NCBI GenBank assembly: GCA_944324425.1
Contig: CALUWE010000010.1
Coordinates: 1-58,528 of the forward strand
From: Candidatus Gastranaerophilales bacterium
Lineage (GTDB): Bacteria; Cyanobacteriota; Vampirovibrionia; Gastranaerophilales; Gastranaerophilaceae
Length of the DNA stretch: 58,528 nucleotides
Reading direction: 5' to 3'
Shown here: in pieces, positions 1 to 58,528 of the stretch
How the letters are laid out: the number at the start of each line of letters is the position of its first letter
Position numbering within the stretch: position 1 is the stretch's first letter
Program-made: the position numbers and the translations under genes
Notes under the pieces: model-generated
The model's database searches: none
What the model saw: the letters and a program-made list of their open reading frames with translations, nothing else
Told to the model about the DNA's origin: nothing

Positions 1-2459
1 TCAATTCCCAATGCCTGACATTGAAGAATATAGGTTTGGGTTTTTTCTTGGTTGTTTGCTTGAGATGTTAAGTTGGCAGCCATCCATTCAACAGGATAAT
101 GTGCTTTTAGATATGCTGTTTGATAAGCAACAAAAGCATAAGCTGATGAGTGAGCTTTATTGAAGCAGTATTTTGCAAAACTTTCAATCTGTTCAAAAAG
201 ATGACTTGCATCTTCTTCTGTCATTCCTTTTGTAGATGATGCTTTTACAAAACGCACTTTTTGTTCCGCCATCTGTTGAAGTTTCTTTTTACCCATCATA
301 CGGCGAACCATATCCGCATCGCCAAGCGAGTAATCCGCAAGGGTTTGGAAAATTTGCATAATCTGCTCTTGATATAAAATTGTGCCGTAGGTATCTTTTA
401 ATATGCTTTGCAGCAAGGGGTGTGCATATTCAATTTTTTGACGGCCGTGCTTTCTATCAACAAAGTCTTTCACCATGCCGGCTTCTAATGGCCCCGGCCT
501 AAATAATGCAACCAAAGCGCCCAAGTCTTCAAAAACAGATGGTTTTAATTCTTTAACAAGTCTTTTCATCCCCGGAGATTCAAGCTGGAATACACTGTCT
601 GTGTCGCCTTTTTTCAATAATTCAAAAGTTTTTTCATCATCCAATGGAATTTTATTAATATCAAAATCAATGCCTTTTCTGTTTTTAATCATATCAAGGC
701 AATCTCTTATGATTGTTAAAGTTTCAAGTCCAAGGAAGTCCATTTTCAATAAACCGATTTTTTCAATGCCTGCCATCGGGTATTGCGTGGTTGTGGATTT
801 TTCTTTTGAAAGTGCAACGGGGATAATTTCAGACATTGGTTTCGGTGCAATAATAACGCCTGCTGCGTGCGTGCCCACTTGGTTTTTTAAGCCTTCAATA
901 TGAAGTGCTTCATCTATTAATTTTTTAGCTTCAGGGTTTGTATCGTATAATTTTCTAAATTCCGTGCCATCAGAAAGTGCATCATTTAATTTTGTTCCGG
1001 GGACGGATGGAATTAAACCCGCCCAAGTGTTGCTTGTTGTAAAATCAACATCATAAACCCTTGCAACGGCTTTTAGGGCTGCCTTTGCAGCCAATGTGCC
1101 AAAGGTTATAATTTGGCAAACGTGGTCTTCACCCCATCTGCTTGAAACATAATCTATAACTTCGCCCCTTCTTCTTTTGCAAAAGTCAATGTCTATATCA
1201 GGCATCGAAATTCTTTCAGGGTTTAAGAACCTTTCAAACAAGAGATTATGTTCAATAGGGTCAAGTTCCGTTATACCCAATGAATATGCAACAATACTCC
1301 CTGCAGCAGAACCTCTCCCCGGGCCGACAGGGATATTATGTTCTTTTGCCCAATTTATAAAATCCCAAGTTAATAAAAAGTATGCGGGAAAGCCCATTTT
1401 AAAAATAACGGATTTTTCATATTCGTATCTTTCGACAATGGATTCAGGAACAGGGTCGCCGTATCTTTCTTTTAAGCCTTTTTTACAGAGAAAATCAAAA
1501 TATTCTTCTTCTGTCATATCATTGGGGCAAGGGTATTTTGGCAGATATTCTTTTGTTTTGCCAAATTCCAATTTATCCATTTGGAAATCAATTTTATCTG
1601 CAATTTCAACCGTTGTTTCAATGCATTTATTGAAATAATCTTCATCCATCCAAGAAAAAGCTTGTCTTAATTCATCAACCGTTTTTACGTAAAATTCATT
1701 AACGGAAAATTTAAAACGGTTTTGATCGTTTTTGGATGATTTTGTTTGTTCGCATAAAAGTGTATCATGCCAGAGAGCGTCTTCTGCTTTTAGATAGTGT
1801 GAGTCGTTTGTAATAACGGTTTTAATGTTATATTTTTTTGCAACTTCCATCAAAAAAGGGTTTGAATCTTTTTGTTCTTTTAGCCCGTGGTCTTGAAGCT
1901 CAATGTAATAGTCATCTCCAAATAAATTTTTATAATATTCAACCCTTTTAATTGCTTCTTCTTCATTGCCGTCTAAAAATATTCTTGCAACTTCACCTTG
2001 AATGCAGGCAGATAGGCAAATAATGTCATCTTTATATTTTTCAAGCATCTCGTGGTTTATACGGGGTTTATAATAATATGCTTTAGTAGATGCTATTGAA
2101 TTTAATTCGCATAAATTATGATAGCCGTTTTGGTTTTTTGCAAGCAAAATTAAGTGGTACATAATTTTTTTGCTTCTATCTTCCAAAACATCACCGTCGC
2201 AAACGTAAAATTCGCAGCCTATAATTGGTTTAACGGCTTCAATTTTTTTCTTTAATTCTTGAACATCATCTGTCAGCATATGTGATAAAAGTTCATTTTT
2301 TGCAATGAACATATCGGCACACCCAAACATAACGCCGTGGTCTGTAATGGCAATTGCAGGCATGTCGTTTTCTGCGGCAAACTTATAAAGGTCGGGGATT
2401 TTTATTGCCCCGTCCAACAAACTGTATTCCGTGTGAAGATGTAAAGGAACATATTTCAT
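1..2459 (-). CDS. dnaE: DNA polymerase III alpha subunit, partial (3' end beyond window)
   Basis: This is the replicative polymerase catalytic subunit, read on the reverse strand from an ATG at 2459 and running off the left edge after about 819 codons. The N-terminus has the PHP-domain signature HLHTEYSLLDG, followed by ITDHG. The polymerase active-site motif PDIDIDF lies near residues 417-423. Family hallmarks GPGRGSAAGS and GTHAAGVI are also visible. The C-terminal helix-hairpin-helix and OB regions are outside the window. No Shine-Dalgarno is obvious before the start; a weak extended -10-like TACATT lies 6 nt upstream. Identification is firm, but completeness cannot be judged. Confidence 0.97.
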   Translation of the reverse strand, partial: MKYVPLHLHTEYSLLDGAIKIPDLYKFAAENDMPAIAITDHGVMFGCADMFIAKNELLSHMLTDDVQELKKKIEAVKPIIGCEFYVCDGDVLEDRSKKIMYHLILLAKNQNGYHNLCELNSIASTKAYYYKPRINHEMLEKYKDDIICLSACIQGEVARIFLDGNEEEAIKRVEYYKNLFGDDYYIELQDHGLKEQKDSNPFLMEVAKKYNIKTVITNDSHYLKAEDALWHDTLLCEQTKSSKNDQNRFKFSVNEFYVKTVDELRQAFSWMDEDYFNKCIETTVEIADKIDFQMDKLEFGKTKEYLPKYPCPNDMTEEEYFDFLCKKGLKERYGDPVPESIVERYEYEKSVIFKMGFPAYFLLTWDFINWAKEHNIPVGPGRGSAAGSIVAYSLGITELDPIEHNLLFERFLNPERISMPDIDIDFCKRRRGEVIDYVSSRWGEDHVCQIITFGTLAAKAALKAVARVYDVDFTTSNTWAGLIPSVPGTKLNDALSDGTEFRKLYDTNPEAKKLIDEALHIEGLKNQVGTHAAGVIIAPKPMSEIIPVALSKEKSTTTQYPMAGIEKIGLLKMDFLGLETLTIIRDCLDMIKNRKGIDFDINKIPLDDEKTFELLKKGDTDSVFQLESPGMKRLVKELKPSVFEDLGALVALFRPGPLEAGMVKDFVDRKHGRQKIEYAHPLLQSILKDTYGTILYQEQIMQIFQTLADYSLGDADMVRRMMGKKKLQQMAEQKVRFVKASSTKGMTEEDASHLFEQIESFAKYCFNKAHSSAYAFVAYQTAYLKAHYPVEWMAANLTSQANNQEKTQTYILQCQALGI

Positions 2460-2465
2460 ATTTAA

Positions 2466-2471
2466 AATGTA
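2466..2471 (-). promoter_or_regulatory. possible -10 element 6 nt before dnaE start
   Basis: On the reverse strand TACATT (4/6 to TATAAT), preceded by TGG as in an extended -10, ends 6 nt before the dnaE ATG. It matches the spacing of the leaderless-type promoters elsewhere in the window but is the weakest example. Confidence 0.25.
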
Positions 2472-2594
2472 CCATAATGATATTCATGGAACTTCTTAAT
2501 TTTAACTAATATTAAATTGAATTTTTAATTTGTTTAATTTTGAGCTTATTTTATTTTATAATTGTGTGGATTTTAAAATTTAATTAAGGTTTTT

Positions 2595-3317
2595 ATGATT
2601 GAATTGATGTTGGAAGATGAAATTAAAGATATAGTTAAAGAAACTAATTTAACACATATTGCAATTATTATGGACGGCAACAGAAGATGGGCAAAAGAAA
2701 AAGGCTTGCCTTCTGCCATGGGGCACAAAAAAGGTGTTGAAAGCCTTAAAAAAGTTGTAAAAGCGGCAGATAAATTCGGCATAAAGTATTTAACAATGTA
2801 TGCTTTTTCAACGGAAAACTGGAACAGAAAAAAAGAAGAAGTTGATTTTTTAATGAACCTTCTTGCAATTACAATGAAAAACGAAACAAAAGAATTGAAT
2901 GAAAACAATGTAAAAATAAGTTTTATCGGTAATTTATCGGCCTTAAACAAAAATTTGCAAGATGTTTTATTGAATGCAAAAGAGGTAACAAAAAATAATA
3001 CGGGCGTAAACCTTCAAATTGCAATAAATTATGGCGCAAGAGATGAAATTATAACGGCTGTTAATGAAATTTTAAAATCGGGAATAAAAGAAATTGATGT
3101 TAATTCATTTGAAAAATTTTTATATACAAAAAACATCCCCGACCCCGACCTTTTAATCAGAACAGGCGGCGAGTTAAGAGTCAGCAACTATCTTTTATGG
3201 CAGATAGCTTATTCTGAAATTTATGTAACCAAAAAATATTGGCCTGAATTTGATGAAACAGCCCTAATTGAAGCTATAAAAGCATTCAAAGAAAGACAAA
3301 GAAGATATGGCGGATAA
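2595..3317 (+). CDS. uppS: Isoprenyl (undecaprenyl) diphosphate synthase
   Basis: This cis-prenyltransferase condenses isopentenyl diphosphate onto farnesyl diphosphate to make the C55 carrier lipid for peptidoglycan and other surface polymers. The family signature IIMDGNRRWA is at residues 25-33 and includes the catalytic Asp27. The C-terminal substrate-binding block RTGGELRVSN, followed by W-Q-I-A-Y-S-E, is also present. At 240 residues it has the usual length. Its last 11 bases overlap rdgB, so the two are probably co-transcribed and translationally coupled. A weak AAGG precedes the start, and a TATAAT at 2557-2562 may be its -10. Confidence 0.96.
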   Translation: MIELMLEDEIKDIVKETNLTHIAIIMDGNRRWAKEKGLPSAMGHKKGVESLKKVVKAADKFGIKYLTMYAFSTENWNRKKEEVDFLMNLLAITMKNETKELNENNVKISFIGNLSALNKNLQDVLLNAKEVTKNNTGVNLQIAINYGARDEIITAVNEILKSGIKEIDVNSFEKFLYTKNIPDPDLLIRTGGELRVSNYLLWQIAYSEIYVTKKYWPEFDETALIEAIKAFKERQRRYGG

Positions 3318-3900
3318 AATTTATATTACATTGGGAACATCAAACCCTCATAAGGTTTTTGAAATAAATAAAATTGCAAACCCTTTTGATATTGAGTTTT
3401 TGCCTCTAAAATCAGATAATTTTGACCCTGATGAAAATGGTGAGACTTTTGAAGAAAATGCAAAAATAAAGGCTATGGAAGCAGCCAAAGTTTCAGGCGA
3501 AGGCAAATATTTTATGGCGGATGATTCAGGGCTTTGCGTTGATTATCTAAATGGTGCGCCCGGGATTCATTCGGCAAGATACGCAGAAACTCCCGACAAA
3601 AGAATTGAAAAACTATTATTTAATTTAAAAGACGATAAAAAAAGAAGCGCCCATTTTGTTTGCGCACTTTGTTTAACCGATGATAAGGGAAACATTTTGC
3701 ATACGGAAAAAGGAATAGTGAGCGGCAAAATTGCACTTTCTAAAAAAGGAACAAACGGCTTTGGATATGACCCTGTTTTTCTTGTGGATGGTGTAGGTAA
3801 AACTATGGCTGAATTATCGGAAGATGAGAAAAATACTCTATCTCATAGAGGACAAGCACTTTCTAATATGATAAAATGGATTAAAATTAATCTGAATTAG
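3307..3900 (+). CDS. rdgB: RdgB/HAM1-family XTP/dITP diphosphatase
   Basis: This house-cleaning enzyme hydrolyses non-canonical purine triphosphates (dITP, XTP) and keeps them out of DNA and RNA. It shows the N-terminal SNPHK substrate loop, the ADDSGL motif followed by GAPGIHSARYA, then GFGYDPVF, and the C-terminal SHRGQAL. Its 197 residues are typical of the family. The ATG lies inside the end of uppS (11-nt overlap), and the downstream small gene starts 10 nt after its stop, so it belongs to a compact four-gene set uppS-rdgB-unknown-folE2. Confidence 0.95.
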   Translation: MADKIYITLGTSNPHKVFEINKIANPFDIEFLPLKSDNFDPDENGETFEENAKIKAMEAAKVSGEGKYFMADDSGLCVDYLNGAPGIHSARYAETPDKRIEKLLFNLKDDKKRSAHFVCALCLTDDKGNILHTEKGIVSGKIALSKKGTNGFGYDPVFLVDGVGKTMAELSEDEKNTLSHRGQALSNMIKWIKINLN

Positions 3901-3910
3901 GGGCAAAATA

Positions 3911-4264
3911 ATGGAAGATAAATTTGAAGAAAATAATGAAAATATTGATGAAAAAGGCCATATGCGCTGGTATGATAAAGACCCTGTTTTAAAAGAAGCG
4001 CTTGAACTTTTAAGATTATCTGCACCGGATGAAAGAAAAGAAGCCCAAGATTACATTTTAAGGCTTCAAGAAGAAGTTGCGGCAGATGTTATTGAAAGAA
4101 TTTATGAAATGGTAACTCAATACGCAGGCAAAGGTAACCGTTGGTATGATAATGACCCTGTAATGCTTAGAGCTGTTGAAATTTTACGCCATGCAGACCC
4201 AAAAACTCAAAGAATTGCCGCTTTAAAGATTTTGCAATCTTTGGAAATGAAAAAAGAACTATAA
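3911..4264 (+). CDS. Unknown 117-residue protein with a duplicated RWYDxDP motif
   Basis: I do not recognise a named family. The protein is visibly an internal duplication. RWYDKDPVLKEALELLRLS near residues 19-37 recurs as RWYDNDPVMLRAVEILRHA near residues 76-94. Each copy is followed by a helix-rich stretch, and a helix containing VIERIYEMV lies between them. It is hydrophilic and charged, with no signal peptide or membrane segment, so it is probably cytosolic. GGGGCAAAATA separates it from rdgB and folE2 starts two bases after its stop, which implies translation with both. A role linked to nucleotide or folate metabolism would be guesswork from position alone. Confidence 0.8.
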   Translation: MEDKFEENNENIDEKGHMRWYDKDPVLKEALELLRLSAPDERKEAQDYILRLQEEVAADVIERIYEMVTQYAGKGNRWYDNDPVMLRAVEILRHADPKTQRIAALKILQSLEMKKEL

Positions 4265-4266
4265 AA

Positions 4267-5058
4267 ATGAATGATGTACAAAACCAATTAGATTCAAGAA
4301 ATATAGATATTCAAAAAGTGGGAGTTAAAGATGTTGAGCTCCCCTTAATTATTCAAAGAAAATCCGAAGAAGGAAAAAATATCACACAAACTGTTTATGC
4401 AAAAGCAAAAATGAGTGTTTCTCTGCCAAAACAATTTAAAGGAACGCACATGTCAAGGTTTGTTGAGGTTTTAGAGGAAGAAAGAGAAAAAAACCTTCTT
4501 GGGGTTGATATAAAAAAACTTCTTTTAAAGGTCAGAAAAAAATTAAATGCAAATTCAGCTTATGCAAAGTTTGATTTTAAATATTTTATTGAAAAAGAAG
4601 CCCCTGTCAGCAAAAGAAAATCTTTAATGTGCTATGATTCCTATTTTGAAGGAATTTACACAAATTACGATTATAAATTTTATTTAGGTGTTAAGGTTCC
4701 TGTTACAACACTTTGCCCTTGTTCAAAAGAAATTTCAAAATACGGCGCACACAACCAAAGAGCGCTAGTTAAAGTAAAAGTTTCGTATGATGAAAAAAAT
4801 CATATTTGGCTTGAAGATTTAATTCAATGGGTTGAAGAATCAGCTTCATCTGAATTATATTCACTTTTAAAAAGAGAAGATGAAAAATTTGTAACAGAAA
4901 AAGCCTATGAAAATCCAAGGTTTGTGGAAGATCTTTTAAGAGATGTTGTTTTAAAATTAGAGAATAATGAAATTATAAATGAATTTGAAGTTGAAATTGA
5001 AGCCTTGGAATCAATCCACAACCACAATGCTTGGGCTTATCAAAAATTTTCAAGGTAA
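4267..5058 (+). CDS. folE2: GTP cyclohydrolase FolE2 (type IB)
   Basis: This is the metal-flexible GTP cyclohydrolase IB that makes 7,8-dihydroneopterin triphosphate for folate and, in some bacteria, queuosine. It is unrelated in sequence to FolE. Family marks are HMSRF at residues 61-65, the CPCSKEIS block with its conserved cysteine followed by YGAHNQRA, and IHNHNAWA near the C-terminus. The length of 263 residues is normal. It ends the plus-strand cluster, and its last 19 bases overlap the end of nth on the other strand. The family is often associated with zinc-limited growth, but no Zur-like site was recognised here. Confidence 0.95.
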   Translation: MNDVQNQLDSRNIDIQKVGVKDVELPLIIQRKSEEGKNITQTVYAKAKMSVSLPKQFKGTHMSRFVEVLEEEREKNLLGVDIKKLLLKVRKKLNANSAYAKFDFKYFIEKEAPVSKRKSLMCYDSYFEGIYTNYDYKFYLGVKVPVTTLCPCSKEISKYGAHNQRALVKVKVSYDEKNHIWLEDLIQWVEESASSELYSLLKREDEKFVTEKAYENPRFVEDLLRDVVLKLENNEIINEFEVEIEALESIHNHNAWAYQKFSR

Positions 5059-5690
5059 GTTTTACAATATTTTTTAATTGAACAAATTTCGCATTTCGGG
5101 TTTATGGGTTTACAAATGTTTTGCCCGTGGGTTACAAGCAAAGTGTTAAAATTTATCCAATATTTTTCGGGCAAAATTTCTCTTAATTTCATCTCTGTTT
5201 CATCGGGGGTTTTTGTTTTAACGTAACCAATTCTATTTGTAATTCTATGCACATGGACATCAACACAAATTGCGGGAATATTAAACCCTTTTGTCATAAC
5301 CAAATTGGCTGTTTTTCTGCCGACGCCTTTAAATTTTGTTAATTCATCAATGGATTTCGGCACTTTTGAACTATATTTTTCAACCAAAATTTTTGATAAT
5401 TCTATAATTTGTTCTGCCTTATTTTTATAAAAACCGACAGGATAAATTGCATTTGCCAATGTTTCAATATCCAATTTTGAAATTTCATCAGGGGTTTTTC
5501 CAAGTTCAAGCATTCTGATTGATGCGGGGTATGTTGTTTTGTCGTTTGTTCTTAAGGATAAGATGCAGCAAATTAAAACTAAATATGGGTCGTTCACTTT
5601 TTCCATAAATTTTACAAATTCCGTTTGAACTACCCTATGTGCCTTATTATCTTTTTTTAATTCTTTGATTATATTATCAATATCTGCCAT
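5040..5690 (-). CDS. nth: Endonuclease III (DNA glycosylase/AP lyase)
   Basis: This base-excision repair enzyme removes oxidised pyrimidines and cleaves abasic sites. The helix-hairpin-helix and catalytic lysine are in FKGVGRKTANLV, and the catalytic aspartate in CVDVHVHRI. The C-terminal [4Fe-4S] loop has the exact C-x6-C-x2-C-x5-C spacing (CKPINPKCEICSIKKYC). The length of 216 residues is standard. It is convergent with folE2, overlapping by 19 bases, and divergent from trxA, whose promoter lies in the 73-base gap. Confidence 0.96.
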   Translation of the reverse strand: MADIDNIIKELKKDNKAHRVVQTEFVKFMEKVNDPYLVLICCILSLRTNDKTTYPASIRMLELGKTPDEISKLDIETLANAIYPVGFYKNKAEQIIELSKILVEKYSSKVPKSIDELTKFKGVGRKTANLVMTKGFNIPAICVDVHVHRITNRIGYVKTKTPDETEMKLREILPEKYWINFNTLLVTHGQNICKPINPKCEICSIKKYCKTYLENF

Positions 5691-5700
5691 ATTAACCTTT

Positions 5701-5729
5701 TTGACAACAATCTTAAATGAAATTATAAT
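5701..5729 (+). promoter_or_regulatory. Consensus sigma70-type promoter of trxA
   Basis: TTGACA at 5701-5706 and TATAAT at 5724-5729 are both 6/6 matches separated by exactly 17 bases. They lie upstream of the AAGGAG ribosome site and ATG of the thioredoxin gene. This is the strongest promoter match seen in the window. Confidence 0.88.
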
Positions 5730-5763
5730 ACAAAAAAGCTTTTATATATAAGGAGATATAATA

Positions 5764-6087
5764 ATGTCAAATGCAATAGAAATTGATGACAATACCTTTG
5801 AAAAAGAAATTTTAAATTCAGAAGGTGTTAAAATTGTTGATTTTTGGGCGCCATGGTGCGGTCCATGCAGAAAAATGGGCCCCATTTTAGATGAAGTTGC
5901 GGAAGAATTAAAAGACAAAGTTAAAGTTTATAAAATAAACACGGATGAAAACACGAAAGTGGCAACGGATTATATGATATCAAGCATTCCCTGCCTTTAT
6001 ATTTTCCAAAACGGGGAAGCAAAAGAAACACTTGTCGGGCTAATGCCAAAATCTCACATAATTTCAAACGTCCAAAAATATTTATAA
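5764..6087 (+). CDS. trxA: Thioredoxin
   Basis: This is a small cytosolic disulfide reductase. The redox site WCGPC has its cysteines at residues 32 and 35, in the usual FWAPWCGPCRKMGP context, and the conserved cis-proline is P76 in SSIPCLYIF. The residue after the cis-proline is Cys77, where most thioredoxins have Thr, giving a third cysteine next to the active site. The length of 107 residues is canonical. It is a single-gene unit with a consensus promoter, an AAGGAG ribosome site and an immediate downstream terminator. No reductase gene is adjacent. Confidence 0.96.
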   Translation: MSNAIEIDDNTFEKEILNSEGVKIVDFWAPWCGPCRKMGPILDEVAEELKDKVKVYKINTDENTKVATDYMISSIPCLYIFQNGEAKETLVGLMPKSHIISNVQKYL

Positions 6088-6090
6088 TTT

Positions 6091-6119
6091 AAAAGCCCCT
6101 TAATTTAAGGGGCTTTTTT
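6091..6119. terminator. Bidirectional intrinsic terminator, trxA / dapA
   Basis: The inverted repeat AAGCCCCTTAA / TTAAGGGGCTT is flanked by A4 on the left and T6 on the right, so it can end transcription of both converging genes. Confidence 0.85.
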
Positions 6120-6124
6120 AATGC

Positions 6125-7027
6125 TTATTTTCCGATGCTCTCTAAAACAGAATTTAATACATCAAAAAGTTCGGCTCTTTCCATTTCGTTTAATTCAACC
6201 AAAGGGCGTCTTACAAAGTTTTCAATCATTTTTAACCTCGATAAAACTGCCTTAACAGGCACAGGGTTCGGTGCCATAAAAAGCTTCCTGAACAATGGAT
6301 ACAATTTTTGGTGCATATTCCTTGCCGCTTTAACTTGGCCTGATTTATAGTTATGAATTAAAGATTTAATTTCATCGCCCACAACGTGAGATGCAACGGA
6401 AATTACACCGTGAGCGCCTAAAGAAAGCATTGGTAATGTTAAACTGTCATCGCCGCAATAAATTGCAAAATCTTCAGGACAAAGTGATTTTAATTCCGTT
6501 ATAATATCCATATCAGGGAAACTTTGTTTCAGTGCAACAATATTCGGAAATTCTTTAGCCAAAAATGCCGCTGTTTGGGGGGTCATATTAACACCTGTTC
6601 TTCCGGGGATATTGTACATAATAATCGGAATATCAACAGCTTTAGCTATTGCACTAAAATGTTCAATAATTCCTTGCTGGTTTGGTTTGTTGTAGTATGG
6701 TACAACCGATAAAATAGCGTCTGCCCCAAGTTCAACAGCTTTTTTGCTTGAATCAACCGCTGTTCTTGTTGAATTTGAGCCTGCACCCATAATGACTTTT
6801 CTTGCACCCTGAACGGTAGATTTCACCTGATACAAGATTTCATATTCTTCTTCATGGGTTAAAGTAGGGCTCTCACCCGTTGTTCCTGCAACCAAAATTG
6901 CATCGGAACTTGAATTTACAAGGTGGCGGACAAGCTTTTCCAGTGCTTCAAAATCAACTTCCCTTTTTTCATTGAAGGGAGTAACCATTGCTGTTATAAC
7001 TTCACCCGCATCATATCTTAAACTCAT
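6125..7027 (-). CDS. dapA: 4-hydroxy-tetrahydrodipicolinate synthase
   Basis: This enzyme condenses pyruvate with aspartate semialdehyde, the first committed step of the diaminopimelate/lysine branch. The pyruvate-binding GTTGES motif is at residues 48-53, the catalytic tyrosine is Y138 in MYNIPGRTG, and the Schiff-base lysine is K167 in VALKQSF. The length of 300 residues is typical. It is the last gene of the dapB-asd-dapA operon, starting 16 bases after asd, with an AAGGA ribosome site, and it ends at the shared terminator. The feedback aspartokinase (lysC) lies elsewhere in the window. Confidence 0.96.
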   Translation of the reverse strand: MSLRYDAGEVITAMVTPFNEKREVDFEALEKLVRHLVNSSSDAILVAGTTGESPTLTHEEEYEILYQVKSTVQGARKVIMGAGSNSTRTAVDSSKKAVELGADAILSVVPYYNKPNQQGIIEHFSAIAKAVDIPIIMYNIPGRTGVNMTPQTAAFLAKEFPNIVALKQSFPDMDIITELKSLCPEDFAIYCGDDSLTLPMLSLGAHGVISVASHVVGDEIKSLIHNYKSGQVKAARNMHQKLYPLFRKLFMAPNPVPVKAVLSRLKMIENFVRRPLVELNEMERAELFDVLNSVLESIGK

Positions 7028-7043
7028 ATTTTTAAATCCTTTT

Positions 7044-8060
7044 TTAGTATAATCCCATTTCGATGACTTTCATTGCAAGTCTTACAGTGTTGAGTGCCGC
7101 CCCAATTCTCAAGTTGTCTGCAACACAGAAAAGGTCGATTGCATTGTCAAATGCCAATGATTTTCTTATTCTGCCGACATATACAGGGTCTTTTCCGGCA
7201 CACTCTTTAGGTGTCGGGTAAACGAAATTATCAATGTCATCTTCCAATTTAACGCCGTATGCATCTTTTAGAAGTTCTTTTGTTTTTTCAGGTGTAATTT
7301 CGTTTTCAAATTCAATGGTAACTGCTTCACTGTGGCCTCTATATACAGGAACTCTGACAGCCGTGCAAGATATAGGAACATTTTCGCTTAAGTGAAGAAT
7401 TTTTCTTGTTTCGTTTGTAACTTTCATTTCTTCTTTTGTATAGCCGTTTTCCGTGAAAGAATCGATTTGAGGAATCAAATTGAAGCCTATTTCATGCTTG
7501 AAGGCTTTTGATTCATAAGGCATACCGATTAAATTAACCTTTGTATTGTCCGTTAATTCGTTAATTGCAGCCAAGCCTGCGCCTGAAACCGCTTGATAAG
7601 TTGAAACGATTAATCTTTTAATTTTGGCGTAATCATTTAAGGGTTTTAAGACAAGCATTAATTGCGAAGTTGAGCAATTGGGGTTTGCAATAATTCCCTT
7701 ATGATTTTTAAGGTCATCATCGTTAACGCCTGCAATAACCAACGGAACATCTTTTTCCATTCTGAATGCACTTGAATTATCAATAAAAACAGCGCCACGT
7801 TTAGCAGCTTCAGGAGCCAATTTTAAGCTTGTTGAACCGCCGGCTGAAGCTAAAACTATATTTACGTTTTCAAAAGATTCGGGTTTTGCTTCTTCAACAA
7901 CGTATTCTTTGCCCATAAACGTAAGTTTTGAGCCTGCGGAACGGTAAGAAGACAAGAATTTAATTTCATTAAATTCAGCCTTTTGTTCCTCTAAAATAGA
8001 TAAAATTTCTCTTCCAACAACGCCTGTTGCGCCAAGTACTGCTAAATTAGGTTTTTTCAT
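7044..8060 (-). CDS. asd: Aspartate-semialdehyde dehydrogenase
   Basis: This NADPH-dependent enzyme reduces aspartyl phosphate to aspartate semialdehyde, feeding lysine, threonine and methionine synthesis. The nucleotide-binding GATGVVG is at residues 10-16, the active-site cysteine is C129 in NPNCSTSQL, and the later catalytic region has RVPVYRGHSEA. At 338 residues it matches the Gram-positive/cyanobacterial-type enzyme. Its start overlaps the dapB stop by 4 bases, indicating translational coupling, and dapA follows 16 bases downstream. Confidence 0.96.
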   Translation of the reverse strand: MKKPNLAVLGATGVVGREILSILEEQKAEFNEIKFLSSYRSAGSKLTFMGKEYVVEEAKPESFENVNIVLASAGGSTSLKLAPEAAKRGAVFIDNSSAFRMEKDVPLVIAGVNDDDLKNHKGIIANPNCSTSQLMLVLKPLNDYAKIKRLIVSTYQAVSGAGLAAINELTDNTKVNLIGMPYESKAFKHEIGFNLIPQIDSFTENGYTKEEMKVTNETRKILHLSENVPISCTAVRVPVYRGHSEAVTIEFENEITPEKTKELLKDAYGVKLEDDIDNFVYPTPKECAGKDPVYVGRIRKSLAFDNAIDLFCVADNLRIGAALNTVRLAMKVIEMGLY

Positions 8061-8830
8061 AGTATATTCTCCAATCCGAAGACAAAGTCATTCTCTTTAT
8101 AAACATGTTTAATTGCAAGGATAACGCCCGGCATAAAGCATTCTCTGTTTGATGTGTCGTGTTTTATTGTTAAAACTTGCCCGTTTGCGCCGAATATTAC
8201 CTCTTGCGAAGCTACAAACCCAGGCATTCTGACAGAGTGAATGTTAATGTTGCCGTAGCTTTCAGCTCCTCTTGCACCTTGAATGAGTTCAGTATCTTTA
8301 ATATTTCCCGCCTTGAAGTTATCGTTAACTTCCGCCATCATTTTTGCTGTTTTAATTGCGGTTCCTGACGGTGCATCTTTCTTTTGGTTGTGGTGAAGTT
8401 CAATGATTTCCGCATTATTAAAATATTTTGCAGCCATTTTAGAGAACATCATCATTAAAACTGCGCCCGTTGCAAAATTCGGGGCTATTAAGCAGCCTGT
8501 GTTATATTCCAAAGACAGTTTTTTTAATTCTTCAATTTGTTCATCGGTTAAGCCTGTTGTACCGATAACGGGCTTAACTTTGTTTTTTAAATATAATTTC
8601 GCATTTTCAAAAACAACTGAAGGTTCTGTAAAATCAACAATAATATCGGGTTTATTAATTTCAATTGATTTTACAATATCAGATTCAATATTGACGGTTT
8701 CAAATATGTTTTTCCCTGTTCCGAATTTATCTATTGCGCAAACAAGAGCAGTTTCATTGTCGTTAATAACGGCTTTTACAACCTCTTGCCCCATTCTTCC
8801 CAAAGCGCCTGTTACTCCGACTCTAATCAA
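8057..8830 (-). CDS. dapB: 4-hydroxy-tetrahydrodipicolinate reductase
   Basis: This enzyme reduces the DapA product to tetrahydrodipicolinate with NAD(P)H. The dinucleotide-binding GVTGALGRMG lies at the very N-terminus, and the signature ELHHNQKKDAPSGTA carries the catalytic His-His and Lys. The length of 257 residues is typical. The start codon is TTG at 8830. It is supported by a GAGGT ribosome site seven bases upstream and by the reading frame starting directly at the Rossmann strand. It is the first gene of dapB-asd-dapA, and a plausible promoter lies at 8864-8892. Confidence 0.95.
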   Translation of the reverse strand: MIRVGVTGALGRMGQEVVKAVINDNETALVCAIDKFGTGKNIFETVNIESDIVKSIEINKPDIIVDFTEPSVVFENAKLYLKNKVKPVIGTTGLTDEQIEELKKLSLEYNTGCLIAPNFATGAVLMMMFSKMAAKYFNNAEIIELHHNQKKDAPSGTAIKTAKMMAEVNDNFKAGNIKDTELIQGARGAESYGNINIHSVRMPGFVASQEVIFGANGQVLTIKHDTSNRECFMPGVILAIKHVYKENDFVFGLENIL

Positions 8831-8863
8831 TGTTAATACCTCATAATATTATTTTGTTCAAAT

Positions 8864-8892
8864 ATTATCTCACAAAAAAATCTATAATTCAA
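8864..8892 (-). promoter_or_regulatory. Probable dapB-asd-dapA promoter
   Basis: On the reverse strand TTGAAT (4/6) and GATAAT (5/6) are separated by 17 bases. They precede the GAGGT ribosome site of dapB and are divergent from the ferredoxin promoter. Confidence 0.5.
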
Positions 8893-8939
8893 TAAAAAAT
8901 AACTCTTATATATCCTGTTTTTAAGCAATTTAATCAAAC

Positions 8940-8968
8940 TTGCAATTTATTTTTATTGCTTGTATCAT
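8940..8968 (+). promoter_or_regulatory. Probable ferredoxin promoter
   Basis: TTGCAA (4/6) at 8940-8945 and TATCAT (5/6) at 8963-8968 are separated by 17 bases, about 48 bases upstream of the ferredoxin ATG. Confidence 0.5.
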
Positions 8969-9016
8969 GAATTTCAAAAGTTAATACATAATTTTTAATT
9001 TAAAGGAGTTATTAAA

Positions 9017-9196
9017 ATGAAAGTTACTGTTGAAGAAGGTTGCATCGCTTGCGGCGCTTGCGAATCATTCTGCCCCGATGTATTTAAAGTAGAAGATGTT
9101 GCAGTTGCTGACAACTCAAAAGTTGCAGGCAATGAAGACGCAGTTAAAGAAGCTGCTGAAGGCTGCCCTGTAAGCGTTATTGTTGTTGAAGAATAG
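9017..9196 (+). CDS. Small [4Fe-4S] ferredoxin, 59 residues
   Basis: This electron-transfer protein resembles the single-cluster ferredoxins of Thermotoga. Cluster ligands are C9, C12 and C15 (GCIACGAC) and C50 in GCPVSVI. C19 in SFCPDVF is a remnant of the second-cluster motif, without the partner that would pair with it. It is acidic and ends VVEE. A clean AAAGGAG ribosome site sits 9 bases before the ATG. It is its own transcription unit, with a promoter upstream and a terminator directly downstream. Likely partners such as pyruvate:ferredoxin oxidoreductase or hydrogenase are not in the window. Confidence 0.93.
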   Translation: MKVTVEEGCIACGACESFCPDVFKVEDVAVADNSKVAGNEDAVKEAAEGCPVSVIVVEE

Positions 9197-9216
9197 TTCT
9201 TTAATAATAAAACTTT

Positions 9217-9247
9217 AAAAAACCGCCTTATTAATAGGCGGTTTTTT
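9217..9247. terminator. Bidirectional terminator, ferredoxin / 466-residue gene
   Basis: AACCGCCT and AGGCGGTT form a GC-rich stem flanked by A and T runs. The stop codon of the converging minus-strand gene (9231-9233) is in the loop, so the terminator is part of that gene's end. Confidence 0.85.
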
Positions 9248-10631
9248 CGCTTAAACGTATCAATTTATCTGCTTTTTCTTTTGCCGTATTGGCGTAATCA
9301 TCAAAAGTTACAATTGTTTTCGGAGCGTTTTTGGTTCCCTTTGCTTCTTGATATTTTTTATTTATCTGACTGCCGATGACGTTTGCTCCCAAACCTGTAA
9401 GTGCACCTAAAATAAGTGCCTTTGCGCCGCCTATCATTTTGGTTGTCATTGCAATTGTTGTGCCTAATGAAACCACAAGAGGAATGCCTGTTGTTAAGGT
9501 TACACCGACTCTTTCTTCTTTTGTGTCTGCTTGTGCGGTGTACAGCCCTAAAGTTCCTATTGTGCTTGCGGTGCCGATAATATCTGCAGGCGCGCAGCCG
9601 TAGTTTATATCTCTTATTTTTTCAAAGAAATCAACTTTTTCTTTGTTAAATGCTCTTCCGAATGTTTTCTTTGCACCTGAAACAAGACGTGTAAGTTCGG
9701 ATGAAGAAGAATTTTTTGTTACCGCTTCTATAATTTCCATAAATTCTTTGGCTTCATCGTCTGTTAAGCCCATATTTTTGTATGGTGTAATAAGGCTTGA
9801 TTGCAACTTTTTAGCTTGCTGCAGCCTTTCTTCCGCCAAAGCTTTTTTGGAAAGTCTTCTTGCGCCGTTTATAAAGCCTTCTTCTTTTAAGCCTCTGATT
9901 GTGCTCCAAGCGTCTTCGTCAAGTCTTTGAATTGAACCGTCAATTTTATCTATTCTGCTTTTTATTGCTTCTTGCGATGTAAATTCCGTAAGTTTTTCTC
10001 TTCTTTTTGCAATTAAGTCTTTTAATCTGCTTAATCTTGTTTCATCCAGCCCGTTTTTTTGCGCACTTTCAAAAAGTGCATCATCTGCTTTGAATACGGC
10101 ATTTTTTGCTTTTGTATATGTTTTATTGAGCGTTTTTAAGGAGGATTTTTTATATATGCCGGATGCCCAAGTGTCAAATTTTTCGTATCCGGGGATTTTC
10201 ATTAAAAAGTGTCTCATAAGAGAATCTTTTGCGTTGTTTATATTGTCTGCCCCTTTTTGCAAATCGGCCATACCTTCCGTTGCATTTTTTGCGTTTTGCA
10301 GCGCTTCATTTGTTTTTTTGCTGCCTTTTGCAAAAAGGCCCTTCAGTTTGCCAAAACTTTCTTTTGCTGTTTTTACTATACCGCCTTTGTGTCTGAATGC
10401 GGCAACCAAACCGGCTGTTACACTTATACCGACTGATGCTAAAAGGGCATATTTTGCAATTTTGCTTTTCTTTTCGTCCCCTTGTCCTTCTTTTTGAAAT
10501 AAATCTGGTTTTTGTTCCAAATTTACTGCAGGCTGATGTTGAGGTGTGTTGTTAACCCCTATTTGAGCATTAATTCCTGCTTGTTTTAGATATGCTTGCA
10601 GTAAACTGCTTTGAACGGTATTATTTTGCAT
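9231..10631 (-). CDS. Unknown 466-residue membrane-associated protein
   Basis: I do not recognise a family. The first 55 residues are polar and Gln/Asn-rich. A hydrophobic segment follows near residues 60-80 (KYALLASVGISVTAGLVAAF), then a long charged helical region of about 270 residues with possible coiled coil. Three Gly/Ala/Thr-rich hydrophobic stretches fill the C-terminal 110 residues (around GTASTIGTLGLY, GIPLVVSLGTTIAM and ALILGALTGLGANVIG). The architecture, though not an obvious sequence match, resembles the 701-residue protein at 30438-32543. An AAGGA lies some 18 bases before the ATG. It is convergent with the ferredoxin gene and shares its terminator. Confidence 0.8.
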   Translation of the reverse strand: MQNNTVQSSLLQAYLKQAGINAQIGVNNTPQHQPAVNLEQKPDLFQKEGQGDEKKSKIAKYALLASVGISVTAGLVAAFRHKGGIVKTAKESFGKLKGLFAKGSKKTNEALQNAKNATEGMADLQKGADNINNAKDSLMRHFLMKIPGYEKFDTWASGIYKKSSLKTLNKTYTKAKNAVFKADDALFESAQKNGLDETRLSRLKDLIAKRREKLTEFTSQEAIKSRIDKIDGSIQRLDEDAWSTIRGLKEEGFINGARRLSKKALAEERLQQAKKLQSSLITPYKNMGLTDDEAKEFMEIIEAVTKNSSSSELTRLVSGAKKTFGRAFNKEKVDFFEKIRDINYGCAPADIIGTASTIGTLGLYTAQADTKEERVGVTLTTGIPLVVSLGTTIAMTTKMIGGAKALILGALTGLGANVIGSQINKKYQEAKGTKNAPKTIVTFDDYANTAKEKADKLIRLSEKTAY

Positions 10632-10708
10632 AAATTAAGTATTTTGAAATTCCTTTATATAAATAATAAAAACGAATGAAATTCAAAAATTGCTTAATTT
10701 TAGAAGAG

Positions 10709-11788
10709 CTATTTTTTGTGCGACATTAAAAGAGACTCAATTGAATATTTGGCCAAAGGTTTTTTTGTGCCTCTGTCCATAAAAATTAGCCAATGTTTGT
10801 TTTTTTTGCTTGAAACCGAAAAAGAGATTTTCCCCGTTACTTTTTCGCCGGTTCGTATTGTTTTGAACCAAATGTCGTTGTCGGTGAAAGGCGACGGGTA
10901 ATATATTTTTTTAATATCATCCGTAAGTGCTATATCAAAGGGGTAAAAGTCAACATCGCTGTTGTTTGTAATTTTTAGTTGAATTGTAATAAAATCATCT
11001 TCGCCAAAAGGGTCTTTTGTAAATTTGGCGCTATAAATTTCAACTTCTAAGCCTTCTAAATAAATGTCATCTTCCTTAAATGCTTCTGTTGAAAAAACGG
11101 GAAGGTCAATTTCGCCTAAAATTTCTATTTCAAATTCATCCCCCGGGGAAAGATGGGCAACTTCGCCTTTTTTATTCAACATTGAAACAAGGCCTATGGC
11201 ACCCCCTATGGCGGCACCCCCTGCGGCTGTCATTCCGTGGGATGCAATTGCTGTTTCTAACCCCAGTAAATTTATGCTCATCAAACCGCCGATTGCACCG
11301 GTTACAAGTGTTACTCCCGCATGCTGCGCAACATTTTTGGCGGTTCCTATCGCTAAATTTTCTTTAGTTGTTAAATTGCCTTGAATCGGAATTTGTCTGC
11401 CGTCGGGTGTTACCATATAGTCAAAGGTGGTCAGCATATAGCCGTCTCTGTTCAGCTTTTTAGGGTCTGCGATTTGCTGAATTACTCCATGGACAATTGT
11501 GCCTTTCGGAATAATAACACCTTTTTTGCCGCCGACATCTTCCGTGATTTCAGCGAAAAATTCATCGCCCGCTTCGTTAATTGAGCCGCTTATAACGCTT
11601 GATACAGTCATTTTAACTTTATCTTTTTTATCAAGTTTATCAACTTCGCCCGTAAACATTTTTGTATCTTGAAATTCGCCTTCTTCCGTAACGGAACCCT
11701 TAAGAGTTTTGGCATATAAAGGCGTATGGGCCCCAAAAAGGCTTATCAAAAGAATGCTTGATAAAATTTTTTTATAAAGGTGGTTCAT
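10709..11788 (-). CDS. Secreted or envelope protein of unknown function, 359 residues
   Basis: A signal peptide is clear: a basic start MNHLYKK, a hydrophobic core, and a likely cleavage after PLYA near residue 26. The mature part begins with a beta-rich segment containing GVIIPKGTIVHGVI. A glycine-zipper-like hydrophobic region follows near residues 155-205 (GAIGGLMSINLLGLE, then AAGGAAIGGAIG). The C-terminal domain, with FITIQLKITNNSDVDFYPFDI, looks like the immunoglobulin-like folds of the DUF4352 type; this is inference. There is no ribosome site, but a perfect TATAAT ends 8 bases before the ATG. Confidence 0.82.
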   Translation of the reverse strand: MNHLYKKILSSILLISLFGAHTPLYAKTLKGSVTEEGEFQDTKMFTGEVDKLDKKDKVKMTVSSVISGSINEAGDEFFAEITEDVGGKKGVIIPKGTIVHGVIQQIADPKKLNRDGYMLTTFDYMVTPDGRQIPIQGNLTTKENLAIGTAKNVAQHAGVTLVTGAIGGLMSINLLGLETAIASHGMTAAGGAAIGGAIGLVSMLNKKGEVAHLSPGDEFEIEILGEIDLPVFSTEAFKEDDIYLEGLEVEIYSAKFTKDPFGEDDFITIQLKITNNSDVDFYPFDIALTDDIKKIYYPSPFTDNDIWFKTIRTGEKVTGKISFSVSSKKNKHWLIFMDRGTKKPLAKYSIESLLMSHKK

Positions 11789-11796
11789 AATAATAA

Positions 11797-11802
11797 ATTA
11801 TA
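11797..11802 (-). promoter_or_regulatory. -10 element 8 nt before the start (leaderless type)
   Basis: On the reverse strand TATAAT (6/6) is followed by 8 bases and then the ATG of the secreted-protein gene. There is no Shine-Dalgarno and no good -35 at 16-18 bases. Confidence 0.5.
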
Positions 11803-11816
11803 CTATGTTTCAAAAA

Positions 11817-11846
11817 TTGGCACATGACAAATTTTAAATGTAAAAT
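11817..11846 (+). promoter_or_regulatory. Probable promoter of the HIT-family gene
   Basis: TTGGCA (5/6) at 11817-11822 and TAAAAT (5/6) at 11841-11846 are separated by 18 bases. They are followed by a GAAGGAG ribosome site and the ATG at 11870. Confidence 0.55.
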
Positions 11847-11869
11847 CACTTATTGAAGGAGATTTTATT

Positions 11870-12196
11870 ATGGATTGTATTTTTTGCAAAATTGCAAACG
11901 GCGAATTCAATACGGAATTTGTTTATGAAACGGAAAATATTGTAGTATTTAAGGATATTAATCCTGTTGCGCCCACTCACCTTTTGGTTGTTCCAAAAAA
12001 GCATTACAGCAATTTATCCGAGGTTGATGACAAAAATTTGTTAGCTGAACTTATGGAAACAGTTCAAAATGTTACAAAAAAATTAAACATTGAAAGCTTT
12101 AGAACAGTTATAAATACAGGCAAAGAAGCAGGGCAAGAGGTTTTTCACCTTCATATACATATAATTTCGGGAAGAAAGCTTGAAGGCCTAGGTTAA
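11870..12196 (+). CDS. HIT-family nucleotide hydrolase (HinT-like)
   Basis: This is a histidine-triad protein, expected to hydrolyse adenosine phosphoramidates or aminoacyl-adenylates. The N-terminal CIFCKIANGE is the standard opening of bacterial HinT, with cysteines at residues 3 and 6. The catalytic triad HLHIH follows QEVF near the C-terminus. The length of 108 residues is normal for the family. It has a strong GAAGGAG ribosome site. A 40-residue ORF and folate cyclo-ligase follow on the same strand and may be co-transcribed. Confidence 0.95.
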   Translation: MDCIFCKIANGEFNTEFVYETENIVVFKDINPVAPTHLLVVPKKHYSNLSEVDDKNLLAELMETVQNVTKKLNIESFRTVINTGKEAGQEVFHLHIHIISGRKLEGLG

Positions 12197-12276
12197 AAAA
12201 GTTTACATTTTCTTTTTTAAAGGCAATTTTGGAGTTGAATAACCCTTAATAATAATATAAGGGAAAAGGAGTTTAT

Positions 12277-12399
12277 ATGTATTCACAAGAATTTATGGCT
12301 TATCTTGCCGCTTATCAAAAAGAAGAAAAAAAGCCCGAAAGAGATGACAAACTTCCGTTTTTTATGTTATGGTTGAAAGCCATACTGAGAATGGTTTAA
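12277..12399 (+). CDS. Small unknown protein, 40 residues
   Basis: A short frame starts at an ATG preceded by GGGAAAAGGAG at 5-6 bases spacing and encodes a 40-residue peptide. The first half is polar (MYSQEFMAYLAAYQKEEKK). The second half ends in an amphipathic or hydrophobic helix (LPFFMLWLKAILRMV) that could bind a membrane. The stop is 6 bases before the folate cyclo-ligase start, fitting a short operon. The ribosome site and spacing favour a real gene, but no family is recognised. Confidence 0.6.
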   Translation: MYSQEFMAYLAAYQKEEKKPERDDKLPFFMLWLKAILRMV

Positions 12400-12405
12400 T
12401 CTTTA

Positions 12406-12921
12406 ATGGATAAAAACTTAATAAGAAACAAAAACAAGCTTTTAAGAAAACAATTAGATATAAAAAAAGCATCAGATGTTATTCTTTCAAAAATTTATTC
12501 TTTGAAAGAATTTTCGGTTGCAAAAAATGTTTTAATTTTTTACCCTCTAAAATATGAAATTAACCTTTTGCCGCTTTTAAATTTTAAAGATAAAAATTTT
12601 TACTTGCCGAAGGTTGACGGCGAAAACCTTTTAATATGCCCGTATTCAACAAATTTAAAAAAATCGGGTTTTAATGTAATGGAACCTGATGATAATATTG
12701 TTTGCGATGATTTGTCAATCATAGATTTATCTTTTATTCCGGCGCTTGCTGTTGATAAAAATATGAACAGAATAGGCTACGGCAAAGGATATTATGACAG
12801 ACTTTTTTCCGAGTCTGAATTTAGAGCAAAAAAAATTGTCGTAATTAATAAAGAACTTGTTGTAAGTAAAATAGACGCTGATAAGTATGACAAAAAAATT
12901 GATTTTTACATAACGGACTAA
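12406..12921 (+). CDS. 5-formyltetrahydrofolate cyclo-ligase
   Basis: This ATP-dependent enzyme converts 5-formyl-THF to 5,10-methenyl-THF, returning stored folate to the active pool. The family signature is the C-terminal GYGKGYYDR, which binds ATP, with the upstream FYLPKV and FIPALAVD strands in the usual order. The N-terminal RNKNKLLRKQL is the typical basic helix. The length of 171 residues is slightly short for the family (about 180-200). It follows the 40-residue ORF by 6 bases. The next gene appears to have its own -10. Confidence 0.9.
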   Translation: MDKNLIRNKNKLLRKQLDIKKASDVILSKIYSLKEFSVAKNVLIFYPLKYEINLLPLLNFKDKNFYLPKVDGENLLICPYSTNLKKSGFNVMEPDDNIVCDDLSIIDLSFIPALAVDKNMNRIGYGKGYYDRLFSESEFRAKKIVVINKELVVSKIDADKYDKKIDFYITD

Positions 12922-12958
12922 TTTTTGATACTTTACTTCTTTTTTTAAAAAAAAGTTG

Positions 12959-12964
12959 TATAAT
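12959..12964 (+). promoter_or_regulatory. -10 element 7 nt before the start (leaderless type)
   Basis: TATAAT (6/6) is followed by 7 bases and the ATG at 12972. The intervening bases are A/T only, with no ribosome site. Confidence 0.5.
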
Positions 12965-12971
12965 TAAATTT

Positions 12972-14885
12972 ATGGGACTTTTTGATTGGATTAAAAACTC
13001 AGGCGACGCACTAAGACAAATAGAAGACAAGATGTACCAGCAAAAAAGCGATTTTATCGAGGTATATCAAAGAAATATTGCGCTTGAAAAAGAAATTGCA
13101 TTAAGGACGGAAGAATTAAGAAAGGCCAATCAAACCCTTTTAACGCTGGAGCATGTTTGGGACATGATGAATTCATCAAGGCCCTTATCAAGCGTTTTAG
13201 AAACAATTGTATCAAGCCTTCACGGTGAGTTTGGGTATTTATACAGCTGCATTTTGCAAAAACAATTGGATACCCAAGGCAGCTTTTTTGCATTTAGAAC
13301 ATATCTTCAAAATTCGTTTTCGGAAGAACTTGATAAATGTATTCCGAATAACCTCTTTGAAACAAGGTTTATAATCAAAGAAGGTGCAGAATTAAATGAA
13401 GTTTTGAAAAACCGCGAAATAATGTATTTCGACAATTTAAGAAAAGTGTTGCAGGAAATTTTGCCTTTTGAATTGAGTGATGAAAAAATTGATGAGTTTA
13501 AACAAAAAAATCCGGCAAAATCCTTAATTGCACTCCCCATTGTCTCAAAAGGTTTTACAGGTTTGCTGCTTGTATTTTCCCCAAGAGAAGACGCTAAAGA
13601 TTCGGAACTTAATTTCTTGAATTTGTTTGCACGCCAAATTGAGCTTGCAATTACAATTGCAAACTTGTTTGAAACCGTTAAAAAACAAGCGGTTACAGAC
13701 CCTTTAACGGAACTTTTCAACAGAAGATTTTACGAAGATGCGCTTTCAAGAGAAGCAGTTCGTGCCCTAAGACTTAACCAACCTTTCAGCTTAATTTCTC
13801 TTGATTTAGACAAATTAAAACACATAAATGATACCTTGGGCCATGCTGCGGGAGATGCCGCCATTAAAACGGTCGCAAGAGTTATAAATAAAAATTCAAG
13901 GTCTGTTGATGTGCCAAGCAGAGTGGGCGGTGAAGAATTTACAATAATTCTCCCCGGCGTTGATTCTCAAGGGGCATTAATTGCGGCTGAGAGAATAAGG
14001 TCATCTTTAGAACAAGAACACGTTGAAGGTGTCGGGCAAGTTACGGCCAGCATCGGCGTTGCAACATTTATTGAAATGACAACAGATGTTGATGAATTGG
14101 TTGAAATTGCTGATAAGGCAATGTATTTTGCAAAACAAAACGGCAGAAATCAGGTTAAATTGGCTGAAGCTCAAGAGTCTGTTTCTTGGCAAGACATTGC
14201 AATTGATGCTTTTGTTCAAATTTTGGATCAACACAAAATTCCGTTTGGCAAGAAAACGGCAAACGAACTTATAAAAAGGCTTCAATCCAGACAAGAATCC
14301 AACAACGGAACATTTGCAAAAGAATTACTTTTCGATGTTGTTGATACAATTTCAAAAACATATACACCATACTACACATCAGGCACCACAAAACAAAAAA
14401 TTGAACTTGCTTATGCGATTGCAAAAAGGTTCGAGCTAACTAAAGCCGATATGGATAAATTAAAGCTTGCAATGCTTTTATATGATATTGGAAATGTTAT
14501 GATTCCGTCTGATGTTTTAACTAAAACCACGCCTTTAACAAAAGAAGAAAAAGAAGTTATTACAAAACACCCGATTTTAGGCGCACAGGAAATTTTAAAA
14601 CCAATAAGCCATGTTTCAAGCATTATTCCGATTATTGAACACCACCATGAAAATTGGGACGGCTCAGGGTATCCTGATAATAAAAAAGGCGATGATATTC
14701 CTTTAATTTCTCAAATTATTTTAATTGTCGATTCATTCTATGCAATGATATCTGAAAGGCCGTACAGAAAGGCATTTACAAAAGAAGAAGCCATTATTGA
14801 AATTCAAAATTTGGCAGGCAAAAAATACTCGGAAGAATTGGTCAGAGAATTTAAAAACGCAATTAAAGATATTTATATGGAATAA
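12972..14885 (+). CDS. GAF-GGDEF diguanylate cyclase with degenerate HD-GYP domain
   Basis: A helical N-terminus (about residues 10-60) leads to a GAF-like sensor (about 65-235) and a GGDEF domain whose active site GGEEF is at 319-323. The inhibitory I-site RSVD at 310-313 is at the exact five-residue spacing, so cyclic-di-GMP synthesis is likely. The C-terminal part aligns with HD-GYP phosphodiesterases. It keeps KHPILGAQE and HHHENWDGSGYP (557-568), but the HD pair is YD at 504-505 in LLYDIGN, and the first conserved histidine is missing. Loss of metal ligands suggests a non-hydrolytic sensing role. There are no membrane segments, so it is cytosolic. Confidence 0.92.
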   Translation: MGLFDWIKNSGDALRQIEDKMYQQKSDFIEVYQRNIALEKEIALRTEELRKANQTLLTLEHVWDMMNSSRPLSSVLETIVSSLHGEFGYLYSCILQKQLDTQGSFFAFRTYLQNSFSEELDKCIPNNLFETRFIIKEGAELNEVLKNREIMYFDNLRKVLQEILPFELSDEKIDEFKQKNPAKSLIALPIVSKGFTGLLLVFSPREDAKDSELNFLNLFARQIELAITIANLFETVKKQAVTDPLTELFNRRFYEDALSREAVRALRLNQPFSLISLDLDKLKHINDTLGHAAGDAAIKTVARVINKNSRSVDVPSRVGGEEFTIILPGVDSQGALIAAERIRSSLEQEHVEGVGQVTASIGVATFIEMTTDVDELVEIADKAMYFAKQNGRNQVKLAEAQESVSWQDIAIDAFVQILDQHKIPFGKKTANELIKRLQSRQESNNGTFAKELLFDVVDTISKTYTPYYTSGTTKQKIELAYAIAKRFELTKADMDKLKLAMLLYDIGNVMIPSDVLTKTTPLTKEEKEVITKHPILGAQEILKPISHVSSIIPIIEHHHENWDGSGYPDNKKGDDIPLISQIILIVDSFYAMISERPYRKAFTKEEAIIEIQNLAGKKYSEELVREFKNAIKDIYME

Positions 14886-14887
14886 AT

Positions 14888-14916
14888 TTGCACATGGTTT
14901 TTGTTAATAATATAAT
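14888..14916 (+). promoter_or_regulatory. Probable ssb promoter
   Basis: A perfect TATAAT at 14911-14916 lies 17 bases after a weak TTGCAC (3/6). The leader of about 30 bases contains an AAGAGG-type ribosome site. Confidence 0.45.
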
Positions 14917-14950
14917 CTTGTTATAAGTAATTTAACAAGAGGTTTTTTAA

Positions 14951-15280
14951 ATGGTAAATTCCGTAGTAGTTGTCGGCCGTGTCGGCCAGGCGCCCGAGAT
15001 GAAATATTTTGATTCCGGAAAAGTAAAAGTTACTTTTTCTGTTGCTGTTAACAGATGGGATTCAAAAGCCAAAGAAGAAGTTACCGATTGGTTTAATATT
15101 GAAATATGGGATAAACAAGCGGAGTTTGCCGGCGAATGGGTTAAAAAGGGTTCATTGGTCGGAATTGAGGGCAGATTGGCTTCAAGCAAATGGACAACTC
15201 CCGATGGCGAAACACTTGAAAGATATTTAATCAGATGTACAAATATCAGATTAATGGGTTCTAAAAAAGAAGAGAATTAG
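14951..15280 (+). CDS. ssb: Single-stranded DNA-binding protein, short form
   Basis: This OB-fold protein binds single-stranded DNA during replication and repair. The order VVVVGRVGQAPEMKYF, then FSVAVNRW, then DWFNIEIWDKQAEFA and KGSLVGIEGRL is standard SSB and resembles the cyanobacterial type. It has only 109 residues and ends LMGSKKEEN. The usual flexible tail with an acidic DDDIPF-like tip, which recruits partner proteins, is absent. It could be a specialised paralogue or a lineage-specific tail-less form. The next gene starts 4 bases after its stop. Confidence 0.9.
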   Translation: MVNSVVVVGRVGQAPEMKYFDSGKVKVTFSVAVNRWDSKAKEEVTDWFNIEIWDKQAEFAGEWVKKGSLVGIEGRLASSKWTTPDGETLERYLIRCTNIRLMGSKKEEN

Positions 15281-15283
15281 TAT

Positions 15284-16600
15284 ATGGCAATAACGGGTGC
15301 CATCGGTATTGTTGCCGATGATTTAACTGGTGCTAACGATACGGCGCTTCAGTTTTTTATAAAAGGTTCAAATACGGAAATTATTTTTGATACGGATGAA
15401 AGTATTCAAAATCACCCGAATGTGAGCACTTTTGCTCTTACAACCGAATCAAGAAACATAGATGCAAAAACTGCAGCTCAAAAGGTTTGGGAGGGCGCAA
15501 AAAAATTACGGGATAATTTGTCGGTTGAATATTTTTATAAAAAAATAGATTCAACGCTAAGAGGAAATATAGCGGTTGAGACATTAGCCATGCTGGATGC
15601 CATTGAATATGATGCAGCAGTCATTGCGCCTGCTTTTATACGTGAGGGCAGAATAACAATCGGAGGGTATCAGCTTTTAAAAGGCGTTCCGATTGAAAGA
15701 ACCGATGCTGCAAGAGATTCATATGCACCTATTTATGATTCATACATTCCTGATATTTTAAAAAAACAAGTGAATGAAAGTTTTTATGATTCGATTGCCA
15801 CAATTCAATTAAACGCTGTTGCAAAAGGTGCAGGGCCAATTACATCAAAATTGAATGAATTGATTGCAGGCGGAAAAAAACTTATTGTGGCCGATGCCGT
15901 TTCTGCAATTGATTTGGAACAAATTGTGCTTGCAATCACAAAAAGTCAATATAAAATTTTACCTGTGGGCTCTGCCGGTTTAGCTAACGCATTGGGAAAC
16001 GTTTGGCTTCCCGAGAATAACAATGAGCCTGTTCAAAAAGTTCTTCCGGTTTTGCCGAAATTGATACTTTCAGGTTCAAAAAATTCAATGACAACAGCAC
16101 AAATTAATAAGCTGCTTTTAGATGATGATATTTCAAATGTTTATTCCATTGATTTGAAATTGCACGATATTTTATCTGATGAATCAGATTCCATGGCAGA
16201 AAGAATTGTCCACAATTTCGGAAAAAATAATATAGTTGTTGCCCATGTGTCTAAAATTGAAGAAGAGATGTCGGGTGATGAAGGAAAAGAAAAGCTCATA
16301 GATGAAGGCATTACAAAAGAGGCTTTAGCCTCTATGATTACGGATTATTTGGCCGATGTTGCATATAAAGTTAAGAATAAAGCGGAATGCATTTTGGTTA
16401 CAATAGGCGGTGAAACTTCTTATAAATGCACAAATATATTGAATTGCGGTTATTTACAAGTGGTTGACAGCATTTTGCCCGCAATTTCATTATGCATGGA
16501 TTCAAACGCAGGCTTTATTGTTACAAAGTCCGGCAATATGGGCTCAATTACGGCATTAGTTGATATAGTTAATTATTTTAAAAACCATGAACAAAAGTAA
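15284..16600 (+). CDS. Four-carbon acid sugar kinase family protein (DUF1537)
   Basis: The N-terminus GIVADDLTGANDTA is the signature of the DUF1537 kinases, which phosphorylate four-carbon sugar acids such as threonate and erythronate. The C-terminal nucleotide-binding half contains GSAGLANALG and GGETSYKCTNIL, followed by TKSGNMG. The length of 438 residues is normal. Its stop lies inside the next gene, a PdxA-family dehydrogenase (14-base overlap). This pairing is known for D-threonate/D-erythronate catabolism. The precise substrate cannot be read from the sequence. Confidence 0.88.
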   Translation: MAITGAIGIVADDLTGANDTALQFFIKGSNTEIIFDTDESIQNHPNVSTFALTTESRNIDAKTAAQKVWEGAKKLRDNLSVEYFYKKIDSTLRGNIAVETLAMLDAIEYDAAVIAPAFIREGRITIGGYQLLKGVPIERTDAARDSYAPIYDSYIPDILKKQVNESFYDSIATIQLNAVAKGAGPITSKLNELIAGGKKLIVADAVSAIDLEQIVLAITKSQYKILPVGSAGLANALGNVWLPENNNEPVQKVLPVLPKLILSGSKNSMTTAQINKLLLDDDISNVYSIDLKLHDILSDESDSMAERIVHNFGKNNIVVAHVSKIEEEMSGDEGKEKLIDEGITKEALASMITDYLADVAYKVKNKAECILVTIGGETSYKCTNILNCGYLQVVDSILPAISLCMDSNAGFIVTKSGNMGSITALVDIVNYFKNHEQK

Positions 16601-17477
16601 AATAGCAATTACAACAGGAGACCCATTAGGGATTGGCGAAGAAATTACCTATAAAGCTCTTTTGGCACTGAACCCGCCAAAAGAACAGGTTCTAATCATC
16701 GGAAAAGATTTGGGCTTAGGGTATGAAACAATTGAACTGAGCCAAAAAGACATTGGCAAATATTGTTTTGAATGTTTGAGAACCGCTTGTGATTTGGTAC
16801 ATTTGGGACAAATACAAGGTATTGTTACGGGCCCTGTTTCAAAAGAACAATTGAATAAATCAGGGTATCATTACTCGGGACAAACAGAAATTCTTGAAAA
16901 AATGCTTTCCGTTGACAAGAATGACAAAGGCGAGATGCTTTTTATTGCAAATGAATTGAGAGTTATGCTTTTGACTCGCCATCTTCCTTTGAAAAATATT
17001 GAAATTTCAGAGGACATGATTATTGAAAAAGTTCAAAGGCTTGATAAATTTTTAAAGGAAAAATGCAATATTCCATATCCTAAAATTGCTCTTTGTGCCT
17101 TAAATCCTCATGCGGGCGAAAACGGCATCTTGGGAAATGAAGAAATTGATACGATTATTCCTGCAGTTCAAAAATTAAACCAGCTTGGCATTTTTGCATA
17201 CGGTCCTTATAGTGCGGATGGTCTTTTTTCTAATGCGGGAAAGAAATATCTTCAAAATAAAAAGCCTGATTATGATGCAATTGTTGCAATGTACCATGAT
17301 CAGGGCCTTTGTGCGGTTAAAGCTTTAACAGGAAATGATGCGGTTAACACGACAATAGGGCTAAAGGTCATAAGAACTTCACCCTCATCGGGCACTGCAT
17401 ATGACATTAAGGGTAAAAATATTGCAAATCCCGACGGGATGATTGACGCCATAAGGCTTTTGTTAAAGTTAATATAA
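16587..17477 (+). CDS. PdxA-family 4-phosphate dehydrogenase (PdxA2-like by context)
   Basis: This belongs to the 4-hydroxythreonine-4-phosphate dehydrogenase family. TTGDPLGIGEE opens the protein, followed by GPVSKEQLNKSG and HYSGQTE. The three metal ligands are H132 (TRHLPL), H175 (LNPHAGENG) and H237 (MYHDQGL). At 296 residues it is shorter than E. coli PdxA (about 330). It overlaps a DUF1537 kinase gene by 14 bases, which suggests a catabolic PdxA2 acting on 4-phospho-threonate rather than vitamin B6 synthesis. Classical PdxA activity cannot be excluded. Confidence 0.85.
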   Translation: MNKSKIAITTGDPLGIGEEITYKALLALNPPKEQVLIIGKDLGLGYETIELSQKDIGKYCFECLRTACDLVHLGQIQGIVTGPVSKEQLNKSGYHYSGQTEILEKMLSVDKNDKGEMLFIANELRVMLLTRHLPLKNIEISEDMIIEKVQRLDKFLKEKCNIPYPKIALCALNPHAGENGILGNEEIDTIIPAVQKLNQLGIFAYGPYSADGLFSNAGKKYLQNKKPDYDAIVAMYHDQGLCAVKALTGNDAVNTTIGLKVIRTSPSSGTAYDIKGKNIANPDGMIDAIRLLLKLI

Positions 17478-17579
17478 TTTCTTCCGTTATATAGTGTATA
17501 TTTTTGATTATAACTTTTATGGAATGTCTAAAATATTATAATCAAGATATGGTTATTTAAACCCGAAAAGGGGAATATT

Positions 17580-18050
17580 ATGTCTTCTTTTAACATAAAC
17601 GGCCCTTCGAATAATCAGCCTTTGGTGCAAAGTTCGCAAAATCTCGGTAAAGACGGCGGTGGCGGCGGCAATACCGGTTATATGAATATGCGCAAAAAAA
17701 AGGGCAATTCTGATGCCAATAATGAAGACGATAATTCGGTTTTTTTAGAAGAACAGCCTGAAGATTCATTTGTTAAGTCCGGCGAAGTTCAAGAGCAAAA
17801 ACCTAAAAAGAAATTTTTGGGTGCAATTTCAAAATTTATTAAGGGTAAAAACAAAAACGAAACGTATGAAAAAGATTCTTTTGTAAAACAACAGGAAAAG
17901 CCCATTAACGAAGAAGAAATTGCAGAAGAAGAATACGAAGAATATAAGCCTTATGAAATCCCCATAAGTAAGCCCAATGATGTTCTCTCGGAAGATGATG
18001 AATATGAAGTTGCAGAAGATGATGATTACTATGGCGGAATAGACGTTTAA
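17580..18050 (+). CDS. Acidic, probably disordered unknown protein, 156 residues
   Basis: No family is recognised. The composition is low-complexity: a Ser/Asn/Gln-rich start, a glycine run near residue 27, a short basic island (KKKFLGAISKFIKGKNKN) near 75-92, then a strongly acidic tail ending DDDYYGGIDV. The tetrapeptide SFVK preceded by Asp occurs twice. The basic island is amphipathic and could touch a membrane or nucleic acid. An AAAAGGGG ribosome site precedes the ATG. A zinc-ribbon gene follows 38 bases downstream on the same strand. Confidence 0.72.
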   Translation: MSSFNINGPSNNQPLVQSSQNLGKDGGGGGNTGYMNMRKKKGNSDANNEDDNSVFLEEQPEDSFVKSGEVQEQKPKKKFLGAISKFIKGKNKNETYEKDSFVKQQEKPINEEEIAEEEYEEYKPYEIPISKPNDVLSEDDEYEVAEDDDYYGGIDV

Positions 18051-18088
18051 TTTTTTGACTTTTTAATTAAAAAAATTAAAAAGTTGTT

Positions 18089-18517
18089 ATGAAATTAAGG
18101 TTAAAAGATATTATAAAAGAATTGTTTAAATGCAAGCACAACAATGCGCTTTTGTATTCAAACGAAGGTTATTGCCCAAATTGCGGCATGTATTTGAAAA
18201 AAAGTTATTACATAATTAGGTGCTCGCATTGCGAAATAAAACGAAGCACTAAAAAAGAATTCGGCAAAATTCTCCCCGAAGAAAAATTTTGCATAAATTG
18301 CGGTGAGAGCGATTATTATATTGAAAAATATGACAAATTAAATTTTGTAGATATTAATTATGCCATTGAAGTGAAAGAAGAAACCGATTTTGAGCAAAAG
18401 AGTTTTGATTTTGAAATTTGGGTTGATAACAACGATAAAAAAACGGAACAAACCAAAGAGCAAGACCAAAAAATTTATCTGCCGCGCCAAACAAAATTTT
18501 TAACTGCCGAACATTAA
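18089..18517 (+). CDS. Zinc-ribbon protein of unknown function, 142 residues
   Basis: The first 75 residues contain cysteine knuckles: a lone CKH near residue 14, CPNCG, CSHC and CINCG. These could form two zinc ribbons. The rest is acidic and unstructured. There is no signal peptide or membrane segment. The last 4 bases overlap the end of the CHASE2-GGDEF gene on the opposite strand. No named family fits. Possible roles are a DNA/RNA-binding or adaptor protein acting with the acidic protein just upstream. Confidence 0.75.
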   Translation: MKLRLKDIIKELFKCKHNNALLYSNEGYCPNCGMYLKKSYYIIRCSHCEIKRSTKKEFGKILPEEKFCINCGESDYYIEKYDKLNFVDINYAIEVKEETDFEQKSFDFEIWVDNNDKKTEQTKEQDQKIYLPRQTKFLTAEH

Positions 18518-20316
18518 TTGTTGCTGATGGTTGATATTACTTGGTTTCTGCCGTTTTCTTTTGCAACGTACAAGCATTTGTCGGCATATTCTATCAAGCC
18601 TTGCACAGAATCCGCATCAATAGGTGCGCTTGCAACGCCAAGGCTTATTGTAACGTGGGTCCAGTCTCCTGTTGCAAGTTCAAATTCTTTGTTTCTGACA
18701 GCTTCGCAAATTTTTTGAGCAACAATACTGGCTTCTTCTTTTTTTGTGTTTGATAAAATAACACTCATTTCTTCGCCGCCGTATCTGCAAGGAATATCTG
18801 TCGATCTTATATTTTTCTTTATGGTTTGTGCTACTTGCCTTAAAACTGCGTCGCCTGATTGGTGGCCGTATTTATCGTTGAATTTTTTAAAGAAATCAAT
18901 ATCAACCATAATTAAAGAAAAAGGTGTATTGTATCTTTTTGAATTATCAATGTTCAATTTCATTTGTTCTTGAAAATATCTGTGGTTGTACATATCGGTT
19001 AGGCCGTCAGTTACCGCTAATTTGTATGTATGTTCATAGTCTCTTGAAGTTACGATATATTTAATTGCATAACACCCCGTAACCGTGCCTATTGAACAAA
19101 CAAGCGGCAAGATTAGCGCAACCCAAAGGTTGAAGAAATGCATAATTATAATTGTAAGAACCGCATATAAAACAATCAGGATAAAGACACCCAAGATTGC
19201 ATAAGGCACATTTTTTGATTTAACAACGATGTAGCCTGTTAAAAGGGTTAAAATTATTGTTGCAATTATATCAAAAATAATTCCTGTTTTTTTAATCAGG
19301 TTGTTATCAAAAATATTGTTTAAAAAAGTTGCGTGTGTTTCAACGCCTGCAAACATTCTTGATGTGGGTGTCGATTTAATATCGTTTAAGCTTGTTGTTG
19401 TAACGCCCACAAAAATGATTTTATCTTTAAAAATTGAGGTCAGATATTCAAAATTGTTTTCCTTAATTGCTTTATCTACTTTCCATAAAGGAATATATTC
19501 AAAAGATTCTTCATCGCCGTACCAATTTAGATAGCATCTGCCGTCTTTATTTAAGGGAATTTTTCTGCCGTCTGATAATATTATTGCTTTGTTTTTATCA
19601 ATTGTTAAATTTTTGGAATCTAAGCCTAAAATATCAAGCGCCAAAAGAAAATCCAGATGCTTGTAGAATTTGTCTTTGTAAACAAACAACGGAATACTTG
19701 TTCTTAAAATTCCGTCTTTATCTCTTGCAACGTTAATAAAACCAATGTTGTCAGTGCCGTTTAATAAATCGGGTAAAATTCCCATAACATTGATTTTATT
19801 AATTAACGGTGCTTTTTTTAAAAATTCATAATTGCCTGCAAGCTTTGTTTCTAATGATTTTGGAAGGTCAATAGGCTTTCTTACTTCTTTTGGCCTTGAA
19901 TCAAAGGTCATTGAAACATAGATGTTGCTGTTTTTGTTAATGACATCTGTTAAAATTTTATCGCTGTTGCCAAAAACTTTAAAATTTTGCACAAATAAAA
20001 GATCATATGCAATTGCTTTTGGATTTGCTTTTTCGATTCCTTCCGAAATATGTGCCCAGAAATCTCTCGGGGCGGGCCAAGCGCCATAGGTTGAAACTAT
20101 ATATTCATAGCTTGAGTCATCAACCGCTAAAATCACAATATCTTTGTTTGATTTTTTGTATTGTGAAATTATTTGCTGGCGAAAATCAAATGTTTTGTTT
20201 TCAATCTCAAGCAAAAACCCCCAAATGTTGAATAGTTTAAAGAGAACTGCAAAAACGGCAACTGCCGCTATAACTATAACCGTAAAAAGGATATTTTTTA
20301 AAAATTTTTCTTTCAT
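18514..20316 (-). CDS. CHASE2-domain membrane diguanylate cyclase
   Basis: An N-terminal membrane segment (about residues 8-31) is followed by an extracytoplasmic CHASE2 sensor, recognisable from FDFRQQ, then VILAVDDSSY and PKAIAYDLLF. Three closely spaced membrane segments (about 345-430) return the chain to the cytoplasm. The C-terminal GGDEF domain has the active-site variant GGEEM starting at about 513. The I-site RSTD lies exactly five residues before it, so activity and product inhibition are plausible. The length is 600 residues. No ribosome site is visible, and a perfect TATAAT ends 8 bases before the ATG. Confidence 0.93.
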   Translation of the reverse strand: MKEKFLKNILFTVIVIAAVAVFAVLFKLFNIWGFLLEIENKTFDFRQQIISQYKKSNKDIVILAVDDSSYEYIVSTYGAWPAPRDFWAHISEGIEKANPKAIAYDLLFVQNFKVFGNSDKILTDVINKNSNIYVSMTFDSRPKEVRKPIDLPKSLETKLAGNYEFLKKAPLINKINVMGILPDLLNGTDNIGFINVARDKDGILRTSIPLFVYKDKFYKHLDFLLALDILGLDSKNLTIDKNKAIILSDGRKIPLNKDGRCYLNWYGDEESFEYIPLWKVDKAIKENNFEYLTSIFKDKIIFVGVTTTSLNDIKSTPTSRMFAGVETHATFLNNIFDNNLIKKTGIIFDIIATIILTLLTGYIVVKSKNVPYAILGVFILIVLYAVLTIIIMHFFNLWVALILPLVCSIGTVTGCYAIKYIVTSRDYEHTYKLAVTDGLTDMYNHRYFQEQMKLNIDNSKRYNTPFSLIMVDIDFFKKFNDKYGHQSGDAVLRQVAQTIKKNIRSTDIPCRYGGEEMSVILSNTKKEEASIVAQKICEAVRNKEFELATGDWTHVTISLGVASAPIDADSVQGLIEYADKCLYVAKENGRNQVISTISNN

Positions 20317-20321
20317 AAGAA

Positions 20322-20534
20322 TTAATTATAATTTATATTTTCAAAAAATTCCAATTCGTCAATAATGTTACAAACGGGGTTGAGTTCATCGAAAGAAAAT
20401 TTGATGTCATGATTGATTAAAAATTTAATCAATGAGCTGGTTTCGACACCCTGTTCATATTTCCCGAATGAAAGATATTTAATGAGACATTTCTCGTTCG
20501 TGTTCATAATAATGCTATTATGCATGATGGGCAT
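20322..20534 (-). CDS. Small unknown ORF, possibly the 3' part of a frameshifted gene
   Basis: A 70-residue frame (MPIMHNSIIM to FFENINYN) has no ribosome site before its ATG. The same frame stays open upstream for 24 more codons, without a start, to the base following the AAA+ gene stop. A GTG at 20607, directly after that stop, opens a second frame. Omitting one A from the A7 run (T7 on the plus strand at 20561-20567) would join it to this ORF, giving a coherent protein of about 94 residues. It is either a real short gene, a frameshifted gene or a sequence error. Confidence 0.45.
   Translation of the reverse strand: MPIMHNSIIMNTNEKCLIKYLSFGKYEQGVETSSLIKFLINHDIKFSFDELNPVCNIIDELEFFENINYN
20325..20330 (-). 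promoter_or_regulatory. -10 element 8 nt before the start (leaderless type)
   Basis: On the reverse strand TATAAT (6/6), 8 A/T-rich bases and then the ATG of the CHASE2-GGDEF gene at 20316. It lies inside the 3' end of the preceding small ORF. Confidence 0.5.
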
Positions 20535-20607
20535 GCCGTTGAAATCAACCGTTAGGTTTGTTTTTTTCTTTTCTTTTACTACTTTTGGCTGATTTACAAT
20601 TTTTCAC

Positions 20608-22017
20608 TTAATTAACAAATGCGCTTGAGCTAAAGCCTATTTTTTCTTTCTTTGCTATCGGCCTGTATTGTCTTTCATCAATTTTTTCTTCGCCCGTTGA
20701 TTTTATTGCTTCTTCAAAATCAACTGTGTCTATATCTGCTCTTTGTCTTTTTAATGCATTTAAAGATGCAAGGTCGGAAATTATGTTTATGCTGCTGCAA
20801 GAATATCCTTCAAGAGTTTTTGCAATTTTTGAAACTTTCTCGCTGTCATTAATTAAAGCTTGCCCTTTTGCCTTTTTGGACAAATTATTTCTTATTAAGG
20901 CTTCTCTTTGTTCTTGCTCGGGCAAACCTACATACCTTTTCATATCAAAACGGCGCCTTATTGCAGGGTCTATTAAATCATATTTATTTGTAGCTCCGAT
21001 TACAATTACATTATGAGCTTTTGCGCCTTCAATATATTTTAAAAGCGTTGCAACCCCTTTTATATCTTCGTTGCTGGCGTGAGCATCTCTGTTTGATGTC
21101 ATTGCGTCAATTTCATCCATAAACATAAAAACGGGCTTATCCGATTCATCACCTTTTTTATAAACATAATCAAATGCTTTTTTGATGTTATTTGCGGTTT
21201 GGTTTACAAATTTTGAGCCTGTATTTGCGCTGTTCATTATATAAACCTCACTGTCTGTTTCTGCCGCAAGCGCTTCTATGATATATGTTTTGCCGCACCC
21301 GGGAGGCCCGTATAATAAAATGCCGGTTGGAATTCTTTTGCCGTATTCTTCCAAATCAAGCCTTGCTTGTTCGGGGTTATTAACAGGTTTTATAACATTT
21401 TCAATTAATTCTTCTTTTAATTCTTCCATTCCCATAACATCTTGCATGCCTTTTGGAGAAAACTCCGTTCTTTGAAGAGTTTCTACGATAGGGGAGTTTT
21501 CTGTTGTTGCTGCGTTTGTTTTTTCGCCCGTTAAATATGTTTTTATGACATCAGTAAGTTGTGCTTTGCCTACAGCTGCTGCCTTTTTGCTTTCTTCAAG
21601 CTCTTTTGCCATTTCTTCTTTTGTTTTTCCAAGGTTTGCATCCCAAAACTTCAGCCTGTCAACAATGCTTTGGCGCCAATTGTTATCTTTATTTTTGCAT
21701 CTGCTTAAAGATGAAGAATAATAATCATATTCCGATTGCAAATATTTATCGCTGTCATCAAACAAAAGAATAACATGTGATAAAAGGGCATCTTTTAGTG
21801 TAATGAAAAAATCAACATAGTTTGATTGCGAATAATCGGGGCCGTATTTTCTTTCGTTTGCTTTTATTGTATCTTCCATTGAATTGCAAACATCCGAACA
21901 GCTTTTAATAGCTGCTTGCAATTCCGGCTCTTCAATTTGTTCTGCATTTTTGTTTATATATTCTTGGCTTTTTTTACTGTAGCCAAAGCTAATGGGCGCT
22001 ATATTATTAATTTTCAA
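20608..22017 (-). CDS. AAA+ ATPase, lineage-type N-terminus
   Basis: This is a single-AAA+ protein of 469 residues. Walker A GPPGCGKT is at 237-244, Walker B acidic residues DEID at 301-304, a sensor-1-like ATNKYD near 342, and arginine-finger candidates RRR at 354-356. The module resembles the katanin/FtsH/Cdc48 group, but no protease HExxH is present. The first 190 residues are helical and charged and begin with a short PISFGY segment, shared in type with other unknowns here. A GAAGGA ribosome site precedes the ATG. It follows tilS-hpt, the position occupied by ftsH in many bacteria. Confidence 0.88.
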   Translation of the reverse strand: MKINNIAPISFGYSKKSQEYINKNAEQIEEPELQAAIKSCSDVCNSMEDTIKANERKYGPDYSQSNYVDFFITLKDALLSHVILLFDDSDKYLQSEYDYYSSSLSRCKNKDNNWRQSIVDRLKFWDANLGKTKEEMAKELEESKKAAAVGKAQLTDVIKTYLTGEKTNAATTENSPIVETLQRTEFSPKGMQDVMGMEELKEELIENVIKPVNNPEQARLDLEEYGKRIPTGILLYGPPGCGKTYIIEALAAETDSEVYIMNSANTGSKFVNQTANNIKKAFDYVYKKGDESDKPVFMFMDEIDAMTSNRDAHASNEDIKGVATLLKYIEGAKAHNVIVIGATNKYDLIDPAIRRRFDMKRYVGLPEQEQREALIRNNLSKKAKGQALINDSEKVSKIAKTLEGYSCSSINIISDLASLNALKRQRADIDTVDFEEAIKSTGEEKIDERQYRPIAKKEKIGFSSSAFVN

Positions 22018-22077
22018 TAATTTATCCTTCGTGTAGTATGTGTTGTTTTTTAAATGCCCGTAAAAAAAATTTTTTGC

Positions 22078-22605
22078 TTATTTTTCATAATATCCGACAT
22101 AAGGGATATTTCTTAAATATTCGTTATAATCAAGCCCAAAACCAACAATAAATTTATCATCAACATCAAATGCGCTAAAATCAGGTTCAATATCAAATTT
22201 TCTTGCGCACTTTTTATCAAACATAACAGCCAGCTTAACATCTTCCACTTTGCATTTTGTTTTTAGATAATCAAGCAAAAATTTTAATGTAAGGCCTGTA
22301 TCCATAATGTCTTCAACAACTAAAACTTTTTGATTTTCTAACGGCGGCAGGGAAACATTTAAGGCGGAAACCCTTCCTGATGAACATTCAGAGCACCCAT
22401 AGCTTGATAAACTTACAAATTCCATTCGGACCGGCATTTTTAAATATTTAACAAGCTCACAAAAAAACATAACCGCCCCTTTTAAAACGCAAATTGCAAC
22501 AATGGGTTCATCTTCTTTATAATTTTTGTTAATTTTTTCCGCCAGCTCTTTTATTCTTGTTTTTAGGGTGTTTTCATCAATTAAAGTTTTAAGTTCTTTT
22601 TCCAT
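22078..22605 (-). CDS. hpt: Hypoxanthine phosphoribosyltransferase
   Basis: This purine-salvage enzyme makes IMP/GMP from hypoxanthine/guanine and PRPP. The PRPP-binding signature is VLVVEDIMDTGLTL near residues 94-107, with an upstream VLKGAVMF and a C-terminal DKFIVGFGLDYNEYLRN. The length of 175 residues is typical. It starts one base after the tilS stop, reproducing the tilS-hpt pair common in bacteria. Confidence 0.94.
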   Translation of the reverse strand: MEKELKTLIDENTLKTRIKELAEKINKNYKEDEPIVAICVLKGAVMFFCELVKYLKMPVRMEFVSLSSYGCSECSSGRVSALNVSLPPLENQKVLVVEDIMDTGLTLKFLLDYLKTKCKVEDVKLAVMFDKKCARKFDIEPDFSAFDVDDKFIVGFGLDYNEYLRNIPYVGYYEK

Positions 22606-22606
22606 A

Positions 22607-23896
22607 TTAAATTTCCTTTATCGTTATTTTATAACATTTTTTGTCGTTTTTATCTACCCTTAATTTTTCACTCATAGAAACGCCTGCTATATAGAAAATT
22701 TCGTTATTTGCAGCAATTAAGGGAATTTTGTTTCTTAATTCTGACGGGATTTTTTTCTTTATAAAATAAGTTTTTAATTTTTGAGGCGTTTTTGACCCGA
22801 AAGGAGTAAAAACATCCCCTTCTTTTCTTGTTCTTATCACAAAATTTTCTTTTTCAAAAAGTTTTATAAATTTGTTTTCTTCGAAAATATCAGGGGTTTG
22901 AACTTCTTCTAAACTTATTTCATGATTTAAAAATTTATTTTTTTCTTTTAATTTAATTTCATTTTCTGTAATTTCTTTTTTTGAATTTAAAATGTAAATT
23001 TCATTATTATAAATTTTTAAAAACAAATTTTTCCCGATTGAAATTTTATTTTGCGGGCTATTTTGAATAAATTTAACAAGTTTATCTATTGTTTTAAAAT
23101 CTCTTGTTTTTAAAATTCCCTTTAGGTAACGGTTTATAATTTCATATTGAATTTCTTTTGTTTGATTTAAAAACTTTTCTCTGTTAATTTTTTCATTTTT
23201 TATAATTTGTTTTTGAATTTTTAAAATAACATCATCCACAATTTTTTGATTCATAATGTTTAAATTAATGAGGTTTGAAATTGAATTAATTGTTTCAGGG
23301 TTAATTTCTTTCATTATGGGAAGAATTTTTTCTCTTATTAAATTTCTTTTATATTTTGTATCAAAATTTGATTTATCAATTGCAAAAATAAGCCCGTTTT
23401 CATTTGCATATTTTTCAATTTCTTTTCTTTCAACTTCAATTAAGGGCCTTAAAAATAAATCTCTTTTTTTTGGAATTGAATTAAGCCCGCTTGGGCCTGT
23501 GCCTTTAATTAACCTATAAATTAAAGTTTCAACGTTATCATTTTTATTGTGTGCTAAAAAAACGGCATCAGCTTTGAATTTTTTGGCACAATCTTCAAAA
23601 AATTTATACCTTAGTTCTCTTGCAATGGTTTCTGTTTTTTTAACATTTTTTGGTAATGTTTCAGAATAAAATTCTATGTTTTTATCTTTTGCAATTTTTC
23701 TTGCAAGTTCTTCATCCTTTTTGGAATCAGCCCCTCTCCAATTGTGGTTAAGATGAATTGCAACAACTTTTATATTTTTAATTTTCGATAAAATGTGAAG
23801 TAAAACTGCACTGTCCACCCCACCTGACAACCCAAGCAAAATAGTTTTATTTTCCAAATTGTTTTCTTTTATAAAATTTTTAACAAGATTTATCAT
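22607..23896 (-). CDS. tilS: tRNA(Ile)-lysidine synthase
   Basis: This enzyme adds lysine to C34 of the CAU-anticodon tRNA-Ile so that it decodes AUA, an essential step. The PP-loop motif LLGLSGGVDSA is at residues 21-31, followed by HLNHNWRGADS and FLAHNKNDNVET. The length of 429 residues includes the C-terminal substrate-binding domains. The first 17 bases overlap the LdpA-like gene and hpt follows one base after the stop. AUA decoding matters in this AT-rich genome. Confidence 0.95.
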   Translation of the reverse strand: MINLVKNFIKENNLENKTILLGLSGGVDSAVLLHILSKIKNIKVVAIHLNHNWRGADSKKDEELARKIAKDKNIEFYSETLPKNVKKTETIARELRYKFFEDCAKKFKADAVFLAHNKNDNVETLIYRLIKGTGPSGLNSIPKKRDLFLRPLIEVERKEIEKYANENGLIFAIDKSNFDTKYKRNLIREKILPIMKEINPETINSISNLINLNIMNQKIVDDVILKIQKQIIKNEKINREKFLNQTKEIQYEIINRYLKGILKTRDFKTIDKLVKFIQNSPQNKISIGKNLFLKIYNNEIYILNSKKEITENEIKLKEKNKFLNHEISLEEVQTPDIFEENKFIKLFEKENFVIRTRKEGDVFTPFGSKTPQKLKTYFIKKKIPSELRNKIPLIAANNEIFYIAGVSMSEKLRVDKNDKKCYKITIKEI

Positions 23897-24800
23897 TTAA
23901 TAATTCTTTTGTTTTTCTTACAAATTCTTTTGCAGTTTTTAATTTTTCATCATCAGGCAAGTTTTCTGTCATTTTTCTGATAAAACTTCCAAAACCTATT
24001 GAACAATTTAAACCTGCTTTTTTGGCTAATTCTGCCGTATATTCATTGCAGCCGCCCGATAATATGACATCATAACCTAAACTTTTTACAAATAAACCGA
24101 ATGCAACGGTTTCAATTGTGCCCGCTATTGTATTATTTGCGCCGTTCATTGAATTTCCGTCCGCTTGCACCACAAATTCTCTTTTTCCGGATAATTCCTT
24201 TAATTTGGCTAAAATTTTCTCTGTTTTTGAATTTGAAAAAAAAGTTCGGTTAAAACATACGCTTATTTTTGAATTTTTGGCGCAAGTTGAACGGTCAAGG
24301 GCTTTTATGATTTTTTTAAATTCTTCTTTTATAATCTTTTTATCTTTGATTGAAATGTGAATTTCAACCGTGTCTAATTTAACATTTTTTTCTAAAAGCT
24401 CAAAAAAATCTTCATCCGTATCATCATAAATTTGAATTGCGTTATATTCGCAGGCTTTTTTGCAGTGTGAACAGCCGATGCATTTTGATTTATCTATATT
24501 TGGCGGCTCAATTGCACCTTCAATACAGACATCTTTACATTTTTTGCACATTTTGCAAATAAGAGGGTCTATTTTTGCTTTTTTGCCGTGGGTATCACCT
24601 ACAATTGCGTAAGATGTGCAAAAATCAAAATCATCTAAATTTAAACCGTTTTCAATTAAGGCTTCCTGAATGCAAGGAGTTGTGATTGGCGATGTATCAA
24701 AAATGTCTGCGCCTGCTTTTGCCCAAAGTAAAACAAGGCTCTTCACCTTGTTTTTATCTTTGTTTCCTAAACCTGTAATTAGTTTAAATTTTCCGTTCAT
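23880..24800 (-). CDS. LdpA-like iron-sulfur protein (cyanobacterial light-dependent period family)
   Basis: The protein opens FKLITGLGNKD and has AGADIFD near residue 29. It then carries two [4Fe-4S] motifs: C82-x2-C85-x2-C88-x3-C92 and C107-x2-C110-x2-C113-x3-C117. VEIH is at 145-148, QADGNSMNG at 212-220 and SGGCNEYT at 248-255. This order matches LdpA, a redox-sensing clock-input protein of Synechococcus whose QTDG..MSG block and C-terminal GG-N-T are characteristic. The assignment rests on remembered family features, not a search. The length is 306 residues (LdpA about 350). It overlaps tilS by 17 bases and follows lysC by 14. A TIM-barrel-like redox enzyme is an alternative. Confidence 0.7.
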   Translation of the reverse strand: MNGKFKLITGLGNKDKNKVKSLVLLWAKAGADIFDTSPITTPCIQEALIENGLNLDDFDFCTSYAIVGDTHGKKAKIDPLICKMCKKCKDVCIEGAIEPPNIDKSKCIGCSHCKKACEYNAIQIYDDTDEDFFELLEKNVKLDTVEIHISIKDKKIIKEEFKKIIKALDRSTCAKNSKISVCFNRTFFSNSKTEKILAKLKELSGKREFVVQADGNSMNGANNTIAGTIETVAFGLFVKSLGYDVILSGGCNEYTAELAKKAGLNCSIGFGSFIRKMTENLPDDEKLKTAKEFVRKTKELLNDKSC

Positions 24801-24814
24801 ATTTTTTTGTGAAA

Positions 24815-26089
24815 TTAATCGGGCAAAGTGCCATGAACCAGTGCAACATCTTTGCCGTCCAGTTCAAAGGCTTTGCATAAAGCTTCAGTTGCTTGTTTTG
24901 CGTGCATTTTTTCAACAAGACAGCTGATTTTAATTTCAGATGTTGAAATCATTTTAATGTTGATGCTTTCTTTTGCCAAAGTTTCAAACATTTGAGCCGC
25001 AATACCGGGACGGTCAATCATGCCTGCGCCTACAATTGAAATTTTTGCAATGTCTTCGTCAATGTGAATGTTAGAAGGGTTCATAATAGATGTAATTTCA
25101 TCTTTCAATGTCATAAATTTCGGAAGATCATCTTTATCAATTGTGAAAGCTATATCGTTTGTATTGTTTGAGCTTCTTGCATAGGATTGAATAATCATAT
25201 CAACAGAAAGTTCATATTTTGCAAGAAGTGAGAACAATTTGCTTGCATTACCGGGTCTGTCCGGTATGTCGCAAATAACGACTCTTACTTGTGATTTATC
25301 GCATGCAAGCCCTGTAACGGGTTTATAAATTTCCATTTTTTCAACTCCTATAACAAGTGTTCCTAAATCGTCTAATTTAAAAGAGCTCCTTAAGCGCATC
25401 GGCACTTGAAATTGTTTTGCCGTTTCAACTGACCTTGGGTGTAAAACATTTGCGCCGACTCTCGCAAGCTCAAGCATTTCTTCATAAGAAATTTCTTTCA
25501 GTTTTCTTGCGGTTGGTACAACCCTTGGGTCTGTTGTATAAATGCCTTCAACGTCAGAATAAATATCGCATCTTTCAATGCCTAAATTTTCCGTTTGCAA
25601 TTTTGCTGCTATTGCAACGGCTGATGTATCTGAACCGCCACGGCCTAAAGTTGTTATTTCGCCGTCTTTTGTAATGCCTTGAAAACCTGCAACAATAACA
25701 ATTTTACCGTCTTTAATATGATTCATTATTTTGTCTGTTTTAATATCAATAATTCTTGCTTTAGAATGCGTGTCTTCCGTGTAAATTCCAACTTGAGCAC
25801 CTGTCATAGAAACTGCTTTGTAGCCCATTTCCTGAATTGCAATTGCAAGAAGCGCAATTGAAATTTGTTCGCCCGTTGACATAAGCATATCCATTTCTCT
25901 TGATGACGGGTTTTTTGAAATGTCATGGGCTAATTTTATAAGGTTATCCGTTGTGTGCCCCATAGCGGAAACTACAACAACAACGTCATTTCCAAGTTCT
26001 TTTTCTCTAACTACGGCTCTTGCAACATTTTTAATCTTTTCAACATCTGCTAAGGACGTACCGCCGAATTTCTGTACTACTATTGCCAT
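24815..26089 (-). CDS. lysC: Aspartate kinase
   Basis: This enzyme phosphorylates aspartate, the entry step to lysine, threonine and methionine, feeding the asd-dap genes at 6-9 kb. The N-terminal kinase signature VVQKFGGTSLADVEKI is followed by GRGGSDTSAVAIAAKL and YTTDPRVVP. Two C-terminal ACT domains (from about residue 262) imply feedback regulation. The length of 424 residues is typical of the monofunctional enzyme. It is in a tight minus-strand run, 8 bases after a TPR gene and 14 before the LdpA-like gene, rather than with the dap operon. Confidence 0.96.
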   Translation of the reverse strand: MAIVVQKFGGTSLADVEKIKNVARAVVREKELGNDVVVVVSAMGHTTDNLIKLAHDISKNPSSREMDMLMSTGEQISIALLAIAIQEMGYKAVSMTGAQVGIYTEDTHSKARIIDIKTDKIMNHIKDGKIVIVAGFQGITKDGEITTLGRGGSDTSAVAIAAKLQTENLGIERCDIYSDVEGIYTTDPRVVPTARKLKEISYEEMLELARVGANVLHPRSVETAKQFQVPMRLRSSFKLDDLGTLVIGVEKMEIYKPVTGLACDKSQVRVVICDIPDRPGNASKLFSLLAKYELSVDMIIQSYARSSNNTNDIAFTIDKDDLPKFMTLKDEITSIMNPSNIHIDEDIAKISIVGAGMIDRPGIAAQMFETLAKESINIKMISTSEIKISCLVEKMHAKQATEALCKAFELDGKDVALVHGTLPD

Positions 26090-26096
26090 TTTTCTC

Positions 26097-27809
26097 TTAA
26101 TTTTCCTTAATTTTTATTAAATTGTTCTTAATTGCTAACACTTTGGAGTCAACTGCCGCTTCAGTGTGCAGTGAGATTATTTTATCACAAATATTTATTG
26201 TTTCATCAATTAAGTCATAATTATTACTTTTTGTGATGATTCCTTCGTTTACAAGAGCTCTTAAATATAAAATATCACCGTCTTCTTTTAAATCTTCCTG
26301 TTCTTCAAATTCTTTTAATATATTTTCAGCTTCTTCAATTTTGCCCATTTTCACAAAACATTCTATTTTGGCATATTTTGCAATTTTATAATCGGGGCTG
26401 ATTTTAAGTGCTTCATCCAATTTGTCCAAGGCCTCAAAATATTCGCCGCTGTTTAAAAGAAGAACGCCGTACATCAACAAAATTTTGATGTCTTGTTTGT
26501 TATTTATATAAGCGCTTCTTATTTTTCTTATTGCGTTTTGAACATCGCCTGCTTTCAGATATGCATTAGCAAGGCTTATTTTGGCATCTATGTTATCAGG
26601 GTTGTATTCAACCGCTTTTTTCCAATATTCTAGCGCTTCTTCCTTGTTTCCCAAAAGTTCATAGCATGATGCTATATTTAAGTACATGTATCCTGAGTTT
26701 ATATTGCTTGAAACCGCTTTTTTATAATATTGAATTGCATTTTCATAGTCATTTTTTCTTAAGTAATATTGCCCTAAATTGTAAAGAGCAATGGTATGGT
26801 CGGGTTTTATTTCAATTGTTTTTTCAAGCATTTTGGCCGCTTCTTCTTCGTTGTTTGTTTTAAAATACGAGATGGATAAAGCGTAATATGCAAGGTGGTT
26901 ATTGTTATCAAGCTCTGCCGCTTTGTTTAGCTTTTCAAAAGATTCTTCCCATTTTTGAAAAAATTGAAATGAAACACCCCAAGAATAATAAAATTGGGAA
27001 TTAACCTCACATTCTTTTAATGCGTTCGGGTATACGGCAAGGCATTCTTTTTCATTTTTTAAGTGCAGCCAGCTTTCTGCAAGTGCAATATAGCATTCGG
27101 GACGTTTCGGGTTTATTGCAATGGATTTTTTTGCATATTTTATTGAATCTTTAAATTGTCCCGTCAAAAATGAAATTGAAGCCAAATGGTAATAAGCGTC
27201 AGAATGAAAAGGGTCAAGCGAAACCGCTTTTTTAAGTTTTTCAAGCGCATTGATATAATCTTTGCACTGAGAACATAAAACCCCCCACAAGAACCAGCCT
27301 TGTGTGTTACCGGGGTTTATATGGCATGCGGTTTTAAAATCCGTGTGTGCTTCTTTTATTTTGCCAGTTTTGGCATAAAAAATCGCGCGGTTAATATATG
27401 TTTGAGAATTTCTCGGATTCAGCTTTATTGAAATTGAAAAAGCCTTTTTTGCTTCTTCAAAATCTTCCATTTCGGAATAAACAGAGCCTAAAATTTGGTA
27501 CGCCTTTGCATTTTCGTTATCAAGCTTGGTTGCTTTTTTTAAATAGTTAAGCGCCAGTTCATATTTACCGTCTTTTGCAAGAACAATTGCAAGATTTACA
27601 TAAGAGTCTGAATTTGCATAGGGCATTTCTATACTTTTTTCCAAAAGCTCAAGTGCTTTTTTTTCATCGCCCGTATCCAAAAGTTTAATGCCCCAGTTCA
27701 TATAAGCATAAGAAGGCATTGAAACCTCGCCGGCGTTTTCTTTATAGAGGTTGATAAAATCGTCAAGCCTGTTTATTTTATTTACCAGTTTTTTAATAAA
27801 ATCCAGCAT
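26097..27809 (-). CDS. TPR-repeat protein, about 570 residues
   Basis: This is a helical scaffold made almost entirely of tetratricopeptide repeats, with a dozen or more units of the type A-x-Y-x2-L-G-x3-Y-x-K-x-G-x2-E-x-A. A short basic helix (MLDFIKKLVNKINRLDDF) precedes them. I place the start at the ATG at 27809, because TTGATA-17-TATTAT ends 7 bases before it. An in-frame ATG at 27854 would add 15 hydrophobic residues. There is no signal peptide with that start. It lies downstream of a Tic20-like membrane protein and another TPR gene, so a joint scaffold-membrane role is plausible. Confidence 0.85.
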   Translation of the reverse strand: MLDFIKKLVNKINRLDDFINLYKENAGEVSMPSYAYMNWGIKLLDTGDEKKALELLEKSIEMPYANSDSYVNLAIVLAKDGKYELALNYLKKATKLDNENAKAYQILGSVYSEMEDFEEAKKAFSISIKLNPRNSQTYINRAIFYAKTGKIKEAHTDFKTACHINPGNTQGWFLWGVLCSQCKDYINALEKLKKAVSLDPFHSDAYYHLASISFLTGQFKDSIKYAKKSIAINPKRPECYIALAESWLHLKNEKECLAVYPNALKECEVNSQFYYSWGVSFQFFQKWEESFEKLNKAAELDNNNHLAYYALSISYFKTNNEEEAAKMLEKTIEIKPDHTIALYNLGQYYLRKNDYENAIQYYKKAVSSNINSGYMYLNIASCYELLGNKEEALEYWKKAVEYNPDNIDAKISLANAYLKAGDVQNAIRKIRSAYINNKQDIKILLMYGVLLLNSGEYFEALDKLDEALKISPDYKIAKYAKIECFVKMGKIEEAENILKEFEEQEDLKEDGDILYLRALVNEGIITKSNNYDLIDETINICDKIISLHTEAAVDSKVLAIKNNLIKIKEN

Positions 27810-27816
27810 AAACAGT

Positions 27817-27845
27817 ATAATACTATTCATTTTAAAAACTATCAA
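27817..27845 (-). promoter_or_regulatory. Promoter with -10 seven bases before TPR gene start
   Basis: On the reverse strand TTGATA (5/6) and TATTAT (5/6) are separated by exactly 17 bases. The -10 ends 7 bases before the ATG at 27809, predicting a leaderless transcript. Confidence 0.6.
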
Positions 27846-27863
27846 CCTTGTCAACAGGTTTAA

Positions 27864-28274
27864 TTACAATATTTTCTTTGCAATATCTGTTATATAAGGC
27901 ACATAGGGCAATTTACCGAAAATTGCAATAATTGAAAGATAACATAAGAAAAGTAATATAAGATAGTTTATAAAATTCATTGTGTTAAATACAGGTGTTG
28001 CAAAAAGAAAAATGTGCAGTTTTAAGAAAAGCCCGCCAATAAAAGGTATGCTTGTTAATAAACCTATAAAAATGCTGTATGCCAAAGATAAAATTGCATA
28101 TAAAATTGACAATACAAAAGACTGAACAATATTACAGGTTAAATATCTGCTCATTGGTTTTTTTATAATCAACATGCTTATTATAAGCCAAATCATGCCG
28201 ATAAAACCCAATGTTAAATATGAACCGGTTGCAAGAATTCTGTCTGAAATTGTAACGTCGGTTTTATGCTGCAT
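27864..28274 (-). CDS. Four-helix membrane protein, Tic20-like
   Basis: It has 136 residues with about four hydrophobic segments. The segment KKPMSRYLTCNIVQSFVLSI and the C-terminal GKLPYVPYITDIA resemble the N-x-S-x-F-I-R-F-N-x-M-Q-A block and the G-x-x-P-x-I-P-x-I tail of cyanobacterial Tic20 relatives. Plastid Tic20 is a protein-import channel component; the function of bacterial homologues is not settled. The start overlaps the upstream TPR gene by 11 bases, and a second TPR gene follows. The resemblance is by eye, and a DUF4870-type membrane protein is the main alternative. Confidence 0.5.
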   Translation of the reverse strand: MQHKTDVTISDRILATGSYLTLGFIGMIWLIISMLIIKKPMSRYLTCNIVQSFVLSILYAILSLAYSIFIGLLTSIPFIGGLFLKLHIFLFATPVFNTMNFINYLILLFLCYLSIIAIFGKLPYVPYITDIAKKIL

Positions 28275-29316
28275 TTTTTATTTTTCCTTCAATGAATTCA
28301 TTTAAGATGTCTATGTAGATAAGTGTAATTTCAGCATTGTCTTTGGTGGATTTCATTGCCAATCTGTAATATTCTATTGCGCTTTTCATATCTGAATTCA
28401 ACATATATGCGTTAGCTATGAAAACATAAACCATAGTTTTGTTTTCGGTTAATTCCAAACTTCTTTTGTATGTGTCAATTGCTTCTTCATACCTTTTTTC
28501 GTTTAAAAGAAGATGTGCCAAAAGCATATAGGCATTTGATTTTTCGGGTTCCAATTCAATTGCTGTTTTATAGTATCTGATAGCGTTGTCGAAATCTTTT
28601 TCATCCGAATGAAATATTGCTCTGCATACCCATGCGGAGTAGTAATCGGGTTTAATTTCAATTGCTTTTTCAAAGAATTTTTCGGCTTCTTTTTTCTTGT
28701 TCACTTGTACATAAAGATTTGCAAGGGCGAGCGCCACTTGTTCGTTATCTTTTCTTATTTCAAGTGATTTTTTGTAATTATCTTCCGCTTGTCTGAAATC
28801 ACCCATTCTTTGACACAATGTGCCGTAATTTGCAAGACATTCGGAATTATCGGGCTCAAATTGAAGTGCGCGAATGAAAAACCCTTTGGCGTCAGGATAT
28901 TTGCCGTTATCCGAGTATAAAATACCCATGGCATTAAAAATTGCGGCATTGTTCATTCCTGTTTTGACTGCCAGTTTATATTCTTTGTTTGCGTCGTCAA
29001 AATCGTTGATTTCGGCGTAGACATTGCCTAAATTATAGTGAAGAAGACTGTTGTCAGGCTCAATTTCGATGCCTTTTGTATAAAATTTCAAAGCTTCTTT
29101 AAATTCTTTTGCATAAAATTTGATGCTGCCGGAATTTAAAAGTGATTGTATATCATTTTCATCTTTCTTTAAAATTTCCTGATAAACATTAAATGCAGAA
29201 ACAAAATCCTGTTTATCAATGTATAAATCGGCAAGAGCCCTGTAATTATTAAGATTATTCGGGTCTTTTTTTATTTCTTCGATTAAATTTTTAATTTTAT
29301 TCTTGTCTTCACTCAT
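28264..29316 (-). CDS. TPR-repeat protein, 350 residues
   Basis: About nine consecutive tetratricopeptide repeats fill the chain after a short charged N-terminal helix. Consensus-like units include ALKFYTKGIEIEPDNSLLHY and AIRYYKTAIELEPEKSNAY. There is no signal peptide or membrane segment, so it is likely cytosolic. Its last 11 bases overlap the Tic20-like membrane gene, suggesting coupled synthesis and perhaps a complex at the inner membrane face. TPR proteins bind partners; no catalytic residues are visible. Confidence 0.9.
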   Translation of the reverse strand: MSEDKNKIKNLIEEIKKDPNNLNNYRALADLYIDKQDFVSAFNVYQEILKKDENDIQSLLNSGSIKFYAKEFKEALKFYTKGIEIEPDNSLLHYNLGNVYAEINDFDDANKEYKLAVKTGMNNAAIFNAMGILYSDNGKYPDAKGFFIRALQFEPDNSECLANYGTLCQRMGDFRQAEDNYKKSLEIRKDNEQVALALANLYVQVNKKKEAEKFFEKAIEIKPDYYSAWVCRAIFHSDEKDFDNAIRYYKTAIELEPEKSNAYMLLAHLLLNEKRYEEAIDTYKRSLELTENKTMVYVFIANAYMLNSDMKSAIEYYRLAMKSTKDNAEITLIYIDILNEFIEGKIKNAA

Positions 29317-29400
29317 ATAATAAGCCCTTATTTATTTGAATATTTTAAATTATACCAAAATGCACCCGATTTGGCACGATTATTAAAAATGTTTTTATTA

Positions 29401-29406
29401 TATAAT
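29401..29406 (+). promoter_or_regulatory. -10 element 7 nt before the start (leaderless type)
   Basis: TATAAT (6/6) is followed by 7 bases and the ATG at 29414. No ribosome site is visible. A TTGGCA lies 24 bases upstream, too far for a normal -35. Confidence 0.5.
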
Positions 29407-29413
29407 TGCTTGT

Positions 29414-30391
29414 ATGAAAAATGTCTTATTTATTATTGACGAAGTTGAATATAAGTATTTTGAGTTTAACCTTCTTGTAACAGATTTTTGGCTGATAAAA
29501 ACTTTTCTTGAGGAAGGATATAAGGTTGATATTACAACAAAGCATGAATTGTTTTTGGATGGTAATAAGCCGTTTTCGTTTGTATATTCGGCAAGTGTAA
29601 AAAATAATAATATTTTTAAATCCGATGAGAGAATCAAAAATTGCTTAAATAATTATGATGTAATTTTTACTCGTCCGGATCCTCCGGTTGATATTGATTT
29701 TATTAATGCAACCTATGTTCTTGATTATTTGGATGAAAAAGTTTTTTGTATAAATTCTTACAGAGCATTAAGAGATATAAACGAAAAATTATATATAAAC
29801 AGGTTCCCTTCGCTTGCTCCTAAAAACATTGTTACTTCCGATGAGAAACTAATCAAGGAATTCTTGTTTCAAAATGATGAAATTATCATAAAGCCGTTAA
29901 ATAAATGTTTTTCATCAGGTGTTTTTTATCTTAATTCTAAGGATAAAAACATTAATGCAATAATATCAAGCGCAACCGACAACGGTAAAACAAAAGTTAT
30001 GGTTCAGGAATATTTAAAAGGAATTGAAAAGGGCGACAAAAGGCTTATTTTTATTTCAGGCGAAATTATGGACTATGCAGTTACAAAGGTTGCCACAAAC
30101 AATGATTTTAAGTTCAACGAGCATAAAAAAGAAAATTTAATTTTGGGAAATTTGACCCCAAAACAAAAAGAAATGGGAAAAATTATCTCAAAAACGCTGC
30201 TGAAAGACGGCGTTTATATGGCCGGTTTGGATGTAATTGATGATAAAATTATAGAAATCAATATCACGAGTCCATGCTTTTTTATTAATGAAATTAATTC
30301 GCTGTACAATGTGAATTTTGAAAAAATCATTTTTCAAAAAATCGAAAAACTTATTGAAAATAAAGAAGAAAGGCGACTTTTAAAATGTTGA
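29414..30391 (+). CDS. Glutathione synthetase (GshB)-like ATP-grasp ligase
   Basis: This ATP-grasp protein follows the GshB plan. TRPDPPVDIDFINATYVLD in the N-terminal half corresponds to the GshB DPPFD block, followed by NSYRALRDINEKLY. The ATP-grasp core has VMVQEYLKGIEKGDKRLIFI, then LDVIDDKIIEINITSPCFF near the C-terminus. The length of 325 residues matches. The usual R-G-N-L-x-x-G-G loop reads ENLILGN, a divergence that may alter the substrate. No gshA is in the window, so glutathione synthesis is not proven. Confidence 0.75.
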   Translation: MKNVLFIIDEVEYKYFEFNLLVTDFWLIKTFLEEGYKVDITTKHELFLDGNKPFSFVYSASVKNNNIFKSDERIKNCLNNYDVIFTRPDPPVDIDFINATYVLDYLDEKVFCINSYRALRDINEKLYINRFPSLAPKNIVTSDEKLIKEFLFQNDEIIIKPLNKCFSSGVFYLNSKDKNINAIISSATDNGKTKVMVQEYLKGIEKGDKRLIFISGEIMDYAVTKVATNNDFKFNEHKKENLILGNLTPKQKEMGKIISKTLLKDGVYMAGLDVIDDKIIEINITSPCFFINEINSLYNVNFEKIIFQKIEKLIENKEERRLLKC

Positions 30392-30437
30392 AAAAAAATT
30401 TTTAATAAGCGCAAAAAAATTTTTTTACATGTTTTAA

Positions 30438-32543
30438 ATGAATACTATGAGAGTTAATAAATTAATACTACCGAATAATTTGGCAATGCATGGCGATGCC
30501 TTGAACCTCGAGAGGCAAAAGCTATACCAAAGTGCGAAACATAAGCACAATAGTATAGATAAATATAACCAATTCAGACCCGCAGAGCGTGTAAGCTTAG
30601 GCGGGTCTGAACTTTTAAAGGATAATTTGACTGCGCAGCCCGATATGACCGCTTCAGTTCCATCTTTTACCGGAAAAGAAAAAGTTATTAAAACTACTGC
30701 CGAGATGGTTAAGGGAATAACCAAAGAAGCAATAAATAAAGGCGCAATGGAAGATATTCCCAAATGGGCCGACAAAATGGGCGGGGCAAATTTCTTTAAG
30801 GGACTTTTAAAGAGCGTTGATAAAAGTGAAACCTTTTTTGAAGCCGTTACGGCACTTGTTATCGCAGGCATGTTGAAACCTATCTGTGTTTTAGCAATGC
30901 CCGGGGCTGAGATGGAAGATAAAGAGATGTCTGCAACCAAAAACGCTGTTTCTGCTTTTATTGGTTTTGGATTATCAAATCTTATTTTGGGGCCTTTTTC
31001 GTCTGCGGTTAATAAAATTGTAAAAAGCGTAGATTCAAAAGATCCGACTAAATATATTAAAGATATAAATTATGTTGACGCAATTAAAAACGAAGAATTA
31101 ATTACACTTGCAAACGGCACAAAATTAAAAAGCACGCTCGGGGATGCTTTTAAAACAACGTATAAAAAACTTCCCGATTTAGCTGTTTCGCCAATGAAAG
31201 CTGCGCTTACAATTGCGCTTACACCTTATATTCTCAAATTTTTATTCAAGAAAGATAAAGCGGGGAAAAACTCCAAAAAGAAAAATCCTGTTGAAAACCC
31301 GATGAATAAAATGACCGTTATGAATACAATAAGAATGAACTCAAACAATGTTCATCAAGCTCAGCCGGCATTCAGCGGTTCGGAAAATAAGCAAAAATCC
31401 GCCATTTCATTTACGGGCAATGTTAAAAATTCAACCACTTCATTTAAAGGTTCTCTTGCTTCAGAGGCTGCCGATAATGCTCAGGACTTTTTTGCTTCCG
31501 GAGTCAGAAAGGTAATTGAGAAGGCAGAAAAAGATGCTCCTTCAAAAGGCTTTAAAAAACTAAAAGAACTTTATAACGCCCTTTTTGATGAGCACATTGC
31601 AAAGGGAATAGGCTGGATTGCTCCAAGAAAAATGGGACAAAAACTTGTTGAAACAACGGCAAGATTTGAAAAACCTTCTGCAAGGTGGTCGGATTTGGCA
31701 TCTTTTGCAATTACATATTTTTATGTAAGCAATACGGCAAAATCAGAAAAGATTGAGGAAGAAAGAAAACTTCCTTTGATGATAAATAACGTTATGGTTA
31801 CTGCTGCATCTTCAACGGCCGCATTCTTAATTGATAAATATACCGATAAGCCTATGGAAAACCTTTTAAGGAGTTATTTAAAACACCGTGATGCAGATCT
31901 TTTCAATAAATCTAACAGTAAAATAGTTGATGCACTAAAAATTGCGCTTGATGAAGGCGCAGACAGCATTGATTTGGATGCTATGAAACGTCATTCGGAT
32001 GAGCTTTTATCCGGCGGATGGGATAATTTTACTGATGCATTGAAAGATTCTATTACTGCTCTTAAGAATAATGATGTTGTTCAAAGAGCAATAAAAGAAA
32101 ATATTATTGAAAATGACGATATTGCAAAACTCGCGGCTTCAGGCTTTGAAAAACAGGCAAAATCCATATACGGCAATATTTCAAAAGCAAAATCGCTTAC
32201 AGTATTCACATTAACCGTAAGATTTTTGGTTACCGTTTTGATGACACCTGTTATAGGACAGGTAGTTGCGCTTGTTAACAAAAAATTAGGCAGGGGTGAG
32301 TATGCAAAAGATAATAAACAAAATCAGCCTGCAAATGTTCCTTTGCCGGGGTCTGAAACTTTCGGTATGAAAGATTATATGAAAACCTTATCGGGAGTAA
32401 CAATTCCGAATTCTTCATCACAAAACGGCGCAGATAATCTTTTTAATACAAATGCTCAAAACCAGTCTTCATCTATTGAACAAAAAGCGGAAGATAAAAA
32501 AGATGACGACGATGACGATGACAAAGATGATGATGATGATTAA
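30438..32543 (+). CDS. Unknown 701-residue membrane-associated protein with FxG motifs and poly-Asp tail
   Basis: No family is recognised. It carries four short Phe-x-Gly segments in Ser/Pro/Ala contexts: PSFTGK (FTG 77-79), PAFSGS (312-314), ISFTGN (325-327) and TSFKGS (336-338). Hydrophobic stretches lie near residues 135-150, 168-185 and 250-275, and others near 410-470 and 595-620, so several membrane segments are likely. The extreme C-terminus is KDDDDDDDKDDDDD. Similar FxG segments occur in the AAA+ and HNH proteins of this window. The start lacks a ribosome site and is uncertain. Confidence 0.78.
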   Translation: MNTMRVNKLILPNNLAMHGDALNLERQKLYQSAKHKHNSIDKYNQFRPAERVSLGGSELLKDNLTAQPDMTASVPSFTGKEKVIKTTAEMVKGITKEAINKGAMEDIPKWADKMGGANFFKGLLKSVDKSETFFEAVTALVIAGMLKPICVLAMPGAEMEDKEMSATKNAVSAFIGFGLSNLILGPFSSAVNKIVKSVDSKDPTKYIKDINYVDAIKNEELITLANGTKLKSTLGDAFKTTYKKLPDLAVSPMKAALTIALTPYILKFLFKKDKAGKNSKKKNPVENPMNKMTVMNTIRMNSNNVHQAQPAFSGSENKQKSAISFTGNVKNSTTSFKGSLASEAADNAQDFFASGVRKVIEKAEKDAPSKGFKKLKELYNALFDEHIAKGIGWIAPRKMGQKLVETTARFEKPSARWSDLASFAITYFYVSNTAKSEKIEEERKLPLMINNVMVTAASSTAAFLIDKYTDKPMENLLRSYLKHRDADLFNKSNSKIVDALKIALDEGADSIDLDAMKRHSDELLSGGWDNFTDALKDSITALKNNDVVQRAIKENIIENDDIAKLAASGFEKQAKSIYGNISKAKSLTVFTLTVRFLVTVLMTPVIGQVVALVNKKLGRGEYAKDNKQNQPANVPLPGSETFGMKDYMKTLSGVTIPNSSSQNGADNLFNTNAQNQSSSIEQKAEDKKDDDDDDDKDDDDD

Positions 32544-32615
32544 TTCTTTGACTGACTAAAATTATTTTTCATGGTTTAATAGGTTTATAAGTACATTAAG
32601 CGAGGAAAATGAAAA

Positions 32616-33650
32616 ATGATTGTTGTAATGGAGCCAAACGCAACCGATAAAGAGGTTGAAAAAGTTGTTCAATATCTTGAAAAACACGGGTTTAGAGTAA
32701 ACATTAACTACGGTGATGTTCTTAAGGTTATTGCCGCAATTGGCGATAAGAGAATTTTAAGCCCGCAAATTATTGCAGGTTTTGATGGTGTTAAAACTGT
32801 CAAATCAATTCAAGAACCCTATAAATTGGCTTCAAGAACGGCACATCCCGAGGATACCATAATTAAGTTTTCAAACGGCGTTAAAATCGGCGGCAAAGAA
32901 AAACCTGTTTTAATGGTGGGGCCGTGCTCCGTTGAAAAAGATATAGAAAGCCTTCTTGAAATTGCAAGAGCAGCAAAAGAAATGGGCTGCGAATTTTTAA
33001 GAGGCGGTGCTTTTAAACCAAGAACCTCACCCTATGATTTTCAGGGTTTAGAAGAAAGAGGACTTGAATTTTTGGCTGAAGCAAGAAGGCAAACAGGGCT
33101 TCTTGTCGTAACAGAAGTTATGGATACAATGGATATTCCTCTTGTTAACCAATATGCTGATGTTTTGCAAGTCGGCGCAAGGAATATGCAAAACTTTAAA
33201 TTATTAAAAGCTTTAGGCCACATTAAAAAGCCGGTTATGTTAAAAAGAGGCCCTGCGGCTTCTATTAAAGAGTTTTTGCTTGCGGCGGAACATATTATGT
33301 ATAACGGCAATCCTAATGTTATTCTTTGCGAACGCGGTATAAAAGGTTATGATAACGATTTTACAAGGAATACGCTTGATATAGCTGCTGTTCCTATTTT
33401 AAGAAAATATTCTCACTTGCCGATTATTGTTGACCCATCTCACGGCACAGGCAGAAGATATTTAATTGAACCTATGGGAAAAGCTGCCCTAATCGCAGGG
33501 GCTCACGGGCTTATGTATGAAATTCATAATGACCCTGATAACGCAAGTTCAGACGGTGCTCAAAGCTTGGATTTAAACATGTTCCGTGATGTTACAAAAA
33601 GGTTTAACAAGCTTATAGGCAGAATTGATTACGATAATAAAAATTCGTAG
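32616..33650 (+). CDS. aroF: DAHP synthase, class I-beta (first paralogue)
   Basis: 3-deoxy-7-phosphoheptulonate synthase condenses PEP with erythrose-4-phosphate, the first step of the shikimate pathway. An N-terminal ferredoxin-like regulatory domain (about residues 1-90) is fused to the barrel, as in the Thermotoga enzyme. Catalytic-domain marks are VGPCSVEK, RGGAFKPRTSPYDFQG, QVGARNMQNF, MLKRG, ILCERGIKGY and VDPSHGTG. The length of 344 residues is normal. A GAGG ribosome site precedes the ATG. A second copy lies at 37982-38992. Confidence 0.95.
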   Translation: MIVVMEPNATDKEVEKVVQYLEKHGFRVNINYGDVLKVIAAIGDKRILSPQIIAGFDGVKTVKSIQEPYKLASRTAHPEDTIIKFSNGVKIGGKEKPVLMVGPCSVEKDIESLLEIARAAKEMGCEFLRGGAFKPRTSPYDFQGLEERGLEFLAEARRQTGLLVVTEVMDTMDIPLVNQYADVLQVGARNMQNFKLLKALGHIKKPVMLKRGPAASIKEFLLAAEHIMYNGNPNVILCERGIKGYDNDFTRNTLDIAAVPILRKYSHLPIIVDPSHGTGRRYLIEPMGKAALIAGAHGLMYEIHNDPDNASSDGAQSLDLNMFRDVTKRFNKLIGRIDYDNKNS

Positions 33651-33670
33651 AAAAGAAATAGTCCAAAATA

Positions 33671-33701
33671 AAAACTCCCTTAAATTTAAGGGAGTTTTTT
33701 T
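33671..33701. terminator. Bidirectional terminator, DAHP synthase / Bax-inhibitor gene
   Basis: AAACTCCCTTAAA and TTTAAGGGAGTTT form a perfect stem with A4 before it and T7 after, between converging genes. Confidence 0.87.
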
Positions 33702-33716
33702 ATTGTCTATTTAGGG

Positions 33717-34466
33717 TTAATCTCTGGAACTTAGTTTTGCAAAAAGTTTTAAAAATTCAATATATAACCAAACCAAAGTTACCATCAAAGAAAATCCGCT
33801 ATACCATTCAAAACTTTTATCAAGATTCATGTTTTTGGCTGTTTCGATAAAGTGAAAGTCTATAATTAGGTTGAATGCCGCAATTAGGCAGACAATGACG
33901 CTGAAGCCTATTCCAATAGGGCTTGAACCCATTAATAGTGAGGATGATGCGGGATTAAAAAGATTCATAATAAAGGTTACGACATAAATTACGGCAACCC
34001 CTAAAGTTGCGGTCATAATTGTTGCCCTAAATTTTTCAGTACACCTTATCAACTTTGAAGAATATAAGAAAAGCATTGCCAATAAGGTTGCAAGAGTTGC
34101 AATAACAGCCTGTGCAACAATTTCAAAATTGATAAATTTGGCAAACATAGCGCTTACGCCGCCAACAAACAGGCCTTCCAAACCTGCATAGACAACGGAC
34201 AACGGCGCTAAAATTTTTGAGTTTCTTGCAAAAATGATTACCATTGCAACGATAAAACCGCCAATGGCGCCGACTTTGCCGAGCATCATTGCTTTGTCCA
34301 TAAAGCCGCTTAAAATAAGCGAAAAACTATAAGAGGCGGCTAATAAAAGCACAACAAATAAAAATGTTGTTTTTAATACTACACCCGAGATTGTCATCAC
34401 TTGTGAAGAGCTTTCGCCTGTTCTGAAATTTTCTACCGCTCTTTCGCTAAGCATAGGGTTTGACAT
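33717..34466 (-). CDS. Bax inhibitor-1 family (YccA/YbhL-like) membrane protein
   Basis: This is a seven-helix integral membrane protein of 249 residues. The start NPMLSERAVENF followed by MTISGVVLKTTFLFVVLLL is typical of the Bax1-I_2 branch. The remaining helices run to the conserved aspartate-containing C-terminal region (IDFHFIETAKN and FEWYSGFSLMVTLVWLYIE). Bacterial members are linked to calcium leak or membrane-protease control, but the role here is unknown. It has a strong AAGGAG ribosome site and a plausible promoter at 34501-34530. Confidence 0.87.
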   Translation of the reverse strand: MSNPMLSERAVENFRTGESSSQVMTISGVVLKTTFLFVVLLLAASYSFSLILSGFMDKAMMLGKVGAIGGFIVAMVIIFARNSKILAPLSVVYAGLEGLFVGGVSAMFAKFINFEIVAQAVIATLATLLAMLFLYSSKLIRCTEKFRATIMTATLGVAVIYVVTFIMNLFNPASSSLLMGSSPIGIGFSVIVCLIAAFNLIIDFHFIETAKNMNLDKSFEWYSGFSLMVTLVWLYIEFLKLFAKLSSRD

Positions 34467-34500
34467 GTTCTTTTTTCTCCTTAATTAATAGAATAATTAT

Positions 34501-34530
34501 ATCATACAATCTCTTTTCACAGAATGCCAA
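34501..34530 (-). promoter_or_regulatory. Probable promoter of the Bax-inhibitor gene
   Basis: On the reverse strand TTGGCA (5/6) and TATGAT (5/6) are separated by 18 bases, about 35 bases before the ATG. Just upstream is AAAGTATACAA, a short sequence that recurs near 36174. Confidence 0.5.
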
Positions 34531-34656
34531 AAAGTATACAAAAAAATAATATTTCTATGTTAACAAATGTAAAATAAAATGGTTTTCTGTCAATATCGTT
34601 TACAAAAATGAGTTTATTAATACATAGGAAGAATATTGTTTTTGGGTTAGTATAAA

Positions 34657-35523
34657 TTGAGTGAAGTCTTAAATACAGTAAATTATGCTTCTTTGGGATG
34701 GCAAAATAATCCGTATTCCATGCAGTCTGCGAATAATGCGGGGCTTTTGCTGAATTATCCCGCTCAAAAATACGGCGTTCAGGTTTCAAGTTCAGTCCCT
34801 TCGGATTATTTTGCCCATTCGGTTAATATTCAAAACGGTCAAAAAAATCCGGTTGCCAATGCTGTTGATGATTGTCTTGTTCGCCTTGTGCCCAAAATGT
34901 ATTTAAGCAAATATATTAATGAAAATACATTAAATGCTGCCGTTCAAAGAAATCCGAGAATTGGTCAAATTTTGGCAACAAAAGGGCTGGGTGTTAAGAT
35001 TGATCTTAAAAATGTTACCGGAAAACCTCAGGTGCATTTCCTTCAAACATATAATAAAGCAAAAGAATTGGGAGTGGATTTGCCCTTGGATGAATATGTA
35101 TCACTAATGCAAGCCGCTTTATTGCATGATATAGGTAAGGCTTTCATCCCAAGAGAAATTTTGGACAAGCCTGCCGCATTAACCCCTGAAGAAAGACAAA
35201 TTGTTGATCTGCACGCTGAGATTGGTGCAGAAGTTTTGAAAACGTTCAATTTGAGTCCAAAAACAATTGAAGCTGTCAGACTGCATCATACTGAGTGCTC
35301 AAACCCCTCAAAGCAGAATAACAAAATGGCACAAATATTGTCGGTTGCCGATGCATATACGGCATTAAAAGAAGAAAGACCTTATAAAAAACCTTTTACA
35401 AATGATGAAGTAAGAAATATCATGCAAAATGATTCAAGGCTAAACCAAGAAGTGGTTTCAGATTTATTTATTTCTTATGATTTATCAAATATGAAAAATT
35501 TTGCAGTACAAAAAACCGCCTAG
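34657..35523 (+). CDS. HD-domain protein related to HD-GYP, lacking the GYP loop
   Basis: A polar N-terminus of about 75 residues and a central region precede an HD phosphohydrolase core. LLHDIGKAFIPREIL carries the metal-binding HD, DLHAEIGAE the next histidine and LHHTE the following pair. SVADAYTALKEERPY gives the last aspartate. Where HD-GYP proteins have D-G-x-G-Y-P this one reads CSNPSKQNN, so cyclic-di-GMP hydrolysis is uncertain, although the metal ligands look intact. The start is placed at TTG 34657; a later ATG at 34720 is possible. The length is 288 residues. Confidence 0.82.
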   Translation: MSEVLNTVNYASLGWQNNPYSMQSANNAGLLLNYPAQKYGVQVSSSVPSDYFAHSVNIQNGQKNPVANAVDDCLVRLVPKMYLSKYINENTLNAAVQRNPRIGQILATKGLGVKIDLKNVTGKPQVHFLQTYNKAKELGVDLPLDEYVSLMQAALLHDIGKAFIPREILDKPAALTPEERQIVDLHAEIGAEVLKTFNLSPKTIEAVRLHHTECSNPSKQNNKMAQILSVADAYTALKEERPYKKPFTNDEVRNIMQNDSRLNQEVVSDLFISYDLSNMKNFAVQKTA

Positions 35524-35538
35524 AATTGGCGGTTTTTT
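35511..35538 (+). terminator. Terminator containing the HD-protein stop codon
   Basis: AAACCGCC and GGCGGTTT form the stem and T6 follows. The TAG stop (35521-35523) lies in the loop. Confidence 0.85.
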
Positions 35539-35569
35539 AATTTTTTGATTCTTCTTCGGATTTCGTAGA

Positions 35570-35716
35570 TTATGCGTTAAATGCTGATACAATCGGAATA
35601 TTTACGTTACTTGAAGTTTGGATTTTATTGATATATACGAAAGTCCAGGAAAACATTACTATTGTCATTAATAATAAGCTTGTAAGAAGAATATTTACCA
35701 CTTTTATTTCGCTCAT
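35570..35716 (-). CDS. Small single-pass membrane protein, 48 residues
   Basis: A short minus-strand frame starts at an ATG preceded by ACGGGGTAG. It encodes MSEIKVVNILLTSLLLMTIV, completing a membrane segment at about residues 7-29, then a polar tail ending IPIVSAFNA. It lies 65 bases downstream of the repeat-bearing 101-residue gene on the same strand, so the two may form an operon. No family is recognised. The hydrophobic segment and the ribosome-site-like sequence favour a real gene. Confidence 0.55.
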   Translation of the reverse strand: MSEIKVVNILLTSLLLMTIVMFSWTFVYINKIQTSSNVNIPIVSAFNA

Positions 35717-35781
35717 TTTTCTACCCCGTTTTAGGTTTTACCCTATGTTCTTTTCTTTTTTCTACTCCATTATCCAATTAA

Positions 35782-36087
35782 TTAAGCTACCAAATTTAAT
35801 CCGCCGCTTGCAAGCTGTCCTGCGGATTCTTCATATTTAAAATCTTTAATATCATTGCTTGCAAGTTGACCTGCAGATTCTTCAAATAAATTACCTGAAG
35901 GTTCATTGTTGCTTGCCAATGTTCCTGATGTTTCTTCTAAACCGTTAGAAGAACCTACACTGCCGTTAAAGTCTGCGGCAAAAATGTTATCCTCAAATTG
36001 AAAATCTTCTTTGTTGACTTTAGAAACGCTACCAACTGAGGTGCTTGAATAGCTTCCGCCAACTGAACCGATTGCATCTACTGACAT
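35782..36087 (-). CDS. Unknown 101-residue protein with EESAGQLAS repeats
   Basis: The start is placed at 36087 because AAGGAG lies 7 bases upstream; an upstream ATG would add 18 residues without a ribosome site. The sequence is Ser/Gly/Asn-rich and acidic, with three imperfect copies of a nonapeptide: EETSGTLAS, EESAGQLAS and EESAGQLAS. They are separated by EPSGNLF-like linkers. There is no signal peptide or hydrophobic helix, so it is probably disordered or assembled through the repeats. No family is recognised. A membrane mini-protein gene follows. Confidence 0.75.
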   Translation of the reverse strand: MSVDAIGSVGGSYSSTSVGSVSKVNKEDFQFEDNIFAADFNGSVGSSNGLEETSGTLASNNEPSGNLFEESAGQLASNDIKDFKYEESAGQLASGGLNLVA

Positions 36088-36329
36088 ATCATACTCCTTA
36101 TAACTATTTTTTGGGTACATGTATATAAAAACGATATACATTTTATGATTTCAATATATGCTTGTTTTGTTACAAAAGTATACAATAGGCTGTAATCCTT
36201 TTATATGTTCTATTTTGCCTATTTTTCTTAATGTTAATAATGTTTACAAATAAAAGAATATTATTAAAGTATTAATGAAGTGAAGCCGATACAAGTTATA
36301 TAAGAACTTGATATAAAGAAGGATAGATA

Positions 36330-36587
36330 ATGCTTAATAACATTAAATCGTTTGGTTTTAACGTCATCCCCGAGAATAGGCAAAAGACTGCCGAAACTGC
36401 CATAAATACCGTTGAAAGTGCAATTTCAGGGCTTTGGGAGCCGATTTTAGGATATTTAAAAGAAAACGAAAATGTTTTTTCAGGCGAAGTTTTGGTTGAA
36501 ATAGATAAAATTAATAATCAGACAATGCGTCTTGGCATGACTCTTAATCAGGATGCTCCAAGAACGACAATTAATTATGAAAGTTAG
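36330..36587 (+). CDS. Unknown 85-residue protein
   Basis: A GAAGGA ribosome site sits 7 bases before the ATG. The protein is soluble and mostly helical, with a basic/hydrophobic start (MLNNIKSFGFNVIPENRQK), a central TAINTVESAISGLWEPILGYL and a polar end. No family is recognised. It is a single-gene unit followed at once by a terminator and then pgk. The 188-base region upstream, shared with the divergent repeat-protein gene, is A/T-rich and contains the recurrent AAAAGTATACAA. Confidence 0.75.
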   Translation: MLNNIKSFGFNVIPENRQKTAETAINTVESAISGLWEPILGYLKENENVFSGEVLVEIDKINNQTMRLGMTLNQDAPRTTINYES

Positions 36588-36626
36588 AATGTAATTCTCT
36601 TTGTATATAAAAGTGTGGGTAAAATG

Positions 36627-36655
36627 AAAATCAGCCTTATTTAAGGCTGATTTTT
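36627..36655 (+). terminator. Intrinsic terminator after the 85-residue gene
   Basis: AAATCAGCCTTA and TAAGGCTGATTT form a stem with T5 following, before pgk. Confidence 0.82.
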
Positions 36656-36725
36656 GTATTTAAAAAAAGTTTTTTTCATTGTAAAATAGCTTTATAAAAA
36701 TTTTATCTTTTATAAGGAGTTTAAA

Positions 36726-37922
36726 ATGAAAAAATCAATTAAAGATTTAGGCGACATCAAAGGTAAAAGAGCTCTTGTCAGAGTTGATATTAACGTTCCT
36801 TTGGATGAAAACAAAAATGTTACAGATGACACAAGAATTCAGGCAATTTTACCTACCCTTAATTTCTTAAAAGAAAAAGGCGCAAAAATTGTTTTAATGG
36901 CACACTTGGGAAGACCGAAAGGCGAAAAGAACCCTGAATTTACTTTGGCTCCGGTTGCAAAATATATGTCAAAACTTTTAGGGGAAGATGTTATGTTTAT
37001 TCCTGACGTCGATGTTGCGGCTGACATGTTAAAAGATTTAAAAGACGGTCAAATTGCGCTTCTTGAAAACATCAGATACTATAAAGCGGAAGAAGCAAAA
37101 GATGACGATATGACTTTTGCAAACAAACTTGCAGAACTCGGTGATTTCTATGTAAACGATGCATTTGGCGCAGCTCACAGAAACCACACTTCAACCGCTA
37201 AACTCGCAAGAGTTTTAAAACCTGCAGTTTCAGGTTTATTAATGGAAAAAGAAATCAGATGCTTATCAGAAGCTCTTGATAACCCGACAAGACCGTTTAC
37301 GGCTGTTGTCGGCGGAGCTAAGGTTTCATCAAAAATCGGTGTTTTGGAAAATTTAATCGATAAAGTTGACAACTTAATAATCGGCGGCGGCATGGCTTAT
37401 ACGTTTGTTAAAGCAAACGGCGGTAAAATCGGTAATTCAATTTGCGAAGACGACCAATTGGATGTTGCAAAAGCAATTGAGAAAAAAGCTGCCGACAAAG
37501 GTGTTAAACTCGTTATGGCAACAGATGTTTTAGTAACGGATGATTTTTCAGGCAACGGTACAAATAAATTCGTTAAAATTGATGAAATTCCCGACGGCTT
37601 TGAAGGCGTTGATGCAGGCCCTGAATCAAGAAAGGCATTCAGTGAAGTTCTTAAAAATTCAAAAACAATTTTAATGAACGGCCCTGTCGGTGCTTTTGAA
37701 AACCCCAAATTTGCAGACGGTACAAAAGCTGTTTTAGAAGCAATAGTGGATGCTACAAAAAATGGTGCAACATCTGTTATTGGTGGTGGCGATTCTGTTT
37801 CAGCCGCTAAGAAATTTGCAAAAGCTGAAGATTTTACCCATGTTTCAACAGGTGGCGGCGCTTCATTAGAATTTATTGAAGGTAAAGTTCTCCCCGGTGT
37901 TGCAGCATTAGATGATAAATAG
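36726..37922 (+). CDS. pgk: Phosphoglycerate kinase
   Basis: This glycolytic enzyme transfers phosphate between 1,3-bisphosphoglycerate and ADP. Family marks are RVDINVPLDENK near residue 18, HLGRPKGEKNPEF, NDAFGAAHRNHTST, GGAKVSSKIGVLENL and the C-terminal nucleotide site GGGDSVSAAKKF with STGGGASLEF. The length of 398 residues is standard. A TAAGGAG ribosome site precedes the ATG. It stands alone between two terminators rather than in a gap-pgk-tpi cluster. Confidence 0.97.
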   Translation: MKKSIKDLGDIKGKRALVRVDINVPLDENKNVTDDTRIQAILPTLNFLKEKGAKIVLMAHLGRPKGEKNPEFTLAPVAKYMSKLLGEDVMFIPDVDVAADMLKDLKDGQIALLENIRYYKAEEAKDDDMTFANKLAELGDFYVNDAFGAAHRNHTSTAKLARVLKPAVSGLLMEKEIRCLSEALDNPTRPFTAVVGGAKVSSKIGVLENLIDKVDNLIIGGGMAYTFVKANGGKIGNSICEDDQLDVAKAIEKKAADKGVKLVMATDVLVTDDFSGNGTNKFVKIDEIPDGFEGVDAGPESRKAFSEVLKNSKTILMNGPVGAFENPKFADGTKAVLEAIVDATKNGATSVIGGGDSVSAAKKFAKAEDFTHVSTGGGASLEFIEGKVLPGVAALDDK

Positions 37923-37937
37923 AAATTAAAAGTCAAA

Positions 37938-37969
37938 AAAAATACCCCGATAAGTTTCGGGGTATTTTT
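37938..37969. terminator. Bidirectional terminator, pgk / second DAHP synthase
   Basis: AAATACCCCGA and TCGGGGTATTT form a GC-rich stem with A and T runs on both sides, between converging genes. Confidence 0.87.
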
Positions 37970-37981
37970 ATTTGTAATAAA

Positions 37982-38992
37982 TTACATAATTTTATCAACC
38001 ACTGGGGCTAATTTTTTCAATTTTTGGTATAATTCACTGAATTGTTCAGGGTATAAAGACTGCGCGCCATCACAAAGAGCGCATTCAGGTTTATTATGAA
38101 CTTCAATCATAAGTCCGTCGCAGCCTGCAGCAACTGAAGCTAATGACATCGGAGCAACTTTATCTCTTAAACCTGTCCCATGGGATGGGTCAACAATAAT
38201 CGGCAAGTGGCTTAATTTTTTAACAACGGGAATTGCACACAAATCAAGCGTGTTTCTTGTTGCAACTTCAAAGGTTCTTATCCCTCTTTCGCATAAAATA
38301 ACTTCCCTGTTTCCGCCTGATAAAATATATTCTGCTGCCATTAACCATTCATTAATTGTTGCAGATAAGCCCCTTTTTAGCATAACGGGTTTATCAACCT
38401 TGCTTAATTCTTTTAAAAGGTTGAAATTTTGCATATTTCTTGCACCCACCTGCAAAATATCAACATATCTTAAAAATTGGGGAATTTGGCTTATTTCCAT
38501 AACTTCTGATGTTACTGCCAAATTATATTTATCGGCAGCACGCCTTATCATTTTAAGCCCTTCTTCGCCTAAACCTTGAAAGGCATAGGGGGATGTTCTT
38601 GGCTTGTAAGCGCCGCCCCTTATAATTTTAACGCCTGCTTCCGCCATTAATCTTGCACATTCATTTATTTGATCTTCGTTTTCAATTGTGCAAGGCCCTG
38701 CAATCATGCCCACATAATCACCGCCGAATTTTTCGCCGTTTACTTCAATAATTGTATCTTCATTTTTAAATATTCTTGAAACCAATTTATAGCTTGATGA
38801 AATTTTAATAACTTCTTTTACGTTATCTAAAAGTTCAAAATCCCTTGGGTCAATAACTGTTTCACCAACTGCACCTATTACAACATGAGATTCCCCTTTT
38901 GAAATGTGGGCTTCTCTGCCTTTTTTTCTTATAAAATCAACAACTTTTTGAATATTTTCTTCGCTTGCGCCATGGCGCATTACAATAATCAT
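37982..38992 (-). CDS. aroF: DAHP synthase, class I-beta (second paralogue)
   Basis: This is a second copy of the shikimate entry enzyme, 336 residues, with the same layout of N-terminal ferredoxin-like domain plus barrel. It shows AGPCTIENED, RGGAYKPRTSPYAFQG, QVGARNMQNF, MLKRGL, ILCERGIRTF and VDPSHGTG. It differs from the 32616 copy throughout the regulatory domain (MIIVMRHGASEENIQK versus MIVVMEPNATDKEVEK), so it is not a recent duplication. A strong GGAGGT ribosome site precedes the ATG. Confidence 0.95.
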   Translation of the reverse strand: MIIVMRHGASEENIQKVVDFIRKKGREAHISKGESHVVIGAVGETVIDPRDFELLDNVKEVIKISSSYKLVSRIFKNEDTIIEVNGEKFGGDYVGMIAGPCTIENEDQINECARLMAEAGVKIIRGGAYKPRTSPYAFQGLGEEGLKMIRRAADKYNLAVTSEVMEISQIPQFLRYVDILQVGARNMQNFNLLKELSKVDKPVMLKRGLSATINEWLMAAEYILSGGNREVILCERGIRTFEVATRNTLDLCAIPVVKKLSHLPIIVDPSHGTGLRDKVAPMSLASVAAGCDGLMIEVHNKPECALCDGAQSLYPEQFSELYQKLKKLAPVVDKIM

Positions 38993-39034
38993 TTATATAT
39001 ACCTCCAATAAAAAGCTTTATTCTAATATTAGCA

Positions 39035-39043
39035 TGATAAAAT
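39035..39043 (+). promoter_or_regulatory. Extended -10 six bases before rsmE start (leaderless type)
   Basis: TGATAAAAT is an extended -10 (TG-n plus TAAAAT, 5/6). It is followed by 6 bases and the ATG at 39050, and no ribosome site is present. Confidence 0.45.
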
Positions 39044-39049
39044 AATTCT

Positions 39050-39784
39050 ATGCCGCATTTTTTAATAAAAAAAGAAAATATTGAAGGAAATTTTTTAAGG
39101 GTCAATGACCCTGAAGTTGTTTTGCACCTTGTTTCTGCCTTAAGAATTAAAAAAGGGGAAGAAATTAAATTCATAGATGAATTTGAAACTGTTTATAAGA
39201 CAAAAATTGTTGATTTTACAAAGAAAGAAATTCGAGCTGAAATTTTAACTTCTTATAAATCAGATAGAAAGCTTGATTTTGAACTTTGCGCTCTTATTTG
39301 CATTTTAAAACCTGATGCTATGAACCTTGCAATTCAAAATGCGGTTCAATTGGGCGCCAAAGAAATTTACACGGTTTATTCAAATAATTCAGCGCCAAAA
39401 TTAGAAACAGTTAAAAATAAAGCAGAAAAGTGGCAAAAAATCGGCTTAGAAAGCTTTAAACAATGTGAAAGGGCAGACATTCCAAAAGTTTATGATATTT
39501 CAACATTTGGTGAAATTTTTTCAAAATTTAAAAAAGAAAACATTTTAATTTTTGCTGAAAAATACGATGAAATGAATATTCAAAAGGCACTTTTAAATTA
39601 TAAAAAGCCTGAAAAAATTCTTGCCGTGTTTGGGCCTGAAGGGGGTTTTTCGGAAGGTGAATTTGAATTTTTTAAAAAAGAAAATTTGAAAATGGTAACT
39701 TTAGGAAAATTGATTTTAAAAGCACCAAATGCAATAACGGCAGGCTTATTTGGAATTATCGAAAATGCAGGACAGTTTAATTGA
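39050..39784 (+). CDS. rsmE: 16S rRNA m3U1498 methyltransferase
   Basis: This SPOUT-class methyltransferase modifies U1498 of 16S rRNA. The N-terminal PUA-like part begins MPHFLIKKENIEGN, and the SAM knot has AVFGPEGGFSEGEFEFF followed by VTLGKLILKAPNAITAGLF. In most RsmE proteins the last block reads L-G-x-R-I-L-R-x-E-T-A, so the Arg and Glu-Thr positions are replaced here. The length of 244 residues is typical. The final 20 bases overlap cca. Confidence 0.9.
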   Translation: MPHFLIKKENIEGNFLRVNDPEVVLHLVSALRIKKGEEIKFIDEFETVYKTKIVDFTKKEIRAEILTSYKSDRKLDFELCALICILKPDAMNLAIQNAVQLGAKEIYTVYSNNSAPKLETVKNKAEKWQKIGLESFKQCERADIPKVYDISTFGEIFSKFKKENILIFAEKYDEMNIQKALLNYKKPEKILAVFGPEGGFSEGEFEFFKKENLKMVTLGKLILKAPNAITAGLFGIIENAGQFN

Positions 39785-41075
39785 AAAAATAAAACCCTAT
39801 ATTAAAAATTATGATTCTTATTTAGTGGGCGGCTATTTAAGAGATTTATTATCGGGTGAAATTTCCCCTGACAGAGATATTGCAATTAAATGCGACAATT
39901 TAGCCGAATTAACCAAAAAAATTGCAGATGAATTAAACGGAAGTTTTGTTGAATTAGACAAGAGTAATGAAATATATAGGGTTGTTTTTGGCGATGATTA
40001 TATAGATTTTGCAAAATTATTAAATAACAATTTGGATGATGATATTAAAAGGCGAGATTTTACAATGAATGCTATTATGTATGATATTAATAATGAAAAA
40101 TTTATTGATATAACAGGTGGCAAAAAAGATTTTGAAGAAAAATTAATAAGAACTTATAAAATTTCAAACCTGTCGGATGACCCATTAAGAATGATTAGAG
40201 CCATTAGGTTTCAGGCAAAATTAGGGTTTAGAATTGATGATGAAATTATTAATTTTATAAAAGAAAATAATTCTTTAATTTTAAATGTTGCGCCAGAAAG
40301 GGTTCATCAAGAATTGATGAAAACTTTTGAAGGAAAGTTTTTAATTCAGGCCCTGTTTTCAATGGATGAAACAGGGCTATTGGATGTTATTTTTCCGTTT
40401 TTTGCTGATATTAAAAAAATTCCTTCTAATTCTCACCACCACCTAGATTTATTTCACCATTTAATTGAAACAACTAAAAATATAAGAATAAATAAGCCTG
40501 AATTAAAGCTTGCGGCTTTTATCCATGACCTTGCAAAGCCTGATTGTTGGACAATAGAGGCTGAAACAGGCCGCCACAGGTTTATAGGCCATGATGAATT
40601 TGGGGCTAAAAAAGTTGTTCCTTACCTAAAAAAATTAAAATTTTCAAATAAACAAATTGAATATATTTCAAAAATGATTCAATTTCACATATACCCATCA
40701 GCTTTAATGAAAGATGAAAATGTTACAGAAAGGGCAATTATAAGGTTTATAAGAAAAATTGGGAATGATACTCTTGATTTATTAGAGCTTGCAAGAGCTG
40801 ACAGATTAAGCGCAAAAGGCCCTGCTGTTACGGATGATATGGTTCAGGTTAATTTATTGAACTTAGAAAAATTAAAAGAAAAATATTTTGAAATTTCCCC
40901 AAAATTAAAAGAAATGCCGAAATTAATTGACGGCAATGAAATTATGGAAATTTTAAATTTAAAGCCATCACCTAAGTTAAAAGAAATTATAGATGAAATT
41001 AAAGAATTGCAATTGGAAGGAAAAATTAACAATAAAGAAGATGCGGTTAATTTTTTGAAAAACTATAAATTGTAA
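39765..41075 (+). CDS. cca: CCA tRNA nucleotidyltransferase with HD domain
   Basis: This class II nucleotidyltransferase builds or repairs the tRNA 3' CCA end. The head has YLVGGYLRDLLSG, DRDIAIKC with the catalytic acids, RRDFTMNAIMYD and DPLRMIRAIRFQAKLGF. An HD domain (FIHDLAKPD near residue 255, HHHLDLFHH before it) follows. I choose the ATG at 39765; a TTG at 39750 is also in frame but deeper inside rsmE. That gives 436 residues. It overlaps rsmE by 20 bases and the mutS 3' end by 13. Confidence 0.93.
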   Translation: MQDSLIEKIKPYIKNYDSYLVGGYLRDLLSGEISPDRDIAIKCDNLAELTKKIADELNGSFVELDKSNEIYRVVFGDDYIDFAKLLNNNLDDDIKRRDFTMNAIMYDINNEKFIDITGGKKDFEEKLIRTYKISNLSDDPLRMIRAIRFQAKLGFRIDDEIINFIKENNSLILNVAPERVHQELMKTFEGKFLIQALFSMDETGLLDVIFPFFADIKKIPSNSHHHLDLFHHLIETTKNIRINKPELKLAAFIHDLAKPDCWTIEAETGRHRFIGHDEFGAKKVVPYLKKLKFSNKQIEYISKMIQFHIYPSALMKDENVTERAIIRFIRKIGNDTLDLLELARADRLSAKGPAVTDDMVQVNLLNLEKLKEKYFEISPKLKEMPKLIDGNEIMEILNLKPSPKLKEIIDEIKELQLEGKINNKEDAVNFLKNYKL

Positions 41076-43366
41076 GCTTCCATAGAATATTTAATAATTT
41101 CATTTGGCATATTTTCTTCTTTTAAGGTTTCAATTCCCTTGCTTTCATTTGAAATTCCCTTAATAATTTCTCTTTTATTTTTATTTAAAATTTGCAAGAA
41201 ATTAATTTTATTTTCGTATTCTTTTAAAAGCTCAAAAATGTTTAAAAAGTGGGTTGAGATAATTGTTTTTGCATTTTTATTTTGAATTAAATATTTAATT
41301 ATACCGAATAAAATTGAAATTCCGTCTTTATGAGATGTATTTTTTCCGATTTCATCGAACAAAATTAAACTGTTATTTGTCATATTGTTTATTGAATATG
41401 AAACCTGTTTTATTTGCATTTGGTGGGTTGATTTTTTATTAATGAAATCATCCGTTACGTTTAAAATTGCAAAAAGTTTATCGAACAAAGGAAATTCAAA
41501 ATTTTTGCAAGGAACAAAAAAGCCTGCTTGTGCCATTATTACAGTTGTTGCAATTTGTTTTAAAAGGGTTGATTTGCCGCTTCCGTTTTTGCCCGTTAAT
41601 AAAATTAAATTTGAATAATCAAAATTAAGGTCTAATTTTTCATAATTATTTAGAATTTTTTCTAAGGTTATGTGGCTTCCTTGTTTAATTTCAAATTTAT
41701 TTTCGGTAATTTTGGGTTTGGTTAAATTATATTCTTCAATAAGCTCTGCATTTGAAATTAAACAGTCTAAAAGCGCAATTTTTTTAGAGTAGTTTCTGAT
41801 GTCGTTGTTCAATTCTTTTGTAAAATTAATTAAATTCAAAAGAAGGTTTTCTTTTACTTGTTCTATTTTATAGTTAATTGAACCCAAAAATTCTTCAAGC
41901 TCAATTAATTTATCCGTTGTGAATTTTTGAATGGTTTTTGTTTTTTTAACAAGCCTGAAATCTGCGCCAATCGGGTTAGTAGCAGATGCCGGAAGCTCAA
42001 TTAACCATGAACCTTTCTTTTCTAAAATTTTTAGAGAATTTATATTGGTCTTTTCTTTTAATTCGGTTTCATAATTTTTAATTTCGTTTATAATTTCTTC
42101 TTTTTTATTTAAAAGAAGGTCTAATTCGGGGCTTGCGCCGTTTTTAACAAATGTTCCGTTTTCGTTTGTATCAAAAGTTTTATCTAAAATTTCCGCAAAA
42201 TCAGCTAAATTATCTGAATTATATTCAAATTTTTCCAAAAGTCCGATTTTTAATTTCTTTAAAATGCCGTTTACCTGATTAATATTCAACAGACAATCTT
42301 TCAGAATTATAAAATCCTCTTCTTTTATTGTTCCGTTTGAAATTTTGGAGGTCAGCCTTAAAATGTCGCCTGTTATGCTGATTAATTCCGCTAATTTTTT
42401 ACATTCGTTTTTATTGTCAATTAAAGTTTGAATGGCGTTTTGTCTTTTTTCAATTTCTTTTTTGTTGAATACGGGGCTTGTTATCATAGACAAAAGTTTT
42501 CTTTTGCCCATTGGGGTTTTGCATTTATCAACTGCCCAAATAAGAGAGCCTGATTCGGAATTATTTAATATGTTTTTGGTTAATTCCAAATTTTTTCTTG
42601 TGTAAAAATCAATCGACATTAAATTTTTAACATCATAAAATTTTATTTCACCAAATTCTATTTTAAATTTGTCTAAAATGCGGTTTGAATAGTTGTAAAC
42701 TAAGCTAAAAGCTTTGCTTTCGGCTAAATTTGAAGGGGCTAAAAATTTTTCATCCAAAAGTTCATATTTATAAATTGAATATATTTCAGGGTTAATTGAG
42801 CCGTTATTTAAAATTAGAAGCTCAGAAGGGTTAATTCTTGCAAGTTCGTTTTGAATTTCACCGGTTGTTCCTTTTGTAATATAAACATCCCCTGTTGAAA
42901 TCTCTGCATAGCAAAATTCAAGCTCATTTCCCAAATTATAAATTGAAGCAAGATAATTATTTTCTTTTGCGTTTAAAAATTGATTTTCAAAAACCGTTCC
43001 TTTGGTATATATTCTTGCAATTTTTCTTATTTGTCTGCCGTTTTCGTCTTTTTCATCGGTTTGATTTACAACAGCTATTTTATAATTGTTATTTAATAAC
43101 TTTTGTATGGCGGAATTTAAACTTTTATGCGGAATTCCTGCCATTGGTGCATATCCTTGAGTATTAAATTTTCTTTTTGTTAAAGCTGCGCCCAAAACAT
43201 CTGAAAAAATAATGGCATCATTAAAATATGTTTCATAAAATTCGCCTATTCTAAACAATAAAATATAATCTTTGTATTGTTCTTTAAAATCATAATATTG
43301 GCGAAAAACAAATGAAAGTTCTTCTTTTTTAACTTCTTCAAATTTTAAAAAATTTTGAAATTCCAT
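41063..43366 (-). CDS. mutS: Divergent MutS-family DNA mismatch repair protein
   Basis: It has 767 residues with the MutS1 layout. The mismatch-reading FYE is at residues 43-45 in RIGEFYETYFNDA, followed by GYAPMAGIPHKSL, core and clamp helices, and a C-terminal ABC-type ATPase. The ATPase is unusual: the P-loop reads TGKNGSGKST (591-600) instead of TGPNMGGKST, and Walker B reads LFDEIGKNTSHKDG instead of D-E-x-G-R-G-T. The end is short, leaving little room for a tetramerisation tail. The start is an ATG with TATTAT 7 bases upstream and no ribosome site. Confidence 0.85.
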   Translation of the reverse strand: MEFQNFLKFEEVKKEELSFVFRQYYDFKEQYKDYILLFRIGEFYETYFNDAIIFSDVLGAALTKRKFNTQGYAPMAGIPHKSLNSAIQKLLNNNYKIAVVNQTDEKDENGRQIRKIARIYTKGTVFENQFLNAKENNYLASIYNLGNELEFCYAEISTGDVYITKGTTGEIQNELARINPSELLILNNGSINPEIYSIYKYELLDEKFLAPSNLAESKAFSLVYNYSNRILDKFKIEFGEIKFYDVKNLMSIDFYTRKNLELTKNILNNSESGSLIWAVDKCKTPMGKRKLLSMITSPVFNKKEIEKRQNAIQTLIDNKNECKKLAELISITGDILRLTSKISNGTIKEEDFIILKDCLLNINQVNGILKKLKIGLLEKFEYNSDNLADFAEILDKTFDTNENGTFVKNGASPELDLLLNKKEEIINEIKNYETELKEKTNINSLKILEKKGSWLIELPASATNPIGADFRLVKKTKTIQKFTTDKLIELEEFLGSINYKIEQVKENLLLNLINFTKELNNDIRNYSKKIALLDCLISNAELIEEYNLTKPKITENKFEIKQGSHITLEKILNNYEKLDLNFDYSNLILLTGKNGSGKSTLLKQIATTVIMAQAGFFVPCKNFEFPLFDKLFAILNVTDDFINKKSTHQMQIKQVSYSINNMTNNSLILFDEIGKNTSHKDGISILFGIIKYLIQNKNAKTIISTHFLNIFELLKEYENKINFLQILNKNKREIIKGISNESKGIETLKEENMPNEIIKYSMEAYNL

Positions 43367-43373
43367 AATGTTA

Positions 43374-43403
43374 ATAATAAAATAAAATTAACTGTTATGA
43401 CAA
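43374..43403 (-). promoter_or_regulatory. mutS promoter with -10 seven bases before the start
   Basis: On the reverse strand TTGTCA (5/6) and TATTAT (5/6) are separated by 18 bases. The -10 ends 7 bases before the ATG, which predicts a leaderless mRNA. Confidence 0.55.
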
Positions 43404-43416
43404 GGAATTTATATTT

Positions 43417-44073
43417 ATGGGCTGTCTAAAAAAATTAACAAAAATGATTATATTTTTCGCACTTTTATTTGCATTTTTTGCCTATGGCGGCTATACGTTT
43501 GTTAAAAATAAATATGACAGCTATACAAAGCCTGAAAGAAGCGTTTTGATAAGTGAGGAAAAAGACTTTGGCGATTTAAAAAATGTTTCGGCCGATTATA
43601 TTTTAACAAGGTCATTGAATTTTTTCGGGTATAGAAAATTAAATGCCTTGTATGTTCCAAAAAACCAAAAAATTTCCGTTCTTGACTTAAATTCCGTTGA
43701 TGTTATAACCGAAGAAGATTTTTCAAACGGCAAAATTGAAGAAAAATTTGAAAAGTTATCGAATAAGTTTTTTAATTCACCCATTTTACCTTTATCTAAC
43801 ATTCAATTAACCGAACAAGGCAAAATTTCTGCAGGTTCAAAACAGGTTCCATATGCCAATTTTGAAGCTGATTTTAAATATATTCCCTTTTTAAAATTAA
43901 ACGGTACAATTGCGGTTTATACAACCAAAAACAGGGAAACATTAGTCAATAAAGTGAAAGAACAAATTCAAAATTCCGACAATAAAACATCAAAATTTGT
44001 TTTATCCACAAAAATTCAAAGTGATTATGACGGAATGCCGGCCAAAAAATTTATATCACAAATAAAACTTTAA
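43417..44073 (+). CDS. Membrane-anchored protein of unknown function, 218 residues
   Basis: A basic start (MGCLKKLTKM) and a strong hydrophobic segment at about residues 11-28 form an uncleaved anchor or signal. The remaining 190 residues should face the outside of the membrane and look beta-rich. No cysteine fits a lipobox, since Cys3 precedes the hydrophobic core. No family is recognised. An AAGGA ribosome site lies 10 bases before the ATG. It is divergent from mutS and followed by a weak terminator. Confidence 0.78.
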   Translation: MGCLKKLTKMIIFFALLFAFFAYGGYTFVKNKYDSYTKPERSVLISEEKDFGDLKNVSADYILTRSLNFFGYRKLNALYVPKNQKISVLDLNSVDVITEEDFSNGKIEEKFEKLSNKFFNSPILPLSNIQLTEQGKISAGSKQVPYANFEADFKYIPFLKLNGTIAVYTTKNRETLVNKVKEQIQNSDNKTSKFVLSTKIQSDYDGMPAKKFISQIKL

Positions 44074-44097
44074 AAGCCCCAATTTGAGGGTTTTTTT
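44074..44097 (+). terminator. Weak candidate terminator
   Basis: A short imperfect stem (CCC / GGG with flanking A and T pairs) is followed by seven T residues just after the stop at 44073. Confidence 0.35.
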
Positions 44098-44207
44098 AAC
44101 CCTATACTATAAACAGTCGATTTTTCACATTCCGAGGGGTAAATAAAGAATTTTTTGCGATAATGAAAATAAGGAAATACTTATTATAATTTTTATTGGT
44201 TGTTAAA

Positions 44208-45854
44208 ATGGTAGAAGAAATGTTAATTGAACCCCAGATTAATGAAGAAAAAAAGCAGTCCAGTCTTGAAATTGCGACTAAATATCATCAGAATTTTTTA
44301 TTAAGAGCATCGGGCGAAGACCTTGTAAATGCAATTAATTCTTACATTGATTCAATTAAAGAAAACCCAAATGAACCAAGCGCATATTACAGGTTGGCTG
44401 TTTTAATGTATGAAAACAAACAAATAGGAATTGATACTGCCATTGAACAATGCCAAAGAGCAGTTGAAATTGATGAAAAAAATCCTGATGCAAGAATGTA
44501 TCTCGGGTATTTCCTTTCAATTAAAGGCGAAAAAGAACAAGCCGAAAAAGAACTTAAAGAAGCGGTTAAATTAAGCCCAAAAGGCTCATCTCGCGCTAAA
44601 TTTATTATGGCGCTTGAGCTTTTAAGCAAAGATGATAATAAAAGTTTAAAAGATAAACTAAAAGGCATTTTTTACATTGCGGAAGCTTCTTTTACAACTA
44701 TTTTTGATAAAGCCGCAATTAAAATGTTTGCAAAAAATATTTTAACCGATTTTAACTATTTCAGATATAACACTCTAGGAAAAATATTAGAAAAATTCAA
44801 ATTTGATAAAGATGCTTATCAAATTTATATGGATGCATTGGATAATACAAAAAACGCGCCTGAATTTTATGAAAAAATGGCAAAAATTGCGATTAAGAAA
44901 AAGCGCCCCACGGTTGCGCTTCAGTGTTTTGAAAATGCAAGCAAATTATCAAACAATCACCCTGAAAAATTAATCAATACCATCGAATTTATGCAGCAGG
45001 CATATCCTGAAAAAATAGATGAATTAATTGATTATTATAATATGCTTGTTTTAAAGCTGCCTGAATTTTCAAGACCTTATTATGAACTCGGGCATTTGTA
45101 TCTTAAAAAAGAAGATTATATAAATGCCTCGAATGCCTTTAGGATGGCACTTGATTATGATAAGGAAAACCCCTTCTATATCAACTCTTTGGCTTTTTCC
45201 TACGTTCAATTGGAACAATATAATACGGCAATTGAACTGTATAAAAAGGCAATAGATAAAAACCCTGATAATGAATGGACATCTGTTGTTGCGCAGGCTT
45301 TGGCTGCAATTTATTATAAAATTAACAATGATTATGCTTCGGCAATTACAGTGTTAGAGTATGCATTAACTTTAACTAAAGAAAAAGGTCCTATTTATAC
45401 ATTATTCGGCGATATTTATTTTGATGACAACAATCTTGATATGTCTATAAAATATTACAATATGGCATTATTGGAAGGTGTTAAAGATGTTAAAATATAC
45501 ACCCGTCTTGCTATGGCATATTGGGAAAATAATTCGGTTCAAGACTCAATAGATTATTATAATTTAGCAATAGAAACAGACCCTAATTATGATATTGCAC
45601 ATAATAATTTGGGCGTCATTTATCTTGATACTTTAAATGATGTCGGACGTGCTTTGACATTCTTTAAAAATGCTGTTGAATTGAACCCGTCATATACTTT
45701 GGCACATTTTAATCTTGGAAGATGTTATGCGCTTTTAAACAGAAAAATTGAAGCTGCAAATGAGTTTCAACGCGCAATTGATTTAAACAGAATGACTAAT
45801 GAAATTGATGAAGAAATTATTGAGGATAAACTATTTAAACTTTTTGAAGCATGA
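44208..45854 (+). CDS. TPR-repeat protein, about 548 residues
   Basis: Tetratricopeptide repeats cover most of the chain, with clear units such as ASNAFRMALDYDKENPFYI and ALTFFKNAVELNPSYTLAHF. There is no signal peptide or membrane segment, so it is cytosolic. I use the ATG at 44208; a TTG at 44196 is in frame, and no ribosome site favours either. A TATAAT at 44185-44190 lies 17 bases upstream. The stop overlaps the next start in ATGA, and a diguanylate cyclase gene closes the operon, so it may organise a signalling complex. Confidence 0.88.
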   Translation: MVEEMLIEPQINEEKKQSSLEIATKYHQNFLLRASGEDLVNAINSYIDSIKENPNEPSAYYRLAVLMYENKQIGIDTAIEQCQRAVEIDEKNPDARMYLGYFLSIKGEKEQAEKELKEAVKLSPKGSSRAKFIMALELLSKDDNKSLKDKLKGIFYIAEASFTTIFDKAAIKMFAKNILTDFNYFRYNTLGKILEKFKFDKDAYQIYMDALDNTKNAPEFYEKMAKIAIKKKRPTVALQCFENASKLSNNHPEKLINTIEFMQQAYPEKIDELIDYYNMLVLKLPEFSRPYYELGHLYLKKEDYINASNAFRMALDYDKENPFYINSLAFSYVQLEQYNTAIELYKKAIDKNPDNEWTSVVAQALAAIYYKINNDYASAITVLEYALTLTKEKGPIYTLFGDIYFDDNNLDMSIKYYNMALLEGVKDVKIYTRLAMAYWENNSVQDSIDYYNLAIETDPNYDIAHNNLGVIYLDTLNDVGRALTFFKNAVELNPSYTLAHFNLGRCYALLNRKIEAANEFQRAIDLNRMTNEIDEEIIEDKLFKLFEA

Positions 45855-46936
45855 ATAATATCTTAAAAAAAATTATAAGATTTGCGCAAAACACAACAGT
45901 AAGAGTAATTTCATTCTTACTGGTTTTGGCATTAATCGGCGGATATTTTATATTTCCTGATTTTTATAAATTACAATGGCATAAAATTCAGAGTTTTTAT
46001 TACGTTTATCAGGGCGATAAGGCATATAAGCAGCATAAACCGCAAGACGCCATTAACAACTATACAAAAGCTCTTGAGCTTCACCCAAAACACGTTAGAG
46101 CAAGGTATAATTTAGCAAACCTTTATGTTGCTTATGAAGATTACTATTCCGCTCTTGAAAATTATAAACTTGCGCTTGAATTAAAGCCCGATTTTATGAT
46201 TGCAAGAATTGATTATGCAATTGTATTATCTGAAGCAACTTTTAACTATGATAAAGCAATTAATGAGTATGACATTGCAATCAAGAAAGCTCCAAAATGG
46301 ATGTATATTCCGTTTATTATAGATAATAAGAAAACTTATAAATTTAATAAGGGCGTTGCATACTACAACCAAGGGCTTGCTTGGCGCGGAAAGTCTTTAA
46401 TATTCGGGCAAGACAGATATAAAGCAAGAAAATTTTTAATGAATGCCGTTGAATCTTATGAAAAGGCGCTAAAATCTATTAAGGGCTATGATGTTTATTA
46501 TAACTTGGGAATTGCCAATCAGCTTTTAAGAAGAAATTATGCGGCAGGCAGAAGCTATTGCAAAGCAATTGAAATTGAGCCGATGAATTATGAGGCTCAT
46601 TATAATTTGGCAATTCTTTTAAAATCCATGAAAAAATACGGTGATTCCGCCGAAGAATTTAAAAAAGCGGGCTTACTTCTTGATTCAAAAGGTGATACAA
46701 ACAAAACAAGATATGTTTATGATGTTTTAAATGAAGTTAATGCAAGACTGGCGCTTGACCCAGAGTATATGAGCTTAAGGCAAAAATTGGATGAAGAAGA
46801 AATAGGCGGCGGCAAAGTTACTTATCTTCGTGGTAAGCTTGTTATATCAGAAGAATTTGATAAAGCAATGTTTGAAAATTTCAAAACATGTGCCAACAAA
46901 GAACTTTTTGAATCAGAAGAGGATCTTGAAGAATAA
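45851..46936 (+). CDS. Membrane-anchored TPR protein, 361 residues
   Basis: A basic N-terminus is followed by one hydrophobic anchor at about residues 17-34 (VRVISFLLVLALIGGYFIF). Four to six tetratricopeptide repeats follow, including AINNYTKALELHPKHVRARY and ALENYKLALELKPDFMIARI. The topology suggests the repeats face the periplasm, though orientation is not certain. It overlaps the upstream TPR gene as ATGA and the downstream GGDEF gene as TAATG, so the three are translationally coupled. Confidence 0.9.
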   Translation: MNNILKKIIRFAQNTTVRVISFLLVLALIGGYFIFPDFYKLQWHKIQSFYYVYQGDKAYKQHKPQDAINNYTKALELHPKHVRARYNLANLYVAYEDYYSALENYKLALELKPDFMIARIDYAIVLSEATFNYDKAINEYDIAIKKAPKWMYIPFIIDNKKTYKFNKGVAYYNQGLAWRGKSLIFGQDRYKARKFLMNAVESYEKALKSIKGYDVYYNLGIANQLLRRNYAAGRSYCKAIEIEPMNYEAHYNLAILLKSMKKYGDSAEEFKKAGLLLDSKGDTNKTRYVYDVLNEVNARLALDPEYMSLRQKLDEEEIGGGKVTYLRGKLVISEEFDKAMFENFKTCANKELFESEEDLEE

Positions 46937-48321
46937 TGCCTGAAAACGCTGTTGACTTTCACCTGTTATATAAAATTATGTATGAACTTACGGTGGTTTT
47001 TGAAAGTTCTAAGACCCCAAACGAGCTTATATTGGGTTTGAAGCAGGTTTTTAAAAGATTTTTTGAGATAAAAGAAGTTGAAATTTTTTCTGTGGATGAA
47101 AATTCAAACTGTTTAAAAAATTTTGTAAAGCCATGGGAAAATTTGCCTGACGGCGCAAGCTGTAATTTTTTGCATGATGTTTTTTTGCAGCTAAAAGAAA
47201 ATAAACCGTATGTAATAAACGGTGATGAAATTTTTGTTCCCGTATTTTCTCAAGATAAAGTAAACGGTGTTGTTAAACTTCAAGGCAATGTTCAAAAAGA
47301 AGAATTTTTTTCTTTTTTACCCCTTTTATCAAGGCAAATTTCTTTAGCGGTTGTTCATCTTAAATATTTTGAAACAGTTATAAACAGTGCAAAATTTTAT
47401 GAAACAATCAGAAATATTGCAAAAATAACAGAAACGCAGTATGACCTTAGCTATATTTTACCCATAATGGGCGAGATTATTGACGGGTTTATTAAAGAAC
47501 ATCTGATTTACATTTTTCTAAAATCAACACACAAGAATGAATATAAATTAATTTGGCCGAATAAGTGCCTTATAAATAACATTTCAGACTATCTTTCAAA
47601 AATTACGGATTCAAATTATCTTGTTTTTGATGAAGGTAAAACGTGTATCTTTCCGCTTGTTTCAAAGGGTAAGATTTCAGGTGCCGTTGTTGCTTATAAC
47701 ACAATTGATTCTTTAAATAAGAGCGAAGTTAAATATCTTGAGCAACTTGCAATTCAAGCCTCTATTACCGTGGACAAGGCAAAAGAATATATGAAAACCC
47801 TTGAAAATGCAACATTGGATGCTCTGACCGGGCTTAATAACCGTCATATGTTCTATCAAAGGTTGGCTGAAACTACATCGAATGCAAGAAGACAAAAAAC
47901 AAACCTTTGCTGCATTATGACAGATATTGATTTCTTCAAGTCCGTTAATGATACCTACGGTCATGCTGCCGGAGATTTGGCTCTTAAGACGGTTGCAAAA
48001 ACAATTAAAAAAGAATTAAGAGAATATGATATAGCATCAAGGTATGGCGGCGAAGAGTTTGCAATTTTATTGCCTGATACATCACCGGATGAAGCGTATA
48101 AAGTTGCCGAAAGGTTAAGAAAACAAGTTGAAAAGAAAAAAATAAATATTGAAGAATTAAAAATTGAAGGCGTTAAAGAAATTTCGGTTACCATTTCAAT
48201 TGGTGTCAGCCTTTATATATCTGATAAAATGAAGGATCCGAACGATTTGTATAAATCTGCGGATAAAGGGCTTTATATAGCTAAAGAAAGCGGAAGAAAC
48301 AGGGTTGTTGTATCCGATTAA
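46936..48321 (+). CDS. GAF-like/GGDEF diguanylate cyclase, 461 residues
   Basis: One or two GAF-like sensor modules span about residues 1-290, with FVPVFSQDKVNGVVKLQG and CIFPLVSKGKISGAVVAY as typical strands. The C-terminal GGDEF domain opens DALTGLNNRHMFYQRL. Its active site GGEEF starts at about 371, with the I-site REYD exactly five residues before it, so active and product-inhibited synthesis of cyclic-di-GMP is expected. There is no membrane segment. It is the last gene of the TPR-TPR-GGDEF operon. Confidence 0.93.
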   Translation: MPENAVDFHLLYKIMYELTVVFESSKTPNELILGLKQVFKRFFEIKEVEIFSVDENSNCLKNFVKPWENLPDGASCNFLHDVFLQLKENKPYVINGDEIFVPVFSQDKVNGVVKLQGNVQKEEFFSFLPLLSRQISLAVVHLKYFETVINSAKFYETIRNIAKITETQYDLSYILPIMGEIIDGFIKEHLIYIFLKSTHKNEYKLIWPNKCLINNISDYLSKITDSNYLVFDEGKTCIFPLVSKGKISGAVVAYNTIDSLNKSEVKYLEQLAIQASITVDKAKEYMKTLENATLDALTGLNNRHMFYQRLAETTSNARRQKTNLCCIMTDIDFFKSVNDTYGHAAGDLALKTVAKTIKKELREYDIASRYGGEEFAILLPDTSPDEAYKVAERLRKQVEKKKINIEELKIEGVKEISVTISIGVSLYISDKMKDPNDLYKSADKGLYIAKESGRNRVVVSD

Positions 48322-48428
48322 CAAAGTAAATTTTGTTTAAGATATTTTATCATTGGGTGCAAAAAAACTTATTTATGTATTTTAATAGTGTATAAATCCT
48401 TTCTTATTTGGGAGCGCGAAAGTAATTT

Positions 48429-50675
48429 ATGAAAATCGGTGCGCTCGGGTTTTATCCGAACACTAACTACGATTTAAGTTTTCAAAAACGTGCAAATGAT
48501 AAAAATTCCGCAAATGTTGCACAAGGCAGTTTTGCGCCGGATTTTAAATCTTTATACTCTTCGCCTTTTACTAAAGATTCTTTTGCGGCAACATCCAATA
48601 TTTCTTTCAAAGGAATTGAATGCTCTCCCGGCAATTTCCGAATCAAGCTGGCATATGGGGTTGATTGCCCTTGCTGCGGCCAGGTCATGCTTACAAAGAA
48701 ACAGTCAAATGCTTTTGTTTCAAGAATAGGCGATAAAACCGGCCCCGACCTTCAAAAAGAACTTGAAAAAGAATATATTTATTTTCGAAAAAATGAAAGA
48801 GAAGTTGCCGATTTGTTAATTGATGCAAGCAAAGAAAATCCTGATTTGGATTTAAGCGGTTTATCCCAAGTGCTTGCCAAAGACAGTGTCGTAAGGCTTG
48901 TCGCAACTCAGAAGGAAATTATCGGGCAAATAAGAAAATCCGGTGAAAAACTTTCAGCTAAAAGAAGAGAAGAATTGGAAGGTATTTTATCTTCCGAAGC
49001 TGAATTAATTGATGAATCCGACGATTTTAAATATTTTAAACGTAAGAACTTTATCGATAAAATCAATACATTTGCTAATTCTTGCCCGCCTAGAGAGTTT
49101 GAAACAGCTAATGAAATTCTTTCGCTTGCAAGAACAATGCCGACTTCGGCAACAAGTAAAGATGCTTTTTTTGTTAAATATCAAAGGAGAACAAATAAAG
49201 ATATCGCAAGAAGATTGGTGCTGCCTGCAATGGCTACAACCGAACATATAAGGCCTCAGTCTAAAAACGGAAAAGACAGAACTGATAATTATATACCTCT
49301 TTGCTCTCAATGTAATTCAGACAGAAGCAGCACGCCGTACAATGAATGGTTTGAAATACATCCTGAGATGCCTGAAAACCTTCAGGAATATATTTACCAA
49401 ATATCTGACATGATTCAAAATAAACAATTTTACGGTTGGGAATTTTACGATACCTACGTAGATGATGTTATTCAAGCTGTTTATAAAGAGACAAACGGTA
49501 AATTGAAACTTAAAAAACCCGAAGAAACAGAAGCAGAAGAAGGTAAACCAATTGTTCTGCCCGTAAAAGAAAAAACAATTGAAGAAATGAGAGCAACTTG
49601 GATGGCCACATATGAAGGACTGTCTGAACGGTTGGTTGCTTTGCGAAAACTGAAAGATGAATTATATGCGGATCCGGAATTTTTAAATATTCTCGCATAT
49701 TTGGAAAAACAAAATCAGCTTGAGACTTCAAAGAAAAACAAAAAAGCTCTCCTTGTTGCATATAATAATGCTTCAGCTCTTTATAAAAGAGCGCAAAGAG
49801 AGTTGAAACAAGCAAAAAGCGAAGGCGATTCAATTGCTAAAATAAGGGAATTTCAAGCAAGAGTTCAAAATTATTCAGATGTATATAATGCCGCAAGGGC
49901 AAATTATACTGATGCGGTTAGCAGATACAACACTATACTTGCAGAAAGAGACACCCTAAAAGAGATTGTTACAACACCTGAAGAAGTGATGGCAAAAATA
50001 CAAAGGCTTAAACAACAAAAGGCGGAAAGCGAACAAAGAAGTTCTGCCGATCAGTCGTTGAGTGAGGCGCAAAGGAGTGAAGAAATAACCAGACTGCAGA
50101 ATTTAAGCGCCTCAATTGAAAAACAAATTGCGGAAAAAGAAGCTGCAAACAAGAAACGTGAAAGTGTTTATGATTTTGATTCTCCGGCTTCGAAAAAGGC
50201 GGCTGCAGATTATGAACAGCTAAAAGAAAAACAGAGCATGATTGCTTCAATAGACCATGACAGTTTTGTAAAACTGTTTAAAACAGGCGGCGAGTTTTCG
50301 ATAAGTCCCGATTTTATTCTTGAAGAAGCGAGAGACGCTATTCAAAAGCGCATGAATATACTTTTGAAAAATCCGATTGTACAATATTTCAAAACAAAAG
50401 AAGACTTAGAAGAACTTAAGTACAGAAAAAGAGAAATTGATTCGGAACTCTTGAAACTGTCTTCTGAAGCAAATTATGACGAAAGAATCGAGGCTCTGTA
50501 CAGAAGAAAAGCCGAGCTCCAAAGGAAATTTTCAAACGTAAATATAGTTGAAACCATAGACAGACTGCAAGCAGAGGCTGATGAAAATCTGCAAAAGTTT
50601 ACGGACAGTTTTGAAAATTTTGGCGGTTATCAGCATTCAAACCCAAGACATGGTAAGGCTTCTTCATCATCATAA
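48429..50675 (+). CDS. HNH-nuclease-like protein with coiled-coil C-terminus
   Basis: It has 748 residues. The N-terminal 75 residues are disordered and contain an FxG segment (ISFKGIE, 58-64). A zinc knuckle C80-P-C-C83 is followed, after about 190 helical residues, by TTEHIRPQSKNGKDRTDNYI with H273 and N287, then LCSQCNSDR with C292 and C295. This is a split HNH motif in which the two CxxC pairs could bind the structural zinc. Residues 400-740 are charged coiled coil. No restriction methylase or toxin partner is adjacent. A nuclease role is inferred from motifs only. Confidence 0.8.
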   Translation: MKIGALGFYPNTNYDLSFQKRANDKNSANVAQGSFAPDFKSLYSSPFTKDSFAATSNISFKGIECSPGNFRIKLAYGVDCPCCGQVMLTKKQSNAFVSRIGDKTGPDLQKELEKEYIYFRKNEREVADLLIDASKENPDLDLSGLSQVLAKDSVVRLVATQKEIIGQIRKSGEKLSAKRREELEGILSSEAELIDESDDFKYFKRKNFIDKINTFANSCPPREFETANEILSLARTMPTSATSKDAFFVKYQRRTNKDIARRLVLPAMATTEHIRPQSKNGKDRTDNYIPLCSQCNSDRSSTPYNEWFEIHPEMPENLQEYIYQISDMIQNKQFYGWEFYDTYVDDVIQAVYKETNGKLKLKKPEETEAEEGKPIVLPVKEKTIEEMRATWMATYEGLSERLVALRKLKDELYADPEFLNILAYLEKQNQLETSKKNKKALLVAYNNASALYKRAQRELKQAKSEGDSIAKIREFQARVQNYSDVYNAARANYTDAVSRYNTILAERDTLKEIVTTPEEVMAKIQRLKQQKAESEQRSSADQSLSEAQRSEEITRLQNLSASIEKQIAEKEAANKKRESVYDFDSPASKKAAADYEQLKEKQSMIASIDHDSFVKLFKTGGEFSISPDFILEEARDAIQKRMNILLKNPIVQYFKTKEDLEELKYRKREIDSELLKLSSEANYDERIEALYRRKAELQRKFSNVNIVETIDRLQAEADENLQKFTDSFENFGGYQHSNPRHGKASSSS

Positions 50676-50923
50676 TAGCCTTCATAGTCTGTGTTGTTTT
50701 GAATTTCCGCATCGTCAATAAACACATTATTTATGACATTATCGTATGAAAACGGAGTGTTTATATTTTCCGTTGAATGCATTACGTTGATTCCTTCCAA
50801 AAAACTGGAATCAAAAGTGCCAAATATTGATGTATTATCTTCCCCTGCGCTTTTAAGCGAGTCTTGCGGGTTTGTTAGAAAGCTTGATTCCGAGACCAGT
50901 GCCCCTAAATGGTATTCTGACAT
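50630..50923 (-). CDS. Acidic unknown protein, 97 residues
   Basis: An AGAGGA ribosome site sits 5 bases before the ATG. The protein is acidic, Ser/Asn-rich and probably disordered, and contains two related pieces, SESSFLTN and DSSFLEG. It ends ALPCLGFEC with two cysteines. There is no signal peptide. Its last 46 bases overlap the end of the HNH-like gene on the other strand, an unusually deep convergent overlap for this window. No family is recognised. Confidence 0.68.
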   Translation of the reverse strand: MSEYHLGALVSESSFLTNPQDSLKSAGEDNTSIFGTFDSSFLEGINVMHSTENINTPFSYDNVINNVFIDDAEIQNNTDYEGYYDDEEALPCLGFEC

Positions 50924-50999
50924 TTTTATCCTCTGTAAAATAATTCCTCTTGCTATAATAAAGTATTTTTTCTTTTAAAAATTGCTATTTTTTTAATTA

Positions 51000-51008
51000 T
51001 GGTAAAAT
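51000..51008 (+). promoter_or_regulatory. Extended -10 six bases before the start (leaderless type)
   Basis: TGGTAAAAT (TG-n plus TAAAAT, 5/6) is followed by 6 T residues and the ATG at 51015. A TTGCTA lies 15 bases before the -10. Confidence 0.45.
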
Positions 51009-51014
51009 TTTTTT

Positions 51015-52688
51015 ATGGAGTTTAAATTAAATAAGAATATTAAATATATTTTTCTTCTTTCGATTATTTTAATTTTTTCTTTTTGGATTAATTATTTTAA
51101 GTTTGGAAATATACTATATGATACAGGAAGAGAATTTTTGGTTCCTTTGCAGGCTTTAGAGGGCAAAGTTTTAATCAAAGATATTTTTCTTTCTTACTTT
51201 CCGCTTTCATACCAGATAAATGCTGTTATTTTTAAAATTTTTGGCTCAAGTTTGGATGTTTTAAGGGTTGTCGGCATAATATGCGCTTTAATTATAAATA
51301 TATTCATATTTTTAATTTCAAGATTTTTTGTATCCGAAAAGAAAAGTTTTTTAATTGCTCTTATAATAAGTTTTTCTTTGATGTTTAATGTTTCAAATTT
51401 GCACAATTATGTCTTAGGCTATTCATACGCTTTTATATATGCAGTTTTGTTTCTTTTTTCTTCTTTGTTTTTTGCGCTTAAATATTTGAAAGAAGATAAG
51501 TTTTTATATCTTTCATATTTTTTATTGGGGCTGTGCTTTGCGCTTAAGGCGGAATTTATTTTTCTTATTATTCCTTATTTTGTCTTGCTTCTATACAAAA
51601 AAACCAAAATTAAAGAAATTATAATTTCAAATTTTTTATTTTTTATTCCCTTTGTTTTCAGTTTTCTTGTTCTTTTTATTCAGGGGTTTAATTTTTCGGA
51701 CTTAATTAATTATTTTGCTTTTATGAAAGAATTTTTATCTTCAAAAATTCTTCAGAATTATAATTATATTGTTTTTAATCAAAACCCTATAAGCTGGCTA
51801 ATTGTTCAATTGAATGGTTTTATAAAGTTTTTGTTTTTGTTTTTACCCTTCTTTTTGATACTTTATCTTCCTTCAAAATTTAAGAAAAAAACATTGTTTT
51901 GTGTTTTGGCATTTATCTGCTTTTTGATTTTATCCTTTTTAGCTGTTCATATAAAAGAATTCAGCTTTATTTCGATGTTTCCTTTTTTGTGTTTAACAAG
52001 CTTATTTATTTTGTATTTTTCATATAAAGATAAAAACTTTCCGCTTTTATTTTTAACCTTGGTTCAATTTGCTCTTGCGCTCAGGTTTAATTTTATTTAT
52101 TCTTCGGGATACGCCTCTTATATAATGCCTGTCGGGCTGCTTGTAAACCTTTTATTTTTTGCGGAAGCAATTAAATTTGAAAACTTTAAAAAGATATTCT
52201 CTCTTTTTATTTTATTTATTTCAATTTTGAACTTTTTGTATTTTACAACTGCTCAGGCAATTTTTTCGGTTTATCCGATTAAAACTTCAAAAGGGCTTAT
52301 TTATACCGATAACAAAAACAGGGCAGTTGCCATTAATCGGTTTGTCGATTTTTTGGCAGGTACGGAACCTGATAAAACTGTTTTAATTTTGCCCGACGGT
52401 GCAATTTTTAACTATTTTTCAGGTCATAAAACTAATTTAAAATATTATCAGCTTTTGCCAAATCATATTGAAGCATTGGGAGAAGACAATATAATTTCCG
52501 ATTTAAAAAATAATCCTCCGGATTATATAGTAAACACCAATCTTGATTATTCAATATATTCAACGCCTTTGTTTTGCAAAGATTTCGGGCAAAAAATATG
52601 CAATTTTACAAATGAAAACTATTTATATCTTGGAAATATCCAAAACGGAAGCGAATTAATTTTTGAAATATACAAATTTAAAAACTGA
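51015..52688 (+). CDS. Membrane glycosyltransferase, GT39/ArnT-like
   Basis: This polytopic membrane protein of 557 residues has around eleven hydrophobic segments and a soluble C-terminal domain of about 110 residues. The first external loop reads YDTGREFLVPLQALEGKVL followed by DIFLSYFPLSYQI. That is the pattern of dolichol/undecaprenyl-phosphate-sugar dependent transferases (D-x-G, then G-x-x-x-x-D and Y-x-P-x-x-Y). It probably transfers a sugar from a lipid carrier onto an envelope acceptor. The substrate is unknown. There is no ribosome site before the ATG. Confidence 0.8.
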   Translation: MEFKLNKNIKYIFLLSIILIFSFWINYFKFGNILYDTGREFLVPLQALEGKVLIKDIFLSYFPLSYQINAVIFKIFGSSLDVLRVVGIICALIINIFIFLISRFFVSEKKSFLIALIISFSLMFNVSNLHNYVLGYSYAFIYAVLFLFSSLFFALKYLKEDKFLYLSYFLLGLCFALKAEFIFLIIPYFVLLLYKKTKIKEIIISNFLFFIPFVFSFLVLFIQGFNFSDLINYFAFMKEFLSSKILQNYNYIVFNQNPISWLIVQLNGFIKFLFLFLPFFLILYLPSKFKKKTLFCVLAFICFLILSFLAVHIKEFSFISMFPFLCLTSLFILYFSYKDKNFPLLFLTLVQFALALRFNFIYSSGYASYIMPVGLLVNLLFFAEAIKFENFKKIFSLFILFISILNFLYFTTAQAIFSVYPIKTSKGLIYTDNKNRAVAINRFVDFLAGTEPDKTVLILPDGAIFNYFSGHKTNLKYYQLLPNHIEALGEDNIISDLKNNPPDYIVNTNLDYSIYSTPLFCKDFGQKICNFTNENYLYLGNIQNGSELIFEIYKFKN

Positions 52689-52735
52689 TTTTTTGATAGT
52701 ATAATATCAATAATCAATGGAGTTAGAAAAGAGAT

Positions 52736-53284
52736 TTGATTTTATATAAGACAAAATATCTTACGCTGAAAGCATACAAAAGAGAAAATAAGCCCGATTG
52801 GGTTTATGTTTCAAGAGATAATGCAAAAAATGTTGTTGTGATTTTGCCTTTAATTAAAAAAAATGATAAAGATTATGTTCTTTTTTTAATTACAAAGCGC
52901 CCGCCTTTAATTGCTGAAAATAAGGCTGAATTTTGTTTGGAGCTTCCAAGCGGCCTTGTTGGTGATGAGAATGAATTTGAAACAATTGATGAGGCTTTTA
53001 AAAAAGAGCTTTTGGAAGAAACCGGCCTTGTTGCTGACAGTTTTGAAGTTTGCGTTAAAAAAATCTCAACATCAGGCGGTCTTACATCAGAAACTTCAAT
53101 TGTTGCAAAAGCCTATATTTCAAACTCTGAAATTCAGTCTCCTCCTGTTTCGGACGGCGGAGTTATTATAGACAGAGTTCTTGTCGAAAAAGACAAAATA
53201 AAAGATTTTATAAAGCAAAAAGACAGTGAGGGTTTTGCAATAAGCTCTCAAATGCTTGCCGCATTGTATTACATTAATGAATAG
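52736..53284 (+). CDS. Nudix hydrolase, ADP-ribose-pyrophosphatase-like
   Basis: The Nudix box is G-x5-E-x7-K-E-x2-E-E-x-G starting at GDENEFETIDEAF. The usual Arg of the RE pair is Lys here, while the metal-binding glutamates are kept. The upstream FCLELPSGLVG is typical of the ADP-ribose/sugar-nucleotide branch. The length of 182 residues fits. The start is a TTG at 52736. The only nearby ATG (52717) reads into a stop after ten codons. The ABC exporter gene follows 11 bases after the stop. Confidence 0.85.
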   Translation: MILYKTKYLTLKAYKRENKPDWVYVSRDNAKNVVVILPLIKKNDKDYVLFLITKRPPLIAENKAEFCLELPSGLVGDENEFETIDEAFKKELLEETGLVADSFEVCVKKISTSGGLTSETSIVAKAYISNSEIQSPPVSDGGVIIDRVLVEKDKIKDFIKQKDSEGFAISSQMLAALYYINE

Positions 53285-53295
53285 GAAAAAATAAA

Positions 53296-55119
53296 ATGAA
53301 ACTTGCATATTCAACCGCAAATACCGCATTTAATTATAAATACTTGTTATCAAGGTTGTTTCCGTATCTAAGGCCTCATTTATTCAGGATATTTATTGCA
53401 TTTTCTTTGGCAATTCCTTTGGGGTTATTGGACGGCGCTACCGCATTTGCTCTGAAACCATATATAGATGTTGTTGTTAATGGTAACACAATGGTTGTCA
53501 GAGGGTTTGAACTTACAAGAGATTTATTGGCAAATTTTATTCCCTTTTTAATTGTTGCATTTGCCACTTTGCAAGGCGTTTTAAGATATTTGAATACGTA
53601 CCTGTCAGATTGGTTGAGCAACAAAATTTCAAACTCCGTTAAAATTGATTTATTTAAAAAATTAATTAAAATGGATTCAAAATTCTTTGATGAAAATTCT
53701 TCAGGGCTTGTCATAACAAGGTTCTTAGGCGACCCTGATACTGCATCAAGAACTATTGTAGATTCAATTAAGAATTTAATTACTTGTGCAACTGAAGCAG
53801 TCGGTTTAATTGCCGTTTTACTTTGGACAAGCTGGAAATTGGCCTTTGTTGGAGTTGTTGTTTTAACGGTTGCATTTTTACCTTTGGCATTATTAAGAAA
53901 AAGAATTAAAAAAGTTTCAAACGAATCCGCAGTTTTAGGCGGCGGTATTACAACTAATTTTAATGAAACCTACCATGGTAATAAAATTATGACAGGCTAC
54001 GGCTTGCAAGAAAAGCTGTTCCATAAATTTGAAAAACAAATAAGAAAATCGTTCGACTTAACAATGTCTTTATCAAAGCGCGCGGGTTGGATGAGCCCAA
54101 TTATGTATTGTATTGCAAGCGTTGGTATTGCAATTGTTATGTTCTTTGGAAACCACCTTATAATAACAGGTGAGATGACAACAGGAAGCTTTGCAAGTTT
54201 TATTACTTCATTGTTGCTTTTATATAAACCGGTAAAAGGCTTGGGCGGCACCTTAACGGGTATGCAAGGCGTGTTTGTTGCTGCTTCAAGGGTGTTTGAA
54301 CTATTTGATTTGGTTCCTGAAATTAAAGATAAGGAAAACGCAATTGAATTAAAAGGTATAAACGATAAAATTGAATTTAAAAATGTTAATTTTGAATATG
54401 TTGAAAATGTCCCTGTTTTAAAGAATATTAACTTTGAAGTTAAAAAGTTTGAAACGGTTGCACTTGTCGGTAACTCGGGCGGCGGTAAATCAACAATTGT
54501 AAATCTTTTGCCAAGATTTTACGATATTCAATCCGGTTCAATCACAATAGACGGTATTGATATAAGGGACTACACGCTTTCTTCTTTAAGACTGAATATT
54601 TCGGAAGTTTTTCAAGATAATTTCTTATATTCAGGCACAATTAAGGATAATATTTTAATGGGTAATTTTAGTGCAACCGATGAAGAAATTCAAAATGCGG
54701 TTAAACTTGCACATTTAGATGAATTTTTGGAACATCTTGAAAACGGAATTGATACCGTTATTGGCGAAAGAGGTGCCAGTTTATCAGGCGGACAAAGACA
54801 AAGGGTTGCAATTGCAAGAGCCATATTAAAAAATGCACCCATTATTGTTTTGGATGAAGCTACATCTGCTTTGGATAATAAATCTGAAGCGATTGTTCAA
54901 AAGGCATTAGAAAACTTGATGCAGAATAAAACCGTGTTTGTAATTGCACACAGGCTATCTACAATTAAAAATGCAGACAGAATTATGGTTGTAAATGACG
55001 GCGAATTGGCTGAAGTCGGCACTCATGAAGAACTTATGCAAATTCCAAACGGCCAATATAAAGCGCTGTATGATATGCAATTCAGAAGCGCGGATGAAGA
55101 AGCACTTCAAGAGGTTTAA
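53296..55119 (+). CDS. MsbA-like ABC exporter (fused permease and ATPase)
   Basis: This half-transporter of 607 residues works as a homodimer. Six membrane helices occupy about residues 20-320. The ATPase has Walker A GNSGGGKST, signature LSGGQRQRVAIARA, Walker B IIVLDEATSALD and the switch AHRLST. The overall sequence resembles lipid-flippase exporters of the MsbA type, so lipid or lipid-linked export is likely, though the substrate is not proven. It follows the glycosyltransferase and Nudix genes on the same strand and is convergent with the next ABC gene, two bases away. Confidence 0.93.
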   Translation: MKLAYSTANTAFNYKYLLSRLFPYLRPHLFRIFIAFSLAIPLGLLDGATAFALKPYIDVVVNGNTMVVRGFELTRDLLANFIPFLIVAFATLQGVLRYLNTYLSDWLSNKISNSVKIDLFKKLIKMDSKFFDENSSGLVITRFLGDPDTASRTIVDSIKNLITCATEAVGLIAVLLWTSWKLAFVGVVVLTVAFLPLALLRKRIKKVSNESAVLGGGITTNFNETYHGNKIMTGYGLQEKLFHKFEKQIRKSFDLTMSLSKRAGWMSPIMYCIASVGIAIVMFFGNHLIITGEMTTGSFASFITSLLLLYKPVKGLGGTLTGMQGVFVAASRVFELFDLVPEIKDKENAIELKGINDKIEFKNVNFEYVENVPVLKNINFEVKKFETVALVGNSGGGKSTIVNLLPRFYDIQSGSITIDGIDIRDYTLSSLRLNISEVFQDNFLYSGTIKDNILMGNFSATDEEIQNAVKLAHLDEFLEHLENGIDTVIGERGASLSGGQRQRVAIARAILKNAPIIVLDEATSALDNKSEAIVQKALENLMQNKTVFVIAHRLSTIKNADRIMVVNDGELAEVGTHEELMQIPNGQYKALYDMQFRSADEEALQEV

Positions 55120-55121
55120 AA

Positions 55122-56192
55122 TTATTTAATTAATTCTTTAGTCTGAGCGTCAAAAAACATAATGTCGTTCGGGCTAAAGAAAAATGTCTTTTTGCCTGAT
55201 ATATTTTCTGTTGTGTTTACAACGGCTTTCAGTCCGTTTTCTTTAAAATAAACCACTTTGATGGCGCCCGTATTTTCAACAAAATCTATTTCAAAAGTTT
55301 CTTTAATGTCGCCCTCTTTTTCGCTTAATCTTATGTTTTCGGGGCGAATGCCTGCGATGATATTATTTTTGCCGATTAATTTTTCTTTATAATTGTTTGG
55401 TATATTAAATTTGATGTTCCCCATTTCGATTATATCTTCGGTTATTTTTGCATCTGTCAGGTTCATTGGGTATGTGCCAGAAAATGAGGCAACAAAAGTG
55501 TTTTCAGGGTTTTTGAAAACATTTTCAGGTGTATCTTTTTGAAAAATTTTTCCCTCGTTTAAAATAACAATGGTATCGCCCATTGTAAGCGCTTCTGTTT
55601 GGTCATGGGTTACATAGATAAAAGTGGTGTTCAATTTTTGGTGCAGCTTTTTAATTTCCACCCTCATATTTGCTCTTAATTTGGCATCAAGGTTTGATAA
55701 AGGCTCATCCATAAGAAAAATTTTGGCATCCCTCACTATTGCTCTGCCCAATGCCACTCTTTGCCTTTGTCCGCCCGATAATTCTTTCGGCTTTCTTTTC
55801 AAAAGTTCCTCTAAGCCCAGAATTTCGGCTGCTTCTTTTACTTTTTTATCAATGTTTTTTTTATTTTCGCCTTTTATTTTTAGCGGAAATGCCATGTTTT
55901 CATATACCGTTAAATGCGGATAAAGAGCATAGCTTTGAAAAACAAATGCGATGTTTCTGTCTTTGGGGTGAACATCGTTTACTTTTTTGTCATCAATAAA
56001 AATTTCACCGGAATCAGGCTGCTCCAAGCCTGCAACTAACCTTAAAAGGGTCGATTTGCCGCAGCCGGAAGGGCCCAATAAAATGCAAAACGATTTATCT
56101 TCTATCTCTAAACTGACATCGGATAAAACCTGTTTTTTAACCTTTTCGGATTCAAAACTTTTATAAATATTTTTAAGGCATAATTTTGCCAT
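55122..56192 (-). CDS. Sugar-type ABC transporter ATPase (UgpC/MsmX/MalK-like)
   Basis: This cytoplasmic ATPase energises import of sugars or glycerol phosphates. Walker A GPSGCGKST is near residue 40, then QSYALYPHLTVYENM, LSGGQRQRVALGRA, MDEPLSNLDAKLR and the switch THDQTEA. A regulatory OB-like C-terminal domain with IRPENIRLSE follows. The length of 356 residues is normal. No binding protein or permease genes are adjacent, so it may be a shared ATPase serving several importers, as MsmX does. It starts 3 bases after the PAS pseudokinase stop. Confidence 0.92.
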   Translation of the reverse strand: MAKLCLKNIYKSFESEKVKKQVLSDVSLEIEDKSFCILLGPSGCGKSTLLRLVAGLEQPDSGEIFIDDKKVNDVHPKDRNIAFVFQSYALYPHLTVYENMAFPLKIKGENKKNIDKKVKEAAEILGLEELLKRKPKELSGGQRQRVALGRAIVRDAKIFLMDEPLSNLDAKLRANMRVEIKKLHQKLNTTFIYVTHDQTEALTMGDTIVILNEGKIFQKDTPENVFKNPENTFVASFSGTYPMNLTDAKITEDIIEMGNIKFNIPNNYKEKLIGKNNIIAGIRPENIRLSEKEGDIKETFEIDFVENTGAIKVVYFKENGLKAVVNTTENISGKKTFFFSPNDIMFFDAQTKELIK

Positions 56193-56195
56193 AGG

Positions 56196-57329
56196 TTAAA
56201 TTTTTTCCATCGGTAACAAAATGCAAGCCAAAGTGCCCTGTGAAGGTTTGGAATAAACCCACATATCGCCTTTCAGGTTTTTAACGTGTTTATAGCAGTA
56301 TGAATATGCAAGTTTTGCGTTAATGATTTTTTTATTCATGCTTGAATCGGTAAAATACGGATTGAAAATATTATCAACTGCAGAAGGTGTTAAAACAAGC
56401 CCTGAGTCTTTAATTTCAAACAAAACGTATTGTTTTTTAATGTTTTCATCATTAACTTCAATACCTTTGCCTTGTAAAAATTCAATCGGAGGGTTGCCGA
56501 CATTCATTGAAATTGAACCTATATCGGTTGATTTCAATGAAATATCAAGAACGGCTTTAACAAAAGCTTCAACTGCAGAAGCATCAAGCGATGAACTTCT
56601 TGTTGCAAATGATGAAAAATCATACGAAAAATTCAACTTTTTCTTTGCAAAAAGAACTTCATAATTTTTGGCAATCGAGGTTAAAAGGTCTGCCAAATCA
56701 AAGTTCCTGTATTCGTAGTTATAAAGATTTGATTCAACCTCAAAATATTTAAACAACAATGTTAAATCATAGGATAAATCATTTGAATTTTTGTTTATTA
56801 TGCTTACATATTTATTTGCTTTGTCGGTTAATTCTCCGCCAACACCATCATTAAGAGCTTTTGAAAAATTTGTAACCGAATTTAAAAGCGAAAAAATATC
56901 GCCTGAAATGTTTGTCAGAAATGCATTTTTCTCATCTATGATTTTCTTGGCAATTTCGTATTCACCGTTTATCATATTTTGCATTTTATAGTTTGCGGTT
57001 ATATCTCTGATTGATACATAAACTTTGTCGAATTCTTCATTTTTGGCTGCCGAAACCTCAACAAAAATGTCTTCTTTGCCGTTTGCCGCAGCTTTTGTTA
57101 TTGAAGTTATGCCTGTTTGAACCAATTTATTTAAAAGAACCGAGCCGCCTTGAATGAACTGTGAAAAGTAGGAACCGATAATTTCCAGCTTGTTAAAGCC
57201 TAAAATTTTAACGGCTTTATTATTAATATCTAATATTTTGCCGTCCATTGAAACAACAAGAATGCCGTCAGGGAAAATTTCAAATATATCTTCTTTTTTT
57301 GGCTTATTAAACAGTGAAAAAAGGTTCAT
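56196..57329 (-). CDS. PAS-domain histidine-kinase-like protein without phospho-accepting histidine
   Basis: A PAS domain (about residues 14-115: FPDGILVVSMDGKILDINN) leads to a dimerisation helix and a GHKL-type ATPase domain. The H-box reads FLTNISGDIFSLLN at 137-150, so Gly143 stands where the phospho-accepting His should be and Leu148 replaces the usual Pro. The N-box is degenerate and the G1 box reads EIKDSGLVL instead of D-x-G-x-G, although the C-terminal GTLACILLP is present. It is therefore probably a pseudokinase or sensory adaptor. No response regulator is adjacent. Confidence 0.82.
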   Translation of the reverse strand: MNLFSLFNKPKKEDIFEIFPDGILVVSMDGKILDINNKAVKILGFNKLEIIGSYFSQFIQGGSVLLNKLVQTGITSITKAAANGKEDIFVEVSAAKNEEFDKVYVSIRDITANYKMQNMINGEYEIAKKIIDEKNAFLTNISGDIFSLLNSVTNFSKALNDGVGGELTDKANKYVSIINKNSNDLSYDLTLLFKYFEVESNLYNYEYRNFDLADLLTSIAKNYEVLFAKKKLNFSYDFSSFATRSSSLDASAVEAFVKAVLDISLKSTDIGSISMNVGNPPIEFLQGKGIEVNDENIKKQYVLFEIKDSGLVLTPSAVDNIFNPYFTDSSMNKKIINAKLAYSYCYKHVKNLKGDMWVYSKPSQGTLACILLPMEKI

Positions 57330-57438
57330 TCAATCAATCCGTGCTTATAACTATTATAACTAGAGCCATGTTAGCATAATGTAAAAAAAATTCAAATTTA
57401 TTTACATAATTTTTATTAATTTTTTTTAACTTTACGAA

Positions 57439-58482
57439 TTGTTTTATTATATTTTTCTGTTACTATCAATTTTAGGAAGTATGTTATCAATATCACTTAC
57501 ACCTAGTTTTATATTTATGATTGCAGGGTTTCTTTTGTCTCTGTACACCTGCGTTTCAAACGATGTTATTCAAACACTTGGTACTTATTTAAGCGCAAAT
57601 CGTGAAAAACCTTTTTGGATTTTATGGATTTTTTCAGGTGCTGTTTTAATTTTAACCTTTGCGCTTGGGTGGTATTTTAATGACGGAGATATGGCGTTTG
57701 GCCGTTTGGCAAGAATTCCTCAGCCCGAAACATTTTATTGGTGGCATGTTCTTCCCCCCGTTATTTTAATTTTCTTAACTAAAAAAGGTATTCCCGTTTC
57801 AACAACATTTTTGATTTTAAGTGTGTTTTCAACAGGGCAAGTTATAGGCTTAATGCTTGCAAAATCTCTTGTCGGGTATCTTTTAGCGTTTGTTGTTTCT
57901 ATTGTTATATATTTTATAATTGCAAGGCCTGTTGAAAAAGTTTTCTTGTATTCAAGAAATAAAAAAATTTCAAAAGGGTGGCATGTTGCAAAATGGCTCG
58001 CAACTGCATATTTATGGTCGCAATGGCTTATGCAGGACGCAGCAAATCTTTTTGTTTATCTTCCAAGAAAACTTCCTTTGCCTGAGATGATTTTATCCGT
58101 TTTTGCTTTTACCTTGCTTCTTGGCATTGTTTGTTATCAAAAAGGCGGCGAAGTTCAAGAGATTGTGCAATTAAAAACAAATACTCAAGATGTAAGATCT
58201 GCAACAATTATCGACATTATTTACGCAACAATCTTGCTTTATTTCCAGCATGCAAATAACATTCCGATGTCAACCACTTGGGTGTTTATCGGGCTTTTGG
58301 CAGGCAGAGAAATTGCAATGTATAACAGGTTAAGGTTTGAAACACAGAAAAAAGTTTATAAGCATGTTTTAAAAGATTTTCTAAAAACTGTTTTAGGCCT
58401 TGTAATTTCGATTATAACAGTTTTTGCAATTAATCATTTCGATGAAATAAGAGCTACAATTTACCACTATTTGAATTTATAG
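57439..58482 (+). CDS. PiT-like polytopic membrane protein
   Basis: It has 347 residues with about eight to ten hydrophobic segments. CVSNDVIQTLGTYLSANR resembles the G-A-N-D-V-A-N-A-x-G-T motif of inorganic phosphate (PiT) transporters. IPVSTTFLILSVF and IPMSTTWVFIGLLAG reproduce the duplicated P-V-S-T-T element, and QDAANLFVYLPR sits where the second N-D-V motif is expected. The protein is shorter and more divergent than true PiT, so the substrate is open. The start is TTG at 57439 or ATG at 57481; neither has a ribosome site. Confidence 0.7.
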   Translation: MFYYIFLLLSILGSMLSISLTPSFIFMIAGFLLSLYTCVSNDVIQTLGTYLSANREKPFWILWIFSGAVLILTFALGWYFNDGDMAFGRLARIPQPETFYWWHVLPPVILIFLTKKGIPVSTTFLILSVFSTGQVIGLMLAKSLVGYLLAFVVSIVIYFIIARPVEKVFLYSRNKKISKGWHVAKWLATAYLWSQWLMQDAANLFVYLPRKLPLPEMILSVFAFTLLLGIVCYQKGGEVQEIVQLKTNTQDVRSATIIDIIYATILLYFQHANNIPMSTTWVFIGLLAGREIAMYNRLRFETQKKVYKHVLKDFLKTVLGLVISIITVFAINHFDEIRATIYHYLNL

Positions 58483-58528
58483 ATAAGAATAAGTTTTAAA
58501 ATGGGTTTTTGAAACGTTTTTTAATTCT

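Follow-up and report, generated by a model that had tools for sequence, protein, structure and literature searches.

A short Tic20-like membrane protein and its TPR gene neighbour in a non-photosynthetic cyanobacterial lineage

Tic20 is the core of the TIC translocon of plastids, where its exact role is debated (PMC11628618; PMC13399175). Paulus et al. (2024) described the protein as occurring only in cyanobacteria and in eukaryotes that contain plastids (PMC11628618), and a 2024 review treats the cyanobacterial homologues as being of unknown function (PMC12176269); in the literature that we searched, no paper named Tic20 together with Melainabacteria, and none of the papers listed in a search on non-photosynthetic cyanobacteria contained the protein. 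The DNA analysed here (the window) is a stretch of 58,528 nucleotides from contig 10 of a 1.84 Mb genome, and it encodes a small membrane protein with a TPR gene on either side. In a single-protein search of genome contigs, the matched relatives (n=3) were Candidatus Gastranaerophilales and Galligastranaerophilus, which are gut lineages on a non-photosynthetic branch of the cyanobacterial phylum. The locus raises the question of whether Tic20 occurs in such hosts and, if it does, what relation it bears to the genes beside it.

Three genes on the minus strand

Three minus-strand ORFs had been described at this locus, and all three are there (28264-29316, 27864-28274 and 26097-27854). They are transcribed in the order 350-aa TPR gene, 136-aa membrane-protein gene and larger TPR gene, and the features are as follows.

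27864..28274, minus strand: short integral membrane protein, very probably of the Tic20 family, 136 aa (from ORF, profiles and AlphaFold2 model)
28264..29316, minus strand: upstream soluble TPR solenoid, 350 aa, conserved partner gene (from ORF, model and neighbourhood counts)
28264..28274, minus strand: overlap of 11 bases between the TPR stop region and the Tic20-like start region (from coordinates)
26097..27809, minus strand: downstream TPR protein, 570 aa when started at the third Met (from relatives' lengths)
29349..29377, minus strand: sigma-70-like promoter candidate, GTGCCA, 17 nt, TATAAT with preceding TG, about 33 bases upstream of the TPR start

The 11-base overlap claimed by the earlier note is thus present, and this arrangement of the sequence suggests translational coupling of the upstream TPR and Tic20-like genes. 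For the downstream TPR gene the longest ORF (26097-27854, minus strand) begins at a TTG and encodes 585 aa; counted from the third Met, the length is the 570 residues already assigned to this protein, which matches the 570-572 aa of two relatives in the genus. The promoter candidate is to be read against a count of sigma-70-like sites in the region that is close to the shuffled expectation.

Kinship of the membrane protein

The likeness to Tic20 was originally proposed from two motifs, N-x-V-Q and G-x-x-P-x-x-P-x-I, and both are found in the 136-aa protein, as C-N-I-V-Q-S and G-K-L-P-Y-V-P-Y-I. The NIVQS block and the GKLPYVPYI tail, together with a charged loop (KKPMSR) after helix 2, belong to a protein that AlphaFold2 models (pLDDT 87.6, pTM 0.76) with helices at residues 9-20, 24-37, 43-73, 79-92, 101-118 and 128-135. 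A single-sequence search matched 55 of 58 relatives, once each, and a family profile of 47 rows found matches in 182 of the 194 genomes of the class (Vampirovibrionia), some of those outside the order Gastranaerophilales having two or three matching places; given this distribution, the ORF is not a product of chance.

Pfam and NCBIfam scans of the single window protein gave no usable match, TIC20 included, and the curated cut-off of PF16166, a limit of detection set for a model based on cyanobacterial and plastid proteins, was reached in none of the genomes of 58 relatives. Among the 47 family members, however, 27 match PF16166 individually at E values up to 0.1 (best 7.6e-6). Aligned with hhalign, the 47-member family matched a cyanobacterial Tic20 profile (29 sequences, PF16166 matches) with a probability of 97.5-98.0 and E values of 5.6e-12 to 1.5e-13, class members from outside the order matched it with a probability of 98.8-99.0 and E values of 7e-17 to 8e-18, and the controls, consisting of reversed and 30 block-shuffled profiles, gave probabilities of 1.3 at most. 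Reciprocally, matches of the family HMM in cyanobacterial genomes overlap PF16166 loci wherever a genome is listed for both (for instance G165:C35, G121:C22, G059:C1 and G113:C1).

The profile alignment with cyanobacterial and plastid Tic20 (PF16166; 7xzi_B, 7vcf_W, 8z9y_B) is collinear and preserves the order of the helices, and the two groups have in common an RF(N/H)xxQ(A/S)I block and a G(R/K)YxEIPxIS tail. These motifs are bridged by class members from outside the order, which carry FFRFHFLQSI and GKYAEIPFISN..RQQMR, the cyanobacterial counterparts being FIRFNAMQAI and GRYAEIPTISDA..MQVR. As read from the same alignment, cyanobacterial Tic20 contains a stretch of about 35 residues between the first two membrane helices that is absent from the short family. 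Because this insert is absent and the Pfam cut-off is missed, the protein is best regarded as belonging to a short, new subfamily of the Tic20 group and not as a standard PF16166 member, from which it also differs in its length of about 136 aa, its non-photosynthetic hosts and its pairing with a TPR gene.

Structural comparisons point the same way. A search of PDB sequences returned four matches, the top three being the Tic20 chains 7xzi_B, 8z9y_B and 7vcf_W, at weak E values of 0.04-0.3. When the membrane protein was modelled alone, a check that had been suggested for it, the best fold matches in VIA-align were the three Tic20 chains (Z of 8.2, 8.0 and 7.8, with the next chain at 4.0), a Z of about 8 not being decisive for helical bundles according to the tool's own note; Foldseek alone ranked Tic20 chains 1, 2 and 4 at a non-significant E of about 2.4. 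Profile-profile alignment, reciprocal genome search, PDB sequence search and fold comparison, tests that range from weak to strong, all agree, and since DUF4870 also fails as a competitor, homology is accepted: there is little room for doubt that the membrane protein is a Tic20 homologue of a short, divergent subfamily.

A better match to DUF4870 or to another family had been named beforehand as the outcome that would speak against Tic20, and the comparison went against DUF4870. HOTT/DUF4870 proteins, including the MamF-like magnetosome proteins, are small helical membrane proteins, reported to be distant relatives of Tic20 (PMC11628618), and it could be argued, from the reported union of DUF4870 and Tic20 in one superfamily (PMC11628618) and from the lack of a meaningful Pfam match to the single protein, that the window encodes a generic four-helix or DUF4870 protein whose motifs resemble Tic20 by chance. 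This is extremely improbable, as the profile, reciprocal and fold tests all pick Tic20, hhalign finds no significant match between DUF4870 and the short family (probability only 1.3-3.9), and two genomes of the same taxonomic family (G013 and G164) encode an above-cut-off DUF4870 protein in one place and a Tic20-like protein in another. DUF4870 (PF09685) was found neither in the window's own genome nor among the 47 family members (0/47), and at this sensitivity it was rejected as the better family. The shallow profiles used here do not recover the Tic20-DUF4870 link that published, deeper profiles report; a distant relation may thus still exist, and deeper profiles could reveal a three-way superfamily. 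Slightly more credible, and nevertheless very unlikely, is a small transporter or ion channel with a function unrelated to protein targeting. Plastid Tic20 does make ion-permeable channels in liposomes (PMC3203047), but each transporter family was matched by at most one or two members, and the structures most like the window protein are subunits of translocons.

The TPR genes on either side

Throughout the order the upstream TPR gene is adjacent to the Tic20-like gene at 78 of 83 loci, corresponding to 71 of 76 distinct genomes after removal of seven genomes present twice, and the two genes mostly overlap or are separated by no more than 50 bases; the TPR gene is shorter or split at three loci (L111, L117 and L127). 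The pair is found in at least four contexts, rpsF-ssb-rpsR, rpiB-rsfS, gshB/aspK-ldpA-tilS and flhB-fliA/metY, the gene names other than those tested with Pfam having been given by eye or by similarity to eye-named sequences. The Tic20-like gene follows rpsF-ssb-rpsR at 13 of 41 loci of the order. Orthologues of the upstream TPR protein scored 447-502 bits in the 16 genomes searched, as compared with about 203 bits or less for other TPR proteins, and the protein is modelled as a 20-helix solenoid (pLDDT 95) with no membrane segment. The asparagines in the TPR repeats were considered as a sign of peptide binding and dropped, since they belong to the general TPR consensus.

Some genomes, from families f6 and f7 and genus g9, lack the TPR gene and keep the Tic20-like gene, and the TPR protein therefore cannot be an obligate subunit. 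The best TPR matches in genomes without the neighbour score 124-181 bits, which is the ordinary TPR range, so the gene appears to be absent and not relocated. Outside the order the neighbour of the Tic20-like gene is usually hisS, and the upstream TPR gene was not found beside cyanobacterial Tic20 in the 1.5 kb flanks of 19 genomes. Because the pairing is confined to the order and is not universal among genomes with the Tic20-like gene, the upstream TPR protein is considered an order-specific, dispensable partner. A different arrangement is seen in family f8 (L170, L171, L173 and L181), where the order is hisS - tic20 - ParA-like ATPase; past the ATPase comes a TPR gene in L170 and L173, and TPR-like matches lie there in L171 and L181.

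The downstream TPR gene adjoins the Tic20-like gene only within the genus (the window, L092 and L093), and in two near relatives (L095 and L102) it is one gene away, separated by a HAD-phosphatase-like protein named by eye. The idea that both TPR genes form a single conserved sandwich was rejected on account of this local distribution; of the TPR-Tic20-TPR order whose conservation the earlier note proposed to check, the upstream half is conserved, and the downstream half is not.

The downstream TPR protein (26097-27854, minus strand) exceeds the cut-off of the NCBIfam MamA model (NF040959), with 267.1 bits against 200, a score that sums six repeat stretches and is probably inflated by them. 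The match is worth recording beside a membrane protein of the Tic20/MamF type.

Descent and possible function

In a tree of 59 rows, cyanobacterial Tic20 forms one clade (100/100), the order occupies one side of a branch (92/91), and the other class members lie between the order and cyanobacteria; having no outgroup and an unsettled bootstrap, the tree is only suggestive of vertical inheritance. The proximity of rpsF to cyanobacterial tic20 in 10 of 19 genomes (1.5 kb flanks), beside the rpsF-ssb-rpsR context in the order, gives weak support for shared ancestry, because gene order differs between cyanobacteria and the order. Judged from these sequence comparisons, the membrane protein is probably the Tic20 of the non-photosynthetic class, vertically inherited from a common ancestor with photosynthetic cyanobacteria. 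Retention of Tic20 across a non-photosynthetic class implies that its ancestral job was unrelated to thylakoids or plastids, and suggests that the protein predates photosynthesis and plastids and does not depend on either. If the class is counted among cyanobacteria, then the new range of Tic20 is an extension within the phylum, not beyond it.

A larger claim, that the locus follows the receptor-plus-channel logic of protein import machines and could be their antecedent, is not supported in that form: the TPR gene is missing from some Tic20-keeping genomes and was not found beside cyanobacterial Tic20 in the flanks read, and Tic22 (PF04278) was found in 0 of 20 relatives. A YlmG/YGGT protein is present above the cut-off (G000:C24:7972-8181), which is not diagnostic of a TIC-type complex because such proteins are widespread in bacteria. 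Tom70 and MamA, from organelle import and magnetosomes, respectively, likewise combine a soluble TPR solenoid with a membrane component, but the likeness extends to the TPR repeats alone and does not establish either TPR protein of the window as an orthologue. Rather than a proto-TIC complex, the short Tic20 appears to represent a lineage that is sister to cyanobacterial Tic20 and has a partner specific to the order.

What the pair might do can be approached through its better-known relatives. MamF-like proteins, which are distant Tic20 homologues, are required in Magnetospirillum if proteins carrying C-terminal hydrophobic domains are to be targeted to the membrane (PMC11628618), and the simplest mechanism that these could have in common with plastid Tic20 would be that of a membrane-embedded insertion or assembly factor. 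Starting from the parts that were computed, namely the Tic20 homology, the fold, the distribution, the conserved pairing and the soluble TPR protein, we infer TPR-Tic20 binding, a topology and an insertion function, the last by comparison with the MamF-like proteins and with plastid Tic20. The Tic20-like protein and the TPR solenoid would be made together in this order; the TPR protein would be cytoplasmic and bind hydrophobic or extended segments of particular new proteins; it would then dock on the cytoplasmic face of the Tic20-like protein, at the N terminus, the charged loop and the C-terminal helix; and the Tic20-like protein would help to insert or assemble these clients in the cytoplasmic membrane. 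Taken as a whole, this model of a vertically descended Tic20 of the class, served by a TPR adaptor that delivers clients to a Tic20-type insertion factor, seems to us about evenly balanced between right and wrong.

The housekeeping neighbours (ribosomal genes, hisS, pth and rsfS) form a counterpoint to the adaptor model, as co-location with such genes could reflect growth-linked expression alone. There may be no physical partnership at all, with Tic20 serving housekeeping membrane-protein biogenesis and expressed along with genes for translation, and the TPR gene sharing the promoter of Tic20; the recurrence of rpsF-ssb-rpsR, pth, rsfS and hisS across lineages, and of rpsF in cyanobacteria, would fit such an account. 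This is unlikely, since the TPR-Tic20 pair persists while all other neighbours change, and its persistence and mostly tight spacing suggest that the two genes share more than a promoter. Of similarly low probability is that the Tic20-like protein merely anchors a TPR scaffold organising some envelope process, such as division, polysaccharide or stress assembly, with no handling of clients. TPR solenoids are generic scaffolds, and an order-specific, dispensable pairing is what an adaptor added onto an older membrane protein would give; yet the known functions of the superfamily, in plastid Tic20 and the MamF-like proteins, concern protein targeting (PMC11628618), and several lineages keep Tic20 without the TPR gene. 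Returning to the adaptor model, its broadest form, in which Tic20 already served membrane-protein insertion or targeting in the common ancestor of photosynthetic and non-photosynthetic cyanobacteria and the gut Gastranaerophilales pair is a live, plastid-independent adaptor-and-insertase device that reveals this ancestral role, is put forward tentatively, as a possibility somewhat short of even. The conserved TPR partner provides a concrete handle on which proteins the pair binds and inserts.

Other genes of the window surround the three described here. Divergent from the TPR gene in this genus is a glutathione-synthetase-like ATP-grasp enzyme (29414-30391, plus strand), and at 30438-32543 (plus strand) is a 701-aa protein with zero Pfam matches and an aspartate-rich tail (KDDDDDDDKDDDDD), shorter homologues of which are found at the same position in L092, L093, L095 and L102. 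At 23880-24800 (minus strand) lies an LdpA-like 4Fe-4S protein (LdpA_C, PF12617, 34 bits against a cut-off of 22.2), a member of a family named for the light-dependent circadian period in cyanobacteria that is encountered here in a non-photosynthetic gut lineage.
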